From the NCBI GenBank assembly GCA_036925085.1, contig JAUPFP010000014.1, positions 1,492,001 through 1,556,000 of the forward strand: a stretch of 64,000 nt of DNA. The letters run 5' to 3'. The stretch is from Brachycybe producta. Taxonomy: Eukaryota; Arthropoda; Diplopoda; Playtdesmida; Andrognathidae. The translations under genes were made by a program, and so were the position numbers. Every line of letters begins with the position of its first letter. Within the stretch, counting starts at the first letter, position 1. A model generated the notes under the pieces. That model did no database searches. It saw only the letters and a list, made by a program, of their open reading frames with translations, and was not told the origin of the DNA. Below are positions 1 through 64,000 of this stretch, piece by piece.

Positions 1-190
1 GAGAAATTTTAAAGTGTTTTAGAAGCTAGAAGGGTAGCTCAGTCACTTGAAGAGGTGTTGATAATGAACTATTTATTAGACAATATCGTCTGACCTGACC
101 AAAAAGCTTATTTTAAAAGATATCAACATTAAAATACCTCTTCAAGTGATTGAGCTACCCTTCTAGCTTCTAAAACACTTTAAAAATTTC
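1..190. mobile_element. Family A fold-back element
   Basis: The two halves are inverted copies. The left arm contains TTTTAGAAGCTAGAAGGGTAGC; positions 140-190 return its complement. The short centre holds a second inverted piece (AAGCTTATTTTAAAAGATATC). No coding capacity is seen. It lies upstream of the first visible REV3L exon, probably in an intron. The left end is at the window edge. Confidence 0.8.
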
Positions 191-738
191 TCTTAATTTT
201 GCTCCCAAAAAACTTGAATAAATCAGAGTTTGAGTGTCGTTTGCACTTTAGAATCGCCATAAAATAATATGAAACTGTTTTAAAAACTGGAACGATTACT
301 GTAGTATTCAGTAAATAAAATAATTTTAAAATATGTCGAAATATAAAAATTGCGTTACACGATAAATGTAAAGCAATTTTCATATTTCGACATACTTTAA
401 ATTAAGCCTTTTATGACAGTTTGAGATGGAATATCTCAATAAAAAGTTTATTTTTGAAAACAAAAAAAACGAGAGAATGAAAAGGTGCTTTTAAGTGGCG
501 CATTCACTCTTCTAGTTTCTAAGCGGCATTCGTGTTCTTTTTTTCATAAGATGCTTCTTCAAGAGTTCGGTTAACAGTTATCTGAAAACAGGTTTTCAGT
601 TGAAACGAATTAAAATTTACATAAAAATTTGACAAACTCAGTACATTTTAATACCGTTATTCGAACCGATGTTTAAAAATGTACTGATTGTATGTTTTTG
701 TGACTATTTCTTTGCCTAATAATGTTTTCACGTTAAAG

Positions 739-3700
739 ATTCTTAGTCCTGTTGGAACGAAACCTCAAACTTCACAACTCGAGGCTCCGACTCCGAAGAA
801 TAAGTACGGGTTCAAGATTTCTGCCGATTCTCTTCGAGATGACCCAACGATACATCATGTGAGCCTTTCGTGTATATATGTTTGAATCCTAGTCGGCATT
901 AGGAGTTTTAATCATTTTCGATGTTTATTTTCTAAAAGTGTCAAAACGTAACCGTCATGAGCGTGGAGTTACATGTGGAAACAGTTGAAGATCTTCGTCC
1001 AGATCCACGATCGAATGCAATTCGTGCAATTTTCTACCACATTCATCACGATGTGTCTGAGAAAGAGACGAAAAGACAGTCGAAACTGACTGGAATCATC
1101 GTGTCTGCGTCACTTTCGGATGGCAGCAGCTCTTCGTCGAAAGATGACAAAACGGAAAACACTTTTGTCACTCGTTCCGAATTGATTGTCGATGATGCGG
1201 TCGTAACTAACGTACGCGACGAATTTGCTTTGATGCAGGAGTTTATCAAAGTCGTTCTCGAGTGCGGTTTTTTAATACGATTTTATGATACGACAAAGGA
1301 ATTTTTTTTAAATGTTTGTCTATATTTAGGAATGATCCCGATATTTTTGTTGGTTACGAGATCCAGATGTTGTCGTGGGGTTTTCTTTTGGAACGTGCCT
1401 CTTTTTTGGGAATGAATCTTCCTTCTCTATTGTCACGAGTTCCAGGTACGGGATTTTCTCTTTAAAGTTCATTTTTGCGAGAAATTTCAAACACTTTTGA
1501 AAGCTTTTTGTTTCGTTTTGAAATAAAACAATCAAAATGGAGAATTTGAAATTAACAATAAAAATGTTTGTATAATGTTAATCAAAACTAAAAAATCCCT
1601 TTAAATGAGTCAGTAACTTTTCTAGTTTTTTAAAAAAAAAACATTACACGTTCAATTTATTTTTGCAATTAAGAATAATTGAAATTCGATTCGTCATTTG
1701 CATATTTTGGCAAATGGCAACTTAAGAAAAACGTCTTAATTAATCATCTACAGATGATGTTCAAAATAATTTCCGTCCGGTTCAGAACTCGGGTGATGGT
1801 TTCTACGTAAACATCGTCGGCCGTATCATTTTGAGCGTTTGGCAACTCATGATACACGAGGTCCAACATCTTATTCATCATCTGTCGTGTTTTCTTTTAT
1901 TAATTATTTGTTATCAATCATTTTTTTCAATCGTAGGTTTCGCTTTACAACTACGTGTTCGAGAACGTTGCTTATCACGTTCTCCACAGACGAATTCCTT
2001 TGTTCTCGTTTCGAACGTTGACCCATTGGTTCGACGATGGTCACAAACATAACAGATGGCGAACTTTACAACATTACGTCATCAGAGCTCAAGGAAATGT
2101 ACAGTTGATCGAACAACTGAACATCGTCGGAAGGACGAGTGAACTTGCTCGCCTGTTCGGAATTCAGTTCACCGAAGTTCACACGAGAGGATCACAGGTC
2201 ACCGTCTTATTATGATCGTGAATTTTGGATTAGAACGGTGATTTTTATTTAATTTTCAACGTTCTCGTGTGTAGTTCAGAGTCGAATCGATGATGTTACG
2301 GCTTTGCAGACGGGCGAAATACGTTGCGGTGTCTCCATCCGTTCAGCAACGAGCCGCGTAATTTCTTTTCATTTTTTCTTCTTGGGTTGAATTTGAAAAA
2401 AATAACTATTTACAATTACTTTTTTCGAGTTATTTGAGTTACAGTTACTTTTTAAATTTAACTGAATTTGCGATTACTTTTAACGTAAATTTATTAAGTT
2501 ACATTCATTTTTTAACGTGAATTATTAAGTTACAGTTACTTTTTAAAGTTAACTGATGTCCCAATTACTTTTGTGTAAATTTTTAAGTTACAGTTACTTT
2601 TTAAAATAACTGAATTTGCAATTTTATGTGAATTATTAAGTTACAGTTACTTTTTAAAATTAACTGGTGTTCCAATTACTTCTGTGGGAATCTTTACGTT
2701 ACAGTTACTTTTTTAAATTTTACTGAATTTGCAATTACTTTTAACGTAAATTTATTAAGTTACATTCATTTTTACCGTGAATTATTAAGTTACAGTTACT
2801 TTTTAAATTTAACTGAATTTGCAATTACTTTTAACGTGAATCTTTAAGTTACAGTTACTTTTTTAAATTTAACTGAATTTGCAATTACTTTTGCGTGAAT
2901 TTTTGAAGTTATGGATACTATTTTCAAGTTAACTGAAGTCCCCGTTACTTTTACGTGGATTACAAGTTACTTTTTGTGTCGCTTGCATATACATTCAATT
3001 CTATGTGTTTCATTTGTTCGTTTGTTTGTTTAACGAATTCGTTTTTTGTGTGTTCACTTGTTAAGTATGCGTGCTCCAGAACACGTCCCGCTGATCATGG
3101 AACCTTTATCACGGTGTTACACGCAACCTGTTGTCGTTCTCGATTTTCAATCGTTGTATCCATCGATTATCATTGCATACAACTATTGTTTCTCGACTTG
3201 TCTGGGAAGAGTTGAAAACCTTGCCGAGTAAATTATTTTTTTGTATTATTTTCTTCTATTTATGAAAGATCTCCTACTCATTCATTCGAAATCGTTTTTG
3301 TTTTTTTTTCTTTAACAGAGCAAACCCATTCCATTTCGGCTGCACGTCGTTAAAGGTTCCGCCTGGTTTGATGGCAGTAAGTTAATTATTTGACTTTTCT
3401 CATAGCGTACACGTTCAATTTCACGTTTATAAGCTAGAAGTAGTAAATGAATCACTTCAGATGTTTTATCGATTACTGATTTTCAAACTCTGGTTACATA
3501 TCTTAGTGTCAGGAGCAAAATTACGAGAGAAACTTGAAAGTTCTTTAAAAAAACTAGACGGGAAGCTCAATCACTTAAAGGTATTTTCATGTTAATACGT
3601 TTCAAACTCCCACAAAAAGCTTATTTTGAAAGATATCAACATGAAAATGCTCTTTTAAGTGATTGAATTACCTTTCTAGTTTCTAAAATATTTTTCAAGT

Positions 3701-6700
3701 TTGTCATAATTTTATTCTTGAAAAAGATCGACTAATTAGAGTTCGAGGGGCGTTTACATTTTAAAATCACCTTAAAGTCGTGATCTTTTTCCAATCGTTT
3801 TGTAGGACCTTAAAGATAAAGTGAACATTTCTCCTTGCGGTGTCGCTTTCGTTAAGTCTGAAATCCGAAAAGGAATTCTTCCAAGAATGTTAGAAGAGAT
3901 ACTGACCACTAGAATAATGGTCAAACTAGCGATGAAACGTAACAAAGAGGACAAAGCTATTCAAAGGATGTTGGACGCGAGACAACTCGGCCTTAAACTC
4001 ATTGCTAACGTCACTTACGGCTACACGTCTGCAAATTTTAGCGGCCGAATGCCTTGCGTCGAGGTAGAAGTTCATCTTACGAAATTCACAATTGCAAAGA
4101 AACTAAAGATTTCTTTTCGTCTCGATAGATTGCCGATAGTGTTGTGAGTAAAGGCCGTGAAACGTTGGAGAGAGCAATCAAACTGATCGAAGACACGGCC
4201 AAGTGGAGAGCGCGCGTCGTCTACGGAGACACGGACAGCGTTTTCGTACTTCTCGAGGGACGCAGTAAAGAACAGGCGTTCGCAATCGGGCAGGAAATCG
4301 TCGAAGCCGTGACTGCCACGAACCCCAAGCCGATAAAATTAAAGCTGGAAAAGGTTTTTTTTTATGTGTTTCGATGTTTCATAAGCAATATTAAGAAGAA
4401 ATTGAAAGTGTTTTAAAAACTAGAATGGTAGCTGAACCAAATATACGAGTAACGAAACTGCTTAGAAGCTATGATTTTTATATAAACTAGAATAGTAAAT
4501 GGATAACTTAAGTGCACATTTTTATTACAAGTTTGAAAAAAAAGATTAAATTTTGATGTTTTTAGGGATTTTCTTTGCAAGATGAAATGAAAACAAATTA
4601 CAAACTGACATTGTTAGTTTATTTTAAACGATATCAACATGAAAAGGTCTTTCAGTGAGTCATTTACTGTTCTCGCTTTCAATTTCTTCTTAAAAGCGTC
4701 GCCTTCCATCGAATCAATCGTATTAACGAGCGAGAAACAATTTTTATTTGTGTTACGTGTGTAGGTTTATCTACCGTGCGTTCTTCAAACGAAGAAGCGA
4801 TACGTCGGCTACATGTACGAGACTCCGGATCAGAAAGATCCAGTTTACGATGCTAAGGGTATCGAGACAGTGAGAAGAGATGGTTGTCCGGCTGTTGCTA
4901 AAGTAATTTTACAACCGAAATATTTTAACGCGAAACTTGTTGATTTGTGTTTAAAGTGTAAGCGGTGCTCCTTTTAAAATTTGATGAATTTTGCAAAATT
5001 AAGAGTAACTTGAAAGTGGTTTTTTTTTAGAAACTAGAAGGGTAGCTCAATCACGTAAGGGTATTTTCATGTTGTTGATATCTTTTCTATTTTATCGAAA
5101 AACGTTGAAGCTGCCTAACTTTTGATTAATAAATTGCACATTGGAAATTCTATTATTTATAAATGGCGTCTTGCCATTTCCGTAAGCTCACTAGGTTAGT
5201 TTTTATAGATTTTATTTGTGCGCCAGACGTAAACGTTTTCAATTCAATCGAAAAAACGTTGAATGAAAAGAAAACTTTGAAGCTGCGTATCTTTTGATTA
5301 ATAAACCACTCATCAGAAATTCGATTATTTTCGGATAGCGCTTTATTTTCTAAATAAAATGGCGTCTTGAAGTTTTCGTAAGCTCGCTAGTTTATGCTGT
5401 CTTACGTTCGTGCAGCTAATGCACCCCATACAGCCTTACAGAAAAATGACGTCACTACCATGCCGTACCACACTGAACTGTGGTACAACCCGCCGGCTGT
5501 GACGTCATTTTTCTGCACTGCTGTATCCATTAGCTGCATGGACGTAACAAGAGCATCCATTTTTGAATGCGCGCGAAACTTTCAATGGGCAATCAATGAC
5601 TTAAGTGATTGAGAAACCCCTTCTAGTTTCTAAAACACTTTCAAAGTTTATTTTAGTTTTGCTCTTCTGAAAGACAGAATAATCAGAGTTTTAGTCACGT
5701 TTACACTTTAAAACCAGCTTAAAAGTTGTTTCTAAAAATTCTTTTTTAAATATTTAGATACTGGAGAAATCTCTTCGAATTCTTTTCGGCACGCTCGACG
5801 TTTCTCAAGTGAAGACGTACGTTGTTCGTCAGTTTCAGAAACTGATGAGCGGTCGCGTGAATCTACAAGATTATGTCTTTACGAGAGAGTATAAAGGGAG
5901 ACACAGTTACACGTTAGAGACTCACGCGCCTGCTTTGAGGATTGCTCGTCAGAGGCTTCGAATTGATCCTCGTTCCGAGCCCAGAACTCAAGAACGCGTT
6001 CCCTACGTCATCGTTTACGGAAGTCCCGGTTCTCTTCTCATCGATCTCGTTCGACATCCTCACGATTTTCTTCAGAACACGTCTTTAAGGCTTAATACCA
6101 AATATTACATTGGAAATGTCATCATTCCACCTCTGGATCGTGTGTTTTCGCTTCTCGGAGCGAACGTACGGCATTGGTTAGTTCCCATATTAAATTTGTC
6201 ATTTATGTTTACGAGAAACGGATTTTTAAAAACTATTTTCTTGTCTTCGTTGCTATATTTTTTTTAGGTACGCAACGATGAGTCGTACGAATCGTATTTC
6301 GTTACCACACGAAGTTCGATCTCACGAACTCGGAACCATATCTCAGTATTTCATCTCTTCGAATTGCCCGGTATGCGACAAACCCTCGACGACGAGGGGA
6401 GTCTGCGAGGCTTGTTCGACCGATCCGCAGTCGGCAGCTGTCGTACTGTCGGACAGAATTCGAGATTGGGAACGGCGTCACTCTCATCTTTCAAAAGTAA
6501 CGATTAAATCCGAAATTGTTCATTTTTTTATACATTTATTCGAAAGGTTTTTTTTTTTCAGAATCGAAATTAAGAGAAATTTTAAAAGTGTTCTAGAAAC
6601 TAGAAGGGGTAACTTAGTCACTTAAAATGTATTTCAATGTCGATGTTGAAAATGAACCAACTTAAAGTAGACATTTTTTTAAAAATTTTCTCTATAAAAA

Positions 6701-7715
6701 GTTTATTTTGAAAGATATTAACGTGAAAATACTATTATATGATTCGGATATCATTCTAGTTTCTAACAGACTTTCAATTTCTCCTTAGTGTTGCTCTTCT
6801 GAAACTGAATAATAATTAGTTTGAAAATCAGCTGTTCATAAAAACACATTATTAAAAACCTTTGAACCTTTAGAAACTAGAAGGGTAGCCAAATCACCAA
6901 GTATTTTCATGTTGATATCTTTCAAAATAAACGTTTTATTTCAGTTTGAAAATGACCCAACTTTTAAGCAGAATATATATTTTTCTTAAAAAATTTTGTC
7001 TTTTAAATAGTTTATTTTGAAAGATAACAACATGAAAAATACTATTAAGGTGGTTTTAAAGAGTAAACACTCCTGCCGAACATTGATTATTCAGTTTTCA
7101 AAGTGCAAAAATGAAGAGAAACTTGAATGTGTGTTAGAAACTAGAAGAGTTAGTTCAATCAGTTAATAGTATTTTCATGTTGATATTTTTCAAAATAATG
7201 AAAATGACCCAACTTTAGCAGAATACATTTTTTTAAATTTTTGTCTTTAAATAGTTTATTTTGAAAGATATCAACATGAAAATATTGTTAAGTGATTGAG
7301 CTAACTCTTCTAGTTTCTAACACACTTTCAATTTCTTCTGAGTGTTGCTCATCGGAAACGCAGAAAAATCAAAGAGTTTTCGATAAACCATCTTAAATGA
7401 TTAATTTACTTTTCTAGTTTCTAATGTCCCCCCTCCCAGCCCTCCTCTCCGCCTGAAATGTAGAATAGCTAAAATTATATTTTTCATTTCTTTGTTTTGC
7501 ATATTTTTTGCAAATTTTCAAGATTATAAAACATTTAATTCTAATTTTTATCGACATTTCAGATCTGCCATAATTGTGTGGGAACGTCCGATCCTCAACT
7601 GAGATGCGTCACTTTGGAGTGTCCCATTCTGTTCCGTTTAGCTCAGACCACACGTGATCTATCTCAAGGCCCTTTTCTTCGTGGGTTACTCAAAGACGAT
7701 TCGTTACACTGGTAA
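739..7715 (+). CDS. REV3L: DNA polymerase zeta catalytic subunit (5'-partial), 14 exons
   Basis: This is the catalytic subunit of polymerase zeta, the B-family translesion polymerase that extends from damaged primer ends with REV7 and the POLD2/POLD3 subunits. I placed exons by GT/AG sites and unbroken phase: 739-858, 939-1261, 1330-1445, 1754-1860, 1937-2197, 2275-2357, 3066-3227, 3319-3376, 3806-4063, 4129-4353, 4765-4902, 5758-6176, 6268-6496 and 7563-7715 (TAA). The first exons carry the exonuclease-like domain (NDPDIFVGYEIQ). There the usual GYN is GYE and the following FD is replaced by SW, as expected for a REV3 without proofreading. Next come DFQSLYPSI, NVTYGYTSANFSG and YGDTDS, then the two C-terminal cysteine clusters. 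The collinear match to animal REV3L is strong throughout. The large N-terminal REV3L region must lie upstream of the window. The first listed exon boundary (739) is the least certain. Introns carry many family A fold-back elements but no frame damage. Confidence 0.95.
2398..2975. repeat. Degenerate tandem array of about 57 bp units in a REV3L intron
   Basis: The stretch repeats the phrase AAGTTACAGTTACTTTTTAA, then TTAACTGAATTTGCAATTAC and TTTTAACGTGAAT, roughly ten times with drift and deletions. It fills most of the intron between the exons ending at 2357 and starting at 3066. No reading frame survives it. Confidence 0.8.
3142..4239 (+). other. REV3L: REV3L polymerase active-site motifs A, B and C
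   Basis: Three exons hold the palm and finger signatures. Motif A (DFQSLYPSI) begins at 3142, motif B (NVTYGYTSANFSG) lies at 4007-4045, and motif C (YGDTDS) at 4222-4239. The metal-binding aspartates of motif A and motif C are present, so the polymerase should be catalytically competent. The next exon (4765-4902) holds the thumb-side sequence beginning VYLPCVLQTKKRYVGYMYE. Confidence 0.93.
3520..3700. mobile_element. Family A fold-back element in a REV3L intron
   Basis: The left arm (ACTAGACGGGAAGCTCAATC) and the right arm (GATTGAATTACCTTTCTAGT) are inverted copies around a short centre with GATATCAACATGAAAATG. It sits between the exons ending at 3376 and starting at 3806. Confidence 0.75.
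5004..5655. mobile_element. Family A element split by a nested insertion
   Basis: A left arm (GAAACTAGAAGGGTAGCTCA, about 5004-5090) and a right arm (AGTGATTGAGAAACCCCTTC, about 5595-5655) of the same family are separated by roughly 500 bp. That interval holds two diverged copies of a segment ending GGCGTCTTG...CGTAAGCTC (5093-5200 and 5258-5395) and a fold-back at 5402-5552. The arrangement suggests later insertion into an existing element within the REV3L intron. Confidence 0.6.
5402..5552. repeat. Fold-back repeat with TGACGTCA in each arm
   Basis: The left arm TGCAGCTAATGCA...CAGAAAAATGACGTCA is mirrored by TGACGTCATTTTTCTGCA...TTAGCTGCA. The loop between the arms contains a smaller hairpin (GTACCACACTGAACTGTGGTAC). 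It is noncoding and lies in a REV3L intron. Confidence 0.75.
6560..6795. mobile_element. Family A fold-back element in the last REV3L intron
   Basis: The left arm has GTTCTAGAAACTAGAAGGGG and the right arm has ATTCTAGTTTCTAACAGACT. The core carries TTTATTTTGAAAGATATTAA. It is the first of three in-line copies in this intron. Confidence 0.7.
6865..7345. mobile_element. Two further family A copies in the last REV3L intron
   Basis: A copy with only a clear left arm (from about 6865, AACTAGAAGGGTAGCC) is followed by a complete fold-back at about 7110-7345. The latter has left arm AAACTAGAAGAGTTAGTTCA and right arm TGAGCTAACTCTTCTAGTTT. Together with the preceding copy they account for most of the 1.07-kb intron between exons 13 and 14. 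Confidence 0.7.
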
Positions 7716-9039
7716 TGTGACTTGATTTCACTGTTCGTTTGTTTTTTTCCCCACTCTTAATTTGAATTATTCGAAAAAGGAGTTCTCTTAAGTTATTTCA
7801 TTATGGAGTTTCACGAGATTTGATTGTAGAGTTTTATGAGATTTCATTGGTGAGCGCGATAAGATTCAAAAAACGGCCGAGTTGCCAAAAAAAAAAAAGG
7901 CCGACGTTTTTGAAAAAAAGGCCACGAAAAACACTTTTTTGCACTTTTTACTGCCAGGACTCCTCCCCCCATTTTTTTTTTGGGGTGGTGTGTCTATATT
8001 CATGTCATAGTCTTTTATCAAAACTTATTCAAAAAATTATTTTTTAAGACATTATCGAAGAAGAAAGAAAGAAGCTTCGAAAGAAATTGCAAGTTGCGAC
8101 GTTCGGTGGTGTTTGCGAAACTCACACTTTTAACTTGTTCAGGTGCGAAAAATCATATTCGTCTCGTGAACAATATTTAATTCGCAATTTGCAATCAAAA
8201 ATTTGGTTGTTTATTTGTTATTTGTTTATGCAAAAAAAAATGTTCGAAGAGATAGTTTGTAAATTTTGTAATATTTAAAGAGATATTTAGTTAATAATTG
8301 AAATATTTAGGTAAGAACCAATGAAGTTTTTTTCTTCTTCTTCGGAAACTCTGGTTTTCTTACAAAAGTTACAAAGTATTTATTTGCTAAAAAGTTGTTT
8401 TTTTAATGAAAGACAGGGTTTTTATTAAAAAAAAAATTTTGGTTTTGTGTTTCGATCTCGGAGAAATATTATTTATTGGAGATCTTATTTTTTTTTTTTT
8501 GTTTGAGTGGAAGAAGGGGCCCCCTGGTTAGAGAGTATTTTTTTTGAACCTCTAATACAGTAGCTCAGGTTTTAAATGAAGATGTAATTTTTCTGTCATA
8601 ACATTGTATAGTTGACTGTTATAGAGGTTGGAACCGCATACGCATTTGTAAAGTGGGCTTAGACCCGAATTTTTAAGAGGAAAATCACTTGAACTTCAAC
8701 TCGAACCCTCTCTATACAGGGTTTCGACATTGAAATACTCTTGTTTCAGTGATTATATTTTGGTGTAATGGGGTTTTTTTTATGTTGAAACCTGTGCAAA
8801 GGACGTTCACGTTGACGTTCAAGTGCCTTAGAAAGTTTGTTAAAAACTAGAATAGTTGAAAGAATTTTTTCGAATAAAACTTTTTATGGTAATTTTCAAG
8901 TGATCAGAATTTTAACGTTTATTGAAATAAAAATTAATACTTTTAAGGTTGAGGGCCAACATTTTATCTAAATAAAAAAATTGAGGCCGAGCCCACCCCC
9001 ACTTTACTATGCCCATAAGGCCCATAAAGCCCAAATAGA
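7716..9039. other. Noncoding stretch 3' of REV3L
   Basis: I see no supported gene. The sequence is AT-rich with long A and T runs. An AATAAA occurs near 8873, but it is over a kilobase past the stop and I cannot show that it is used. Short frames around 7820-8280 lack any recognisable protein feature. Confidence 0.5.
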
Positions 9040-9048
9040 CTCATGAAG

Positions 9049-9257
9049 ACAGGCAGTTAGAAATAGGTGAAAACTTCAGTTGGCTCCGCCCTTGTTATGA
9101 CGACTAGCAACTTCTAATTGGCTGGTTATGTATAGTCTGACGTTGAAAAGGGCGGAGAGCATGCGATGTCAGACTTCATAACCAACCAATTAGAAGTTGC
9201 CAGTCGTCATAACAAGGAGGAGCAAACTGAAGTTTTGACCTATTTCTAACTACCTGT
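9049..9257. mobile_element. Family B fold-back MITE
   Basis: The termini read ACAGGCAGTTAGAAATAGGT and its inverted copy ending CCTGT. The arms include the GGCTCCGCCCTTGTTATGACG box. Near-identical 9-bp flanks, CTCATGAAG (9040-9048) and CTCATAAAG (9258-9266), look like a target duplication. Confidence 0.85.
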
Positions 9258-9266
9258 CTCATAAAG

Positions 9267-10199
9267 CCAATGAGCTGGGGGGTTTTTTTTATAAAAAGCC
9301 TACCAGGCCCCATGGGCGTTATGGTAGTTTATTGTTTAAAAAGGCCATAAAAATGTCTTTTCAATTCGCCTATTCTAGTTATTAACAAACATTCAATTTT
9401 TTTTTCTTCATGTAAAACCACTTTTTCGTTGGAATTAGGTGAATATATTTACTTTTGCAATAAAAATGCAATAGACTGATAGCAGTACTTTTAAAACTCT
9501 CCTGAAAAACAATGGCCCTCCAAAAAGAAAATTATAGGTTTGTTTTTTAATCTTTCTAATGAACCTTGACCCTAAAATGTTACTATTTTCTTATGCAACA
9601 AATATCGTCGTAAAAATGTTATTATAAATAATAATTTTTAATGCAAATATTTAAAGTTTTTATTTCATTTTAAATTAAAATATTTAATACAACTTCATAT
9701 TGTTTATTTTTGAATTTATTTTGGTAAATAGTTTTTTTTTTTTTTTTGCTTTAAAAAACTTTCTCGGAAAAAGTTGAAAAAGCGTTTGTTTTTTTTTGGT
9801 CATCAAAAAAAAAAGGTTGGGGCTGTTGGACCAAAAGGTTAACTATAGTTACCCTAGTCTATTTTTTTATGATTTTCACACTTAGGTGTTAAAAAAGGGG
9901 ACCAAATTACATTCGCCCTTATTTAAATTCCTTGGAAAGGTGATCAATTACATCGCCTCTCTTTTTTTTTTATTGGCGGCTGCTTTTTTTTATTGAAGGG
10001 TCGTTTTTATTGTGCAATGAGGCATTTAGTCTTTTTTTTTTCTTCTACTTTTTAAGCAGAAATTGGAACAAATTGTTTCTTTTATTGTCTTTGCATTTTT
10101 CATGTATGCCGCCGATAGAAAAAAATTTCTACCTACGTAAATGTGGTTTTAATTTTTTTTTTAAGTGTAAACGACCCTCGAACTCTTTATTATTTTAGT
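9267..10199. other. AT-rich noncoding stretch
   Basis: The sequence is dominated by poly-T and poly-A runs and short frames. I see no gene, no clear repeat structure and no regulatory site that I could defend. Confidence 0.5.
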
Positions 10200-10345
10200 C
10201 TTTCAGAAACAAAATTAAGAGAAACTTTGAAAGTGTTTTAAAAACTAGAAGGGTAGCTCAATCACTTATTGGTATTTTCATGTTGATATTTTTTTAAAAT
10301 TTAAGTTTTTTTATGTCAAGTTTGAAAATGAACAAACTTTTGATT
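10200..10345. mobile_element. Family A left-arm fragment
   Basis: AGTGTTTTAAAAACTAGAAG and the following TAGCTCAATCACTTA match the family A left arm. The expected inverted partner is missing or too diverged, so this is probably a truncated copy. Confidence 0.6.
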
Positions 10346-10409
10346 AATTAATTACTCTTCGAGTTTCCTAAAAAAAACTTTCTAGTTTTTTTTTTTAAAT
10401 TTCGCTTCT

Positions 10410-10612
10410 GTACGGTGGCCCATGTTGATAATTTCTGGTTTCAAAGTCTGGTAGAATTTCTTGCAGCTATTTTTACATGTAGTTTAACTTTAAGCAGCTG
10501 CTAACTTTAAGCAGTTGCTTAGTTTAAGAAATCCCCGTAAAAAAATATCTGTGAGAAATTCTGCCAGACTTTAAAAACAGAAATCATCAACATGGGCCAC
10601 CGTACTCCTGAA
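10410..10612. repeat. Fold-back element with TACGGTGGCCCATGTTGAT ends
   Basis: The left end TACGGTGGCCCATGTTGAT is mirrored by ATCAACATGGGCCACCGTA at the right. The inverted copies continue inward through TTTCTGGTTT and the AAGTCTGG region. The loop holds repeated TTTAAGCAG(C/T)TGCT. It is noncoding. Confidence 0.8.
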
Positions 10613-10927
10613 GGCCAGAATAATGAGGAGGACTCGAAAATCAGCTGTTCATAAACTAAGCAACTGAAAGGCAGTTGCTTCTATACAATCTGATCCAAAA
10701 TAATGAAATCCTAATGGATTTGAAGTAAACGTTATTTTTGGATGTTTAGATTTCATTTGATACATTTAAAATTGTTAATCAGACATAAATTAATTTATTT
10801 CAATTCAGATTTCTTAAAGGTATTGTGGAATTTTCGTTTAAAATTGAGATTTTTTGGACAATTTAGTTTTTGAATTTATTTTGAATCACCCTGTAAAGCG
10901 GTATTAAGGGTCATTTTTCTGTAAAAA

Positions 10928-11612
10928 TTTCAGCGATTTGATTGGTTGATAGTTATAGGCACGCTTTATGTGCTGTAAAATGTCACCAATGATTAGAGGT
11001 TAATTTAGATCGGATTTGAGCAAATTATTTGAAAGGGGGCTGATATGAAATTACATCACATACTTGATGCCAAAGTCAGGTTGCAGGAAGTAGTACAAAT
11101 ATGGCGTATTTTTAGCTATGATTTGTAAGAGATTCATACGCCATTTTCAGTCACCCCTGTGAGTTATTCGTGCTGTTGTCAACTTGTCATAGCTGCAAGC
11201 TTTGTGTCATATTATTTATTATGAGGCTATAGGTCATGACATTCACGTTTCACAACTATATTTAATTAGTGCGAGTTTAACGAGGCTAGAATTTGAGCGA
11301 TCTGATTCGTTAAAAGTTATAGGCGCGGTTTATGTGTTCGTAAAATATCACCTATGATTCGAGGCTATTTTGGATCGAATTTCAACAAATTTTATTTGAT
11401 AACGGATGAGAGTTGAACTGACGTAGCATGTTTGATGCCATATTGAGGTTGTCTTAAGAAATATAAATATGACGTTTTAGCTATGATTTGTGTGAGATTC
11501 GTACGCCATATTAAGTCACCCCTTTCATTTATTAATACAGTTGTCATTAACTGCAAACTTTGCTTCATTTTATTTATTCAGTGGCTATAGGCCAGACCAT
11601 TGATGTTTCATA
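10928..11612. repeat. Diverged tandem duplication (two units of about 355 bp) upstream of the 942-residue ORF
   Basis: Two consecutive blocks, about 10928-11254 and 11288-11612, share an ordered series of phrases: GTTATAGGC.CG.TTTATGTG, GATTAGAGG/GATTCGAGG, AGCTATGATTTGT, AGATTC.TACGCCAT, AGTCACCCCT, and a terminal GGCTATAGG near TTTCA. The duplication ends roughly 90-160 bp before the candidate start codons at 11703 and 11772, so it probably includes the promoter region (inference). Confidence 0.75.
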
Positions 11613-11702
11613 TAACTTAGATGTAAGTAGTACTGGTTTATATCTAGCCGAGTCGGTATTTCATCGGATTCTTTTGTTTTTGTCGTAAAAGTTTATTCTT
11701 CA

Positions 11703-14531
11703 TTGCACTTTGTGTCATTAGTTGTCAGTAAGTTTTTAATTAGTTATTTATTCAAATTCAATGAGACAGTGATGGAAAACATCACGGCGTCATCACTTAT
11801 AGACGTTAAAATTCTGTCCGATTCGTTTTTATTAAACGATTATTCGGATTCGGATACGTTTTCTTACGTTAACGTTGAGTGTCACTCAAACAGTTCAGAA
11901 AACGACTTAAAGAATGTTGAAAAAGAAGAAGAAAACCATCATTATCCAACGGCTTTAACTGTTTATTACGAGATTAAAGTGGAAAAAACTAACGATGAAG
12001 AAGCGGAGTCCGAAAACAGCAACAACGATAAGTATTTTAATTCAGTTTCCATAAAAAAAGAATGCGAAAAAGAAGTTTCGTCAGATTCAGACACGAAAAT
12101 CAGTTGTCATGGCGACGACGACGATGTAAACAAAAAAGCACATGGCCACCTACTTGCACGCGCGCGACACAGTCCAATCACGTTCGACGACTTCGAACAA
12201 AGCGACACGCGCGTTTCAGCGACGGAGGAGAGTTACGTCACTAGCGTCGAAGCTGCAGCAGCACGTCTGATACGCTTTGGTGACGTCACTGCGTTACGCG
12301 TTGATAAGAGTGACGTCATTGATGTCGGAACTGATCGCGGTCTTTCAACTCCTAATAAGGAAGAGTGCGATAACGATGACGTCATAGCGCCTAATTGCGA
12401 TGGTGTTCTTCCTGATGAGATTCCTCAGCCATGTCGTGACGAAACGGCCGCAGTATTTAACAATTGCGAGCCGTTTTCGCCACCTGGCGATGTTCCCAAA
12501 GATTTGATCTCTTCTGCATGCGCATCCCAACGTCGTTTAGATAGTGGAACTGTCCAGTATGTTTCTATTAAACCGGTTACTCAATACGTGCCACTTCAAC
12601 CGGCTCAAAATACTGTCGAAAGAATGTATGGATCACCTCCACGTCATGGGACTTTTGAACGGGTTCTACCCTTATGTAGTGGAGGTGTTGATTCGTCTGG
12701 TTTTTTGCGTGCTCTAATGCACGAACCATATCAATCTAGACAGAATGCACCATTCGAACCTATTCAACTGAGACAGAGAGGACCATGCGACCCGGTTCCA
12801 CCTAGACACAGTGGACTGTTTTCACCTAGACAGTGTGGACCATACGAATCGGTTCCACTTAGACAGCGTGGACCATACGAATCGGTTCCACCTAGAGAGC
12901 GTGGACCATACGAATCGGTTCCACCTAGACAGCGTGGACCATACGAATCGGTTCCGCCTAGACAGTGTGGACCATACGAATCGGTTCCGCCTAGACAGTG
13001 TGGACCATACGAATCGGTTCCGCCTAGACAGCGTGGACCATACGAATCGGTTCCGCCTAGACAGCGTGGACCATACGAATCGGTTCCGCCTAGACAGCGT
13101 GGACCATACGAATCGGTTCCGCCTAGACAGCGTGGACCATACGAATCGGTTCCGCCTAGACAGCGTGGACCATACGAATCGGTTCCGCCTAGACAGCGTG
13201 GACCATACGAATCGGTTCCGCCTAGACAGCGTGGACCATACGAATCGGTTCCGCCTAGACAGCGTGGACCGTACGAATCGGTTCCGCCTAGACAGTGTGG
13301 ACCGTACGAATCGGTTCCGCCTAGACAGTGTGGACCGTACGAATCGGTTTCGCCTAGACAGTGTGGACCGTACGAACCGGTTCCACCGAGACGTTGTGAA
13401 CCGTGCGAACCATATCCACCTAGGCAGAGTCGACCATACGAACCGTATCGATCCGGAAATGGACCAAATGATGGAATGTATGAAGGAAATGACAGTTCGA
13501 ATGACTTTATCCGAAATGAAATTAACAGGTGTTTCAACCCGAACTTCATACCGCAACAGCGTTCGGCACGAAAGCGAAAACTATCTGATGAAAGTTACGA
13601 TGATGACGAAGATTACGGAAGTCCTGCGAAAAGACGAAAGTTTATAAACGAACGCGACTTCAGTTCGTTTCAAGAGAAATATCAAAGATTGAGAATAAAT
13701 CGGCATCTTTTCAATTCACGATCCGATGGAGAAATGGTCTCGAATCGAAACATATCCGGAAATCGAATTTCACCCAACGATTCCGGATATCTTTCGGAAA
13801 ATACGTTCCTTGAAGTTAATCGTCAAATGTCGCAATTGTCAAATTCATCGGTTCATGAATCGAACAACGCAACAAATTCCAATGCGATTCCGTTCGTTAG
13901 CGATGATCCCGATGAAAATGACGACAATAACGATCCCGAATGGGAATATCTTCATCGTTTGGATACGGACGACGAACGATACAAAGCCGTACGACAACGA
14001 TGGAGGAATATTTCGATTCCTAATCCGAATCAGAATCTAACGAAACAGAATTATCGTAAGAAACTTCACGAAGAGAATCTTTACGGTGGAACACCGAGTT
14101 TCAAGGATCGAAAACGAATGCAAAATGGCGAACTACCGAACCCGAAACGTTTTCGTAACGATTTTAAAAACAATTTTAAAGTTTTTGATTTTCGTGTCAG
14201 TAATATGAGAATGAATTTCGAATTGGAACGTAAATCTTTGGTAACGAAATATACGAACAAAAAACGCGAATTCGGTGTTCGTTGCGACCAAAACCAAATG
14301 CAAACGATTGAAAAAACGCATGCGAACGAATTGAAATTGCTAAATGACAAATTTCAAAGTCAAATTCAAAAATTAATGAATTCGAGAGAAGAAATTGTCG
14401 CGTTTCAATCATTTTATTGTGGACTGAAGAATTCGGACAACGACATAAGTATGTTGTTGGACGATGGTCAGTTGCTTGATATTCAAGAAACTGACCGAAT
14501 GTATACTATGTATCCTTCTTATTATCGTTGA
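11703..14531 (+). CDS. Acidic, repeat-bearing probable nuclear protein, single long frame
   Basis: An uninterrupted 942-codon frame runs to the TGA at 14529-14531. A second in-frame ATG at 11772 (residue 24, followed by ENITASS) has a good context (CAGTGATGG). I favour it as the start, because the first 23 residues come from AT-rich sequence unlike the rest. The N-terminal third is rich in Asp, Glu and Ser. Residues about 370-560 hold seventeen copies of an 11-residue unit close to GPYESVPPRQR. The next part has a bipartite nuclear-signal pattern (RKRKLSDESY ... AKRRKF). The C-terminal 120 residues are Lys/Glu/Gln-rich and look coiled-coil forming. I recognise no family. The non-repeat parts keep a codon-like, GC-richer composition in the same frame, which supports real coding. 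Introns cannot be excluded. Confidence 0.75.
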   Translation: MHFVSLVVSKFLISYLFKFNETVMENITASSLIDVKILSDSFLLNDYSDSDTFSYVNVECHSNSSENDLKNVEKEEENHHYPTALTVYYEIKVEKTNDEEAESENSNNDKYFNSVSIKKECEKEVSSDSDTKISCHGDDDDVNKKAHGHLLARARHSPITFDDFEQSDTRVSATEESYVTSVEAAAARLIRFGDVTALRVDKSDVIDVGTDRGLSTPNKEECDNDDVIAPNCDGVLPDEIPQPCRDETAAVFNNCEPFSPPGDVPKDLISSACASQRRLDSGTVQYVSIKPVTQYVPLQPAQNTVERMYGSPPRHGTFERVLPLCSGGVDSSGFLRALMHEPYQSRQNAPFEPIQLRQRGPCDPVPPRHSGLFSPRQCGPYESVPLRQRGPYESVPPRERGPYESVPPRQRGPYESVPPRQCGPYESVPPRQCGPYESVPPRQRGPYESVPPRQRGPYESVPPRQRGPYESVPPRQRGPYESVPPRQRGPYESVPPRQRGPYESVPPRQRGPYESVPPRQRGPYESVPPRQCGPYESVPPRQCGPYESVSPRQCGPYEPVPPRRCEPCEPYPPRQSRPYEPYRSGNGPNDGMYEGNDSSNDFIRNEINRCFNPNFIPQQRSARKRKLSDESYDDDEDYGSPAKRRKFINERDFSSFQEKYQRLRINRHLFNSRSDGEMVSNRNISGNRISPNDSGYLSENTFLEVNRQMSQLSNSSVHESNNATNSNAIPFVSDDPDENDDNNDPEWEYLHRLDTDDERYKAVRQRWRNISIPNPNQNLTKQNYRKKLHEENLYGGTPSFKDRKRMQNGELPNPKRFRNDFKNNFKVFDFRVSNMRMNFELERKSLVTKYTNKKREFGVRCDQNQMQTIEKTHANELKLLNDKFQSQIQKLMNSREEIVAFQSFYCGLKNSDNDISMLLDDGQLLDIQETDRMYTMYPSYYR
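12281..12385. promoter_or_regulatory. Three TGACGTCA palindromes in 105 bp of coding sequence
   Basis: Exact TGACGTCA octamers occur at 12281-12288, 12311-12318 and 12378-12385, within the N-terminal coding part of the 942-residue ORF. The octamer is the canonical CRE/ATF binding palindrome. Here it may simply encode the Val-Thr / Val-Ile codons, so a regulatory role is only a possibility. Confidence 0.35.
12821..13390 (+). repeat. 33-bp tandem array inside the 942-residue ORF
   Basis: Seventeen units of 33 bp (CCTAGACAGCGTGGACCATA followed by CGAATCGGTTCCG) encode GPYESVPPRQR. Eight central units are almost identical (13027-13280), while the edge units differ (CAGTGT for CAGCGT, GAGCGT, CCACCTAG). 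This pattern suggests recent homogenisation in the centre. Because 33 is a multiple of three, several other frames on both strands also stay open here; those are shadows. Confidence 0.95.
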
Positions 14532-14587
14532 GAAAAAGGGTAACCACTATTTTTATCATTATCATTTTGTCGCGTATTAGTTTTTCT

Positions 14588-14812
14588 CGCGGTTTTGGCG
14601 ACAATCCGACTTCATTTTGCAGTCGAAAAGTGGTCCGTTTGCCAAGATGGCACACCGACCACTTTTCGAATGCAAAAAAAAAAATGAAGCCGCGGGTTGT
14701 CGTCAAAACCAACCACTTTGGTCATTGGCACACAGACACATTTGGACCACATTCCAACGACTGCAGTGGTCGGGGTTTTTTTTTGCAATCCAAAAGTGGT
14801 CCGTGTGCCCAA
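14588..14812. repeat. Family J fold-back element
   Basis: The block has inverted pieces around GAAAAGTGGTCCGTTTGCC and its complement, and CGACAATCCGACTTCATTTT returns as AAAATGAAGCCGCGGGTTGTCG. The phrase CTTCATTTTGC.GT.GAAAAGTGGTC recurs near 44812, and a related one near 37830, so this is a dispersed family. It begins about 60 bp after the stop of the 942-residue ORF. Confidence 0.65.
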
Positions 14813-14881
14813 GGGCCTAAGTTTGTATATTTGTTATTCATTTTTTTTTTACATTCTGTGTGGGTTTGTGTTTGCATTTAA

Positions 14882-15040
14882 GAAGGCTGTTAAAGCATTT
14901 AATTTGTCCTTGTATTGTTAGACGGCGCCACCGTCTCACCATAGAAATACACTGACAGTATCATAATGTATTTCTATGGGGAGACGGTGGCGCCGTCTAG
15001 CACTACATGGACATATTAAATGTTTTAACAGCTTTCTTAG
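14882..15040. repeat. Near-perfect palindrome (core 14921-14999)
   Basis: The core starts TAGACGGCGCCACCGTCTC and ends GAGACGGTGGCGCCGTCTA, with ATAGAAATACA mirrored inside. Outer, weaker arms (AAGGCTGTTAAAGCATTTAA and TTAAATGTTTTAACAGCTTT) extend it to about 160 bp. Confidence 0.85.
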
Positions 15041-15220
15041 AGTATGTCTTTATTTTTTTCCATGTGTTTTCCATATTTTTTTTCTGCACTTGCGACCGAA
15101 CCATTCGTGACCACTATAAAGTGCCGTTCATGGTTGAAATTTGCCAAATTTTGTTTATTCAAAAATCAATTACGGATACAAAATTTAATTATTGAATATC
15201 TAGCTACGACTTAATTGCGA

Positions 15221-15420
15221 ATATATATGTTACTGTCAATCTGCGTATTGCCTAGGAAATCTTCAAAACATCCAACCTGCTTACAGTGCTTAGTCAATTT
15301 GCAAAATTCAACACATTTAGGTGTTGAATTTTGCAGATTCACTAGCATGTTTGTTGTTTTGCACATTGCCTAGGCACTCTGCAGATTGGCTGATTCTGCG
15401 GATTGACAGTAACTTATATA
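15221..15420. mobile_element. Family E fold-back element
   Basis: The ends are TTACTGTCAATCTGCG and CGGATTGACAGTAAC. ATTGCCTAGG occurs in both halves, and GCAAAATTCAACAC returns as GTGTTGAATTTTGC at the centre. A second copy lies at 45405-45592 and a fragment near 54485. It is noncoding. Confidence 0.8.
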
Positions 15421-15429
15421 TCCATAATT

Positions 15430-16250
15430 AAATCGTGCCTATCTATATTTGAATTGCTGATAATTATAAATATATTGGAATTATGGATATATCCATAATT
15501 TGGACATTTTGAGACGAACGGCCCTCCATAGTGGTAAGACCACACGTGCAGAAAAAAAGACACTAAAACACAGCAAATACAAGTCGCAATTTTATTTTAT
15601 TTCAAGAGACCATTAGAGGTTAATGGTGGTCGTTGGATATATTGAAGAAAAAGAGAAACTAGTGCTATTTTTTATTAGATTTATGTGTCTATTGTAAAAT
15701 TTACGATGTATAAATGTTTGAAGATCACATTCAAATGTTCTAAGGTGAGAACGGTTTTTCTACCTCTAAGAATTGCTTTGAAATTCAACGCTATAATTTA
15801 AATGTTAGAGAAAGGATTAGTCTTATAATATGTATATTTGTTTATTTTATAATTAAAAATGTGTTTATATAATTTAATTGCATATTTAGTTCGTAAAAAA
15901 AGCAAAATGACTGCAAATCTCTATAAATATAAGGTATTGTCCTTAGATTGGTAGCATTGGATTTGGCGGGAAAATTAAAAATTGACACCGATTCAAGTTG
16001 GTTGCTGAACCGATTTTCATAAGTCAATTTTATAACCGGTTACCATTTTTTTTTTTAATATTCATGGCTATGAGGACATGAATATGTTTGTACATTCAGG
16101 ATTTGAAGCCTATAAATGACGATAGTAAACAAATATGGTGGCTGTATTATGTAGGGTTTTCATAGAAATGAACCATGTTGGTTAACCCTTGTGTTAAAAA
16201 TAATAACTTCAACGTCGCTATAGCATGTAACAATGGATGAAATCGGAAAA
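15430..16250. other. AT-rich noncoding stretch upstream of the CAP-Gly-like gene
   Basis: I see no gene or clear repeat apart from short hairpins such as ATTATGGATATATCCATAAT near 15480. It may include the promoter of the gene starting at 16317, but I cannot point to a specific element. Confidence 0.45.
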
Positions 16251-16316
16251 AAATGTGTTATTTACTGTCAAAAGCAGGTTTTGTGAGATATAAATGCCAA
16301 GTTTAGATAAGGTATA

Positions 16317-18907
16317 ATGGTTGAAGGTGTCAACGTGAAATTTCGTTGGTTTCGTACGATTGAAACCACAGCAAACACGATTGAATTGGTGTCTCCATCA
16401 AGAGCTGTAAGTAGCAGTAGGACGTATGTGGTACTTCTATTTGTTTCTACGATAGCCACTGTCTGTAGGAGCCAATAGAGAAGCCACATTTGCACTACCC
16501 ACCTATATTCATTTCATTATTTCAAAGTGGGACGCAGTCGACCTGATTTGGGACAGTCTTAAACTCGTTTACGAGTCAGGTCCTACTTATATGATTTGTG
16601 GAAAACACAAGGGAAGCCTCGTTATTGCTGATCGCCGATTTCGTTGCGAACAATTCACAATCGTGCCCACAACTTTGGAAGTTAACGTCTTCGTGCGAGA
16701 CAATGGTTTGATTTAGATTCTTTTAAACGAGTTAAATCCTATTTTTACTATTGTTTTGATTGTTTTCTTTGCAGATGAAACATCCAGAGAGCCTTATAAT
16801 GATCAGAATCCTGGTCTAAAGCGAAAATCAGACGAGATTTCGCCGTTTTTCAACATTAATCGTAATAATTCGTTGCTTGTTTTGTCAGATTCCGTGTCTG
16901 TAGCATCTAGTCGGTCTGTAAACGTTTACGAAGAGATGTTAGACGCGAAAGACGATGAGATTGGTGACCTCCAACTGCAGCTAGATCAATTAAAATTAGC
17001 TCTCGTTGAGACCGAAGCTGAAAACAGTAAATTACGTTCTTTAAAGAGTGATAACGATTTCGCATTTGAGGCCAGTAATGTGTCTTTTGATTTGGAAGCT
17101 CGGAAACCCGTTAACGACAATGATCCGACTGAAATTGACGAACTGTTGGACGAAATGAGAAATTTAAGGAATCGATTGCATTCGTATTCTCGTAAAAACA
17201 AGGAACTTTGTAAAGAAATGTTTAAATTACGAGCAGAGAACATTAAACTACAAGCGGAACGGTTACGCAATCCTCGTTTTCAATTGAAATCGACCGATAC
17301 TGTTTATTATTCTGATCCAGAATCGAATAGCACTCAGTACAGGGAACTTCCGTTGATGCGTTTGTCAAGAAGTCTCCCGGATACTCTCGGAGAGACTAAG
17401 AAGCCGGTGCTGTCTTTTCGCAGGCGGCCCATTATGAATATCGGCTGCGGAGATGATTCTCCGTTAAGTGTTGACTCTCTACAGACCGATGATTTCGTGA
17501 GTTACGGAACTCCGCGCAAAGTTGTTTCGGCTGTTCAAACTGATATAACTGCGCTTAAGGGAACGCCAAAACGATATCGCAGTGGGTCGAACGTTCAAGT
17601 TAGAAGAGCTCTTTTTGATGGTAATTTGTATGGATTGAAATGGGAGAAAGTATTTAAGATGGTTTATGAAGAGCTGGTTTTCGAACTCTGTGGTTATTTT
17701 GTGTTTCAGAAGCAACACTAATTGTAAATTGAAAGTTCGTTAGAAACTTTAAGGGTAGCTGAATTACTTAATAGGATTTTCATGTGGATAATGTATCTTT
17801 CAAAATAAACTTATTATTGACGAACAATTAGAAATATCGGTGTCGTATTTCAAACTGACATGAAAAGCTTATTTTAAAAGATACCAACATGAAAATATAC
17901 TGGAGTGATTGAGGTACCCTTCTAGTTTCTAAAACACTTTGAAGTTTTTCCTCAAAGACAGAATAACTAGTGTTCTAGAGATGATTAGATTATAAACCGA
18001 CCTAAATATAACTACAATATAAATGTTTATTTTCGATTAATTTCTTTACTCAACTAAAGTTGCAAATTAAGTTATATCGGGGTAAATTACGTAATTTTAC
18101 GTAATTACGTAAATTTGTGCCGAGGGTTCGATTGTTCAAGTTTCAAGTGCAAAGTTTTGTCTTGAATTTGCAGTGTACATTTTTTTGTCCGAAGTTTTGT
18201 TTGACATAAGGTTTTCTTATTCCCACAAGAAAATAATTTAATTTCGTTTTGTTGTCGTAGATATTTGCATAGAAGAGAAACAACAAACAAAGTACAGGTC
18301 TAAAGACGAAAACGACGATTCCGAAGATACCGACGAACTTCTTCAAGAAGCCGATCGTTTTATAATGAAAATTTACAGTAAAGATATGGAATCGATAATT
18401 GAACAGCATAATTCGGGTATAAAGCTCTTAATTATTATTGATTTCTATTCATAGGCCTATTAATGAAAATACTTTTTATATTTAGGTTTTTCTAATTCTA
18501 AAGTGAAAATTTCCTCTTCTACGTTAAGTGTGCCTTGTAATAACTCTTCTTCGAGATCAAATCGTAGTAACGTCCGTCCGTTTTTGCCGAAATGTGCTTT
18601 AGATTTGAAGATAGGCTACAAGGTTCGTTATCTGGGTCCAACGGGACGCGTTTCTCAGGGAATTGTTACGTTTATTGGACCGATTTCTGGAAAAGTGGGA
18701 ACATTTATCGGAATTGAAGGTGATCGTGGTGTTGAAAATTCCTATTTAAGGTTTGTAATCCGTTTTTTTTTTTGTTTTTTAATTATATTCATGTTTGGAA
18801 ATTAATTTTAAATTTCTTATTATGTTTTAAACTGTAGCTCAACACCTTGTGCTAATTTTGTGCCTTTTAAAAAAGTTATTCTCGCCTGGGAAAATTGTTT
18901 TAATTAA
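16317..18907 (+). CDS. Coiled-coil protein with divergent CAP-Gly-like C-terminus, six exons
   Basis: Six exons join in phase: 16317-16406, 16528-16705, 16775-17620, 18273-18416, 18486-18750 and 18838-18907, giving 530 residues. All introns are GT/AG; exon 1 ends at a strong GTAAGT. Residues 1-90 (VKFRWFRTIETT ... VNVFVRDN) look like a compact alpha/beta domain, perhaps beta-grasp-like (tentative). Residues about 139-180 and 207-255 are heptad-rich and should form coiled coils. The middle is Ser- and Arg-rich. Residues about 458-526 resemble a CAP-Gly domain, the fold that binds EB1 and tubulin C-termini: VRYLGPTGRVSQGIVTFIGP, then GTFIGIEGDRG and FVPFKKVILAW. However, the GKNDG motif typical of functional domains is absent, so microtubule binding is uncertain. 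I cannot name the family. The third exon could read on to a TAA at 17719-17721, but the GTAATT donor at 17621 fits the following exons. Confidence 0.8.
17722..17965. mobile_element. Family A fold-back in intron 3 of the CAP-Gly-like gene
   Basis: The left arm AGAAACTTTAAGGGTAGCTG pairs with the right arm GAGGTACCCTTCTAGTTTCT. The core contains AAAAGATACCAACATGAAAA. It lies wholly inside the 17621-18272 intron. Confidence 0.7.
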
Positions 18908-19900
18908 TCTTAAGTTTTCAGAAAAAGTTATTTTTTTTGTAAGAAAAAATATTGAAGAAAACTTTTTTGCTTGTTTTTTTTTTATATCTAAATTTATTAT
19001 TTCTTTGTGAAATTTTTTTAAAAGTTTTTATAGTTTTGTTTACAATTTTTCTCTTTATTTTTAAGACATTTTACGTATATATTTTTTTTATGCAAATTTA
19101 AAAGTAATTAAACTATTGTTTTATTCGTTTTTAAGCGTGTTTGTTCAATTGAAGTAACAAATTATTGAAAAGTATAGTTCTTTGAGGTTTCATTACATCT
19201 CACTAGATGGCAGCACTCATTTTGGTGTTTCATTTTGATTTTGTTTTATTTGCACATGGGCGTATATGGTTTCGTTGATATTTTGAAGCGCTTTGCGTAG
19301 CTAAGAAAACTAGTTGTGAATAACGGGGTGACCTAACATGGCTTCTTAGTCACGTTCACTAATATTACTAAAAAAGCCATGTTTGTCACCTCTTATGCAT
19401 CAACAAATTGACGTCATGATTTCATATTGGCGCATTAACATTTTTGTGTTTCATGTGGCGGGAGTCGGTTGTCTGCTTCTCGATATGTACATAACAAAAA
19501 TGTGTTTAAAGTGATATCAAATTGATTTTACATTATAATTAAGGTTCAAATGTGCAGTGTTTTGCTTTTAGTTTCATGTTAGACGGTGTAAATTGATTCG
19601 GAGCGGTGCAATTAAGTTGGTAAGTTATGATAATTGCTAGAAAACATGTCAAAAACGTAATTTTGAGCCAATAATAGTGGGTTTTATTTGCATAAAACTG
19701 TAAAAAGGTGATGAAAATAGTTTAAAACTTTCCGTCGCTTTTAATCGATGATAGATGAATTAGTAATTAAAAATAATTCCGTAGTCTTCCAAGTAGTTTA
19801 CAATAGTATTCTATAGGCGACAGAATTCCGCAGTTTGTATATATTAGGCTTCCGTAGGGTACGGAATTTCCCGTCGACAGAAATTCCCGTCTTTTATACA
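18908..19900. other. Noncoding stretch 3' of the CAP-Gly-like gene
   Basis: The sequence is T-rich with no supported frame. CGTAGGGTACGGAATTTCCC and related pieces near 19850 form small local hairpins. I see no gene. Confidence 0.45.
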
Positions 19901-19903
19901 CTA

Positions 19904-20125
19904 GCGTTTGCCCATTAGAACTAGCAGAGCGCATGCGCATTACCATCTTATCGGTTTATATAGGATAGTGATTGCAGATTTGCGTTAGCAGCGCCGTCTA
20001 TTGATCACCAATGGAAACTGCCGATGAGACGTTCACTATAGGAAACCTATATAAAATCCAATATTAAACGATAAGATGGCAATACGCATGCGCTCTGCTA
20101 ATACGACTGGGCTAAAGCTAGTTTT
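19904..20125. repeat. Fold-back element with CTAGCGTTTGCCCATTAGAA end
   Basis: The left arm contains AGCAGAGCGCATGCGCATTA and ACCATCTTATCG. The right arm returns CGATAAGATGGCAATACGCA and TGCGCTCTGCTAA, ending GGGCTAAAGCTAG. The loop holds a GCGCCGTCTATTGATC segment. The arms are about 60 bp. Confidence 0.8.
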
Positions 20126-20422
20126 TATACCGACCCCTTTAAAACAGTGACATACGGAGAAAACACATTGTATTAGGGCGCCACCTAGTGAGGGTTTTCA
20201 ATCAGGGTTTTTGTTTTGTTGCTTATTTTACTCACTAGATGACACTACTAGTCATTGGGAGCTATTTATTACTATTGTTGTTTTCCCGCCGAATGCACCA
20301 GCTGTTAAATCCTCTCTCTCTCAGTAAGTAACATAAACCCTCTGATAACCTCTTGACCTTTTGCTTGTTTTTCACGGTTCTCTCATCAAATTTGCGCTTC
20401 TACGTAAGTGTTTCCAAGCATT

Positions 20423-20569
20423 ATGTCAAGCACGACTTTGACTAAGAAAACATTTTTTAGAAGAAAAAAAAAAGGTTATTTTAAGCGTTATAATGAAGTA
20501 AATTACCGAAAACAGAAGTTTTACGAGAATAAGAGGAGAGGGGTTAACGACAAAATTTCGCCTAAATGA
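20423..20569 (+). CDS. Short Lys/Arg/Tyr-rich ORF, 48 residues, hypothetical
   Basis: ATG at 20423 opens a 48-codon frame (MSSTTLTKKTFFRRKKKGYF ...) ending TGA. It is strongly basic and lacks cysteine. It follows a stretch containing CTACGTAAGTG that could be a splice donor or 5' untranslated sequence. I recognise no family; chance is quite possible at this length in AT-rich sequence. Confidence 0.2.
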   Translation: MSSTTLTKKTFFRRKKKGYFKRYNEVNYRKQKFYENKRRGVNDKISPK

Positions 20570-20939
20570 CAACTGTTTGTTTTAGTAGCTTTTGTAAAGA
20601 GGTAATTACGAAGTCATTAACGTGTGGATTTTAAAACAATGATAACGTAATGTACTGTTCATAAGCGCTGTTTTATGACTTTTTTTCATTCGATATTTAG
20701 CGTTGAAAGGAGGCTCCTTTTCAATGAGAGCGCCAAGGAAAAAGGAGGCACTGGCCAAGCAAATAGGGGGGGGGGGTCCTGTTTGGCCCAAATTCAAGAA
20801 AGAAACTTGACACTTGACCTTCAACATGAATAACAGGTTTGCGGAAGAAAAAAACAACCCAAAATGTAGTTTTTAAAACAAGGTTCAGGTTGAAATTCAA
20901 GTGTTACGATGGTTTATGAACAGCTTGTCTGTCTTTCAG

Positions 20940-21120
20940 GAGAAACTAGAAAAGAGTTTTAGAAACTAGAAGGGTAGCTTCAATCACTTAATGATATTTT
21001 CATGTTGATATCATTTAAAATAAACTTTTTTTATAAATAAAAGATTCAAAAAGTATCGTCTGCTAAATTTGGGGGGGGGGGAGGGTAATTGAGTTACCCT
21101 TCTAGTTTCTAATTCATTTT
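20940..21120. mobile_element. Family A fold-back element
   Basis: The left arm GTTTTAGAAACTAGAAGGGT pairs with AATTGAGTTACCCTTCTAGT at the right. A run of ten G (21070-21079) sits just inside the right arm. Confidence 0.75.
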
Positions 21121-21133
21121 GCTTCTAAAAGAA

Positions 21134-21378
21134 CATAAAGCTTGCATATTCATCAAAAAGAGCGAGCGAGCATTCTCACTCAATAATCGTCTGGTGAGTA
21201 CCGGTAGCGAGCAAGCAGACATTCGCTCGCTCGTGCTAAAAAAAAAAGATCGGGTGGATGGCGGTACATCAAAGAAAACTTGTTTATTGTGGAAATTGGT
21301 GAGCATTTCAAGGGAACACGAGCAAACATTGGCGAGCTCAAGCACAATGTTTGCTCTTGCTCGCTCTTTTTGGTAAAT
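21134..21378. repeat. Imperfect inverted repeat rich in GAGCGAGCG
   Basis: AAAAAGAGCGAGCGAGC near 21160 is mirrored by GCTCTTGCTCGCTCTTTTT near 21350-21370. Other GAGCAAGC / CTCGCTCG pieces lie between them. Open frames exist on both strands but show no protein-like pattern. Confidence 0.6.
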
Positions 21379-21379
21379 A

Positions 21380-21975
21380 CCTAGCTTAAGAATACAAGTA
21401 GATGATTTATTTTGTTCGTGTATAGCTTTAGGTGGCGCCACTAGCCCTCCTCCCATAGAAATGTAATGCTGACATTCACCTTTCTTTTTTTTGCACGTGG
21501 CAAACTTAATTGCGTCATCGCTATTTACCTCTACACGTGCTCTCTCTTCATTTATATGTTGTTCTGGGTATAAGTTTGTCCACGTGCTGATAATTGAGGT
21601 TGTTTTGGACGCGCTTTTAGAGCTAAAAAGGGTGCATTCGATTTCAACTAATTGGTGACGAGTGTAGTTTGCCACCTATTGGAGGACACGCAATTAGAAA
21701 TCGGGACGAACACAAGTTGGCTCCGCCCTTTTTATGACGACAGGCAACTTCTAATTGGTTGGTTATGTAGTCTGTGACGTCATATGCTCCGCCCCTTTTC
21801 AACGTCGAACCACACAACAAACCAATTAGAAGTTCCCAGTCGTCATAAAAAAAAAGCGGAGCCAACTGAAGTTCGTCCCGATTTCTAAATGCCTGTGTTT
21901 GGCACTTATTGAGGTTGCATGGCGCCATCTACCTTGCATTTACACAAGTATTTTTTTCTACGAAGCCCCTCTTAA
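21380..21975. mobile_element. Family L element interrupted by a family B MITE
   Basis: The left part (ACAAGTAGATGATTTATTTT, GGTGGCGCCACTAG) and the right part (GGCGCCATCTACCTTGCATT, then CGAAGCCCCTC) resemble the smaller block at 43805-43965. A family B MITE occupies about 21686-21896. It is flanked by similar sequences of about 18 bp, GTTTGCCACCTATTGGAGG and GTTTGGCACTTATTGAGG. Confidence 0.6.
21686..21896. mobile_element. Family B fold-back MITE
   Basis: The left arm has GCAATTAGAAATCGGGACGA and the GGCTCCGCCC box. The right arm returns GCGGAGCCAACTGAAGTTCG and ends GCCTGT. It is inserted in the family L block. Confidence 0.8.
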
Positions 21976-21976
21976 G

Positions 21977-22900
21977 TTATTTTTTTTTCTCTAAAAATGT
22001 TATGAATGTTTAGCCATTTTTAATTTATTGAGAAACACTCAGAAGGTCAATAAATATTTCAAAAGTAAACTGAAAAAAAAACCCCTGATATTTTCTCAGG
22101 GGTTTAAGGGGTAATGTTACAGTGGAAAGAAAAAAAAAGACGGAACTATGAAACATTAACTAAGAAACCCCAAATAAAGGAGGGGCAATTGGGGCTCCAT
22201 AGTTAAGACCGAACCATAAGAGTATCCATTTCTAAAGCATTTTCTGCCACATTTGCTCTCTCTTTTCATAACATTACTTTTTTTTTTTTGAAATCTCAAA
22301 GGGTTTTTATCAAGGACAGAGAGAGAGAGTGAGAGTGAAATGAATTATTAGTGGTTTAGCCCTCACCCTAAAATATTTAAGGCTAAAAAAAACATCCAGC
22401 TGCTAAATTACAAGTACAGAGTGTGTTAAAAAAAACACAATGTTGAAATTTTATTATATTTTGATGCTAAATTTTACATTTTTTTCTTGTAAAGAGATTA
22501 TGAAAAACTAAACAACTATAAAAAAAAAGTAATAAAAAAGTATATAATTTTTTTTTTCGGCAAAAGATAACTTGTTCTGATGTTTCTATAATGGGTCGCC
22601 AGGTGGCGATTAGATCGGTTTGCCATAAATAACCTAACTCTATGGAGACCGATTTTAAAAGATTAAAACTTGAAAGAAAAAAATGAAAAACCTGAGCAAA
22701 AAAAAACCCCACCTCCAACATTTTTTTTTAATTTCAATTTCTACGCAAATGAACTTTTAAAGAATGTTAACGGCTGTAATTTAATGTCTAATTATGTTAA
22801 TTAGCTTAGTTGCAGCAACCAAATTGGAGATTCCGGTTATTTTACACAATTACTAGACAATGTATAAAACAACGAAATTCTGTAGATATTTAGAAAAACA
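21977..22900. other. AT-rich noncoding stretch
   Basis: The stretch contains a small hairpin (AAAACCCCTGATATTTTCTC then GAGGGGTTT near 22080) and a short GAGAGAGAG run at 22318. I see no gene. Confidence 0.45.
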
Positions 22901-22904
22901 TTTT

Positions 22905-23250
22905 TAAGCCCACGTATACAGACCAAAATTAAAATGTTCGCGAACCGCTCGAGAATATGCTCGAGAGCTTCTCGCGAGCATATAATGTCTACACCAAATA
23001 ATTAGCGTGTTCGCAGTTCGCGTGGCTCTCTCGTTAGTTCGTCAAGAATTCGCGTTATAAAATTTGTTTGTAATAATTTTGGCAGAAATTGTGCTCTGTT
23101 CGGCCGGATATTCGAGAACGAACCCTTTGATGGTATCGCCTCAAGAGCGAACTTTGTTCGCGAGCTCTCTTCTAAACCTGGTTTCTATTTCTGTTCGCGA
23201 ACTGTTCTAGAACAGCTCGTGAGTTTGGTTTGTACGCGATTTTAGAAGCG
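22905..23250. repeat. Imperfect fold-back rich in TTCGCGA
   Basis: CCCACGTATACAGACCAAAA with TTCGCGAACCGCTCGAGA at the left roughly mirrors GTTCGCGAACTGTTCTAG and GTTTGGTTTGTACGCGATTT at the right. The interior has several CGCGAGC / GCTCGCG pieces. It is noncoding. Confidence 0.6.
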
Positions 23251-23284
23251 TTTCAGTCGTCTTCAGAAGCAACAGAGAAAAAAC

Positions 23285-23460
23285 TTTGAAAAAAAAAAAA
23301 ACTTTAAAAACTAGAAGAGTAACGTGATTGTCAGGGATTGAAAAATGCATAGTTTTTTGTCTCTTAATAATCACTAATTTAAAATTTGTAAAAAATAAAC
23401 ATGAAATTTACAAGAAGTGATGATTTACTCTTCTAGTTTGTAAAAAAATTCAAGTTTTTA
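23285..23460. mobile_element. Family A variant fold-back
   Basis: AAAACTAGAAGAGTAACGTG and TTTACTCTTCTAGTTTGT are the arms of a diverged family A copy. Confidence 0.6.
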
Positions 23461-23861
23461 TTGTTGATTTTGAAACGTTCTCTTTTATTTACATAAAAGC
23501 GAGACAATGTTGTTTTAGGCATTCTACACATTGTCTAAAAAATGCTTTATGCAGATTTAATATGGAATTGTATATTTTATAATACATATACAATAACTAG
23601 TAAATCTGTAAAATGACTGATTTTCTACTTTGGTTGTATTTATTATATTACATTTTTAAGAGAGAGAAAAAGAAAAGAAAAATTGAATTTACTGCAGGCA
23701 CTTTATTTAAATAGGATTTCTTTTTTTTTTGTTTTTGGTTCTATAATTAATTAAATTTGGTTACAAAATTGCTTTAATAGGGTAAATATTAGTTTTTAAA
23801 CAGTGTAACAAATAAGCTAATTTGCATAAAAGTCTATTTTAGCTAAGTTAGTTTTTAGAAA

Positions 23862-24033
23862 CAGCTGATTTTTGTTTGTTTGCCCCTGCCCTTATTATGA
23901 GCGTCAGACCAAATATCAACCAATTAGAAATTGGAAAAAGGGCGGGACATGTAACATCAAAGACAGTAACAAACCAATCAGAAATTGATGACGCTCATAA
24001 AAGGGGCGGGGAACCAAAGAAATTCTGAAGCTG
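23862..24033. mobile_element. Family B-related fold-back (variant B')
   Basis: CAGCTGATTTTTGTTTGTTT with GCCCTTATTATGAGCGTCAG is mirrored by GACGCTCATAAAAGGGGCGG and ends near GAAGCTG. It shares the CCAATTAGAAATTG core style with family B but has different ends. It is related to the block at 31016-31204. Confidence 0.65.
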
Positions 24034-24069
24034 TCTACAGATGCCTGCGTTATTAAGGCGCACTTAAGG

Positions 24070-24274
24070 ACAGGCAGTTAGAAATCGGTCAAACTTCAGT
24101 TGGCTCCGCCCTTGTTATGACGACCAGCAACTTCTAATTGGCTGGTTATGTAGTCTGACGTTTAAAAGGGCGGAACATGTGACGTCAGACTTCATAACCA
24201 ACCAATTAGAAGTTGCCGGTCGTCCTAACAAGGGCGGAGCCAACTGAAGTTCTGACCGATTTCTAAGTGCCTGA
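24070..24274. mobile_element. Family B fold-back MITE with exact 9-bp duplication
   Basis: The ends are ACAGGCAGTTAGAAATCGGT and its inverse ending CCTGA. The flanks CACTTAAGG at 24061-24069 and 24275-24283 are identical. Arms of about 90 bp surround a short loop. Confidence 0.9.
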
Positions 24275-24289
24275 CACTTAAGGAGACAT

Positions 24290-25060
24290 TGGAAGTGTTT
24301 TAGAAACTAGAAGGGTAGCTCAATCATAGTAAGGGTTATTTTCTTATTTTTGATATCTTTCAAAATAAGCTTTTATATAAGTTTAGCAAATTTGTTTTTT
24401 CTATAAAAAGTTCGTTTTAAAGTATGTTTTCTTAAGTTTGCTTCTGAAAGACAGAATAATCTAGAGTCTAAGGTATAAATTGAAAATGTTTTAGAAACTA
24501 GAAGGGTAGCTCAATCTTAGTAAGGGGTATTTTAATATCTGATATCTTTCAAAATAAGCTTTTACCTAAGTTTGCACATTTTTTTTTCTATAAAAAGTTC
24601 TCTTAATTTTGCTCCTGAAACCTGAAAGACAGAAACCATAAAAAGTGGTAGAAATTGAAAGTGTTTTAGAAACTAGAAGGGTAGCTCAATCATTTAAGAA
24701 TATTAACTTTTCATGTTTTTTGATATGTTTCAAAATAAACTTTTTATAGACAAAAAATATCATGGGTCATTTTCATACTTGACGTAAAAAGTTTATTCTA
24801 AAAGATATCAACATGAAAAGTTAATATCCTTAAATGATTGAGCTACCCTTCTAGTTTCTAAAACACTTTCAATTTCTACCACTTTTTATGGTTTCTGTCT
24901 TTCAGGTTTCAGGAGCAAAATTAAGAGAACTTTTTATAGAAAAAAAAAATTTGCAAACTTAGGTAAAAGCTTATTTTGAAAGATATCAGATATTAAAATA
25001 CCCCTTACTAAGATTTGAGCTACCCTTCTAGTGTCTAAAACACTTTTCAATTTCTAACTG
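24290..25060. mobile_element. Nested family A cluster forming a palindrome of about 575 bp
   Basis: A solitary left arm (24296-24440) precedes a large palindrome (24480-25055, centre near 24767). The outer arms CTAGAAGGGTAGCTCAATCT and GATTTGAGCTACCCTTCTAG enclose an inner complete family A copy (24655-24895). The segment between them (CCTGAAAGACAGAAACCATA / TATGGTTTCTGTCTTTCAGG) is also inverted. Confidence 0.8.
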
Positions 25061-25133
25061 TTGTTTCAGAATTCAAGGGACATTTATTTCTAACCGTCTT
25101 CTCCCCTTCAGTTATTTTCGTTGTGTTTCAAAA

Positions 25134-25334
25134 ATGAACTCGTCCAAGTGTAAGCATCAGATCTATCAATGCGAGCGCATTGCATTTTGGGTATTTGTAG
25201 TGTTGTCGTCTCTGTCTGTTGGTCGCGTTTGTCTTCGTGCATCGGCATCATCCTTATCATCGTATTTCGCTTGTTTCCTTCACGGTATCGGCTTCGAGTC
25301 AACTTCGGTCATTCTTCGTTTCGATCTTCGGTGA
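25134..25334 (+). CDS. Hypothetical membrane-type exon
   Basis: From ATG at 25134 a 66-codon frame encodes a Cys-containing start (MNSSKCKHQIYQCERIAFWV), a hydrophobic stretch and an Arg-ending tail. The local base composition is richer in CG dinucleotides than the flanks, as in coding or promoter DNA. A second overlapping frame (25169-25381) is also hydrophobic. I cannot choose between them or link either to a family. Confidence 0.2.
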   Translation: MNSSKCKHQIYQCERIAFWVFVVLSSLSVGRVCLRASASSLSSYFACFLHGIGFESTSVILRFDLR

Positions 25335-25412
25335 TTTCAGAAATGTTCGTTGATTGTCGTGAGCACGTGCACGCGAGATAGTAAAAAAAAAAATCTATTT
25401 ACGTAAGAGAGA

Positions 25413-25444
25413 GTGATAGAGAGAGAGAGAGAGAGAGAGAGAGG
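25413..25444. repeat. GA microsatellite
   Basis: An uninterrupted run of GA dinucleotides of about 25 bases lies in a GAGAGAG-rich context between the two weak candidate exons. Confidence 0.9.
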
Positions 25445-25623
25445 CTGGGAAGTGTGTCACGTGGTGGATTATTATAATTATTATTATGGTAAATATCGTG
25501 TTACTGTAATTAATGCGATGGTTTCTTTCACGTCCGCGTTCAATCGGTTTCTCGCGACGCTCGTTTATGCTGTTTCTTCGATGACGTCATCGTAGAAAGG
25601 CGGGGCTATTATTAATAATAATA

Positions 25624-25834
25624 ATGACAATAATGTGGCATCGTCTGTACGATGATGACGAAATCGGGGCCGTCGTGACGTTTGCAGCTGCTGCTACTTC
25701 TGTTGGGTCGTCGCAACGACCCACCACCTTGACGACCGCAAAAATAGCGAGGATTCTTTTATTTAACTTAGGAGCGTTTCTTTTTGTTACTTTAATCGTT
25801 TTTGGTGACGTCGTTAAGGCGAATAGCAACCTGG
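25624..25834 (+). CDS. Candidate first exon of a membrane or secreted protein
   Basis: ATG at 25624 opens a frame that reaches a strong donor (CTGG|GTAAGA) at 25834/25835. It encodes about 70 residues: a hydrophilic start (MTIMWHRLYDDDEIG), an Ala/Thr segment and then a long hydrophobic stretch (ILLFNLGAFLFVTLIVFG) followed by DVVKANSNL. That stretch fits a signal anchor or transmembrane segment. I could not find a convincing next exon in phase within the window, so the gene would have a long first intron. The call is weak. Confidence 0.3.
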
Positions 25835-25959
25835 GTAAGATTTTTTTTTTATATTTTCTAAATGTCATTTTTTCTTAACCTTATTTGTTTTGGTTGCTTT
25901 GTGGGTGTGTCGCGTTTATAGTTGAGTTCTTGCGTTTTTGTCTTGCGTTTTGCGATTCA

Positions 25960-26220
25960 GGTTGCTCGTAAAACATGGAAAGAGGCGATGATGCGAGCAA
26001 AACACGTGCAAAAAATGCATGGAAAGATGCGAGAAATATACGTACAATTGCACTTAAAAACGTGCAAATGCACGGAAAGACGTGCGAAAACGCGTGCAGT
26101 GAATGAAAAGACATACATGATTAAAACAAAAGTTCAAAAGGACAGACGCGTGCGGAAAACACGTGTAAATTCACTAAAAACGCGCGTGAAAGTTTATAAA
26201 ATTAATGAAAGTTACGGGAA
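25960..26220. repeat. Degenerate CGTGCAAAA-rich stretch
   Basis: Words such as AAAACACGTGCAAAAAATGC, AAAACGTGCAAATGCACGGA and GCGAAAACGCGTGCAG recur with drift, giving a Lys/Arg-rich open frame that looks like a by-product of the repeat. No clear unit length can be fixed. Confidence 0.4.
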
Positions 26221-26350
26221 AGAACGTGTTATGCCGGATTTATATACTGAATTAACGTGTCCTTTCTGATCTGTTTACGGTTTGAATACAATTCTGGGAG
26301 AGAAATATCGATACGCAGTGTATTTCCGCGTTTTGACACATGTTCTTTCA

Positions 26351-26564
26351 ACAGGCAATTAGAAATCGGGACGAACAGAAGTTGGCTCCGCCCTTTTTTT
26401 ATGACGACCAGGCAACTTCTAATTGGTTGGTTATGTAGTCTGATGACGTCACATGTTCCACCTTTTTCAACGTCGAACCACAGCAACAAACCAATTAGAA
26501 GTTGCCGGTCGTCATAAAAAAGGGCGGAGCCAACTTCTGTTCGTCCCGATTTCTAATTGCCTGT
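26351..26564. mobile_element. Family B fold-back MITE with exact 9-bp duplication
   Basis: It starts ACAGGCAATTAGAAATCGGG and ends AATTGCCTGT. The flanks GTTCTTTCA at 26342-26350 and 26565-26573 are identical. The loop side reads TGATGACGTCACATG. Confidence 0.9.
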
Positions 26565-26573
26565 GTTCTTTCA

Positions 26574-27340
26574 TGTTTCTCCGCCGTTTAAAGTTTTTCG
26601 GTTTTGCATTTTTTGTATTCAAAATCTTACAACGATCTTTCAGATCAGAAAGTTATTATTCAAAATGCGGACTATAAACGTAGCATGTTTTTTTTTATTT
26701 TTTTTTTTTTTGACAAAAATGATGTATCAATTGGAGCGAACTTTCTGAATGTTCCTTGGAAGATATTTTTGCGATAAAATAAACGTTTATTTTAAAGGAA
26801 TTTCTTGTTAAATTTCAACAGTTTTTTTTTTCTAAAAAAAAACCGTAAACACGTTTTTAAAATATAATTTGTGAGTTTTTTAACTGAAATATTGAACGAT
26901 TTAATGAGGTTAGTTACTTTTAGAGTAGATTTACGAAAAGATTTTAAAGATTTATTAGAAACTAGAAGAGTAAACGAAGATGCCATACTGTAGTATAATT
27001 TTCACGATGTTTATTATCTTTTAAAATAAACCTTATTCTGGAAATAGTTAGATCAAATAATATTAAATTTTCGTTTTTCTGACCGACAAAAATGGTTTAA
27101 TAATTAAATTTTTTGTCAAGTTTCAGTTACAAATGACTGCCTCAGAGGTAAAGTCTGTTAAGTCACTTTTTTTTTCTTTCCAAAAAAACACGAATTTTTA
27201 CGTCTTATGAAATCAGCTTGTCAAGTTTTATCAGCGGCAAACTGTGTTAAGTCCACAGTTTTTTACACATCGACTACTAGATGGTGGTAAAACCATGTTA
27301 AGTCCTATTCTCTTCAATGAAGAGAAACTTTTTCGATGTT
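26574..27340. other. Noncoding AT-rich stretch
   Basis: It contains one isolated family A-like word (AGAAACTAGAAGAGTAAACG near 26956) and long T runs. I see no gene. Confidence 0.45.
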
Positions 27341-27352
27341 TAGGTTTTGGTG

Positions 27353-27560
27353 ACAGGTAATTAGAAAACGGGATAAACAGAAGTTGGCTCCGCCCTTTGT
27401 ATGACAAACGGCAGCTTCTAATTGGTTTGTTGTGTGGTTCGACATTGAAAAGGGGCGGATCATGTGACGTCAGACTACATAACCAACCAATTAGAAGTTG
27501 CCGGTCGTCATAAAAAGGGCGGAGCTAACTTCTGTTTTATCCCGTTTTCTAATTACATGT
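27353..27560. mobile_element. Family B fold-back MITE
   Basis: It starts ACAGGTAATTAGAAAACGGG and ends AATTACATGT. The flanks GTTTTGGTG and GGTTTCGTG may be an eroded 9-bp duplication. Confidence 0.8.
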
Positions 27561-27979
27561 GGTTTCGTGACTTAACACAGTTTACCTCTGAGAGAGGCAC
27601 TGAAATAATTCTTGAAATTCTTTAAGTTAATTTATAACATCAAAAGAAATTTGTGTTTTTATAATCGGGTTAGACTGTTTAGAGGCTAGAAGAAATCATT
27701 TTTAATTGCGGTAGAAATTATAGCCTCTAAACCAAGTCTCGTTTGAATGACATTTTTTAATTTGCTTCATATAAAAATGCAGGTAATTTGTGAACGACCC
27801 TCTTTTTTTAGTGTATAAAGTTTAGCGAAATGACGTCACTAAAATGTAATGTATTTTCAAACAACTTTTTTTTTTGCCAAAGGATTTTTTTTTTCGGCCT
27901 CTTTTTCGTTCCCTCGCTCCACGTGGTGGTGGTGGTGGTGGATATTACAGGTTTGAGTTTCAAATTAGCTGACACGTGA

Positions 27980-28002
27980 CCCCCCCCCCCCCCCCCCCCC
28001 CC
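27980..28002. repeat. Poly-C tract of 23
   Basis: An uninterrupted C run follows GACACGTGA. A GTGGTGGTGGTGGTG microsatellite precedes it at about 27923. Such a tract could fold as a G-quadruplex on the minus strand, and assembly length is unreliable here. Confidence 0.85.
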
Positions 28003-28212
28003 TTCCTCGTATCTCGGTCATTCGTGATTATTATGATTGACAGCCGTTTTTTTTTTCTTCTTCAGTTCAGGACGTTATAAGAGGAGGGAGCTCTGTGATT
28101 GGTTTATTTTTTATTACGTGGGCTTTTTTTTTTCAGGGTGTGTCAAGAGACTGACGTCACTGTTTGACCCTTTTTAGAACTGTGACGTCATTTTATTTGA
28201 CATATAAGGAGG

Positions 28213-28411
28213 ACAGGCATTTAGAAATCGGGAAGAACAGAAGTTGGCTCCTCCCTTTTTATGACGATCGGCAACTTCTAATTGGTTGTAGTTTGACGTC
28301 ACATGCTCCGCCCTTTTCAACGTCGAACCACACAACAAACCAATTAGAAGTTGCCGGTTGTCATAAAAAGGGAGGAGCCAACTTATGTTCTTCCCGATTT
28401 CTAATTGCCTT
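28213..28411. mobile_element. Family B fold-back MITE
   Basis: It starts ACAGGCATTTAGAAATCGGG and ends CTAATTGCCT. Both arms carry a GGCTCC(T)CCC box variant. The target duplication is unclear. Confidence 0.8.
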
Positions 28412-28499
28412 TATAATAAGGGGGTATGAAAGCAGCCATTGAAGATTATGCAAATGAAGGTTAAAAAATAGTATAATTAGAATAGAACTGAAGAAAAAA

Positions 28500-28830
28500 T
28501 AGGAAATGTTTTAAAAACTAGACGAGCTAGTTTATGAATAATGGCTGATCTTCGATGATCTTTCAGATGCAATGTTGAAAGAAACTAGAAAGTTTTTTTT
28601 TTTAGAAATTAGAAGGGTCACTCAATCAATTAAGTGTATTTTCATTTTTAATTATCTTTCAAAATAAAACTTTAAACAGAAAAACTAAAAAAAAATATCT
28701 GCTGAAATTTGGCTTATTTTGAAAAGTTTATTTTGAAAGATATTGATCACAAACATGAAAGTACACTTAAGTAGTTGAGCTACCCTTCTAGTTTCTAAGA
28801 CACTTTCAAGTTTTTCTTTAAATTTAATCT
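28500..28830. mobile_element. Family A copies
   Basis: A short fragment (AAAACTAGACGAGCTAG) is followed by a full fold-back. Its arms are AGAAATTAGAAGGGTCACTC and TGAGCTACCCTTCTAGTTTC, and its core has TTTTGAAAGATATTGATCAC. Confidence 0.7.
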
Positions 28831-29350
28831 TGAAAGGCAAGAAAAACCGGAATTAAGAGGGTCGCCCGTTTACATTTTGAAAAAGTTGCCAAAATGTAAC
28901 TTTTTGAGTGACCCTTCTAGTTTTTTGTTGTCTCTTCTTCTTCTAAATTCTCCAGTGGGGAATTTTCCTTTTTGGTTGCTCCATCCATATTGACATGGTC
29001 ATTGTCACCACAGGCATGTCAATAGATTTCTATTATATAAGGAGGAGGAGGTTCAAGTGAAAGAGAAGAAGAATCTTCGGTTTTCTCTTCTCTTCTCCAC
29101 CCGAAGTGTCGTTTCTTTTTCTTCGCTTTATTTTTTTTTTTGCTTTCGATTCACGTCGCGTTTTACGACGTTCGATTTTAGGTTAGGTACACGGGAGAAG
29201 GGGGTGGAGAATGTCGGTGAAATCTTATATTTTGATGAGAGTTTGATTCTTGAGAGTTAGCTGTCAGGTCGTTCATTGTTACTAGCGAAATATATCCGCC
29301 TTCGTTGGAAACTAGAATAGTTCATACTCGAAATGTATTTTCTTGATGAG
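28831..29350. other. Noncoding stretch
   Basis: The stretch includes GAAGAAGAATCTTCGGTTTT-type purine/pyrimidine switches near 29065. A short frame at 29057-29260 has no recognisable feature. Confidence 0.4.
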
Positions 29351-29361
29351 CATCATTATAA

Positions 29362-29697
29362 GTAGGGCTCGGATATTTATGCAATATGAAGCAAATGTTT
29401 CTCAATCTGTGGCCCCTTAGGTCAATTGTGAAGTAAAAAATTCGCTATTTAGGTCAACCAACAATTATGATTTTTTTTTAAACTAAAAACACTGATATGA
29501 GGCTAGAACTTTCTAGTTGACAACTGATAGTAACCAGACATCTAGCCTCTAACCAGCCTTTTTTGATTAGAAAAAGCATAATTCCAGTTTGCTCTAATAA
29601 TGATGATGATTACTTCACAATTGGCACTTGAGCCACACATTGAGAAACACTTTTTGCTTGATAAATTTGCATAAAAATCCTAGCCCTAATTATATGT
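29362..29697. mobile_element. Family F fold-back element
   Basis: The outer pieces are AGGGCTCGGATATTTATGCA and TGCATAAAAATCCTAGCCCT. Inside, TTTCTCAATCTGTGG pairs with CCACACATTGAGAAA, and GAGGCTAGAA pairs with TCTAGCCTC. A second copy lies at 48405-48730. Confidence 0.85.
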
Positions 29698-30546
29698 ATT
29701 TCATAAATATTTAAGTTATATTTCAGACAGTCATTTGATGATAATAAAATAAGAGTTAAATGCACTTAAGTGTGTTAACTGATAATAAACTCGCTTCGCT
29801 TGCTGAAAAGTAGCTCAGTAGCTAAAAAATAGTGGTGACAAATTAATACGCATGCGCGCGCGTCCCATGTGGGTAGAAGCATATACAAAATAAACACTGC
29901 AAAAGAAAATCATAAAGTTGTGACAGTCATACCTTATGATGTGTGTGTGTGCTATTGTCTTATGACTATCACAGTATGTTGCACACCCAGTCAATGGCAA
30001 CGTTTTGTAATATTATTTTGGAATTTTTTTTTTTCTGACTTTGTTACAAAGTTATGAGCTAGATGTGACAATTTACTGTCATATGACAGTCTTATTTTGT
30101 TTCTATAATGAGGCCTTTCCAGGATATTCGAAAACTTGGTATAATTTTTCTGTTTGAAGCCAATTTTGTATTAGTTTTGACCTTTTTTTTCCTCATTGTT
30201 TGCAATGAGATGAAATCTGTAGGCGTCTGCTGTGTTTATGGTAAAATCGTGACGCGTTCTTGTCTTCTTATAAATGAATGTAAAATGGCTTTGTATTTTT
30301 TTTTATTGGGCCGTGTTTGTAGTTGGGCTTGATCTCGATTCTAGTCCGGTTCTTCTAGTTGTGTAAAAAAAAAGGTGACTTTGAACGCCAACAACAACAA
30401 AAAAGTTGTAACCTGATTTGCGTGCGATTATTTTCTGCGCTGTCAGATTTATTCTTTATTATCTTTTACTGTTTTGTTTGTTCGTTGTAAAATCGTGATC
30501 GGAGATGATAAGTGGGCGTCACCTTGTAAACTGTCAATCAAATTAA

Positions 30547-31012
30547 GAATTAGAGAAAGGGTGAGAGAGAGAGAGAAAGAGAGAGAATGTTAATCCTGGA
30601 GGGAGAGAGAGAAAGAGATGGAAAAAGAATGTGAGAGAGAGAGAGCGAAAAAGATGAAGCGAGAGAAAGAAATATGAAGAGTGAGAAAGATGGAACGAGA
30701 GAAAGAACGAGAGAAATAGAAAGAGCGAGAAAGATGGGGAGAAATAGGGATCGGGTGAGAGAGAAGGATGGAGATAATGAAAGAGTTAGAATGGTGAAGA
30801 GCGAGGGAGAGAAAAATAAAGAGAAAGAGAGAAATAGAACTCGCGAGAAAGATGGAGCGAAAGGGAGAGAGAAAGAGTGAGAGAAATAGAAAGAGCGAGA
30901 AAGATGGAGAGAGAGAGAGAGAAATAGAACTCGCGAGAAAGATGGAGAGCCAAAGACAGAGAAAGGGAGAGAGAGAGATGGAGAGACAGAGACAGAGACA
31001 GAGAAAGAGACT
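30547..31012. repeat. GA-rich imperfect microsatellite
   Basis: About 465 bp consists of GAGAGAAAGAGCGAGAAAGATGG-like words. Open frames on both strands (Arg/Glu-rich and Ser/Leu-rich) are products of the repeat, not genes. Confidence 0.9.
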
Positions 31013-31015
31013 GGC

Positions 31016-31204
31016 AAGTGTGCTCAGCACAATACAGTCGTTTGCATCGCCCTTTTTATGAAGAGAACGGCAACTTCAAATTGGTTTGTTACTGGATCGG
31101 ATGTCACATTCCCCGCCCATTTCAATTTCTTATTTGTTTGATATTTGGTCTGACGCTCATAAAAGGGGCGGAGCAAACGACTGTATTGTGCTGAGCACAC
31201 TTGC
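31016..31204. mobile_element. Family B-related fold-back (variant B'')
   Basis: The ends CAAGTGTGCTCAGCACAATA and TATTGTGCTGAGCACACTTG are exact inverted copies. CAGTCGTTTGC and GCAAACGACTG continue them. The interior resembles family B (CAACTTCAAATTGG). Confidence 0.9.
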
Positions 31205-31352
31205 GTGTAGAGAGAGAGAGAGAAAGAAATAGGGAAAGAAAGATAGTTGGGTCACAGAATAAGGAGAACAACGGAAGGGAAACTCCCGTGCGGCGCCTTT
31301 GAAGTTGATGTAACAGAATTTCATGACCTTGGACTGAAAGCTTCTCTTATTT

Positions 31353-31497
31353 TAACCGGTTACTTGATAGCTGCCACTGTTGAATGTATTACTGCATATG
31401 TGAAAGTAATACATTTCAAAATGGCGTTTGTAACTGGTTACTTGATAGCCGCCATTTTGGGATGTATTACTGCGTATGCGAAAGTAATACATTTCAA
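31353..31497. repeat. Tandem duplication of about 75 bp
   Basis: Two adjacent units share GGTTACTTGATAGC.GCCA, GTATTACTGC.TATG and GAAAGTAATACATTTCAA. A 105-codon frame crosses both units but looks repeat-derived. Confidence 0.8.
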
Positions 31498-32084
31498 TGA
31501 GCGGCGACGGCGCCGCACATGCGCAGAAAAAATTCTGTCACAAGTTAATTGCTCAGTAACTTAATTGATGTGCGTCAGTTAAGATACGCCCATCAATTAA
31601 CTACTGCACACTCAGTTACGAGGTTTTTTTTGTGGGCGTTTCTGATTCAAAATCTGTTGATTTAATTTTTTATTAATTTATCTTGTGTGGTTTTGATAAT
31701 AATAATAATTATTATTATTATTAATACAAAAGAAAAGACTCTCTTAAAAATACACTTAAAACATCCGTCTATTGTTGTTGTTTTTTTTATTAAAAGGAGA
31801 AGAAACTTAATTGTTTGCGTAGGAGTGAGTCTCTGACTTGCGCGCCACCTGGTGTTAAATGATGTTTTATGTTATTTTAGCTCTTGTGTTGTTTTATATG
31901 AGGAGGAGGATGATGATGATGATGAAAGAGAACATTGTTATTATTATTATTATGAGGAGGTAGAAAGACATTAAGGGGCTTTTTATGATATGACGCCTTT
32001 TTTCTTCATTCGAATATAAAGGGGTTTTCTAGGGAAAGATGGAGGAGGACAAAGAAGGTGTGAGGGTCTTCTGGAATGTCAGAT

Positions 32085-32360
32085 GCAAATTCAAGAGAAA
32101 CTAGAATTGTGTTTTTTTTAGAAACTAGAAGGAGTAAGCTCTCATGTTATCTTTTCATAATTAGCATTTTTTTAATTGTCAGTTTGAAAATTATCCTACT
32201 TTAAAGCAAGACATTTTTTTAAAAATATTTTGTTATAAAAAGGTTTATTTTGAAAGTCATTAAAATGAAGAAGAAAAAAAAAACTTAAGTGGTTGTGCTA
32301 CTACTAGTCTAGTTTCTAAAACATTTTCTAGGTTGTCTTAATTTTACACCTGAAGGGCCT
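32085..32360. mobile_element. Family A fold-back element
   Basis: GAAACTAGAAGGAGTAAGCT at the left pairs loosely with TGCTACTACTAGTCTAGTTT at the right. The core AAAAGGTTTATTTTGAAAG is typical. Confidence 0.6.
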
Positions 32361-32890
32361 CGTTTCCACTGTGAACTCAGTGAAAATTTCAAATGTTGAA
32401 AAATAACAGTGTAAAGTTTATTTTTAATGACAAAATATCATCAGAAACAAGAAAATGAAACAAAACACATGTTTATTTGTGTAACTCGCTTTTATTAAAA
32501 AAAAGTCTAAAAAGTAGAAGAAACAAAAGCAAGATTTAATCGAGTCTTGTCTTCATGCTGTTGTATTTTCAAATATTTCAGAAGGAAAAAGCGATAAATA
32601 ATAAAAGTAATAAATAATAAATGGTACGACTTGAGAAAAAGTTAATATTAAACAAGAATAAAATATTTAAAACTCGAGAAAAGATTTAAATTAAACAATA
32701 ATAAATTGTGTAATACTCTAGAAAAAAGTTAAAATTAAACAATAAATTCAGAGTAAAACTTGAGAAAAAGGTTAAAGTTAAACAATAATTAACAGTAAGA
32801 AATTAAAATAAAGTTGAACAAGAGCATTTTATAAACAAGAAAATTAAAAAATATGTTTAATTTGTGATTATTCGCTTTTATATATAAAAA
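32361..32890. other. AT-rich stretch with TTAAACAATAATAAA words
   Basis: Loose repetition of GAGAAAAAGTTAA...TTAAACAATAA occurs at 32625-32800. No gene is seen. Confidence 0.45.
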
Positions 32891-32895
32891 AGGGG

Positions 32896-33265
32896 CGACT
32901 GAATAAGCGCCAAATTGAACAAACGCCAAACTGAATAAACGCCAAATTTTTGGCTTTTTTCAGTTTGGCGTTTGTTCCATTTGGCGTTTGTTCCATTTGG
33001 CGCTTATTCAGTTTGGCGTTTGTTCCATTTGGTGCTTATTCAGTTTGACGTTTGTTCCATTTGGCGCTTATTCAGTTTGGCGTTTGTTCCATTTGGCGTT
33101 TGTTCCATTTGGCGTTTGTTCCATTTGGCGCTTATTCAGTTTGGCGCTTATTCAGTTTGGCGTTTGTTCCATTTGGCGTTTGTTCCATTTGGCGCTTATT
33201 CAGTTTGGCGTTTGTTCCATTTGGCGTTTATTCAGTTTGGTGTTTATTCAATTTGGCGCTTGATC
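32896..33265. repeat. Palindrome-headed 16/32-bp tandem array
   Basis: From 32961 a 32-bp pattern (CAGTTTGGCGTTTGTTCC then ATTTGGCGCTTATT) repeats about ten times with swapped half-units. The first 65 bp (32896-32948) carry the same words in inverted orientation (GAATAAGCGCCAAATTGAAC), so the array starts with a hairpin of its own unit. All three forward frames are open only because of the repeat. Confidence 0.9.
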
Positions 33266-33309
33266 AGCGCCACCATAAAAAAGGTCCTAAAACACGCTGT
33301 AAACGTGTC

Positions 33310-33349
33310 TTGTGTGGTTGGTGTAGTGGTTAGTGTCTCAGGCTCACAG
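33310..33349 (+). other. tRNA-like head (A-box) fragment, probable SINE remnant
   Basis: GGTTGGTGTAGTGGTTAGTG followed by TCTCAGGCTCACAGA matches the 5' half of a tRNA with an A-box (TGGTGTAGTGG). No B-box or tRNA 3' half follows. A family B MITE begins immediately after it at 33350. Confidence 0.5.
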
Positions 33350-33533
33350 ACAGGCAGTTAGAAATCGGAGAGAACTTCAGCTGGCTCCACCCTTTTTATG
33401 ACGACCGGCAACTTCTAATTGGTTTCTTGTGTGGTTCGACGTTGAAAAGGGTGGAGAGCATGTGACGTCAGACTACACAACAAACCAATTAGAAGTTGCC
33501 GGTCGTCATAACAAAGGCGGAGCCAACTGAAGT
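33350..33533. mobile_element. Family B MITE, right end truncated
   Basis: The left end ACAGGCAGTTAGAAATCGGA is intact. The right arm stops after CCAACTGAAGTT, about 25 bp short of the usual terminus. No target duplication is visible. Confidence 0.75.
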
Positions 33534-33544
33534 TAAATAAAGGT

Positions 33545-34330
33545 GAGTAAAAATACAACTACCATGTAGACATAGACCATGAATAATTACTGAAAAGTGA
33601 TTTAATGAGTTTAGCGGATTTTAATTGTTATTAAACATAAAAGAAGAAAAACCGGGTCGCGGTTTTTTAAAAAAAAAAAAACAATTTGGAAAAAAAAAAT
33701 ATTAGCACCTTCTTATATTATTCCTAAGGTGGATTCAAATTTATTTGATGAAAAAAAAAACCACGAAACGTAAATTGAGTTCAGACTTAATTTAATTAAA
33801 CGAGAATTTTTTTTAATTGGTTGTAATTTGGTTATGACGCGCCATTTTGTTTTTTTTTCTTTTCTGTGAAGTAGGTCAACTGACATTCATTATTCACATA
33901 TTTTTTTTATGTGAAAGTTTAACTTAAATTCGGGTCGTTTTTTTTTATTAGTTCTTCTTTAAAAGTGAAGAAAAAGATGATGAAGGATGAGGATGAAAAG
34001 GAGAAAAAAATTGGTAAACTTTGAGGTTATGAAAACGCTGCAGATTTCATTGTCTCCTATTTCTTATATTCTTGTTGCATCAGCAATATTATTACATGTG
34101 TATCTCAGCTTATATAGCATGTGTGTGTTACACAAATGTTATAAAGGTTCGTTTCCACTTAATTAGCAACTGCATAATAGTCACGAGTGACTAGTTAAGT
34201 GTAGAGAGATGAGTAGGCAATTTATAACGACTTCATTTACCTTTTAGAAATAGTATAAAAACGAATTAATTCTGTCTTACAGGTAGAAACATTACGAAAA
34301 AAAATGTTTTAGAAACTAGGAGGGTAGCTT
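33545..34330. other. AT-rich noncoding stretch
   Basis: No gene is seen. A family A-like word (TTTTAGAAACTAGGAGGGTA) at 34306-34325 marks a fragment at its right edge. Confidence 0.45.
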
Positions 34331-34336
34331 AACACG

Positions 34337-34888
34337 CGCTTCCGGTTTACTTGCAATGAATTTTCGAAGTTGCATTTTCATGAACATCTATAGAAACACC
34401 TCCACCACACCCACTCTGAATTGACCTGATGTTTGGAGCGTGCATTTTACAAAGGAAACAAAGACAATGTTGTCTTGTAGACATCATTGGTAATACATCG
34501 AGGTCAATATTTTTATTCCGGTGCTTCCGGTTCGTTTGCAATGATTTTCCGAAGTTACACCTAACCTATGCTCGGTCTGAATTGACCTAATGTTTGGAGC
34601 GAGTATTTTACAAAGGAAATGAAGACAATGTTGTCTTGCAGACCTCACTGGGAATACATCGAGGTCAATATTTTTCATTCTGGCACTTCCGGTTCACTTG
34701 CAATGAATTTTCGAAGTTGCATTTTCATGAACATCTATAGAAACACACCTCAACCACACCCACTCTGAATTGACCTAATGTTTGGAGCGTGTATTTTACA
34801 AAGGAAATGAAGACAATGCTGTCTTGCAGACCTCACTGAGAATACATTGTGGTCAATATTTTTTATTCTGGCGCTTCCGGTTCACCAG
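34337..34888. repeat. Three tandem units of about 160-190 bp (satellite-like)
   Basis: Units begin near 34337, 34524 and 34684 with CTTCCGGTT.(A/G)CTTGCAATGA. They share TCTGAATTGACCT.ATGTTT, TTTTACAAAGGAAA and GAAGACAATG.TGTCTTG. The middle unit lacks about 27 bp. Open frames on the minus strand are repeat shadows. Confidence 0.85.
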
Positions 34889-35094
34889 TTTTTGTTTATG
34901 CTGGATAGAACTGAAAAGGAGCAATCGATTGTAAATAGATTTATATAAACCAATGGACAACTAACTGTCAACTGGCAACTTTTTTTCTATCATTCCACTA
35001 AACAGGTACCATGACAATAAGATACTAGAAAACGTAAAAGTAACGTATTTTGTGTCTGGTACACTGTATTCAATCCGAAAAGATGCATCTAAAG

Positions 35095-35452
35095 CAGGCA
35101 TGTCAAACTCAAAGGCTAACGCGGGCCAAATAAACAAGGTCTAAGTTTATGTGGGCCGCAAAAAAAAACAAAAACTTCAATTTTTATAGAAAAACGTAGG
35201 TTTATTTCGAAAAGTCCAGTAGAAAAAAAGAACAAGGACAACGGTAAAATGACTGTTTTCTTCCGGACACTTTGGCATCTTCTTCTGTGCTACAACCTTT
35301 CCTACTTCGAGGGTCAAATCTTGTTCGCAGTGATTACTTTCAAAACTGACCCAAGTTGAATGTCAGTAATCCTGGATCTGACAGGTGCTGAGCCACAAAG
35401 ATATTCGTTGTGGGCCGTATGCGGCGCGCGGGCCGCGTGTTTGACATGCTTG
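35095..35452. mobile_element. hAT-like non-autonomous element with exact 8-bp duplication
   Basis: The terminal inverted repeats are CAGGCATGTCAAACTC and CAAGCATGTCAAACAC (reverse strand). The flanks ATCTAAAG at 35087-35094 and 35453-35460 are identical. An 8-bp duplication with CAGG-type ends is characteristic of hAT transposons. The interior has no transposase frame. Confidence 0.88.
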
Positions 35453-35981
35453 ATCTAAAGAAACAAAAGGGAAAAAACGGCCGTAACCTTGTTATGGTCA
35501 CTTTCATTTCCTGTTTTTTTTTTCTTCTGTCCTTTTATTTGTGGACCAAAAAAATAAATACCCTTCGTAGGTTTGAGACCTTTTTTTTGTTATTACATCA
35601 AATAACAGAAGAGAGGAGTTTTGTATTTTTTGTTTCTAAATATAGATTTCTAAATTGACAAAAGAAAAGAAAAAGCTACTGTAATTGAAAAGAAGAAGAA
35701 GAAAAAATGACAACCTTGTGTTGTTGTCAGACAAGGTTCTCATTTTAAGAGAGATAGAGAGATAGGAGAAACAATAATGAACATTAAGGAGATGATATTT
35801 AGTTTAAAAATTTCATTAATTTCTTTCATTTCGAGGGGTGGATGGCCCAGGGTGGGGTTATTTTGTTCAACAACAACAACAAAAAATTGGAAGCTTAGTA
35901 TAAGCAGTGATTGCTTACTTTCAGGGGAAAAGAGACCCCCCCCCTTCAAATAGTGAACCACACCTAAAGAGGTGTCACTCA

Positions 35982-36186
35982 AGAATAGTAGTTAAAAATA
36001 GGTGAAAACTTCAGTTGGCTCCGCCCTTGTTATGACGACCGGCAACTTCTAATTGGCTGGTTATGTAGTCTGACGTTGAAAAAGGCGGAGCATGTGACGT
36101 CAGACTACATAACCAGCCAATTAGAAGTTGCCTGTCGTCATATCAAGGACGGAGCCAACTGATGTTCTGACCTATTTCTAACTGGT
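35982..36186. mobile_element. Family B fold-back MITE with 9-bp duplication
   Basis: The arms carry GGCTCCGCCCTTGTTATGAC and its inverse. The flanks TGTCACTCA at 35973-35981 and 36187-36195 are identical, although the terminal ACAGG/CCTGT bases have decayed. Confidence 0.8.
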
Positions 36187-36282
36187 TGTCACTCATGATA
36201 CATATATATATATATAGAGGTAGTTCAACTTCTGAGCTTTGTTTATTGTAGCATAGCTGATCGCCTTTCGAAAGAGTTTCTC

Positions 36283-36440
36283 TCTGAAACCTGGGTTTCC
36301 TAATATAGTGGTACCGTTAAATGACGTCACAAAAACCATTTTCATATAGACGAGAAAACCACATCCAATTTACATCTATGAAAACGGTTTGTTTGTGACG
36401 TCATGTTACGGATACCGCTATCTTAGGAAACCCAGGCTTC
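36283..36440. repeat. Fold-back with CTGGGTTTCCTAA ends
   Basis: GAAACCTGGGTTTCCTAA and TTAGGAAACCCAGGCTTC are inverted ends. ATGACGTCACAAAAACC pairs with GGTTTGTTTGTGACGTCAT. A family B element was inserted only a few bases beyond its right end. Confidence 0.85.
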
Positions 36441-36446
36441 AATGAG

Positions 36447-36651
36447 ACAGGCAATTAGAAATCGGGACAAACAGAAGCTGGCTCCGCCCTTTTTATGACG
36501 AACGGCAACTTCTAATTGGTTGGTTACGTAGTCTGACGTCACATGCTCCGCCTTTTTCAACGTCGAACCACGCAACAAACCAATTAGAAGTTGCCAGTCG
36601 TCATAAAAAGGGCGGTGCCAACTTTTGTTTGTCCCGATTTCTAATTGCCTG
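36447..36651. mobile_element. Family B fold-back MITE with 9-bp duplication
   Basis: It starts ACAGGCAATTAGAAATCGGG and ends AATTGCCTG. The flanks TTCAATGAG at 36438-36446 and 36652-36660 are identical. Confidence 0.9.
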
Positions 36652-36660
36652 TTCAATGAG

Positions 36661-37270
36661 TGATTCATCTTCTGATGACGAGGATGATTTTTAATTTTGG
36701 TCAGGTGTGGTTCCTCTTTTGTATTCCTTTTGTGTGTTGTGTCTGTGAGGTGAATGGGTGGCTGTGTTTATAGTAGAGCTATATGTAGTTATTATTTTTT
36801 ATAGAGCACTAAACATCATTGCATCTAAATTAGCTTAATTATTGATTAGATTTCTAATTTACTTTTCTAATTAGAATGTTGAAAAGTGAAACTCAAAAGC
36901 TAAGGTCACACATGCGTAAAATTATACTCCGGAAAACAAAAAAAAGAAAATGTTTTACATTTTACGTTGCTATTACGTTTTTATACAAGTGACCCCAAAG
37001 AACCTGAACGGAAAACGTAAAGGAAAACTCCGTCTATTGGTATGAAGGGACAATAAACACCAGGAATACGGTTCAAAAAAATTAGGAGGATAAAGGGTGA
37101 AGGGGGGGGGGGGGGGTGCGGGCATTTCAAGAGGCCCTTGCCGTGACCTCTTCTTTGGCACTACTTCTCCTATTGGTTGATTTCTCATCAGAAACCATAA
37201 ACTGTAAACTGAAAAAAAAGGGAAACAGTCTCAATTTTGTTTTCAGGTCTTTTTCAGTTGCGATGTAAAA
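36661..37270. other. Noncoding stretch
   Basis: No supported gene is present. A G tract lies near 37102 and a loose inverted pairing of ACATGCGTAAAATTATA with TTACATTTTACGCATGTG flanks 36910-37300. Confidence 0.4.
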
Positions 37271-37369
37271 CATTTTGATTTCTGTTTACATTTTACGCAT
37301 GTGGGAACTTGGCTTAAATCCTAAAATTGAATGGGTTTTTTCAGGTGCAGAAATAAGGGAGAAAAGGTC

Positions 37370-37640
37370 AAGGAGAGTGTTAGAGATACAAGAGAGAGGT
37401 CAAAGAGTGATAGATAAGAGAAGTGGTTGTTACAACGACAATGAGAGAGAGAGACGAAAGGGAGAGAGAGAGAGAGAGAGAGAGAAGGATAAGAGGGAGA
37501 GAGACTAGGACTAGGACAAGAGAGAGAGAGAGAGAGACGAAAGAGACAGAGAGAGAGAGAGAGACAAGGACGAGAGAGAGAGGAGACAACGAGAGGGAGA
37601 GAGATGGAAAGAGAATGAGAGAGACTGAAGAGAAGGAGTT
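37370..37640. repeat. GA-rich imperfect microsatellite
   Basis: GAGAGAGACGAAAGGGAGAG-like words run through the interval. The open frames in several registers are products of the repeat. Confidence 0.9.
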
Positions 37641-37890
37641 GGGGCCTTTGTACACAGGCGACCTTTAAAAGACTTTTCGACGACAAAGTGAATTCAAAAG
37701 TTGCTGTTTCACAATGTGTTTTCTATTGAAAGATTCCAACCTTTTTTAACCTTTCAATAGAAATGTCGCCTGTGGTGTCTTGTCTTTCGATAATAAAAAA
37801 CAATACATTGCGACGACAGCCCAGCGATCTTCGACTTCATTTTGTCGTCGTCGTAAAGGTTTTCAAAAGTCACCTGTGAGCCAAGGCCCT
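37638..37890. repeat. Family J-like fold-back
   Basis: GGGGCCTTTGTACACAGGCG and CACCTGTGAGCCAAGGCCCT are inverted ends. TTTCGACGACAAAGTGAA pairs with TTCATTTTGTCGTCGTCG, and a central TTCTATTGAAAG hairpin follows. It is related to the blocks at 14588-14812 and 44430-44890. Confidence 0.65.
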
Positions 37891-37899
37891 TATTGAGAT

Positions 37900-38885
37900 A
37901 CTAAACAGAGAGAGAGAGATAGACTTAAGAGGGGTTTTTTTCCGCTCTTTCTCTTTGAACAATGAAGAAAACTGTTTATTTAATCACATTTCTTGCTTAT
38001 ATATATTTTTTTCCGGTTGTCTTCCCGCCTTTTTGATGATGTAGCTTATTTTATTTTGTTGTTATTACGGTGTGTGTATTTTTTTTCTCCTCTGGTAAAA
38101 AAAAAGAAGTCTAAGAAGGAATTTAATGTAACTTTTATGAGGCCATTTTTTCTTTCTCTCTCCGTTCTTTCATTCTTTCATTTTCTCTATCATAAAAGAT
38201 GGGTTTCAGATTAGCTTTTTTTTTTTTTTGAAGATCTTTTTTTTTTTAAGTTTGGTAAAAAAAAAACCCTTCCTCTGATAGAACAGGAACGCCCCCTATA
38301 AACACACGTATATATTTAAACAACACAATTTAGCCTCCTCCCAACCCTCCTTCTCTCTCACCCCTTTGTAAGACATAGGCGTTTCATCATTGTAAAAGGT
38401 TTGCCTAAATCCTATTTGAGCAACAAAAAAAAAACCATTCGCGGTTTTTTTTTCTTATTTTCTGCTCTTTATTTGCATATTTTTTTCTCTTCTCTTTTGT
38501 TCTTTTTCTATTTGAGTCTTCTTCTTCTTATATAATGATGCTTATTTGCTCTAATGTTATTGCTAAGGGAATTTAATTTTGCATTTTTGCAACAGTTGCT
38601 TTTCATTTCATTATTGATGCTCCTTTATATTACAAGTTTTACTTTTAAAGGTGCTCTTTTTTGGGGGGTGGGGTTGGGGTGAGGGTGGTAGCGTGGTAAG
38701 TGAGCGAAAATTCACAGCTAAGCTTATTTACACTTGATTATAGCTATTTGTACTAGCATTAAAAATAGCTAAATTAATAAGCTCTGAAATAAATGCGACA
38801 AGAACAAGTACTAAACTAAATAAAAGCAGCAAAACTCACTTGTAAACTAAAGAAAACTAGAGAAACAAGCTGTAAACTAAATAGA
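37900..38885. other. T-rich noncoding stretch
   Basis: Long T and A runs, no gene. The last 130 bp contain degraded units of the following minisatellite (CAAGTACTAAACTAAATAAA, AAACAAGCTGTAAACTAAAT). Confidence 0.45.
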
Positions 38886-38892
38886 TATACAG

Positions 38893-40235
38893 AAACAAGC
38901 TCTAAATTGAACAATGGCAACGGGAACAAGCTCTAAATTGAACAATGGCAACGGGAACAAGCTCTAAATTGAACAATGGCAACGGGAACAAGCTCTATAA
39001 TGAACAATGGCAACGGGAACAAGCTCTAAATTGAACAATGGCAACGGGAACAAGCTCTAAATTGAACAATGGCAACGGGAACAAGCTCTATAATGAACAA
39101 TGGCAACGGGAACAAGCTCTATAATGAACAATGGCAACGGGAACAAGCTCTAAATTGAACAGTGGCAACGGGAACAAGCTCTAAATTGAACAGTGGCAAC
39201 GGGAACAAGCTCTAAATTGAACAGTGGCAACGGGAACAAGCTCTAAATTGAACAGTGGCAACGGGAACAAGCTCTAAATTGAACAGTGGCAACGGGAACA
39301 AGCTCTAAATTGAACAGTGGCAACGGGAACAAGCTCTAAATTGAACAGTGGCAACGGGAACAAGCTCTAAATTGAACAGTGGCAACGGGAACAAGCTCTA
39401 AATTGAACAGTGGCAACGGGAACAAGCTCTAAATTGAACAGTGGCAACGGGAACAAGCTCTAAATTGAACAGTGGCAACGGGAACAAGCTTTAAATTGAA
39501 CAGTGGCAACGGGAACAAGCTCTAAATTGAACAGTGGCAACGGGAACAAGCTCTAAATTGAACAGTGGCAACGGGAACAAGCTCTAAATTGAACAGTGGC
39601 AACGGGAACAAGCTCTAAATTGAACAGTGGCAACGGGAACAAGCTCTAAATTGAACAGTGGCAACGGGAACAAGCTCTAAATTGAACAGTGGCAACGGGA
39701 ACAAGCTCTAAATTGAACAGTGGCAACGGGAACAAGCTCTAAATTGAACAGTGGCAACGGGAACAAGCTCTAAATTGAACAGTGGCAACGGGAACAAGCT
39801 CTAAATTGAACAGTGGCAACGGGAACAAGCTCTAAATTGAACAGTGGCAACGGGAACAAGCTCTAAATTGAACAGTGGCAACGGGAACAAGCTCTAAATT
39901 GAACAGTGGCAACGGGAACAAGCTCTAAATTGAACAGTGGCAACGGGAACAAGCTCTAAATTGAACAATGGCAACGGGAACAAGCTCTAAATTGAACAAT
40001 GGCAACGGGAACAAGCTCTAAATTGAACAATGGCAACGGGAACAAGCTCTAAATTGAACAATGGCAACGGGAACACGCTCTAAATTGAACAATGGCAACG
40101 GGAACACGCTCGAAATTGAACAATGGACACGGGAATAAGCTCGAAATTGAACAGTGGACACAGGAATAAGCTCGAAATTGAACAGTGGACACAGGAACAA
40201 GCTCGAAATTGAATAATACCTACGAAAACATGCTT
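38893..40235. repeat. 31-bp minisatellite, more than 40 units
   Basis: The unit AACAAGCTCTAAATTGAACA plus GTGGCAACGGG repeats about 43 times. The centre is nearly uniform (CAGTGG type); units near both edges carry CAATGG, and some near the start carry CTATAATGAACAATGG. The last units decay to GACACAGGAATAAGCTCG. Since 31 is not a multiple of three, no long frame exists. Confidence 0.97.
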
Positions 40236-41165
40236 TAAAGTGAATATTGACTAAAAGAACAAGCTCTTAACTGAATAAATGACCATAGACGAACAAGGTC
40301 TAAACTGAGTAATACTTAAAAAGGAACATGCTTTAAAGTGAATAATGGGGACAGGAACAAGTTCTAGAATAAATAAAAGCATTCCTTCCTGCATACATAT
40401 GTATAATGTATATATATGTAAAGAAAAGATTTTTCTAATGGGGGAAATCCTTTTTCTCGACCATAATATCGTAAAAAACGAAAATATAAGAAAAGATAAT
40501 AAAAATGGTAGTTGGGTTGGAGTTTATGGAATCGCGAAATGTCTTTCTTCGTCTTCTTTTTTCGGTTTATGGCATTTCTACATTTTCCATATTAGGGGTC
40601 ATCTTTTGAGGTAAGAAACGAAAAAATGCGGCCGGAAAAAAAAATGGGAACGACGTTATATAACTGGAACATTTTCCTATTTTATATTTGGAAAGTTGCT
40701 TATATTCGAGTTTTTCTTTTCAAAATTTTTTTGTTTGTTTCGAAGAAAAAAGAAGGATGGGCACATCATAAAAATACACAGAAAAATTTCAAATTTCATG
40801 GTTTTTTGTTGTGTGGTTTTTTTTATAGAAGGTTTAAAATCGGAATTTTTTTCCGATTATGTTTTTGGGAGTATGTGACGTCACACATGATCTTTATACG
40901 TGGCAAGGAAAAAAACATACAAACGTTAAAAAAAAAGCTAATTTACAGATTAAAATCAGCAATTTTGAAAAATACAAAATATAATATCTTCAAAATATTT
41001 TTTTTTCATTCGTTTTTGTTTACGATTGAGAAAACGAAAATGCGGAAACATTGGGAAAAAATGTAATTTATGTAAAAAAAAATTATAAGCAAATGTTTAA
41101 ATTAGTTTTAAAGTGTGAAAACTACTTAAAACTGTGATTAATTTTGTCTTTCAGGTATAAAATTA
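40236..41165. other. AT-rich noncoding stretch
   Basis: Frames of 89-146 codons occur but are Phe/Lys/Ile-rich as expected from A and T runs, without motifs. One TGACGTCA lies near 40876. Confidence 0.45.
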
Positions 41166-41169
41166 AATG

Positions 41170-41440
41170 TGTTTTAGAAAGGTGTAATACGGAATCCAGT
41201 TAAGGACATAAACTAAATAAAAAATTGACTTTTATTATTAATATTTTAAATTAAAATACTAAATCAATATTTTGTCAATAGTTTATAAATTATATTTAAG
41301 TATTAACTCATTATTTTCAGATTATTAACTGAATAAATTGAATTCGACATATTGTTTGTTTGTCCTTCACAGGGCTCTGTAGAACACGTTTATTATTTAA
41401 ATGCATTTAAATTATCAGGTGCTGTGTACTAGGTATAAGG
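41170..41440. mobile_element. Family C element
   Basis: This block starting TACGGAATCCAGTTAAGGAC and ending ATTTAAATTATCAGGTG is the reverse complement of those at 47925-48215 and 62885-63178. It carries the CAGGGCTCTGTAGAACACG box near its right end. Confidence 0.8.
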
Positions 41441-42012
41441 AGGCTCAATCACTTAGGGGTGTTTTTATGATATCTTTCAAAATAAGCTTTTTTATGCGAG
41501 GTTTGAAAATGATTCAACTTTAAGCAGACGATATTTTTTTTAAAATTATTGTCTATAAAAAGTTTATTTTGAAAGATATCAACATGAAAATCCACTATTA
41601 AAGATGATTTCTGAACAACTGATATTTTCGAACTCTGGCTCCTGAAAGATGGTCCGGACCAATCAAGAGTTCGGAAATATCAGCTGTTCAGAAATCATCT
41701 TTAATAGTGATTTTCATGTTGATTGATATCTTTCAAAATAAACTTTTTATGCCAGTTTGAAAGTGAGCAATTTTTAAGGAGACGATAATTTTTAAAATCT
41801 CGTCTATAAAATAGTTTATTTTGAAAGATATCAACATTTCGAACTTTTGATTATTTTTATCTTTTCAGACAGAAGCAAATTTAAAAGAAACTAGAAAGTG
41901 TTTTAGAAACTAGAAGGGTAATCTCAATCACTTAAGGATATATTTCATGTAGATATCATCTTTCAAAAATAAGCTTTTTTTGTGTGTCAGTTTGAAAATG
42001 ATCCAACTTTAA
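41441..42012. mobile_element. Family A cluster with embedded fold-back
   Basis: Family A cores (TTATTTTGAAAGATATCAAC) at 41565 and 41815, a fold-back at about 41590-41717 (AAAGATGATTTCTGAACA / TGTTCAGAAATCATCTTT), and a left arm TTTTAGAAACTAGAAGGGTA at 41901 show several overlapping insertions. Confidence 0.7.
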
Positions 42013-42700
42013 ATGAGGTTTCTTAATAAAATTTCATCCAAAATTTTAAAGAGGGCCAACATTTGTGCTGCTCGTTTTTAATTGAAAACCCAACATAAGA
42101 AAAAAGAAAACATTTTCATAATAAATTCAAATACAATGGGAATTGACTTTGAATCGCTTTACAAACTTTTTAATTATAAACTTTTAAAACCAACTAATAA
42201 ATAAAAAGTTGAAATTGATTTACATAAAATGGCTAATAAACGAATTTCCATTATGAAAGTTTCCAAAAAAAAAAAAAAAAAAGCAACAACCCATAGTTAA
42301 TTCGGTATTTTACCAGCAGTTAAGTGAACTTCAATTGGCAAAAAAAAACATGGTTAACATAATTGCTGCAAGATTTAGGCCTACAACAATATGGAGCCAT
42401 GTTTCTGACAAAAGAAAAAAGTGAAAATGTTAACAAAATTTAGCATCATCTATCTAACAGGAAGTAAAGCCCAACAGGAAGTTACTGATAGTTTTTACTT
42501 GCAGGTAATTTTTTTAAAAGTGAAAACAAACCAAAATTAGGATCTATAAATAGTAAATGGACAATAGTTAACTTAAGTAACTTAAGTTAATTTTTAGAAT
42601 GGAAACTTGAGTATAAGTAAGCCTATTAATGTTAGTTAGTAACTTTGACCTCAGTGACCTCGTTAATATTGAGGACCACCACCGCCGCGTCCCGTTGAAC
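42013..42700. other. Noncoding stretch 3' of the first defensin-like gene
   Basis: AT-rich, with an 18-base A run near 42268. It should include the 3' untranslated region of the minus-strand gene ending at 42716, but I could not identify its polyadenylation signal with confidence. Confidence 0.45.
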
Positions 42701-42715
42701 TTCTCATTAGTGATG

Positions 42716-44067
42716 TCACTGATGTGGATTCATTGGCTGATTTCCTGTGCCTCGCGGTCCTCCTTGGCCTCCTGTGCCTTGTGGTCCTCCTTGGCCTCGT
42801 GGTCCTCCTGTGCCTCGTGGCCCTCCTGTGCCTCGTGGCCCTCCTGTGCCTCGTGGCCCTCCTGGGCCTCGTGGTCCTCCTTGTTGGAATTGTTGTGGTG
42901 GACCTGATGATGATTGTCTGTTTACTGGCTGAGTTCCTGGGGTTCGAGGTCCTCCTGGTTGGGTTTGTGTTCCTCCTGTTTTGGTTTGTGTGCCTCCTGG
43001 TTGGCCTTGTTGTCCTTGCACTTCGTGGAATGCTGCATCTTCATCAGGATCTTCTCCTTCGTGATCTTCTCCTTCGTGATCTTCTTCTTCATAACCATCG
43101 TCATGAATATCCTCAACACCACCCGTTGGATGCCCATTGTAGTTCTCATCACCATCTATTGGAGGTCCATTGTAGTACTCACCGCCACCGTAATTTGGAT
43201 TATGAAGTCCTCCACCGCCACCGTAATTTGGATTATGAAGTCCTCCACCGCCACCGTACGGTTGCTGTTGTTGAGGTTGAGCCATGTTGCGGCTGAATTC
43301 ATGTTCTTCTCTTTCGTGTCCTTTTCCACCCATTCCTTGTTGGTTGTTTTTGCCATTGCGTCCTTTTTTGCCTTTGGAACCTCTTATGGATCCTAATTGC
43401 AGATCGTTGGATTTCATTCGCTTGTTTGAACAGCAACACTTTTTCCGAATACACTGTCCAGATACTCTAGCATATCCTGCATTTATTTCCTGTGGTTGCC
43501 GACACTTTCTTTCACACCTGATATTACGAGCTTTCAGGCCAACTTTTTTATTATCGCATATGGTGTTGTCACAGAAGGACATAGTGTCACGACGTTCGCT
43601 CATCAGACTGTCGCTAACGAAGTCTCCAATTTCTGCAAATTAGAAGAATAAATAAGGCCTTAATGTGATTGTGTGAAAAAAAGGGCAGATTTTCACATTG
43701 TCGGAATGTTTGGATGGGAAGGATCGGTTCCGATTTCGAACAATTCAAGGATGGATTGATTCTGGTTAACATTTCAATTGTCCTGCAACAGAGGGCCCTT
43801 GAATCATTTCTTTTCAGAAAGTCTAGGTTAGATTAAGAGTGCAAGTAGAGCATTTATTTTGTCATTTGTAGCGTTAGATGGCGCTACTATGCCATCTATG
43901 GAGGCTGCAAGCGCCATCTACCTTGCATTTACATAAGCATTTTTCTATGAAGCCCCTCCCCCACCTCTCAAGGTTAGAAAAGAGAAAAACTTACCAAATG
44001 TGGTCACTTCGCCTAGTGCGATGGTTATGATGACCAACATGATGGCGATACTGACGTAACCAGCCAT
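42716..44067 (-). CDS. Secreted defensin-like eight-cysteine protein with Gly/Pro-rich collagen-like tail
   Basis: Two exons on the minus strand, 44067-43995 and 43632-42716, join in phase 1 (GTAAG donor, TTTGCAG acceptor) into 329 residues. Exon 1 is a signal peptide (MAGYVSIAIMLVIITIALGE). Cysteines at residues 45, 50, 64, 68, 85, 90, 91 and 92 give C-x4-C-x13-C-x3-C-x16-C-x4-CCC with a GQC before the fifth. C-x3-C and C-x4-CC are the spacings of big- and beta-defensins; the CSalpha-beta layout is also compatible. A basic linker follows, then a Gly/Asn/Tyr part with two GGGGGLHNPNY units, an acidic EEEDHEGEDHEGED part, and a C-terminal stretch of alternating GPR-GTG triplets that is formally Gly-X-Y. 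The product should be secreted; an antimicrobial or matrix role is inference. A GTAAGT donor on this strand near 45050 suggests a noncoding first exon. The paralogue lies about 4.7 kb away. Confidence 0.85.
43430..43573 (-). other. Eight-cysteine defensin-like module of the first gene
   Basis: The module runs from the first cysteine (FCDNTIC) to the terminal CCC. It contains CERKC and then GQCIRKKCCC, which has the GxC...C pattern called the gamma-core in antimicrobial peptides. All eight cysteines align one-to-one with the module at 50204-50320. Confidence 0.75.
43805..43965. repeat. Family L element inside the intron of the first defensin-like gene
   Basis: CAAGTAGAGCATTTATTTTG and GTTAGATGGCGCTAC at the left pair with GCGCCATCTACCTTGCATTT at the right. 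The right end, TATGAAGCCCCTCC, matches the block near 21960. It sits between the two coding exons without touching the splice sites. Confidence 0.7.
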
Positions 44068-44344
44068 TGTAGAAGTACGCCTTTAAAAAGTGTTAAATCA
44101 TAGCATATATTGAGGTTGAAAATTAGGGTTCAATGGTTAGATTGTCACACAACACACACTGGTTCACGAAAGTGACTGTTCTAGTTTCTAAAATGATAAT
44201 TTTTTGTGAAATGGTCTCAAGCTGAAAGAATCATAAAACCAAAATCATAAAATACAACTTGGTTGCACCTTTAAAAAGGTGTATAGGCCCTATTATAATT
44301 TGTCATAATACCTTAAGGTGGTATTAGGCCCAAAGCCTTGAATT

Positions 44345-44890
44345 TGGACCTTGAAAAGTGGTTACTTCTAAAGGTGTCATCCGGTTTCCAAATTTTGTAC
44401 GATTTTAAGTTATTTACTTTTTTTTATTAAGGCCCTTTTTGACACACAAACGACTTTTTGCACTGCAAAATGAAGACGGTATTGTCGCTCAATATCTGAC
44501 CACTTTGAGACCACTTGCGGTGATTGTAATGCGGTCCAATTATGGTTGAGTGAACAAGCAAAAACAAAATTGATCGTATTTGGCGACATGAATGGTCTCA
44601 TTAGCCATTCATGCAAAGTAAACAAGATCAAAGAGACCGGCTGAAAGTGGTTGTAAAATTGTCTACGTGTCAACGACAAACGGTTGTCGTCGGTGGCGAA
44701 GAATTGACCACCTTTTGGCTACAGAAGTGCTGAGAAGTCAGAAAATTCTTGATGTATTTGTAAGATGTATTTTCATAGAAAATACATTGCAACCACAACT
44801 CAACCACCTTCGACTTCATTTTGCGGTTGAAAAGTGGTCAACTTTTAAAAGTGTGGTTGCTAGAATTACACCTTTAGATGTTAAAGGTGT
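44345..44890. repeat. Family J-related inverted block
   Basis: ACTTCATTTTGCGGTTGAAA near 44814 matches the family J phrase at 14609. The left side has GCACTGCAAAATGAAGACGG in inverse sense, and TCTAAAGGTGTCATCC / ACACCTTTAGATGTTAAAGG flank the block. Frames crossing it are not gene-like. Confidence 0.5.
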
Positions 44891-45380
44891 GTGTCACTTC
44901 AGTGTACTTGATTATAAGCGATTATATCGCTAATTAACAATTACAAAAAATACTCTGCAAACAGCCGGTTGGCCTATGGCAGAGGGATCTTAAGTAATTA
45001 ACACCTTTAATGATGGTGTAATCATAATAATAAAAAAAAAGAAAACTTACCGGGTTTGTTTTCTTACAAATTTACAACTCTGCCTGGTTCTGTTTCCTAA
45101 GTTTGTAACGAATTTTGTTAATGACCCACTTTTTTAAATGATGTGACTAGTTTTATATGAGGTGTTAGGTTAGATGAGGTTAGGACCAGGTGTTCTTGTT
45201 TTTAGGCAGGATATGACACTCGGGCTTCTCTTTCCTTTTCTCTTAACGACAAACTTTTCACGTTGACGGTGAATGATTTGAAGGCTGAAGACAGATGTGG
45301 TTTTTGTTCCTTTTGTTAAAAAAAAAAACAGATGAAAATTTCCATTTTTCGGAAAACTAATATTCAATTGTTACGCAGAA

Positions 45381-45382
<2 letters not shown>

Positions 45383-45408
<26 letters not shown>
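45383..45408. repeat. TA microsatellite
   Basis: AT dinucleotides repeat for about 26 bases, immediately before a family E element. Confidence 0.9.
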
Positions 45409-45411
<3 letters not shown>

Positions 45412-45592
45412 ACTGTCGATCTGGGGAATCAGTCAATGTGCATATTGCCTAGGCAATCTGCAACAACAACCAATCTGCAATATTCAATACATTTTAAATG
45501 TTGCATTTTGCAGATTCACCAGCATGTTGGTTTTGCAGATTACCAAGGCAATCTGCAGAATGACTGATTCCGCAGATTGACAGTCATTCGTA
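45405..45592. mobile_element. Family E fold-back element, second copy
   Basis: TTTTACTGTCGATCTGGGGA ... CCGCAGATTGACAGTCA are the ends. ATTGCCTAGGCAATCTGCA lies near the left and CAAGGCAATCTGCAGA near the right. It aligns with 15221-15420. Its left end abuts the TA microsatellite. Confidence 0.8.
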
Positions 45593-45727
45593 ACGGGGAA
45601 AAAGACACGTATGATAAGTTCATTGGTTGTAAAATTGTGTCAAGAGAATTACTCTTAGAAAAGTTCAATGTCAAAATATATAGTTTTTTTCCCCCTCACG
45701 AAAATACAACTAATATATAAATTAATC

Positions 45728-45813
45728 ACACCTTAACCTAATCAAATTGTGTGCAATTTGCCTAACTCAGTGTTAGGCAAATTGCACACAAATTGATTAG
45801 GTTAAGGTGTGAT
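45728..45813. repeat. Near-perfect palindrome
   Basis: CACACCTTAACCTAATCAAA...TTGTGTGCAATTTGCCTAAC and its inverse GTTAGGCAAATTGCACACAA...TTAGGTTAAGGTGTG enclose only about four bases. Confidence 0.92.
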
Positions 45814-45869
45814 TAATAGATTTTTATTAGAATTACAAATGATGCCACTAGGTGGAGTTACGTGGCCAC

Positions 45870-46285
45870 TCCCCTTAGATCTCAATGGCTAAGTTTTAAG
45901 AAGTGATTTTACGGTTACAAGTACGGAGCTTTTTTAAAGCATTTTGTAAACAAAATTCATTGTGTTTTCGAAACTTGATGAATAAATGAAGCGAGTGAAC
46001 CCTTTTTTCTGACGAGAAATCTGTTCGGAAATAATCATTTTATGACAGTTTTTAAAAGCCGATTTTTGGATTTTTGCTATTATCGGCGTTTTTAAAACTG
46101 TTATTATTAAATAATTATTTCCGAACAAAGATCGTCACAAAAAAGGATTCATTCGCTTAATTTATTCGTCAAGTTTCGAAAAAAAAAAAACAATGAATTT
46201 TGTTTATGCTTTAAAAAAGCTCCATACTTGTAACCTTGTAAATTCTCTTGTTAAAACTTAGCCACGTTCATTGAGATCTAAGGAG
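45870..46285. repeat. Fold-back of about 410 bp
   Basis: ACTCCCCTTAGATCTCAATG with GTTACAAGTACGGAGC at the left pairs with GCTCCATACTTGTAAC and TTCATTGAGATCTAAGGAGC at the right. ACAAAATTCATTGT pairs with ACAATGAATTTTGT, and TTCGGAAATAAT pairs with ATTATTTCCGAA. It is the longest simple fold-back in the window after the 24480-25055 palindrome and the composite family D. Confidence 0.85.
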
Positions 46286-46378
46286 CATGGCCACGATAAG
46301 ATGCGTAGTGATGGTAACGCCGCCCTAGGAGCACGATTTACAAGTAAAAAACCTAATGGTCACCACCGAATCGTGTAT

Positions 46379-46585
46379 ACAGGCAATTAGAAAACGGGAT
46401 GAACAGAAGTTGGCTCCGCCCTTTTTATGACGAACGGCAACTTCTAATTGGTTTGTTGTGTGGTTCGACGTTGAAAAGGGCGGAGCATGTGACTTCAGAC
46501 TACATAACCAACCAATTAGAAGTTGCCGTTCGTCATAAAAAAGGGCGGAGCCAACTTCTGTTCATCCCGTTTTCTAATTGCCTGT
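46379..46585. mobile_element. Family B fold-back MITE with exact 9-bp duplication
   Basis: It starts ACAGGCAATTAGAAAACGGG and ends AATTGCCTGT. The flanks ATCGTGTAT at 46370-46378 and 46586-46594 are identical. This is the cleanest copy. Confidence 0.93.
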
Positions 46586-46624
46586 ATCGTGTATACAGTT
46601 TTACACAGTGTTGTGTAAAACTGC

Positions 46625-46705
46625 TGGGCTTCTAAAGTGATTGTGTTACCCTTCTAGTTTCTAAAACATTTAAAAGTTTTTTCTTAACTTTTGCACCTGA
46701 AAAAC
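46625..46705. mobile_element. Family A right-arm fragment
   Basis: AGTGATTGTGTTACCCTTCT followed by AGTTTCTAAAACATTT is a right arm without its partner. Confidence 0.6.
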
Positions 46706-47715
46706 AGAATTACCGGAGTTTGATGGATGTTTTTATTTACTCTTTAAAAAAAATCACCTGAAAACTCTTCTAAATCTCAGCTGAGTTAAAAGTAGTTTAG
46801 TTGAAGTGGGATTTGCATAAAACTAAATTAAAATAAATTAATCCAAGTTAAGAATGAATACAAATTTAGAAGAAAAACAGGGTTTACATGAGGAAAGTTT
46901 TTAAAGTTAGAAAAATTAAGTTAAAAGTTAGACGAAGTGGGAATTAGAAGAAAAAAATTATATATATAATATCCCAAGTCTGTGTATGTGTGTGTGTGTG
47001 TGTGTGGAGTAACACTGTACAAACCCCTTGAAGCACGTCGGAGTTTATATAAATTTGAATAAATAAACCGTTTTTTTTTCTCAAGGTCAACTATATGTTG
47101 AACTCTTCCTTTGGAAAGTGTAGAAGGGGGGGGGGAGAGAGAGAAAAGTGGGAGGGGTGACTGAAATTGAAATGAAAAGGAGTAAAAAAAAGGAAAAAAC
47201 GACGCGCATGCGCACAATTGCCTGTGAATTTTGCTCCCGTCATTTATGACGGGTTACCCACCCCACTAGTAATTATATATAGTAGGAGCAAACATTGACA
47301 TAACAGTGGTTCAGGCAAAGTAAGAGTTAGGGTCGGCTTCACACGGGGACCATTTTTGTGGTACCACAAAGTGGGCCGCCTTCGGTTTCACTGTGTTTTC
47401 CTTCTTTTAAAAAAAAGTGGCCTATACTCCTAATGCTAGCAGTGATTGCCCAACTTTAGGATGAAATATTAACTAGAACTCTTGTTAAATAGATTAGAAA
47501 AACCCGGATCTTGTTGACGTCACCGTTTAAAACAGGTGGCCTTTTAAATGAATGAAAAGGCCATGGGTTCATCTGTTTCATTCTCATATTTTCGATTTCC
47601 TTTATGAATATTAATTTTCACCTTACTGACGTCAAATCTACTTGAGAACGTTTTTTTTTTAATATTACGTCATTTAAGTAACTACGTTTAAGTAATTGTT
47701 TTTTATGAGCAATAT
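46706..47715. other. Noncoding stretch
   Basis: It includes a TG microsatellite at about 46982-47005 and a G tract at 47127. No supported gene. Confidence 0.45.
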
Positions 47716-47719
47716 TAAG

Positions 47720-47925
47720 AGAAAAACAATAGAAAAGTGTCTTAGAAACTAGAAGAGTAGCTCAATCATTTTAAAATTATATTAAAAATATATCAACATG
47801 AAAATATCATGTTGATATATTTTTTTTTAAAATAAACTTTTTATAGTTTGGTTATTTTTCAAACTTAAAACATAAAAAGTTTATTTTGAAAGATATCATT
47901 TAAGTGATTGAGTTATACCTAGTAA
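47720..47925. mobile_element. Family A fold-back element
   Basis: TCTTAGAAACTAGAAGAGTA and TAAGTGATTGAGTTATACCT are the arms. The central TATCAACATGAAAATATCAT is itself palindromic. A family C element begins at its right edge. Confidence 0.7.
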
Positions 47926-48215
47926 ACACACCTGATAATTTAAATGCATTTAAATAATAAACGTGTTTCTACAGAGCCCTGTGAAGGACAAACAAACAGT
48001 ATGTCGAATTCAATTTATTCAGTTAATTAATCTGAAAATGTTGAGTTAATATTTAAATATAATTTATAAACTATTGACATTAAAATATTGATTTTGTATT
48101 TCAATTTAAAATATTAATAATTAAAGTCAATTTTTATTTGGTGTTCATGTCCTTAACTGAATTCCGTATAATTCACCTAAACACATTTAATTTGAATTCC
48201 TATAACTCATGTGTC
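47925..48215. mobile_element. Family C element
   Basis: It begins CACACCTGATAATTTAAATG and contains ACAGAGCCCTGTGAAGGACA and ATTCCGTATAATTCACCT. It is opposite in orientation to 41170-41440. Confidence 0.8.
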
Positions 48216-48404
48216 TACAAAGGTATTATTACTCTTCTAGTTTCTATAAACACATTCAAGTTTTATCTTAATTTTCCCCATTAAAACAATATCTTAACTA
48301 GAATAAAAAATAGAAAGAAAGACAATAAAATAATATATTAACAAAATATGTTTTATTTGTCAACTTTAAACGGGAATCTGAACCGGTAATTATTAATTAC
48401 GGTT

Positions 48405-48730
48405 CGGATTTTTATGCAATATCGAAGCGACTGTTTCTCAATTTGTGGCCCGAGGGCCAATTTTGAAGTAATCATCTTCATCATCATTAGAACAACTGCA
48501 ATTATGCTTTTTATGATTAAAAAAATGACTGGTTAGAGGCTAGAACTCTCTTGTTGATACTTGATAATAACCAAAACATCTAGCCTCTAACCGGTCTTTT
48601 TTATTTGAAAAAAAACTATTAATTGTTGGTTGATTTTCTGAATTGGAGATTGTAACTTCAACAATTGGCACTTGTGGCCACAGATTGAGAAACATTTGCT
48701 TTGATATTTTGCATAAAAATCCGAGCCTTA
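48405..48730. mobile_element. Family F fold-back adjoining the second defensin-like gene
   Basis: GGTTCGGATTTTTATGCAAT and TTGCATAAAAATCCGAGCC are the ends. GGTTAGAGGCTAGAA and TCTAGCCTCTAACC are the inner arms. It ends about 7 bp beyond the stop codon of the minus-strand gene (48737-48739). It carries TTTATT at 48600-48605, an AATAAA on the gene's strand about 130 nt downstream of the stop. Confidence 0.85.
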
Positions 48731-48736
48731 GAAGGA

Positions 48737-51230
48737 TCACCATAATACGTAATGGTGTTCTAAATGTAGAGTTTCTGGAATTTCTCGTTTATTCCTCGAG
48801 TTTTTCGATTTTGCTTTATTTTTGGGACTTCGTCCAGTTGTTGACCGACGTTTATTGGTTCCTCTTCTTTTTCGTTTGTTTTTCGGCTTAGATTTCGTTG
48901 TTTTACGTTTCTTCTTCCCTTTTTTCTTCTTAGTAGGCCTACCTTTTTTTCTAGTTTTCGCCTTTTTCTTCTTTGGTTTACGTTTCTTTTTAGAATTTCT
49001 GATTTTCTTGTTGTTTTTAGTGTTTGAATCTTCATCTTCATTTTCAGGAATCATTGTCTGAATTCCATTTTGTCCTCTTTGTTTCTTATTTCCTCCATTT
49101 TTTGGTGATCGTATGGCAAAGTCTTCATGTTCTGGGTATTGTTGGCCATCATGAGGTCGTTCGTTGTTGGTTGGTTGCCAGTTTCCATTTTGGGTGTGTT
49201 TTGGATAAGACTGTTCCCAGTTGGGTTCTTCATTGTCTATTTGCCAGGGATCAAACTGGCCATAATTTTGGTCATTTTCATGGTCATTTTGCATTGGATC
49301 CCATGATCCATATTGGTCGTTTTCGTCATATACTGGTGCCCAGTTTTCATTTTCATTGTGTTCTGGATTCCACTGTCCAAAGTTTTGTCCATATTCACTG
49401 TGTTCTGGATTCCACTGTCCAAAGTTTTGTCCATATTCACTGTCTCCGTTTTCTGGTTCCCAATTTTTATTTCCTGTATGCTTTGGATTAAATTGGCCCT
49501 GTTCTTGTCCTCCATTGTTATCTTCATCTACTGGCTCCCAATTTTCGTTGCCTTTGCGCCTTGGAGTAGGTTGATCCTGTTCTTGTCCTCCATTGTTGTT
49601 ATCTTCATCTACTGGCCCCCAATTTCTTTTGCCTTTGGGCCTTGGGTTAAATTGACTCTGTTCTTGTCCTCCGTTGTTATTATATTCATCTACTGGCCCC
49701 CAATTTTCACTGCCTTTGCGCTTTGGGTTAAATTGACCCTGTTCTTGTACTCCATAATGGTCATTGTCATCTACTGGTCCCCAATTTCCTTTGCTATTGG
49801 GTCTTGGATTAAATTGACCCTGTTTTTGGCCTCCATTGTTGTTATCTTCATCTACTGGCCCCCAATTTTCACTGCCTTTGCGCCTTGGATTAGGTTGATC
49901 CTGTTGTTGTCCTCCATCATGGAAATCGTAGTCTTCTGGTTCCCCATTTCCATTTCCTTTGCTATTTTGGTACCACTGGCCTTGATAGTATCCATCTGAA
50001 TCATCATCCGGTTCCCTATTTCTGCTATTGTCATTGGTTTCTCTTTGGTAAGGTTCTGAACTATCTGGCATGTCCTCGTCATTGTCATCTTCATTGTCCT
50101 CTTCTGGGTTTTCGTAACTGGTGTCGGAATAACGATTGTTGTATTTGTTTAGTTTTCTTCTTCGTCTTGCGGCCTTTCGTTTTCTGTTTGGCTTTTTCGT
50201 TGAGCAACAGCATTTTGTATTCGAACAAAAACCATATTTGTAATTTTCTAATTGGCAATCGTTTTTGCAATCGAATTTGGCCTTTTCCTGGTCTGGAATG
50301 TGACAGAATTGCATTTTACAGTTAAGTCGTTGGTCGGCCGGCGTCTCCATATCGGTAAAATCATCTAAGAATTATGGAATTGAGAAAAGGTGTGTTTTAT
50401 GAACGGTTGAATTTCGAAAACTCTTGATTATTCTACGATTTAAGAACAGCGCACTAAGGAGAAATTGAAAGTGTTTTAGAAACTAGAAGGGTAGCCCAAT
50501 TACTGAAGCGGTATTTTTCATGTTTGATATATTTCAAAAATTTTCAAACTGCCATAAAAAGTTTATTTTAAAAGATAACAGCTGATTTTGACATTCTGAT
50601 TAAGTCTGTCTTTCAAAAGAGCATAAATTAAGAAGAAACTGGAAAATATTTTAGAAAACTAGAAGTGTAGTTCAATCACTTTAGGGTCATTTTTATATTG
50701 ATATCTTTCAAAATAAACTTTTTAAAGACAAAAATATAGATATATCGTCTGCTTTATGTTCAGAAATGTTTCAAACTGACTTAAAAGTTTATTTTGAAAG
50801 ATATCAAACATAAAAATAGCCTTAATTTATTGAGGCGCTACCCTTCTAGTTTCTAAAACACACGTTTCTTTTCGATTTTGCAACTTAAGTATTTTCATTT
50901 TGAATGACATCTTTCAAAATAAACGTTTTTGTAGACAAAAACTGACAAAAAATATCGTCAGCCTTAGTTATTTTTCAAAATGACATTAAAAAGCTTATTT
51001 TGAAAGATATGAAAAATAATACCCTCTTAAGTTATAATTTAGTTACCCTTCTAGTTTCTGAAACACTTTTCAGGTTTCTTCTTAATTTTGGCTTTTTTTT
51101 AAAAAAAAAAAAAAAGAGTGTAAATAATCAGCTGACCAAACTAACTTTTTGTTTCGATGATGCTGACCACCACGCTCATTAGTAACTGTAACGCCACACT
51201 GACACTCAAGACACCGTTGTAACCCTTCAT
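48737..51230 (-). CDS. Secreted defensin-like eight-cysteine protein with Asn/Gln repeat tail and Lys-rich end
   Basis: Two minus-strand exons, 51230-51146 and 50364-48737, join in phase 1 (A|GTTAGT donor, TTCTTAG acceptor) into 570 residues. Exon 1 reads as a signal peptide (MKGYNGVLSVSVALQLLMSV). Cysteines at 44, 49, 61, 65, 75, 80, 81 and 82 give C-x4-C-x11-C-x3-C-x9-C-x4-CCC, aligned with the paralogue at 42716-44067; the intron position and phase are also shared. A very basic linker (NRKRKAARRRRKL) follows, with tetra-Arg that furin-like proteases could cut. Then come about seven units of roughly 27 residues around NWGPVDEDNNNGGQEQGQ, a Trp/His-containing part, and a strongly Lys/Arg-rich C-terminus. 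The last 15 residues (EIPETLHLEHHYVLW) follow RNKR, a furin-type site. It is expected to be secreted; function unknown. The alternative is a structural matrix protein whose cysteines only crosslink. Confidence 0.85.
49490..49900 (-). repeat. About 81-bp coding repeats in the second defensin-like gene
   Basis: Units encode variants of NPRRKGSENWGPVDEDNNNG followed by GQEQGQF. Five are clear and two more are eroded towards the C-terminus. The reverse strand is also open through the array, which is a shadow. Confidence 0.85.
50204..50320 (-). other. Eight-cysteine defensin-like module of the second gene
   Basis: The module runs from NCKMQFC through CKNDC to YGFCSNTKCCC. GFC...C fits the gamma-core pattern, and the C-x3-C-x9-C-x4-CC part has exactly beta-defensin-type spacing. 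It is shorter than its paralogue by two and seven residues in the two variable loops. Confidence 0.75.
50455..51085. mobile_element. Family A cluster in the intron of the second defensin-like gene
   Basis: Three copies lie in line: 50455-50600 (left arm TTTTAGAAACTAGAAGGGTA), 50635-50880 (complete, right arm GCGCTACCCTTCTAGTTTCT) and 50880-51085 (right arm TAGTTACCCTTCTAGTTTCT). They make up most of the 781-bp intron. Confidence 0.75.
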
Positions 51231-51599
51231 TGTTTTGAAATTGTAGGAACGGTTTTGGTCCTTAAGGAACAAGAAGAAGAAGACTTTTTACTTGTAAAAA
51301 AAAAAAGTATCTTTGGGAACCGGTTATAGGTTTTGTTGGACAACCGTAAAAGTTTTGTTAGGTTTTCTAGTCTCTTCTTCTGTTGTAATTTGCAACGTGT
51401 CAAAACAGCTGTGTTTTATGTTAAAAAAACCTAAAGTGAGTGAGAAAGAGAAAATCCATACATCCTAAATGAGGATTTTTACCCAATATTTCGTCTCAAA
51501 TGGACGGTATTTATTTACCGCTTGAAAAATTAGACATTAACCACGAATGAACCAAGAAATTGGTTTCATCTTGTAAGGTGCAGCTTTTTAAAAAAAAAT

Positions 51600-52215
51600 T
51601 CAAAAAAGTTTGCTTAGAAACTAGAAGAGTAAATTGATTGAGTCGCCCTTCTAGTTTCTAAAGCACAGTCGTTTTTATGTTGATATTTTTCAAAAGAGGA
51701 AAGTGGAGTTACACTTCTACTTTCTAAAGTACATTCGTGTTTCATGTGTTTTATGTTGATATCTTACAAAATAAACTTTTTATAGGCAAGTTTTTAAAAA
51801 TATTGCCCTAAAAAGCTTAATTTGAACGATATCAACATGAAAGTACCTTTGAGTGATGGAGTTACCCTTTTACTTTCTAAAGCACATTCAGGTTTCATGT
51901 GTATTTTATGTTGATATCTTACAAAATAAACTTTTTATTGACAAGAATTTTAAAAATATTGCCATAAAAAGCTTAATTTGAAAGATATCAACATGAAAGT
52001 ACTCTTGAGTGATGCAGTTACCCTTCTACTTTCTAAAGCACATTCAGGTTTCATGTGTGTTTTATGTTGATATCTTACAAAATTAACTTTTTATTGACAA
52101 GAATTTTAAAAATATTGCCATAAAAAGCTTAATTTGAAAGATATTAACATAAAAGTACTCTTGAGTGATTGAGTTGCCCTTCTAGTTTCTAAAGCACAAT
52201 TCAGGTTTCTCTTCA
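51600..52215. mobile_element. Family A derivative amplified as about three tandem units of 160 bp
   Basis: Blocks at about 51727-51890, 51891-52047 and 52048-52205 share TCATGTGT.TTTTATGTTGAT, AAAAAGCTTAATTTGAA and GAGTGATG.AGTTACCCTT. The units derive from a family A right half. They lie about 370 bp 5' of the second defensin-like gene. Confidence 0.8.
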
Positions 52216-52850
52216 TTTTGTTCCTGAAAGATAGAAAAATCAAAGAATATAAAATGAAAATAATTTTCTACATTTTTGAAGGAGAATTTAAATTGAAAAG
52301 AGTATAAAATAAAATACTGATAAGTTGATAATATTTCGAAATTGACTTGACATTTCAAGCTTGAAAATGAGATTGAGAAAAAGAGAGAGAAAAAACACGC
52401 TTTGATAAGTTGAATAAAACACATGTTGGTGTGAATTATTTATGAAACAAACCCCCCCCCCCCCCCCCCCCCCTCCACCAAAAAACACAAGACACATCTA
52501 TAAAGGAAGACAAGAGAGAGTGTGTTACTTTTAAGGGGAGAAAAAAACCGGAAACAGAGTAGAACAGCAGGAAATAAACCTGTGTTATATGAAGAAAAAA
52601 AAAACTTCTAGTCACATTTACTTTTATTGTCAAAGAAACAAGTTCAAAAGTGGAAACTGAAAGCTAAAAATTGGATTACACTTATACAGGGTGTGTATAA
52701 TAATTGAATAAAAAAAATTCTGGGTTTCTAAATCCATTACTACAAAATAAGGGAAAGACACAGAAGGGCCAAATTAACTTGTGACAGGTTTGTTTTCTGC
52801 GCATGTGCACAAGTTTTCATAGACTTCTATGACTTCTATAGACTTCTAAT
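52216..52850. other. Noncoding stretch with a poly-C tract
   Basis: A run of 22 C (52452-52473) is the main feature. No gene is seen. Confidence 0.5.
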
Positions 52851-52856
52851 CCTTTT

Positions 52857-53210
52857 TCAAAATGGAGATGTAATCCTTTTTTCAAATTGGTGATCTTTAT
52901 TATTTTTTCAAAATGGCGATCTTTAATATTTTTTTTCAAAATGGCGATCTTTAATCCTTTTTGAAATGGCGATTTTAAATACTTTTTTCAAAATGGCGAT
53001 TTTTAATACTTTTTTTCAAAATGGCGATTTTTAATACTTTTTTTCAAAATGGCGATTTTTAATACTTTTTTTCAAAATGGCGATTTTTAATACTTTTTTC
53101 AAATGGGGATCTTTAATCCTTTTCGAAATGGCTATTTTTAATACTTTTTTTCAAAATGGCGATTTTTAATACTTTTTTTCAAAATGGCGATCTTAAATCC
53201 TTTTTTCAAA
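52857..53210. repeat. About 29-bp tandem array, roughly 12 units
   Basis: The unit TTTTTTCAAAATGGCGATTT plus TTAATAC repeats with small length changes. GATCTTTAATCC variants occur at the edges. Confidence 0.9.
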
Positions 53211-53860
53211 CTCTTAAGATTTGAAGACATTCTGTACCAAGTATGGGAGGGGGAGGGTGGGGTTGGGGGGGTGTCGTCTATTGAATATTTCATATATTGA
53301 AAAAGAGAATGAAATTGAAGAGAGAAAAGATGATGGGTTACTTTATTTCTGAAAAGGTTTAATATACCCAAGAATATAATAACATTTTCGATTTTCTTTT
53401 GTGTTTTTTTTTACTGTTTCGAATACTTGTGGATAAAAACAATAGAAAAGTAGCTTTGAAAATTGGGATGTAATTTTCTTGTCTCTCTTGACAATTGGTT
53501 TTTCTCTTTTCTATTGTCTTTTTCTCAAGAGATTTCATCTTCAATGAAAATTCTTTTGTGTGGTCATAAGACTTAAGGGGGGGGGGGGGGTGGAGGAGGG
53601 TAGTGAAAAAAAAGACAGCGCCATCTGTTGGTGAACAGGAAGCTAAATTTAGTAGAACAGTGAAATGTTTAAGCCATGTTAAATATACAGAGGTAACTCA
53701 GCTAAGAGTTCTTCCTATGGAGGAGCATTTCGTGCCATAGGTGAGTGTGGCCAATAGAGGGCGCCACTTCTTCTTAGAGCTTCGGTCACATGCCCGCCCT
53801 TTTCAATTTTCAATTTGTTGAAATTCGGTCTGACTCTCATAAAAGCGCAGAGCAAACGTC
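53211..53860. other. Noncoding stretch
   Basis: It contains a G-rich tract (53578-53600), a short hairpin TTCCTATGGAGGAGCATTTC...GCCATAGG, and a half copy of a B'-type element (CCCGCCCTTTTCAATTTT...GACTCTCATAAAAGCGC, 53790-53860). No gene. Confidence 0.45.
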
Positions 53861-53870
53861 GGTGTGTCCC

Positions 53871-54046
53871 ACAGATATTTAGAAATCGGGACGAACTTCA
53901 GTTGGCTCCGCCCTTGTTATGACGACCGGCAACTTCTAATTGGTTGGTTATGTAGTCTGACCACACAACAAACGGAATTAGAAGTTGCCGGTCGTCATAA
54001 CAAGGACGGAGCCAACTGAAGTTCTTCCCGATTTCTAAATACCTGT
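53871..54046. mobile_element. Family B MITE, internally deleted, exact 9-bp duplication
   Basis: The ends ACAGATATTTAGAAATCGGG and AAATACCTGT are inverted copies. The flanks GTGTGTCCC at 53862-53870 and 54047-54055 are identical. At 176 bp it lacks about 30 bp of the usual centre. Confidence 0.88.
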
Positions 54047-54055
54047 GTGTGTCCC

Positions 54056-55100
54056 TGTCTTTACATGCCTGTGACCACAACACCAATTGATTGAATTGGA
54101 AATGCGGTAGGCTGCATGCAGCATGCAGAAATTTAGTTTTTCCGTTGTCGTCGTCGTCGTCGTCCCTTTATGAGGTTATCCAACTTCGAGATGAGCCTTC
54201 AATGGGCTTCCTATTGAAATAAGATGATATTGACCTTTTTGCCGGCTGCGTTACGTTCGGCTGTATATAATAATTTGATTAATTTCTTTAAAAGACAAAA
54301 TACAAATATCCTAGTAACAGTAACCTAATAAAGGTCCAGACACATATCAAACAATGGCCTTAAATCGTATTGTTCTGTTTCTTAAAGATGAGACAAGTTT
54401 AGTTTTAACACATTGGGCTCCTCAAATGGATGCATTGATTAACCCTAAGGGCCTTTAATTATTGTGGATTTCTTTAATCAAGTCAAATCTGCAGATTGCC
54501 TAGGCAATATGAAAAACCACCAACCTACTACTACTGGCGATTTTTCTCACAAGATTTCGTGTAAGAAATGAGTCAAATATTAGGCCTACTGTGAATCTTG
54601 CACAGTTTCTTGCAATAAAAAATAAGAGGTGAGACGAATCCTAAATTTTCTCGAATCCGAATCCTAAAAGGTTCTCGAATCCTTCATATAAGAATCCTAT
54701 ATTATTCATTAAGAAGATACAAATAAATGAAATAATATTAAATATTAAATTATTAATAATAAAAAACAAGTGTGACACTCAAGGGTCGCCACGAGGTGAT
54801 CCATTGGTGATCCGGATAACCACCGAAATTGCAATAATCGTCGGTTTTTTGGTTAGTGAACGCTTGCTTCTATTGGACGTCAATGAAGTTAAAACTTAAT
54901 TTTACCAAAGTTTTTAACAGGTTTTTTTTAAAGGTTTAGGATTCGAAAGATTCGAAAGACGAAAAAAAGGGAGAAGATTCGTGTTTCCGAATCTGGAATA
55001 TTTTTCAAGATTCGCGGGATTCGAGAATTTGAATGTTCCTACAAAAAAACAACGAAGATGAGCGTTTTCTGTGTTTGTGTTTTTATTAACTGTTTGATTT
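54056..55100. other. Noncoding stretch with GATTCG-type repeats
   Basis: A GTC microsatellite (about 54145-54165), a family E fragment (CTGCAGATTGCCTAGGCAAT, 54489) and a loose fold-back of TCGAATCC / GGATTCGA words (54630-55035) are present. CAAGATTCGCGGGATTC recurs near 57872. Confidence 0.5.
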
Positions 55101-55319
55101 CTCAACGGTTAGAACTTTGAAATATTTTTAAAGTTGTAAACACAAACATAACATCTTTAGCCGGGTTTTCAATAAGTAAATAAATAAATAGTCGGCATTT
55201 CTTTGAATACAGCATCATTTTCACCACATCATATAAGCCCGTGGTGGCTTTAAACATTGACCATCTCTTGTTTTTCTTCAAGAGGTCATAACGGCTCCTG
55301 TAATCTAGGTTTTCTCGCT

Positions 55320-55389
55320 CTTTTCTGAAAGAAAGAGAGAGAACGAGAGAGATGGATGGAGAGATCGAGAGAGAGAAAGAAAGAGAGAT

Positions 55390-55420
<31 letters not shown>

Positions 55421-55498
55421 AATAGAGATGGAGAGAGAGAGAGAGATGGAGATGGAGAGAGAGAGAGAAATAGAGATGGAGAGAGAGAGATGGAGACG

Positions 55499-55532
<34 letters not shown>

Positions 55533-55547
55533 AAGAGAGAGAGAGAA

Positions 55548-55600
<53 letters not shown>

Positions 55601-55672
55601 TGGAGAGAGAGAGAGATGGGAAGAGAGGGAGAGAGATGGGGAGAGAGAGAAAAATAGGGAGAGAGAGAGGTC
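55320..55672. repeat. GA-rich microsatellite
   Basis: Long GAGAGAGA runs are broken by AGAAAG, GATGG and ATAGAG words. Frames on both strands are repeat-derived. Confidence 0.92.
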
Positions 55673-56175
55673 ATCGTATATTGCCTAACTCCAATTTGTT
55701 CATTCCTTTAGAGATGATGAGGCAATGTTTTCACAACGTAATGCTAAACAACATATTGATTATTATGATGTTGATGATGATTGTAACAACAGCCAGATAG
55801 ATAGAGAGAGCGATTATAATGAGTGGGATATTATACAAAGTAATAATTATTCTAAGTGGTCAGAATAAAACAGGGAGAGAAAGAGAGAGGATTTGGAATA
55901 TCTGTACATTTTATCAAGTTTTTCCCCCCCTCAATCCATCCTGTCCTCTTCAAATCGACGAAATTGTTCTCGATTCAATTGGGAAATAATATTAGAATCT
56001 CTATCTGATAGCAACTTAAAATATTCCACTGAGAGAGTGAGAGAGAGAGAGATAGGAATTGAGAAGTAATCGATATATTGACCCCATTGGGAGAAGCTCT
56101 TCTAGGATTTTGTTTCTCTTGTGGTTCTCTGTTTCTATGTAGTGTAGGCCTATATGTCACATCCATTTATAGTGT

Positions 56176-56690
56176 TAGAACATGTTCGTTGTTCTGGTCA
56201 CTGTGGTCAGAGTGTCCAAACTTGAACAGAAACATCTTTGCGAACATTTCCAAAGAACATGTTCGTTGTTCTGTTCGCCGTGGTCAGAGTGTCCAAACTT
56301 GGACAGAAACATCCTTGCAAACATTTCCAAAGAACATATTCGTTGTTCTGTTCGCAGTGGTCGGAGTGTCCAAACTTGGAGAGAACATGTTTGCAATCAT
56401 TCTTAAAGAACATATTCGTTGTTCTGTTCGCGGTGGTCGGACTGTCCAAACTTGAACAGAAACATCCTTGCAAACATTTCCAAAGAACATATTCGTTGTT
56501 CTGTTCGCTGTGGTCGGAGTGTCCAAACTTGGAGAGAACATGTTTGCAATCATTTCCAAAGAAGATGTTCGTTGTTCTGTTCGCCGTGATCGGAGTGTCC
56601 AAACTTGGACAGAACATGTTTGCAATCATTCTTAAAGAACATGTTCGTTGTTCTGTTCACTGTGGGTCGGAGTGTCCAAACTTGAACAAG
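56176..56690. repeat. 77-bp tandem array, six to seven units
   Basis: Units begin AGAACAT(G/A)TTCGTTGTTCTG and contain GTGTCCAAACTTG. Two variants alternate irregularly: AACAGAAACATCCTTGCAAA and AGAGAACATGTTTGCAATCA. Most reading frames on both strands stay open for several units without protein-like features. Confidence 0.9.
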
Positions 56691-56771
56691 TTTCTAGGTT
56701 TTAAAAGTTTTCAAAGTGACATTTCTTTTCAGGAGTTTTTTTTTTTTTCTTCATCTTTCGTTATCTTTTCT

Positions 56772-56806
<35 letters not shown>

Positions 56807-57640
56807 TATTTTTTGGAATATATTAAAAAAGGCCCTATTGCTTTAAGATTAATGCATAGAAAAGTAGCTCGGAGGAAAATATGGATTTATTACTTTAAGA
56901 AACATGGGTTCCTTAGCCTATTTTACAGCAGTGGGATTTTATTTAAAAAATTTCGCTGTCATTTTATGTAAGCACAAAGAAGGGTTGGGTTGGGTGGAGA
57001 TGGAGATCCTCTTAATTCAGAGATTGGTTTTCTCTGTTCTGCCTATGGCAAAATATTCCCCCCCCCCCCCAAAAAAAAGCTCTTCTTTTTCCATCATTAA
57101 TGATATACTTCAGTATTACAGTAAAAGTTATTCAGGCTTATCAAGTTATATATCCATTTCTATTTGGCATATTTGGAAAAAACCATTCATCACAACAGCC
57201 ATTGGTCAGAAAAATAGTTGAATTCGACCGAAAAAAAAAAAAGAAAACTATAAACACTGCCCAAAGGAGAAATTGAGATTAGGTAAAAAGAAGATGTAAG
57301 ATAAACAAGGATTGGGCCTTAAGAGCCTATATGTGTGACGCTATTTTGAATATTAGCAGATGATAGTTATACTTCCACTTTTCGCCGTTTAGTGGCGCCC
57401 CACAGCTAAGCCATTGAAGCCAATGAGAAAGAGAAATTCCTATTTTTAAAAATACATGGTTTTAGGCAAATGTTTTGTTTTCTGCAACGAAAATTGTGAT
57501 TTTCAAAATTCAAATTGCAATATGTACGTAACAATATTGCTCATCTAGTGATAAGTTGGTACAAATTTATAATTAGTTTTTCTATTTTTAATTTCGTTTT
57601 AAAATCTCGTATTTTTTTTTAGCTCATGTTAAATCCCCTC
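56691..57640. other. Noncoding stretch
   Basis: A long T tract (about 56778-56803) and a C tract (57059-57070) are the main features. A 105-codon frame at 56904 has no recognisable motif. Confidence 0.45.
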
Positions 57641-57647
57641 CTTCGTT

Positions 57648-57777
57648 TGTTGTGTTTTTCGACGTTGAAAAGGGCAGAGCATGTGACGTCAGACTACATA
57701 ACCAACCAATTAGAAGTTGCGTTCGTCATATAAAGGGCGGAGCCAACTTTTGTTCATTTCGTTTTCTAATTACCTGT
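57648..57777. mobile_element. Family B right-half fragment
   Basis: TTTTTCGACGTTGAAAAGGG through GGGCGGAGCCAACTTTTGTT to AATTACCTGT is a right half. The left arm is absent. Confidence 0.75.
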
Positions 57778-58261
57778 GGAAATATCCACTTTTTAAGAAA
57801 ATTTGGCTTCTGTAGAGAAAGAGGCAATACTGTTGCGAGATAGCACCATCACAACTATCTCGAATATTTTTCAAGATTCGCGGGATTCTAGGATTCGAAT
57901 TGCCCATTTCTACTTTTTAGTGTTATGTTTGCTGTTATGTTTTCTAGTTTCTGTTTAAAATTTCATTCATTTCTACGGAGTTGATTAGTTTTTAGAAAAT
58001 ATTTCATTGTTTCCGATCCTCTTGAGGAGTTTGATGTGCTCGGGGTTTTTTTTAAATTTTTTCATTTAAAAACTAGAAGGTACAAAGATTATTAAGTTTC
58101 GTTTCTTAATATTGAGTTAACCTAGAGTTGGCAGTCAGCTTATTTGGGGGGGGGGGCTAGTTTTTTTTTTGGTGAAATATTTAATGATAGATCATTTTTC
58201 TTTCTTGGAACAAAGAAACAAAAAAAGTTTAGTCTTTGTTTATAATTAGACACAAAAAACA
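57778..58261. other. Noncoding stretch
   Basis: It contains the CAAGATTCGCGGGATTCTAG segment shared with 55005 and a G tract at 58146. No gene. Confidence 0.45.
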
Positions 58262-58977
58262 ACAACTAAAGAAGATCCATTTACGGAGCCCTGTAGAGGA
58301 CATGCGTTTATTTTATTATTTTACAATCCGTATATACGGATTGTGGGTTTGTATAAAGAGACTTATTAAATTGTTTGTGGGAGGAGGGAGAGAATCTGTA
58401 TATACGGATTGTAATCTGTATATAAAGGGCTTAGATGGCCATGTGATAAAACGCACCTTGTGAGTATACCTCTTATTGAGGCTTTTTTTTTAAAAGTTCT
58501 TCAGAGAAGTTGAAGTAGAGGGTCTAGAGAGGAACGGGTTTTTATGCCAATGGCTTTTCCCGTATCCAGGGTCTTCTTAGGGGTCCGCAACTGGGTGGGT
58601 CCAGGCTGTTAACCAGCCGTACCTTGGTGCGGTAAGCAGAAAAGTAAAGTGAGAAGCGTGCCCTAATACCCATTATGGGTGGGGGTGGCGCGTAGAAATT
58701 TCCTGTAATCTGTATATACGGATTGTAATCCGAACTTTTTAAAAGCCTCAATAAGAGGTATACTCACAAGGTGCGTTTTATCACATGGCCATCTAAGCCC
58801 TTTATATACAGTTTACAATCCGTATATACAGATTCTCTCCCTCCTCCCACAAACAATTTTAACAAGTTATTTTATACAAACCCACAATCCGTATATACAG
58901 ATTCTCAATCCGTATATACGGATTGAGAATCTGTATAATAAAATAAACGCATGTCCTCTACAGGGCTCCGTATCCAT
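58262..58977. mobile_element. Family D palindromic element with GC-rich loop
   Basis: The arms (about 58262-58495 and 58738-58977) are long inverted copies with GGAGCCCTGTAGAGGACATG outermost and GATGGCCATGTGATAAAACG innermost. Both arms contain several AATCCGTATATACGGATT palindromes. The 240-bp loop is GC-richer and unlike the arms (CCAGCCGTACCTTGGTGCGG). No transposase frame is present. Confidence 0.88.
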
Positions 58978-59730
58978 TTTTTTTTCTTCTAAACTTGTTA
59001 GTTATTTTGAAAGATGATTTTTTTTAAAACAAAAAAAACAAAAAGGTAAAACCATCTTTAGGGTGATTGCCTTTATTTTAGATAAAAAATTATTTTGTTT
59101 GGAAATAATATCATTATAAACCATCCCATTTCTTATCATTGTGATGAAACTCCTTGAAGCAATAATGAAAAATGTTGTCTTAATTGACTTAAGAAGGAGG
59201 AGGAGGAGGATAAGAGATTTTTTTCTTTCTTTCAAGGGATAAATATATGAAAACATGGTGTAAATAAAGACGTTTAATTTTTACCCTCATTAAACTCAGT
59301 ATGGTTTCAAATTACGATCCTCTTTTGTTAATATTTTGGCTACATTAATTAACAAAAGTGTCTTTCTTTTTTAAATCTTATAAAAAGCATCATCATAATA
59401 ATATGGTTTGTTAACAATGATGCAAGAAAAATGAACACACGAAAAATATATATCCCCTAACTTCTTGAAATCTCTTTAATATCCCTTAAGGAAGAGGAGG
59501 GGGGTTGAGAAAAGTGAAGTTGTAATCAGTTTGAACCAACAATCTGCCTAAAGAACCATCTTTTTTTTTATTTATAAAATCCTAAACCTGAAACATTTTC
59601 TAAAAAGCTTTGAAACACTTTAAGCAATGAAACCAAATCATTTCTCGGAAGCTTTTTTGAAAGTCATTTTTTGGGGTTTTCTTACCTCTTTTTCTTAAAG
59701 ACTTTTTTTTGACTCTTTGAACCCCACTCT
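58978..59730. other. AT-rich noncoding stretch
   Basis: No gene, repeat or site that I can support. Confidence 0.45.
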
Positions 59731-59734
59731 TAAG

Positions 59735-60385
59735 CCGCTATTACATTAGCAACTTTTAATGCAATAAAATGTGCAATGTGACAATGCAACTTCAATGTTT
59801 ATAGTGTGATATGACGTCATGCAACTTGATAAAACTTTCCTTTTAACTATAGTGTCAAACTCAAGTCTCACCGAGTTGCACAGGTTCAACTTTGAGAGAC
59901 TTTTCAATTAAACTTTCTGACAAACAACCAATCAGGCCGTTTGCGGGAAATGACATATGGTAACATTGAACGAATTCCCGGTTTCATTACTTCTGGTTTA
60001 TGAACTTCCTGTTAGTTGATCACAATATGGACACAAACCAAGGGGGGAGACATTGAACAGAAAATCATGTACGAGATTCACTAAGATTCACAGCAGATCC
60101 TCGTGTGGATGGAAAGTCATTTTACTTTTTAGCTGCAGTTTACTTGGATAATCCAGAATTTTAAAATTCAGTAAAACGCGGATTAAAAGTAAAATGGCTT
60201 CCGATACCCTTACGAGATTCACCCGAGTGTCGGCCCCTTGACATAAACAAAGTTTTAAAAAATTGATTGGCAAACTAGGTTGTAATAGTGTGTGATATAG
60301 AAGTTTATTACAAAGTTCTAGTTGCAAGTCACATCACAGGTTGTGTTGCAAGTTGAAGTTAGTTAGAATAGTTTAATAGGGGCTT
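59735..60385. repeat. Loose fold-back of about 650 bp
   Basis: CCGCTATTACATTAGCAACT and CAATGCAACTTCAA at the left are partly mirrored by TTGCAACACAACCTGTGATG-type sequence in inverse sense, and by AGTTTAATAGGGG at the right. The pairing is weak and the middle is unique. Confidence 0.35.
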
Positions 60386-60442
60386 TACAATACTAACTAC
60401 ACAAAGGGGGGCCAAGAGTGCAAAAACTAGATGCATATAACT

Positions 60443-60649
60443 ACAGGCAGTTAGAAATCGGGACGAACTTCAGTTGGCTCCGCCCTTGTTATGATAACCG
60501 GCAACTTCTAATTGGTTTGTTGTGTGGTTCGACGTTGAAAAGGGGCGGAGCATGTGACGTCAGACTACATAACCAACCAATTAGAAGTTGCTGGTCGTCA
60601 TAACAAGGGTGGAGCCAACTTCTGTTTGTCCCGATTTCTAACTGCCTGT
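60443..60649. mobile_element. Family B fold-back MITE with exact 9-bp duplication
   Basis: It starts ACAGGCAGTTAGAAATCGGG and ends AACTGCCTGT. The flanks CATATAACT at 60434-60442 and 60650-60658 are identical. Confidence 0.93.
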
Positions 60650-60658
60650 CATATAACT

Positions 60659-61246
60659 TGATATAAGTGTGGTTTAGTAATTGTTTTGTATAACTTTTGT
60701 TCGTGTTTACACGTGCGCAGTATGCCAGATAGATAAACACACAAATGACAACAAAACAAAAGGCCTAAAAGGGGTCACTGGCTGACATTTTGTGTTTTTT
60801 GCGGCACTTTTTTGGGGGGGAGGGGAGGTTTGTTTACTTATAGAGTAAAAGGGAGCAAGCAGTAGCCCCTGAATGTTTATTTCTGGTTCCTTATGGTTCA
60901 TTCCAAGCTGCTTATATTTCTTAAAATAGATTCATAAAGAAGCAAAAATGGGGGGGGGGGGGGGAAATGAAGAAGAAGCAAAAAAAAAAAAAAGCTGCCT
61001 GAAGTAAATCTGTGTTCTTGTTTTGCTTTTGTTTATTTTACATGTGGAACTTCGTCTTCTTCTTCTGGATTTTCTTCATGTTTTTGAATCTTCAAATATA
61101 TAAATACAGTATTAATTTGTTTATGCCTTTAGCTAAGGCATATCTTACATAGATATACACACAGTAAATGTATTCTGTGTTCATTTTATATAAAATATTG
61201 CACATGAGAGAGAGGGGGAACCATGTGATTATTCCAGGTTATCGTT
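60659..61246. other. Noncoding stretch
   Basis: A G tract plus A tract (about 60950-60993) and a short GAGAGAG run. No gene. Confidence 0.45.
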
Positions 61247-62069
61247 CATTTTTGCTTCTTTTTTTAAGGAAGCCTTGTTTCCACTGGGCTGATAATTTTG
61301 AACTTTTTGAAAATTTCAACTGGTGAAAAACACTGGTAATTAGAAAACGGGATGAACAGAAGTTGGCTCATTTTTGCTTCTTTTTTTAAGGAAGCCTCGT
61401 TTCCACTGGGCTGATAATTTTGAACTTTTTGAAAATTTCAACTGGTGAAAAACACTGGTAATTAGAAAACGGGATGAACAGAAGTTGGCTCATTTTTGCT
61501 TCTTTTTTAAGGAAGCCTCGTTTCCATTGGGCTGATAATTTTGAACTTTTTGAAAATTTCAACTGGTGAAAAACACTGATAATTAGAAAACGGGATGAAC
61601 AGAAGTTGGCTCATTTTTGCTTCTTTTCTTTAAGGAAGCCTCGTTTCCATTGGGCTGATAATTTTGAACTTTTTGAAAATTTCAACTGGTGAAAAACACT
61701 GATAATTAGAAAACGGGATGAACAGAAGTTGGCTCATTTTTGCTTCTTTTCTTTAAGGAAGCCTCGTTTCCATTGGGCTGATAATTTTGAACTTTTTGAA
61801 AATTTCAACTTGTGAAAAACACAGGCAATTAGAAAACGGGACGAACGAAAGTTGGATCATTTTTGCTTCTTTTTTTAAAGAAAGGCATTGTTTCCATTGG
61901 GCTGATAATTTTGAACTTTTTGAAAATTTCAACTGGTGAAAAACACAGGCAATTAGAAAACGGTATGAACGAAAGTTGGCACATTTTTGCTTCTTTTTTT
62001 TTAAAGAAAGCCTTGTTTCCATTGGGGTGATAATTTTGAACTTTTTGAAAATTTCAACTGGTGAAAAAC
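61247..62069. repeat. About 123-bp tandem array containing a family B terminus
   Basis: Seven units start TCATTTTTGCTTCTTTTT at roughly 61247, 61368, 61490, 61612, 61735, 61858 and 61981. Each carries CTGATAATTTTGAACTTTTT and ends with TAATTAGAAAACGGGATGAA, the family B left end. The last unit runs into a complete family B element. Confidence 0.9.
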
Positions 62070-62274
62070 ACAGGCAATTAGAAAACGGAATGAACAAAAG
62101 TTGGCTCCGCATTTTTGATGACGAACGGAAACTTCTAATTGGTTGGTTATGTAGTCTGACATCACATGCTCCGCCCTTTTCAACGTCGAACCATAACAAA
62201 CCAATTAGAAGTTGCCGTTCGTTATAAAAAAGGACGGAGCCAACTTCTGTTCATTCCGTTTTCTAATTGCCTGT
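62070..62274. mobile_element. Family B fold-back MITE at the end of the tandem array
   Basis: It starts ACAGGCAATTAGAAAACGGA and ends AATTGCCTGT. It is the likely source of the terminus amplified in the preceding array. Confidence 0.85.
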
Positions 62275-62880
62275 TGGAAAAAAAAACAGAGCAAACGTGG
62301 CTCACGCCCATTCACTCATGACAGGCGCAGGCCACGTATAATGATGAATCAGATTGAATGGAAGGGGGGGGGGGGTATATATTGTGCTCTCTTTTAACAT
62401 GGAAGAAAAAAACATTGAAAAATAATATTTGATGGCGAGTGCGAAATCGTAGGGATTTTTTTTATTATTATCGATTGAAGTCAGGAATGTTTAGATGTTT
62501 ATCATTTGTTGTTTCCTGGTCATTTTTCTCATTATCATATTTGTCTCTCAATCTGACTGGAACCACACTTTTTTTTGGTGTAACCCCTTTTTATTTTTAC
62601 CCCTTTTCTAAACCTCTTTCGGCATCCCTACTATACATATATATAGATGATAATCGTTTTAATTTTTCATCCTGATATTACATTTATCGACCTTTTTTTT
62701 TGTTCATAAAAACATTCTTGAAAGCGAATCTTTTTTTCTGTTTTATTAGCTTTAAAATATTTTAACAGCTCTCTCATCGCTTTGGTTATATATTTTAGAA
62801 ACTGATGAAACAGATGAGGTTTTTAATAGGGATGTATTTTATAAACACCCTGTATAAATTCTACCTGAAGTCCTCGTACC
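62275..62880. other. Noncoding stretch
   Basis: A G tract lies at about 62364-62375. A 78-codon frame at 62439 is Phe/Ser-rich and unsupported. Confidence 0.45.
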
Positions 62881-62884
62881 TTAT

Positions 62885-63350
62885 ACACACACACCTGATA
62901 ATTTAAATGCATTTAAATAATAAACGTGTTCTACGGAGCCCTGTGAAGGACAAACAAACAATATGAATTCAATTTATATTCAGTTAGTAATCTGAAAATA
63001 TTGAGTTAATAACTTAATACTTAAATAGAATTATATAAACTATTGACAAAAATATTGATTTAATATTTCAATTTAAAATATTAATAATAAAAGTCAATTT
63101 TTATTTGATTCATGTCCTTAACTGGATTCCGTATAATTCACCTGAACACGTTTAATTTGGATTCACTTAACTTATACCTTGTACACACATGAGTTAAATG
63201 AATTCAAATTAAATGTGTTCAGGTGAATTATACGGAATCCCGTTAAGGACATGAACTCAAATAAAAATTGACTTTTATTATTAATATTTTAAGTTGAAAT
63301 ACTAAATCAATGTTTTGTCAATAGTTTATATAATTCTATTTAAGTTCTGG
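62885..63350. mobile_element. Two family C elements in head-to-head inverted arrangement
   Basis: A copy at 62885-63178 (same orientation as 47925-48215) is followed at once by an inverted partial copy at 63185-63350. ATTCCGTATAATTCACCTGA in the first returns as TCAGGTGAATTATACGGAAT in the second, making a large palindrome. Confidence 0.85.
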
Positions 63351-63351
63351 T

Positions 63352-63702
63352 TTCGATAATCGATGGTTTCGATAATCGAAAGTTCGTATAATTGAACTCC
63401 CATTAAAAAAGGGGAGGAAAGTAAGAAAAATCCGATTGCAAATATTTTTTTTTATTTTCGTAAGAATAAGTAAAAAGAATTGGTTCCGATAACCGACGGT
63501 TCCGATCCGATAACCGACGTTTGCGATAACCGACGGTTCCGATAATCGAAAGTTCGTATAATCGAACTACCATTAAAAAAAGTGGAGAAAAGTAAGGAAA
63601 ACCCCGAGTACAAAGAACATTTTTTATTTTCGTAAGTAGAATTTCCATAAGAATAAGTAAAAAAAAAAAAATTGGTTCCGATAATCGACGTTCTACTGTA
63701 TT
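63352..63702. mobile_element. pogo/Tigger-like element end with TTCCGATAA words
   Basis: GGTTTCGATAATCGA and GGTTCCGATAACCGACG words repeat, together with two copies of TCGAAAGTTCGTATAAT. The right end CGATAATCGACGTTCTACTGTA resembles terminal repeats of pogo/Tigger non-autonomous elements (family knowledge from memory). The left end is truncated by the family C pair. Confidence 0.55.
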
Positions 63703-63844
63703 AATTTTCTTGTCTTTTTTTTATTTCGCCAGCCTTTTTAGACATTAAATTTTGGTAAACCTACAAGTTTGAGATAGAAAAGATATGCTATAATAATTGG
63801 GTATTAAAACGAGCAGAAAATGAGGTGTTTCGCATCTGCATGGA

Positions 63845-64000
63845 TAATATAATAGTAATAATAATAATAACAACAACAATAATAATATTAGAGCAAATGG
63901 GTTTAAGTTTTATTGTCGCATAAATGGCAATAATTTGAAGCATCTTTTTTTTCTTTCTCTCTCTCTGTCTCTCTCCCTCCCTCTCCCTCTCTCTCTCCCT
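63845..64000. repeat. AAT/AAC and CT microsatellites at the window edge
   Basis: TAATAATAATAACAACAACA at about 63853-63880 and a CT-rich run from 63951 to the end. Confidence 0.85.

Follow-up and report, generated by a model that had tools for sequence, protein, structure and literature searches.

Two neighbouring genes, here called A and B, are predicted to encode proteins in which an eight-cysteine module of the CSαβ type is joined to a long low-complexity tail, and their sequences place them in a family of at least 13 tailed exons. We propose, with a probability of about 0.5, that A and B are secreted head-and-tail proteins, the tail of which holds the head in extracellular material. Both genes lie in the 64,000-nucleotide stretch of DNA that was analysed (the window), C14:1492001-1556000 of a 295.3-Mb, 442-contig genome.

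Gene models of A and B

An initial annotation of the window had described a common architecture for the two genes, consisting of a signal-like exon, a phase-1 intron, an eight-cysteine module, a basic linker, and a low-complexity tail, and the models that we rebuilt from the sequence agree with it. The genes are both on the minus strand, with 4.7 kb between the end of B (48737) and the start of A (44067). In gene A, a signal-peptide-like exon 1 (MAGYVSIAIMLVIITIALG...; 43995..44067) ends in phase 1 and is followed by a phase-1 intron (43633..43994; GTAAGT...TTTGCAG) and by exon 2 (42716..43632), which carries the module, the basic linker, the tail, and the stop codon. The module of A spans the first cysteine to the CCC (43430..43573), and the tail (42719..43429) has 237 aa. 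One copy of an interspersed repeat lies inside the intron of A, at ~43833-43889.

Gene B likewise begins with a signal-peptide-like exon (MKGYNGVLSVSVALQLLMSVVVS...; 51146..51230) ending in phase 1. Beyond its phase-1 intron (50365..51145; GTTAGT...TTCTTAG), exon 2 (48737..50364) encodes the eight-cysteine module (50204..50320, again first cysteine to CCC), a basic linker with R-R-R-R, and a tail of 488 aa (48740..50203) up to the stop codon. Both introns are thus GT-AG, and the spliced products would have 329 aa (A) and 570 aa (B). The best 12-residue hydropathy means of the N-termini are 3.26 for A and 2.48 for B; judged by hydropathy, both N-termini are apparently signal peptides.

All eight cysteines of each protein fall inside the module, at residues 45, 50, 64, 68, 85, 90, 91, and 92 in A and 44, 49, 61, 65, 75, 80, 81, and 82 in B, and the tails have none. 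The resulting patterns, C-x4-C-x13-C-x3-C-x16-C-x4-CCC in A and C-x4-C-x11-C-x3-C-x9-C-x4-CCC in B, bear out the spacings and the module start at residue 44-45 given in the initial annotation. A six-frame scan found no other occurrence of the eight-cysteine pattern in the window, and none appeared in 60 windows simulated with a first-order Markov model.

The fold of the cysteine module

The module is very probably a CSαβ domain, a reading on which the cysteine signature, most of the profile matches, and the predicted β-α-β-β fold of B agree. CSαβ domains are defined by a C-x3-C and a C-x-C pair with a G-x-C between them. In a five-row alignment that included a six-cysteine relative, the invariant columns were C-x3-C and G-x-C-x4-C-x-C, which we take to be the CSαβ (cis-defensin) signature, while the middle cysteine of the CCC varied. 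This arrangement of cysteines was found in the five-row alignment and in all 16 family modules aligned, the latter having been picked by pattern.

Profile searches pointed mostly the same way. Module by module, Pfam scans matched the Defensin-like family PF24552 in 9 of the 16 modules, Gamma-thionin in 7, and Defensin_2 and Defensin_beta in 3 each; the bulk of the matches thus fell to PF24552 and Gamma-thionin. The curated PF24552 cut-off of 27 bits was not reached by B (21.8-23.1 bits), and A had no match to that family. When a profile of the 16 modules was compared with the PDB, about 49 of the 60 matches listed (of 62) were, by title, scorpion toxins or plant, insect, fungal, or nematode defensins; the remainder of the 60 comprised three beta-defensins, one macin, and seven that could not be classed by title. 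The best match was to mehamycin (8gxt; E 1.7e-4), with an alignment that begins at the first N-terminal cysteine.

A single-sequence AlphaFold2 model of the B module (pLDDT 76) has a strand at 8-11, a helix at 19-32, and strands at 37-41 and 44-48, and by name 14 of its first 15 Foldseek rows were CSαβ toxins or defensins, with weak E-values (best, 0.34). A structure prediction with a defensin-like fold, as the initial annotation had anticipated, was obtained for B, but the model of A, with elements in the same order and no CSαβ protein among 25 Foldseek rows, is too weak to use (pLDDT 52).

The inner spacing of the module, which the initial annotation compared with beta- and big defensins, and its adjacent C-terminal cysteines are similar to those of beta-defensins, and a relation to those families draws further support from Defensin_beta matches in 3 of the 16 modules (best E, 0.049), from Defensin_beta_2 on B (E 0.057; 14.3 bits against a cut-off of 22.2), and from Beta-defensin 104, which headed the five-row profile search (E 0.002, with scorpion toxins next, from E 0.005) and recurred with the 16-row profile (E 0.0048). 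Beta- and big defensins have a three-stranded fold and a CC end. Adjacent cysteines are present in the modules, but the β-α-β-β order predicted for B speaks against that fold, the six-cysteine relative retains C-x-C and not CC, and CSαβ matches are far more numerous; we regard such a relation as very improbable. The term defensin-like accordingly holds in the broad sense of CSαβ, whereas the narrower beta- or big-defensin assignment is disfavoured by the signature, most of the profile matches, and the predicted fold of B, the Beta-defensin 104 matches standing to its credit.

A family of tailed exons

The tailed exons of the genome, counted as ORFs with C-x(4-6)-C-x(6-22)-C-x3-C-x(8-17)-C-x(4-6)-CCC, amount to at least 13 ORFs, which together hold 17 modules. 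Besides A and B, a cluster at C14:3.647-3.668 Mb has eight of these ORFs, C11 has two, and C2 has one. The count is a lower bound, as only the best candidates were scored, and because CCC is part of the counting rule, its constancy is no independent result. Searches with tblastn and the B module gave weak matches (E 0.06 to 2.3) that were informative once read: an ORF at C14:3.666 Mb with the eight-cysteine pattern and a long Ser/Asp-rich array, an ORF at C14:3.653 Mb with a low-complexity part ahead of the module, and the six-cysteine relative, on C67. A was not recovered in this way, and tblastn with the A module matched nothing but A itself. Searching the genome with PF24552 returned 20 matches up to E 10, among them B and more tailed ORFs on C14, C11, and C2, with A missing; the two above the cut-off, which scored 29.5 bits, were both untailed loci. 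With further protein searches the ORF at C14:3.6475 Mb came to light (E 1.9e-5), and others were found again.

One ORF near C14:3.6595 Mb has a stop ~20 residues past its module, and another, at C14:3.6621 Mb, begins just past its neighbour's stop, so some of the 13 ORFs may be broken or spliced otherwise. Upstream of A, and of five paralogues at C14:3.650, 3.6525, and 3.6615 Mb, at C11:3.358 Mb, and on C2, a simple scan detected a signal-like exon followed by a phase-1 donor. The candidate at the 3.6595-Mb ORF was weak, and, apart from B, whose exon was found by hand, the scan yielded none for about 5-6 of the 13 exons. Exon 1 of B escaped the scan, which looked for GT(A/G)AG, because its donor is GTTAG. 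Signal-like exons with phase-1 donors were also present ahead of five short untailed CSαβ exons (L019, L020, L030, L033, and L035).

Since the modules had been chosen by pattern, their homology was tested with the cysteines held in place. The alignment covers 16 modules, C14:3.6475 Mb having joined the set afterwards as the 17th, and shows no variation at the eight cysteines or at one glycine. The profile of the other 15 modules scored 23.6 bits on A and 26.6 bits on B, values that none of 500 cysteine-fixed shuffles reached, which supports a kinship between A and B extending beyond the cysteines. The paralogy asserted in the initial annotation is upheld to that extent, but with 13 tailed exons a pair is too narrow a description. 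With near kin left out, the outcome was the same for 10 further modules. It was weaker for L011 (8 of 500 shuffles) and for the modules C2a (2), C2b (55), and C2c (91), and the place of the C2 gene in the family therefore rests mainly on its cysteine pattern. Module net charge ranges from -1 to +8 (positive in 12 of 16, zero in two, negative in two); this range does not support a general membrane-killing role or mark the heads as uniformly membrane-active.

Tails, function, and known systems

The tail of A is 27% Gly and contains GGGGLHNPNY repeats, acidic DHEGE repeats, and a collagen-like GPR-GTG run. That of B (Asn 14%, Lys 11%) passes from an acidic part through repeat units to a Lys/Arg-rich end; its five NW(G/E)PVDEDNNNGGQ-type units follow in 27-residue steps, the fifth internally shifted by one residue, and selection on them is weak (pooled pN/pS, 0.64 over 6 unit pairs). 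We found no repeat common to the two tails, and consecutive Gly-X-Y triplets number 15 in A and at most 2 in B, consistent with the initial description of the tails as unrelated. Membership in the collagens was considered and rejected, as runs of this length are not a long Gly-X-Y domain. Elsewhere in the family the tails are mostly Ser-rich, with one Ser/Asp-rich and one Gln/Ser/Pro-rich.

All 11 tandem-repeat rows within the second exons of A and B have periods divisible by 3, and the two rows outside both exons in the scanned stretch have periods of 2 and 25. Across the family, tandem arrays lie inside 7 of the 13 ORFs, and the periods of 23 of 23 rows are divisible by 3, as is expected of translated repeats; these rows overlap and are not independent. 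Outside the ORFs at the same loci the proportion is 5 of 9, some of which may fall in neighbouring family ORFs. Ten of the 13 ORFs have no cysteine outside the modules; the other three have one each, possibly from intron sequence translated in frame. Six ORFs have their module close to the N-terminus and four close to the C-terminus, and three hold two or three modules joined by low-complexity links. The tails look to have grown independently, or past recognition, on a conserved head, and a single shared anchoring partner is unlikely, since the tails are not conserved and lie on either side of the module.

These features bear on what the tail would do. It could be a propeptide, cut off to free a short CSαβ antimicrobial or toxin-like peptide, as might be suggested by a furin-type R-x-R-R site 13 residues past the module of B and by the short untailed CSαβ exons that follow a phase-1 signal exon. 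We consider this improbable: when one module per ORF was tested, B alone of the 13 exon ORFs had a furin-type site within 40 residues past the module, the low-complexity part precedes the module in four members, three members have several modules, and 488 residues would be very long for a propeptide. The tail could instead do the main work, as silk, glue, cement, coat, or mineral matrix, with the CSαβ module, devoid of antimicrobial activity, serving in assembly or as a compact disulfide-bonded cap. Such a structural role is a possibility that we take seriously but doubt. The longer proteins are mostly tail, the tails are rich in Gly, in Ser or Ser/Asp, in Asn/Lys, or in Gln/Ser/Pro, modules stand at one end or the other, at both, or three to an ORF, and their charge is not consistently positive. 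However, no sequence common to the tails was detected, some tails are short (75 aa ahead of the module in the 124-aa ORF at C14:3.647 Mb), and a search of open-licence papers joining defensins with silk or glue gave nothing useful.

In the head-and-tail reading that we prefer, the CSαβ head of A and B would be held by three core disulfides, presumably with the C-x3-C to C-x-C pairing of the superfamily, and probably by a fourth between the extra N-terminal cysteine and the middle cysteine of the CCC. It would be joined to a long repetitive tail that its composition suggests is unstructured. The family probably descends from ordinary short genes for CSαβ peptides, likewise built of a signal exon and a phase-1 intron, in which in-frame repeats expanded next to the module to give the tails. 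The tail would keep or concentrate the head in a gland secretion, a surface coat, or a layer of the egg or cuticle, where the disulfide-locked head may do binding or defensive work, as proposed for the plant defensin-polyproline-linked proteins. More speculatively, and in our judgement rather unlikely as a whole, one arthropod lineage may have built a material that is at once structural and defensive, in which CCC-locked CSαβ knots cap or cross-link rapidly changing, repetitive polymer tails.

Few scaffolds in defence and venom are as widespread as the CSαβ domain, which nearly always occurs as a short soluble peptide. If the proposal is correct, an animal multigene family would illustrate how peptides of this sort are turned into components of materials, and the 13 exons would be a natural set for testing the addition of in-frame repeats to a folded domain. 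The CSαβ fold and, in plants, the head-plus-tail design are already known; a search of the open-licence literature with a few word combinations turned up no animal family in which a CSαβ head ending in CCC carries long, varied tails.

The mitochondrial contig (C442; 15,359 bp, A+T 81%) and its COX1 read in the invertebrate mitochondrial code. Genes were named by eye from ORFs, tRNAs were taken from ARAGORN (25 predictions, with some duplicates), and the gap around trnV was the sole basis for positioning the two rRNA genes. Read in this way, the order runs E-nad6-cob-S2, followed by the rRNAs together with V and by nad4L-nad4-H-nad5-F on one strand. This order is close to that in a published Polydesmus table (PMC8948135), with nad1, nad2, and several tRNAs elsewhere, and unlike that of Strigamia (PMC4368715). 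It points to an arthropod, perhaps a progoneate myriapod.

Among known systems, the CSαβ superfamily (scorpion K-channel toxins and insect, plant, and nematode defensins) shares with A and B the C-x3-C and G-x-C...C-x-C signature, the β-α-β-β order predicted for B, and the phase-1 intron after the signal peptide, which is common in CSαβ genes. Its known members are mostly short peptides, whereas A and B have two extra cysteines, giving the CCC end, and tails of up to 488 residues. FS50 (PDB 5k6d) is also counted among the closest known systems. Mehamycin, from the nematode Meloidogyne hapla, is a drosomycin-type peptide with a solved CSαβ fold (PMC9751787); unlike A and B, it is a 61-residue chain with an internal insert, a C-x-C end in place of CCC, and no long tail.

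For the head-plus-tail design itself there is a precedent in the plant defensin-polyproline-linked proteins Art v 1, Amb a 4, and Par h 1 (PMC10281898), and the initial claim that no long-tailed defensin family is known was accordingly too strong, though the proline-rich tail of Art v 1 has 53 residues. Membership in that plant group is ruled out by the invertebrate mitochondrial code and by a Pro content of ≤13% in every family tail. The likeness, a defensin head with a flexible low-complexity tail, is one of design only: the plant proteins are found in Asteraceae pollen, whereas the present family is animal, can repeat its modules, and has tails that lie before or after the head, are for the most part longer, and fall into several unrelated kinds.

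Repeats in and around genes A and B

The intron of gene A, the shorter of the two predicted secreted eight-cysteine genes, holds a copy of a short interspersed repeat (window 43833-43889) with at least 40 further matches in the genome at 84-91% identity. A short motif, approximately tttagaaactagaagggta, and its complement were seen by eye to recur many times around gene B (window 48200-52200), and these copies resemble remnants of small mobile elements. Within the low-complexity tail of gene B, the motif NW-G/E-PVD (window 49483-49951) is similar to NWMPVD in the low-complexity part of a paralogue on the same contig (C14:3652528-3653406), a likeness too short to support a call of homology.

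Other sequences in the window and nuclear COX1 copies

A partly palindromic interspersed repeat lies at window 46325-46635, with further copies near 21650, 26250, 27250, 28200, 36450, 60500, and 61800, and its chance reading frames (e.g., ...FYDDRQLLIG...) reappear throughout the window. A long tandem array at 12767-13644, which in one frame reads as (R/H)LDSVDHTNRF-type units, falls within the span of a 966-codon open frame (11631-14528, plus strand). Open reading frames at 3806-6622, in which a YGDTDSVF motif was spotted by eye, resemble exons of a B-family DNA polymerase, probably polymerase delta. Elsewhere in the genome, nuclear copies of mitochondrial COX1 occur on contig C1 (12697416-12698753), with pieces on C17 at 3.33 and 4.00-4.03 Mb; one of the nuclear copies covers the whole Pfam model.

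CSαβ-like sequences without tails

Two open reading frames of 403 and 414 amino acids (L037 and L078; C14:231597-235469) look like serial six-cysteine CSαβ-type units, several per frame, without low-complexity tails. Short CSαβ-like peptide exons are numerous elsewhere in the B. producta genome, among them loci on contigs C19 (L019, L020, and L035), C37 (L030 and L038), C25 (L033), C18 (L014), and C3 (L064 and L065). Near-identical signal exons precede L019, L020, L033, and L035. In Pfam profile searches, a curated cut-off was passed by L064/L065, the L064 match having one stop inside the matched stretch, and by L014 and L019/L020.
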